This document shows, piece after piece, positions 1 to 5,541 of a stretch of 5,541 nt of DNA. Positions within the stretch are counted from its first letter, which is position 1; the number at the start of each line of letters is the position of its first letter. A program made the position numbers and the translations under genes. The notes under the pieces were generated by a model. It had not been told where the DNA came from, made no database searches, and saw nothing but the letters and a program-made list of their open reading frames with translations. This DNA comes from Pseudomonadota bacterium (GTDB taxonomy: Bacteria; Pseudomonadota; Gammaproteobacteria; Steroidobacterales; Steroidobacteraceae), in assembly GCA_021808195.1 (NCBI GenBank), contig JAKBCE010000171.1, forward strand, positions 1-5,541, in the 5' to 3' direction.

Positions 1-1
1 C

Positions 2-100
2 GACACCTGCTCGCTGCTCGATGCGCGCGGCTTCACGATGTCCCCGCACATCGGCGAGGCCGGCGATTACGTCATCGAAAGAGCGTTCGTCGCGCGCTGA
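2..100 (+). CDS. C-terminal fragment of an unidentified protein (possibly a methyltransferase)
   Basis: The frame is open from the left edge to a TGA at 98-100 and encodes 32 residues (starting DTCSLLDARGF and ending ERAFVAR). The composition looks protein-like, with Leu/Phe/Ile/Val in the right places, rather than the Arg/Ser/Pro-rich look of the antisense frames here. The pattern of a short helix ending in 'ARGF', a strand, then 'GDYVIERAFVAR' resembles the closing helix and strand of class I SAM-dependent or O-methyltransferases, which often end '..aGF....G..y.viEa..'. That assignment rests on a short tail and is weak. The last 34 bp overlap the 3' end of the convergent MFS gene, so one of the two tails may be longer than the conserved protein. 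No terminator is visible between them. Confidence 0.5.
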   Translation, partial: DTCSLLDARGFTMSPHIGEAGDYVIERAFVAR

Positions 101-1347
101 GCGGCCGCATCGGCACGCGCGGCGAGCAGCCACAGCAGCGCACACACCGCCACCGCCAACGGCACGATCATCACCGCCGTGCCGAGCGAGCTCGCATCGG
201 AGATCCCGCCGATGATCGACGGGGAGATCACGTCCCCGAGCGCGTGGATGACGAATACGCTCAGCGCCACGGCGCAGGCACGCTCCGCCGGGCTCACCAG
301 GTTTACGATCACGGTGTTGATCGGCCCGGTCGACATGAACAACAGCAGCTCGGCGGCCGTGAGCGCACCGTAGAACACCGAGGGCGTGCCCGAGGCGAGC
401 GCCAGATAGGTTGCCGGCACCGCGAGCACCGTCACCGCGCCCGACAGCCACAGATACGCCTGAGCGGAATACTTCAGGCAGTAATCCCCGAGCCATCCGC
501 CGATGAAGGTGCCCAGAAAGCCGGTCACCACCACGATCTCGCCGAACCCGGCGGTGGCGTTCACGGCCGCCACGCCGCGCACCCGCTCGAGGAAGGTCGG
601 CATCCAGAAGGCCATGCCGCCGAGGGCGAACGTGTAGGCCGCATAGCCGAGCACCGTCAGCACATAGGCACGGCTGCGCAGCAGCCGCGCGTACACGCGC
701 CAGGAGCCGGCGGGCGCGGCGCTCGCTGCTGCGGACGTCGCGGCATCCTGCGCGCCGCGCGGCGGATCGGGCAGCCGCCACACCCACACCGCCAGCAGCA
801 GTCCCGGCACGCCGGCCACGTAGAACGCGGCGCGCCACCCGTAATGGGCTGCCACCAGGCCGCCGACGATGTACCCGAGCGCCGCGCCCACCGGAATCGC
901 CATGTTGAACAGCGCGAACGCGCGCCCGCGCGTGCGCAGCGGGAAATGATCGGCGAGCAGCGACGGGGCGATCGTGCCGTAGGCGGCCTCCCCGATGCCG
1001 ACCGCGGCGCGCGCCCCGAGCAGTTGGAGGTAGCTGCGCGCCAGCCCCGAGAGCCCCGTGGCGAGGCTCCAGAGAAACACCCCGATGGCGATCGGCCGGG
1101 TCCGCGAGCCGCGGTCCCCGATTCGCCCGAACAGCGGCGCGGCGAGCATGTATACGATGAGAAAGCCGCTCATCAGCGTGCCGAGCTCGAAGTCATCGAG
1201 CCGCAGCGGACCGCTCTTCAGTTGCGGCAGCACCGCCGAGACCACGTAGCGGTCCAGGTAGTTGAGCAGGTTGATCCCGGCCAGGACTGCGAGCGACACG
1301 CCCGAGGCGCGCCGCAGCGCGCGCGAGTGCTCCTCCCCCATCGGCAC
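67..1347 (-). CDS. Spinster-like major facilitator superfamily transporter
   Basis: This is a 426-residue inner-membrane protein with a typical 12-TM MFS layout. Two hydrophobic halves are separated by an Ala-rich cytoplasmic linker (about residues 192-216). Family signatures are 'LNYLDRYVVS' in TM1 (D32), the motif-A loop 'GRIGDRG' after TM2 (74-80), and 'GIGEAAYGTIAPSLLADHF' in and after TM4 (R113, E120), followed by 'IPVGAALGYIVGG' in TM5. These match the Spinster (SPNS) branch. D32, R113 and E120 have the same spacing as the Asp/Arg/Glu proton-coupling residues I recall for the Hyphomonas Spinster homologue. Related proteins move lipids or other amphipathic compounds by proton coupling; the substrate here is unknown. 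The start is GTG at 1345-1347, with an in-frame ATG two codons later (1339-1341); neither has a clear Shine-Dalgarno. The gene begins 5 bp after the kinase stop, so it is probably translationally coupled to it. Confidence 0.9.
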   Translation of the reverse strand: MPMGEEHSRALRRASGVSLAVLAGINLLNYLDRYVVSAVLPQLKSGPLRLDDFELGTLMSGFLIVYMLAAPLFGRIGDRGSRTRPIAIGVFLWSLATGLSGLARSYLQLLGARAAVGIGEAAYGTIAPSLLADHFPLRTRGRAFALFNMAIPVGAALGYIVGGLVAAHYGWRAAFYVAGVPGLLLAVWVWRLPDPPRGAQDAATSAAASAAPAGSWRVYARLLRSRAYVLTVLGYAAYTFALGGMAFWMPTFLERVRGVAAVNATAGFGEIVVVTGFLGTFIGGWLGDYCLKYSAQAYLWLSGAVTVLAVPATYLALASGTPSVFYGALTAAELLLFMSTGPINTVIVNLVSPAERACAVALSVFVIHALGDVISPSIIGGISDASSLGTAVMIVPLAVAVCALLWLLAARADAAAQRATNALSMT

Positions 1348-1352
1348 GGTGC

Positions 1353-2498
1353 TCAGGCGGCCACCGGCGGAGCGAGCGGCGTCTCGCTGAGCTCGGCGAG
1401 CAGCGGCAGGCGGATCTCCGCCACCCAGCGTCCGCCGGGTCGCGGCGCGGCCTCGAAGGTGGCGCGCTCGCCGAACTGGATCGCGAGCCGTTCCCGTACG
1501 TTCTTCAAACCGATCCCCTCGTGGCCGGCGGACTCATTCTGATCGATGGTGTTGCTGACCCGCAGCGTCAGCATGGAGCCCGCTTCGAACGCCTCGACGC
1601 GGATCTCGACCGCATCGGGGTGACCGGCCAGACCGTGCACGACGGCGTTCTCGATCAGCGGCTGCAGGATCAGGCTCGGCACCCAGGCACTCGGGAAGGC
1701 CTCCGGCCCCGGCACCTGCACTGTGAGCCGGTCGGAGAAGCGCCGCTGCTGCAGCGTGAGGTACAACCGGGCGAACTGCAGCTCATCGGCGAGACGCGAG
1801 AACTCGCGCTCCCCGGCGTGCAGCAGCCGGCGCAGCAGGTCGGCGAGCTGCACGATCATGCTGCGCGCATCGGCCGGGTCGCCGTCGATCTGACCGTGGA
1901 TGGTGTTGAGCAGATTGAACAGCGAGTGCGGCGAGAGCTGCATGCGCAGTGCCGCCAGATGCGAGGCCGTCAACGCCCGCTCGAGCGCCGCGGAGCGGAT
2001 CTGCGAGTCGCGCAGGCGGCGGTAGACGTCGAACCCGCTCGCCAGCGCCAGACCGAACCCGTAGGTCAGCAGGAAGCTGGTCGCGCTCGCGATCCAGATC
2101 TGGGCGAGCGGCGCGATCGGGTGCCCCGGACGCGGCGGGGAATGGGTGAGCTGGCGCAACACCTCGTGGATGCCCATCAGCACCGAGTCCCCGAGCCACA
2201 ACGTCGGCTCGGCGAGCGCCGCGAATCCCACCGCGAGCAGCAGCTGCACCGGCAGGCGCCGCCAGAACGGCATCCAGCCCAGGCGCAGCGAACTCCAGAC
2301 GCACCCGAGCAGTACCGGGTAGAGGAACAGGTGCTGCAGCAGCCGGGCGCGCCACGGGGCGAAGACGTGTCCGACGTGCATGGCCGTGAGGCTCGATTGC
2401 ATCTGGTTCGCATAGAGCACGTCGGAGAGCGCCACATAGATCCAGAACACCGTGACGATCAGCAGCAGGGGTCGGAAGCGCGCGTTCATGGGGCCCAT
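1353..2498 (-). CDS. LytS/YehU-type membrane sensor histidine kinase
   Basis: The 381-residue protein has a sensor half with about four hydrophobic segments (roughly 9-29, 52-70, 81-104 and 130-153), with no large periplasmic domain or PAS/GAF domain visible. A helical linker leads to a His_kinase (PF06580-type) domain with '[15 protein letters not shown]' (H191 as phosphoacceptor) and then an HATPase_c domain. The latter shows the N box '[15 protein letters not shown]' (N284) and the G box '[11 protein letters not shown]' (328-338). The family normally reads PHFLFN; here it is PHSLFN. Such kinases usually phosphorylate a LytTR response regulator encoded next door, but none is present. The next gene downstream is the MFS transporter, 5 bp away. 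The ATG at 2498 is chosen over the in-frame ATG at 2489 because GGGAGGG (2503-2509) sits 4 nt upstream of it. Confidence 0.92.
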
Positions 2499-2501
2499 GC
2501 T

Positions 2502-2547
2502 ACCCTCCCCGGCCCCTCCGTGGCGCGCCGCACGACCTCGGGAGGGT
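2502..2547 (-). promoter_or_regulatory. Kinase ribosome binding site inside an 8-bp inverted repeat
   Basis: On the minus strand the kinase RBS reads GGGAGGGT (2502-2509), just ahead of the ATG at 2498. Its exact complement ACCCTCCC lies upstream at 2540-2547, so a kinase mRNA that starts upstream of 2547 could fold an 8-bp stem with a 30-nt loop that hides the Shine-Dalgarno. The inverted repeat is seen directly; the regulation is inference. I found no convincing minus-strand promoter in this 86-bp gap, so it is not known whether the transcript includes both arms. Confidence 0.35.
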
Positions 2548-2548
2548 C

Positions 2549-2584
2549 ATGACGGGGCGCAGGCGCTCCGGTACAGTCGCGCCC
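2549..2584 (+). promoter_or_regulatory. queD promoter, predicted leaderless
   Basis: ATGACG at 2549-2554 (4/6 to TTGACA) and TACAGT at 2572-2577 (4/6 to TATAAT) are separated by exactly 17 bp. Seven bases separate the -10 from the queD ATG, which puts the predicted transcription start on or next to the A at 2585. No Shine-Dalgarno precedes this ATG (CGCGCCC), which fits a leaderless message. The ATG at 2549, a possible earlier in-frame start, would then be part of the -35 element. Confidence 0.55.
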
Positions 2585-2938
2585 ATGGACATCTTCAAGG
2601 AATTTCGCATCGAGGCGGCCCATCGCCTGCCGCGGGTCCCCGCGGAGCACAAATGCGCCCGCCTGCACGGCCACTCCTTTCGCATCGGCGTGCACGTGGA
2701 AGGGCCGGTCGACCCGGCGCAAGGCTGGGTCCTCGACTTCGCCGATCTGAAGCGCGCGTTCGCGCCCCTGCACGAGGCGCTCGATCACCGTTACCTCAAC
2801 GAGGTGCCGGGGCTGGAGAACCCGACCAGCGAGCAGCTGGCGATGTGGATCTGGCAGCGCCTGAAGCCGGCCCTGCCCGGCCTCAGTCGCATCACGGTGC
2901 GCGAGACCTGCACCAGCGGCTGCGAGTACCGCGGCTGA
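2585..2938 (+). CDS. queD: 6-carboxy-5,6,7,8-tetrahydropterin synthase (QueD)
   Basis: This 117-residue protein of the PTPS/QueD family converts 7,8-dihydroneopterin triphosphate to 6-carboxytetrahydropterin, an early step to preQ0 and queuosine. It is cytosolic and zinc-dependent. The family residues are all visible: zinc ligands H13 (EAAHRLP), H28 and H30 (RLHGHSF); catalytic C24 (HKCARLHGH); the D67-H68 pair (LDHRYLN); and the pterin-anchoring E107 (VRET). The length is close to E. coli QueD (about 120 residues). The ATG at 2585 is preferred because '[16 protein letters not shown]' aligns with the family N terminus. An ATG at 2549 would add 12 Arg/Gly-rich residues and coincides with the predicted -35. 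No other queuosine gene is in the window. The gene converges on the chalcone-isomerase-like gene with a 7-bp gap and no visible terminator. Confidence 0.96.
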
Positions 2939-2945
2939 GTCCGCG

Positions 2946-3524
2946 CTAGCGGCACGCCCCGCCGAGCAACCCCGCCTTCAGCGCCTGCCCCGGCGGCTTC
3001 GGCCCGAGCCAGATGCCGAGGAAGGCGCGGGCAAAATCCGCCCCGGGGAGAGTGCCGGTGCGGCTGCCGTCGAGCTGGTACTCGATGCCCTGCCCGGGCC
3101 GATACGCGAACGTCATGGTGTGGCCCGAGCCGATACCGTGCATCCAACCGTTGAGTTCGGCGATGCGCCCGTGCAGTGGCGCGAGGGCCTGCGGCGCGCT
3201 CGCTTTGAACCCCTCTCGCCACGCGTCGCGCAGCTCCCCCGTGGTGACGTGCCAGAGGAAATGCAGCACGATCTCGTAGGGCTGATCGGCCGCGAGGATC
3301 GCGGCGGCATCGGCCGACGGGTGCGCCAGATAGAGCGCGCCGACGTAGACCTTGATGCGAAAGAACGTGGCCTTGCGGATGCCGAGCCCGTTGAGGGTCA
3401 GCGTCTGCCCGTGCGCCGTCACCTGCTCGGGGAAGGACACCCCGTCGCACTGGCGCGCCTGCGCCACGCCGAGCGTGAGCGCGAGCAGCATCGCGCCAAT
3501 GAGACTCCTGGTCCGGATACCCAT
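2946..3524 (-). CDS. Secreted chalcone-isomerase-like domain protein
   Basis: The 192-residue precursor has a clear Sec signal peptide: arginines at 4 and 6, a hydrophobic core of about 8-20, and likely cleavage after AQA (about residue 23). The mature protein carries 'LNGLGIRKATFFRIKVYVGALYL' (44-66), then 'YEIVLHFLWHVTTGELRDAWREGF' and 'GSGHTMTFAYRPGQGIEYQLDG'. This is the pattern of the bacterial chalcone isomerase-like family (PF16036 type), which is periplasmic and whose function is not established; it should not be called a flavonoid enzyme. C26 and C191 near the two ends could form a disulfide. The ATG at 3524 is chosen because GAGGGG lies 6 nt upstream and the signal peptide starts there. 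A GTG at 3563 would add 13 residues encoded across a hairpin. The gene lies 76 bp downstream of the Nramp-like gene and may be cotranscribed. Confidence 0.85.
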   Translation of the reverse strand: MGIRTRSLIGAMLLALTLGVAQARQCDGVSFPEQVTAHGQTLTLNGLGIRKATFFRIKVYVGALYLAHPSADAAAILAADQPYEIVLHFLWHVTTGELRDAWREGFKASAPQALAPLHGRIAELNGWMHGIGSGHTMTFAYRPGQGIEYQLDGSRTGTLPGADFARAFLGIWLGPKPPGQALKAGLLGGACR

Positions 3525-3540
3525 GCTCGCCCCCTCGCAG

Positions 3541-3561
3541 GGCCGCGCCCGGTGCGCGGCC
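3541..3561 (-). repeat. Perfect 8-bp stem-loop between the Nramp-like and chalcone-isomerase-like genes
   Basis: GGCCGCGC (3541-3548) and GCGCGGCC (3554-3561) are exact complements around a 5-nt loop. No T-run follows on either strand, so it does not look like a standard intrinsic terminator. It lies 16 bp upstream of the ATG at 3524, next to that gene's RBS, and could block 3' exonucleases or slow read-through in a Nramp/chalcone-isomerase-like transcript. Its role is inferred. Confidence 0.55.
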
Positions 3562-3600
3562 ACCCGCTGAAGACTACCACGGCGAGGAGCCGCACCGGAT

Positions 3601-5229
3601 TCAGAGGTGCAGACCCGAGAGCATCACGATACGCACCAGGAGCAGCCCGCCGGCGATGACCAGATAGGCTCGCAGCGCGCCCATCCCCAGCCGGGTCGGG
3701 GGCGTCAGACGCGCCCGCTTCAGCGAGCTCAGCGCCGGCATCTGCCAGTTCTCGCGCGCCCCGGAGGCGAACTGGCGCGCCGGCGTGCGCAGCGCCCGTA
3801 CGAACGGCGGGACCGCCACGACGAGCGCCACCGCTGCGCCGCCGCCGAGCACCTCGAGCATCACGTGCGCACCGAGCGAGGGGAACAGGACCGCGGCGGT
3901 CAGGATGATCGACAGCAGCAGCAGCGCCCCGATCACCAGCGCGGTGAACAGGTTCAGCCACGGACCGTTCACCCACGGCCCGAGCAGCTCCTCGTCATTG
4001 CACAGCAGCAGCAGGAACACCGTCGCGCTCGGCAGCAGCACCCCGGCGAGCGTCTGCACTGCATTGGTGAGCAGTCCGAGCGGCGTGCCGGGCGTGAGCA
4101 CCAGCACGGCCGACAGTCCGATCAGGCCGGCATAGATCAGATAGAACGACTTCGCTTCCTTCGGCCGCTGGTGCAGGGAGTGGCTGAGGGAGAGCACGTC
4201 GCCGACCGCGTAGGCCGTCGAGAGCGACACGGCCATCGCGCCGATGATGCTCGCATCGATCAGCGCCACGGCGAAGCACACCCCGGCGGCATGCCCAACG
4301 TAGTGCCCGATCGCCGCGGCCACCGCGCCGGCGTCCTGGAAGGCCCCGAACTGCGCCCGGCCGGCGAAGGTCGCGGCGGTGAAGCTGATCATGGCCACCG
4401 CGCCGATCACGACCAGCACGATCCCGAGACACAGATCGAGCCGCTCGTAGGACATGAAGCGCGGCGTGATGCGCTTGTCGATCACGTAGCTTTGCTGAAA
4501 GAACAGCTGCCACGGCGCCACGGTCGTGCCGACGATCGCAATGATGAGCAGCATGATCTGGCTGAGATGCCCGCTCGGCAGATGCGGCACGAGCAGATCG
4601 TGCGCCACCTGATGCAGCGGCGGGTGCACCCAGAGGAACACCGGCAGCAGCAGCAGGCTGCCGGCGACCAGCACCATCGAGAAGCGCTCGAAGCGGCGGA
4701 AGTCACCCGTTCCGGCCGCCGCCACGATGATCACCGCGGCGGCGAGCACCCCGAGCGGACGCGACACGCCCAGATAGCCGAGCGCGAGGCTGATGCCGAT
4801 GAACTCGGTGACGATGGTCAGGGCGTTGAGCAGGAACAGGTCGATCACGCTGAAGGCGCCCCAGAAGCGTCCATAGCGCTTGAGGATCAGGCGCGCGTGG
4901 CCGGTGCGGGTCACCGCGCCGAGACGCAGCACCATTTCCTGATTGACGTAGAGCACCGGCACCAGCAGCAACAGCGTCCACAGCAGCGCCGTGCCGTAGT
5001 TCTGGCCGGCCTGGGCATAGGTGCCGAAGGCGCCGGCGTCATTGTCGCCGACCATGACGATGAGGCCCGGACCGAGGATGGCGAGCAGCGTGCGCAGCCG
5101 CGCGCCCCAGCCGCTGCGCATCGCGCCGTCGTGGCGGGAAATGGTGCCGAACGCGCCGCGGATCTCACCGGCGTGCGCATCGCAGAGCAGCGCCTCGGCC
5201 GGCGCAGCATCAGTCTCGGAGAAGGACAT
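3601..5229 (-). CDS. Nramp-superfamily divalent cation transporter with a non-canonical metal site
   Basis: The 542-residue inner-membrane protein has a cytoplasmic N-terminal tail (1-45) and about 11 hydrophobic segments. It has the Nramp (PF01566) landmarks 'GPGLIVMVGDNDAGAFGTYAQAGQNYG' in TM1 (53-79) and 'AIVGTTVAPWQLFFQQS' in TM6 (231-247). Aligned to MntH-type proteins, DPGN becomes D64-A-G-A67 and MPHN becomes A238-P-W240-Q241. The Asp is kept, while the Asn and Met that contact Mn/Fe are both Ala; D62 and N63 precede the motif. This points away from classical Mn/Fe uptake and toward the Nramp-related transporters of uncertain or Mg2+ specificity. Substrate is inferred; the superfamily is secure. 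It is longer than MntH (about 410), with extra sequence at both ends, including a basic loop (480-513) before a final hydrophobic segment. The start at 5229 is set by GAGGA (5237-5241) with 7-nt spacing. It is preceded by a long structured leader. Confidence 0.9.
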   Translation of the reverse strand: MSFSETDAAPAEALLCDAHAGEIRGAFGTISRHDGAMRSGWGARLRTLLAILGPGLIVMVGDNDAGAFGTYAQAGQNYGTALLWTLLLLVPVLYVNQEMVLRLGAVTRTGHARLILKRYGRFWGAFSVIDLFLLNALTIVTEFIGISLALGYLGVSRPLGVLAAAVIIVAAAGTGDFRRFERFSMVLVAGSLLLLPVFLWVHPPLHQVAHDLLVPHLPSGHLSQIMLLIIAIVGTTVAPWQLFFQQSYVIDKRITPRFMSYERLDLCLGIVLVVIGAVAMISFTAATFAGRAQFGAFQDAGAVAAAIGHYVGHAAGVCFAVALIDASIIGAMAVSLSTAYAVGDVLSLSHSLHQRPKEAKSFYLIYAGLIGLSAVLVLTPGTPLGLLTNAVQTLAGVLLPSATVFLLLLCNDEELLGPWVNGPWLNLFTALVIGALLLLSIILTAAVLFPSLGAHVMLEVLGGGAAVALVVAVPPFVRALRTPARQFASGARENWQMPALSSLKRARLTPPTRLGMGALRAYLVIAGGLLLVRIVMLSGLHL

Positions 5230-5236
5230 CGGTCAT

Positions 5237-5302
5237 TCCTCACATCGCGTTGACCGGCGAGACTCGGGAGTCTCGCCCGCTCAGATTCGCTTCTGGAGGA
5301 TG
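5237..5302 (-). promoter_or_regulatory. Transporter RBS and possible anti-Shine-Dalgarno partner
   Basis: The RBS GAGGA (5237-5241) could pair with UCCUC (5296-5300). The helix extends to CAUCCUC (5296-5302) against GAGGAAUG (5234-5241) with one bulged A. This closes a loop around the 10-bp hairpin at 5256-5277 and would hide the RBS. The complementarity is visible; use in the cell is inferred. Confidence 0.35.
5256..5277 (-). repeat. 10-bp perfect palindrome upstream of the transporter RBS
   Basis: GGCGAGACTC (5256-5265) and GAGTCTCGCC (5268-5277) are exact complements with a 2-nt centre. As RNA this is a 9-bp stem with a CCCG loop, ending about 14 nt before the Shine-Dalgarno. It could also be a DNA operator, but its position far downstream of the only good promoter favours an RNA role. 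Confidence 0.6.
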
Positions 5303-5306
5303 CGCT

Positions 5307-5384
5307 CGACCGTCTGGATCGGTCGGCGCGCGGCCGCAGGCCGCGCGATACGCACCGTCCCGCTTCAGATCGCGGGACGGCTGC
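5307..5384 (-). repeat. Three stacked stem-loops in the leader
   Basis: Three perfect stem-loops follow almost without gaps. CCGUCCCGC/GCGGGACGG (5372-5380 with 5355-5363) is flanked by GCA/UGC, CGCGCGGCC/GGCCGCGCG is at 5339-5347 with 5327-5335, and CGACCG/CGGUCG is at 5320-5325 with 5307-5312. Four nucleotides separate the first two and one separates the last two, so they could stack coaxially. The 3' arm of the first (GAAGCGG, 5360-5366, including part of its loop) also complements CCGCUUC in the upstream ORF (5439-5445), giving a mutually exclusive alternative fold. Confidence 0.5.
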
Positions 5385-5385
5385 C

Positions 5386-5401
5386 GGAGGGAGGTGTAGG
5401 A
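5386..5401 (-). promoter_or_regulatory. C-rich, G-free segment (possible Rho loading site)
   Basis: On the minus strand 5401-5386 reads TCCTACACCTCCCTCC: nine C and no G. It is not part of any stem identified here and begins 26 nt after the upstream ORF stop. Such C-over-G single-stranded stretches are the usual feature of rut sites, but they are short and degenerate, so this is suggestive only. Confidence 0.3.
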
Positions 5402-5426
5402 CCTGGCCCGGGAGACGTTCCGCCGA

Positions 5427-5465
5427 TCACTCGGCGAAGAAGCGGCTACTAGGGCTAGGGTCCAT
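5427..5465 (-). CDS. Putative 12-residue leader peptide (MDPSPSSRFFAE)
   Basis: The ATG at 5463-5465 opens a 12-codon frame ending in TGA at 5427-5429, which is inside the GUGA loop of the stem at 5421-5436. A partial Shine-Dalgarno, GGAA, lies 5 nt upstream, and the predicted transcript start is about 23 nt upstream. An acidic residue at 2 and prolines at 3 and 5 match the start of enterobacterial MgtL (MEPDP...), the leader peptide that controls the Mg2+ transporter gene mgtA by Mg2+-sensitive ribosome behaviour. Both prolines are CCT, expected to be uncommon in so GC-rich a genome, and sit in a tandem CTAGGG repeat (5449-5460). Short ORFs arise by chance, so coding status and function are inferred. 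Confidence 0.4.
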   Translation of the reverse strand: MDPSPSSRFFAE

Positions 5466-5488
5466 GCAGGTTCCGGGTAGTTGCGTTG

Positions 5489-5522
5489 GCGCGCATCTTA
5501 TGCATATGCGCGCACAAGTCAA
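5489..5522 (-). promoter_or_regulatory. Sigma70-like promoter of the Nramp-like gene with an overlapping palindromic operator
   Basis: On the minus strand, TTGACT (5517-5522, 5/6 to consensus) and TAAGAT (5495-5500, 4/6) are separated by 16 bp, with a predicted start near 5488. A perfect inverted repeat, GCGCGCAT (minus 5513-5506) with ATGCGCGC (minus 5496-5489) around a 9-nt centre, covers the downstream part of the spacer, the -10 and the start region. That position suits repression by a dimeric regulator. It does not look like the Fur or MntR boxes I know. The T-run at 5535-5541 may be an upstream promoter element or the U-tract of a terminator of a gene beyond the window. Confidence 0.55.
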
Positions 5523-5541
5523 GGGCGGGGTTTGAAAAAAA

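Follow-up and report, generated by a model that had tools for sequence, protein, structure and literature searches.

A conserved short ORF in the structured leader of NRMT-like transporter genes as a candidate translated control element

The leader ORF and its transporter gene

The window, by which we mean the entire 5,541-nt stretch of Steroidobacteraceae DNA analyzed here, encodes on its minus strand an Nramp-type transporter of 542 aa (3601..5229), ahead of which runs a minus-strand leader of ~260 nt in total. Within this leader lies a 12-codon ORF (5427..5465, minus), MDPSPSSRFFAE, which extends from an ATG at 5465-5463 to a TGA at 5429-5427, contains a CCT-AGT core, and lies 236 nt upstream of the Nramp gene. 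Both of its prolines are encoded by CCT, and its Shine-Dalgarno (SD) sequence is weak (CCCGGAACC). Promoter scanning and the alignment place a sigma-70-like promoter (5495..5522, minus) ahead of the ORF, with TTGACT at 5522-5517, a 16-nt spacer, and TAAGAT at 5500-5495; the scan returned a single match, compared with a mean of 0.3 for shuffled sequences, and TTGAC is invariant across the eight aligned sequences. A first-pass annotation of this DNA had described such an ORF, with a weak SD and a good promoter ahead of it, in the long leader of a cation-transporter gene, and each of these elements held up.

The transporter matches Pfam Nramp (E 5.3e-78). Among PDB entries, the one closest to it in sequence is 7qia (E 7.9e-49; runner-up 1.2e-16), which we take to be the structure of EleNRMT. 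PMC8806188 describes EleNRMT as differing from Nramp in Met to Ala and Ala to Thr replacements, in Trp and Asn at the positions of Nramp's two His, and in Gly at that of the helix-1 Asn; NRMTs are presented there and in PMC4072509 as Mg2+ transporters. In helix 6, the window protein (GTTVAPW) aligns with 7qia (GTTIAPW), and the NRMT changes to Ala, to Thr, and from the first His to Trp are all present; the second His position is Gln. Helix 1 reads NDAGA in the window and NDAGG in 7qia. Because the Asn site of the DxxN motif is thus occupied by Ala rather than by the Gly of EleNRMT, we label the protein "NRMT-like" and not NRMT. From its sequence, we infer that the protein would transport Mg2+.

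Elsewhere in the window, a sensor kinase gene with a His_kinase domain (PF06580) occupies 1353-2498 (minus), and no response regulator was found among the five window proteins scanned. An Rfam search gave no match in the leader, which rules out a known RNA family there; the sole match in the window at E <=1 was a sub-threshold miRNA match at 1584-1626.

Conservation among close relatives

In the species genome collection, at least 585 relatives were confirmed, the best 80 of which were kept. Seven relatives with transporters 80-99% identical to that of the window preserve the start, frame, and stop of the leader ORF: L001, whose transporter is 99% identical, and L002-L006 and L111 (80-90%), whose leader peptides read MDPSPSSRFIAD, MDPGPSSRFIAD, or MDPSPSSRFIAV. 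The first-pass annotation had proposed comparing orthologous leaders in this way, and among these close orthologues the ORF is retained while its flanks drift. In the eight-sequence alignment, 34 of 39 ORF columns are invariant with no indel, compared with 21 of 40 immediately upstream and 17 of 40, with indels, immediately downstream. A second 40-column block downstream, the site of a hairpin (H2) discussed below, has 26 invariant columns, and the final 60 columns ahead of the transporter gene have 17.

As read from the alignment, one of the five variable ORF columns in the window clade is synonymous and four are non-synonymous. Given this ratio, the window clade alone is no proof of selection on the peptide, and constraint at the RNA level explains much of the ORF conservation within it. 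The near-identity of the core at every codon position in this clade likewise favors an alternative in which the RNA is what is conserved, with CCUAGU and the hairpins binding a metal or protein and the ORF used little or not at all. We judge this alternative unlikely.

Distribution of related leader ORFs

The DNA pattern ATGGANCCNNNNCC was the sole motif taken from the first-pass annotation; it was worded after that annotation's motif, yet run after a broader scan had already given matches. It had 13 matches in the 700 nt upstream of the 80 related genes (54,981 bp, sense strand) and 3 in 1,394,497 bp elsewhere in those loci, so that 0.12 matches were expected where 13 were observed. Since 6 of the 13 belong to a single close clade, the matches represent seven or eight lineages. 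The first-pass annotation had held a chance ORF to be a real alternative, and the shortness of the ORF and the weak SD in the window do speak for it. Against the excess of motif matches and the conserved start, frame, and stop, a chance origin is now barely conceivable, and the 12-codon ORF, as far as sequence can indicate, is very probably a control device rather than a chance reading frame.

Further genome searches extended the best 80 to a full set of 107 distinct loci, which fall into 43 clusters when proteins are grouped at 85% identity. A related short ORF precedes the transporter gene at 70 of the 107 loci (27 clusters), a descriptive count, because the peptide patterns were partly read off the same data. 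Some of the 70 are weak members (L016, L074, and L100), and at least three loci counted as leaderless (L057, L064, and L070) each show a related ORF. The 37 loci without a counted leader ORF include a clade of nine Dyella-type loci.

Leader ORFs occur in Pseudomonadota, Actinomycetota, and, by way of plasmid loci, Bacillota. Thirteen plasmid loci were chosen from 40 of 41 plasmid records. Seven bear a leader ORF (L141, L143, L144, L162, L163, L164, and L167) and in five none was seen; in L161 (Alicyclobacillus sp. SO9), the leader core is as in L143, with GTA where L143 has its GTG start. The ORF is unannotated in all seven plasmid loci that bear it, although the gene table is incomplete (zero features for L144, L164, and L166). 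Several further observations concern these loci. Within 1181-1520 of L161, no transporter gene is listed, and the match is split in two pieces. A second small ORF of the MNFGLLLS.. type lies between the leader and the NRMT-like gene in L030, L144, L164, and L167, with Burkholderia and Paraburkholderia as hosts; in L167, it spans 46 aa and is annotated as hypothetical (WP_164531308.1). A gene for a CBS-domain protein adjoins the transporter gene in the actinobacterial plasmids L142, L146, L162, and L163. The transporter gene itself was found in 41 of 72,556 plasmid records at E 1e-80 and is patchy among searched genome groups at E 1e-100 (4/117, 8/250, 5/249, 9/399, and 10/197 genomes). The patchy spread of the NRMT-like gene suggests horizontal transfer.

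What members of the family share is a short ORF, mostly behind a good SD, that opens with a stretch rich in Pro and Ser and in many cases has CCT-AGT as its core. Representative peptides are MDPYPSSAV in Aquitalea; MDPSSSRPV at five loci of the genus Pseudomonas; MEPGPSSSC and MDPDPSWRR in Burkholderiales, some leaders of which read MDPDPS; MPDPEPCSC and MDSDSYP in Paraburkholderia and kin; MDSPSRPYP in Ralstonia; MNDGPSRP and MDEGPSCP, often with a TTG start, in Alphaproteobacteria; and MDCSCSSPGHSRP in Streptomyces. The first-pass annotation had proposed an MgtL-like acidic-proline leader peptide, matching at residues 2, 3, and 5. The match in type is correct (acid at 2 and Pro at 3 and 5 in MDPSP), and acidic-proline ORFs do recur before distant NRMT-like genes; the second acid is absent, with Asp2 the only early acidic residue of the window peptide and Ser at position 4. 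As a definition of the family, "acidic-proline" proved too narrow, since some members lack an early acid (MNPRPSS, MTPRPSN) and others lean toward Ser and Cys (MDSCSRS, MDCSCSSPGH).

ORFs that are preceded by an SD, have an acid at residue 2 or 3, and contain at least three Pro/Ser in residues 2-9 were found in 39 of 86 sense sequences (14 clusters), 0 of 43 antisense sequences, and 0 of 23 and 0 of 15 far-upstream controls. With the acid at residue 2 or 3 as the only requirement, the counts were 45 of 86 (sense), 8 of 43 (antisense), and, in the two far-upstream controls, 2 of 23 and 0 of 15; both features, strict and looser, were picked after the peptides had been seen. The window clade falls outside the SD-ORF count because its SD is weak. 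On a tree, the leader label required 20 changes, compared with a shuffled mean of 30.7 (0 of 500 shuffles as low), a difference to which near-copies contribute. In most clades, the start codon varies among ATG, GTG, and TTG, retaining start function and preceded by an SD, and Asp and Glu exchange between leaders (MDPGP and MEPGP). This correct placement of varying start codons behind good SDs, the Asp/Glu exchange, and the sense-strand enrichment of SD-ORFs all count against an RNA element with a little-used or idle ORF, as does the lack of an Rfam match in the window leader.

Rare codons in the leader

Within codons 2-9 of the leaders at 69 loci, AGT accounts for 79 of 131 Ser codons and CCT for 49 of 128 Pro codons. 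The NRMT-like genes at these 69 loci use AGT for 4.6% of Ser codons and CCT for 5.1% of Pro codons, in agreement with the earlier supposition that the CCT prolines of the window ORF are probably rare. Position at the start of a gene does not by itself account for the excess in leaders, since codons 2-9 of the NRMT-like genes themselves lack it (AGT 0/66, CCT 5/35). With the usual G34 tRNAs, both CCT and AGT would be read by third-position wobble. The pattern fits slow translation as well as an RNA-level need for those letters.

Strong enrichment of rare Pro and Ser codons is also a point in favor of an attenuator that responds to tRNA charging (Pro, Ser) or to general ribosome slowing, with no role for Mg2+, and the leaders that are rich in Ser and Cys or lack an acid point the same way. 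The linkage of the leaders to NRMT-like genes, and at some loci also to an M-box, argues against this explanation, which we consider improbable.

RNA structure of the leader

Fold prediction and the alignment identify a hairpin, H1 (5420..5437, minus), that overlaps the end of the ORF. Its stem pairs CGCCGA with UCGGCG and includes a U.G pair, its loop in the window holds the leader stop codon, and the stem is preserved as CGCCGT..ACGGCG in L005 and L006. Following the ORF is a C-rich, G-poor stretch (5386..5405, minus) with 11 C and 2 G in 20 nt, counted in L001 and identical in the window, which we regard as a possible Rho loading site. Across 27 clusters, (C-G) bias peaks 60-80 nt past the ORF start (mean 0.161 +- 0.024), and the leader maximum exceeds that of the gene with a modest signal (p 0.006).

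The second hairpin, H2 (CCGUCCCGC..GCGGGACGG; 5354..5381, minus), is common to Burkholderiales and other NRMT-like leaders. It was assessed in 15 sequences selected by eye because they show such a hairpin; the near-copies L001 (with the window in its place), L003, L111, and L045 were left out of the set. Paired cells make up 96.7% of the total, and compensatory change is seen at 6 of 10 pairs. Four of five measures lie above every one of 500 shuffles. The fifth, the number of further pair types, came to 11, whereas shuffles averaged 13.1 and 499 of 500 were equal to or above the observed value. For a set of 14 alphaproteobacterial leaders, the RNAalifold prediction is a hairpin beginning 3 nt past AGT; all 7 of its pairs show compensatory change, and 16 of its 98 cells are broken or gapped. 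A further predicted hairpin, GGCGAGACU..AGUCUCGCC (5256..5277, minus), lies directly 5' of the transporter ribosome-binding site (RBS) and is only partly kept in relatives. Over the 27 clusters, the mean fold z is -1.11 just past the core (14 clusters below -1) and -1.43 at +66 to +130, as opposed to +0.22 in the ORF start region and -0.29 in gene segments used as controls. Compensatory changes in hairpins that overlap or come after the ORF indicate that selection acts on the RNA as well. These covarying hairpins, the window leader MFE z of -3.29, and the retention of CCTAGT even in a Bacillota leader speak for the conserved-RNA alternative introduced above.

In the window clade, the leader pairs with the transporter SD no more strongly than shuffled sequences do (z +1.0 for L001). 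Elsewhere, z <= -2 was reached at 6 of the 40 loci scored out of 69, four of them alphaproteobacterial, with gene starts set by simple scoring. The conserved CAUCCUC had suggested a direct anti-SD in the leader of the window, which its pairing, not above that of shuffles, did not bear out, and inspection of the window leader by eye found no pairing partner for CCUAGU.

Association with the M-box riboswitch

At three loci, an M-box riboswitch lies upstream of the leader ORF, with the following distances from its end to the ORF: 86 nt in L058 (M-box 3445-3617, ORF 3703), 93 nt in L051 (3347-3523, ORF 3616), and 89 nt in L143 of Alicyclobacillus (1272-1436, ORF 1525), where the ORF begins GTG GAT TCA GGT CCT AGT CAT. 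An M-box also lies upstream of the gene in L057 and L064, whose ORFs were seen but fall outside the count. In the genome of L058 (G1488), the region of L158 from 1480 to 2100 shows a further M-box, behind which come a related ORF, MDRGPHGPGHSRPH, and an additional NRMT-like gene. M-box control of some NRMT genes is already known from other phyla (PMC4072509). The M-box model was run against 24 genomes and matched somewhere in 5 of 7 actinobacterial and 0 of 17 proteobacterial ones. L059, L061, and L065 have a leader ORF and no M-box match in the scanned loci; the leader ORF thus occurs at loci that have the riboswitch and at loci that lack it. For the window clade, no M-box (RF00380) was found: the window gave no match at E 1, nor did the model match in G001, the genome to which the 99% relative belongs.

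The M-box association in other phyla, together with the NRMT signature Thr..Ala-Pro-Trp, also weighs against the possibility that the leader is real and the transporter and signal are those of another metal (Mn, Co, or Ni). On the other side, three plasmid loci have as neighbor a gene whose annotation is that of a metal-sensing or metal/formaldehyde-sensitive repressor, a Co(II)/Ni(II) efflux gene also adjoins one of the three loci, and the DxxN Asn site is Ala in the window protein and Gly in EleNRMT. We give this possibility little credence.

A model for leader control

We think it probable, with some reserve, that a translated leader ORF and a structured RNA leader together control the NRMT-like gene in cis. 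Ribosomes would pause or drop off at the D-P-x-P-S codons, including the rare CCU and AGU, early in the leader, and would do so more often at low cytosolic Mg2+. Upon such early failure, H1 and the downstream RNA would stay folded, and the transporter would be transcribed and translated. At high Mg2+, smooth translation to the stop codon inside H1 would disturb the fold and turn the gene off. The shut-off step might be Rho acting on the C-rich stretch; in some other lineages, the RBS of the transporter gene may be masked instead. In this model, the direction of the response, its signal, and the step at which it acts (Rho or RBS) are all putative.

A bolder proposal, which we advance only tentatively and hold to be more doubtful than not, is that an old module of a D/P/S-rich ORF, with CCU-AGU as rare codons read by wobble, and hairpins is a shared Mg2+ sensor of NRMT leaders across three phyla, with translation as the sensor, acting alone in Pseudomonadota and with an M-box elsewhere, and that the N-terminal MDPSPSS of Pseudomonas CNNM/CorC-type proteins would represent the opposite sign, applied to an exporter. 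A 20-letter form of the core matched 5 of 299 Pseudomonadota genomes, and the reversed-pattern control gave 0 among the matches listed. One match is the leader itself (G001), one has no obvious gene (L151), and three (L147 minus, L148, and L149; start 1501) are the N-terminus MDPSPSS of a Pseudomonas-type CNNM/CorC protein, encoded with CCT/CCC-AGT-AGC codons. Relatives of this protein carry PF01595, PF03471, and PF00571, and 78 of the best 120 relatives (of 6664) start with M[DE]PxP. The occurrence may be a coincidence or the leader principle applied to an exporter.

The class of leader ORFs (MgtL, MgtQ) is known, and no description of the NRMT-leader family was found among open-access papers searched by title and opening of the abstract. 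Mg2+ leader peptides that work through faltering translation were found described for a few enterobacterial genes only; if true, the occurrence of such a family in three phyla, ahead of another kind of transporter, would make the principle general. It would also explain how proteobacterial NRMT-like genes that lack an M-box might be controlled and supply dozens of natural variants as a test set for ribosome-destabilizing codons and residues. A leader ORF and a riboswitch stacked within a single leader are seen here as well.

Comparison with known systems

MgtL, which precedes mgtA in E. coli and Salmonella, resembles the window ORF in being a very short ORF within a long structured leader of a Mg2+ transporter gene and in having an acid at residue 2 and Pro at 3 and 5 (PMC11282234). 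Fragile early elongation in the mgtL leader is described in PMC11282234 and PMC11552253, and the EttA work points to repeated acidic residues (PMC11282234). MgtL has both Glu2 and Asp4 in its EPDP (PMC11282234), whereas the window has Asp2 and Ser4, and this single early acidic residue counts against a strict copy of MgtL. The window transporter is moreover an Nramp relative from other lineages; the likeness proposed is in mode of action only, and we do not file the window ORF as an MgtL member.

MgtQ, before mgtB in Salmonella, is an 8-codon acidic ORF that overlaps a stem switching RBS access (PMC8092293), much as the predicted H1 overlaps the window ORF. MgtQ has a strong SD and is intergenic within an operon (PMC8092293), unlike the window ORF with its weak SD, and pairing scores relative to shuffles revealed no masking of the transporter SD in the window clade.

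The M-box (ykoK, RF00380), absent from the window, precedes the leader ORF in L051, L058, and L143. A comparable arrangement is found in mycobacteria, where uORF1 and uORF2 before pe20 (Rv1805A) are short ORFs with conserved SDs that follow an M-box (PMC12810186). In M. tuberculosis, uORF1 has rare codons, including CCT, and shows poor expression, and a deletion of most of the uORF1 coding region raised expression 2.5-fold (PMC12810186); by analogy, this is an independent hint that such ORFs may translate poorly. By its authors' account, uORF2 is specific to mycobacteria (PMC12810186), unlike the three-phylum leader family. Finally, corL, upstream of corA, is like the window ORF a uORF in a leader; the corL leader is Mg2+-responsive with Rho involved, and corL differs from the window ORF in its UUG start and in having fewer acidic or Pro residues (PMC11552253).
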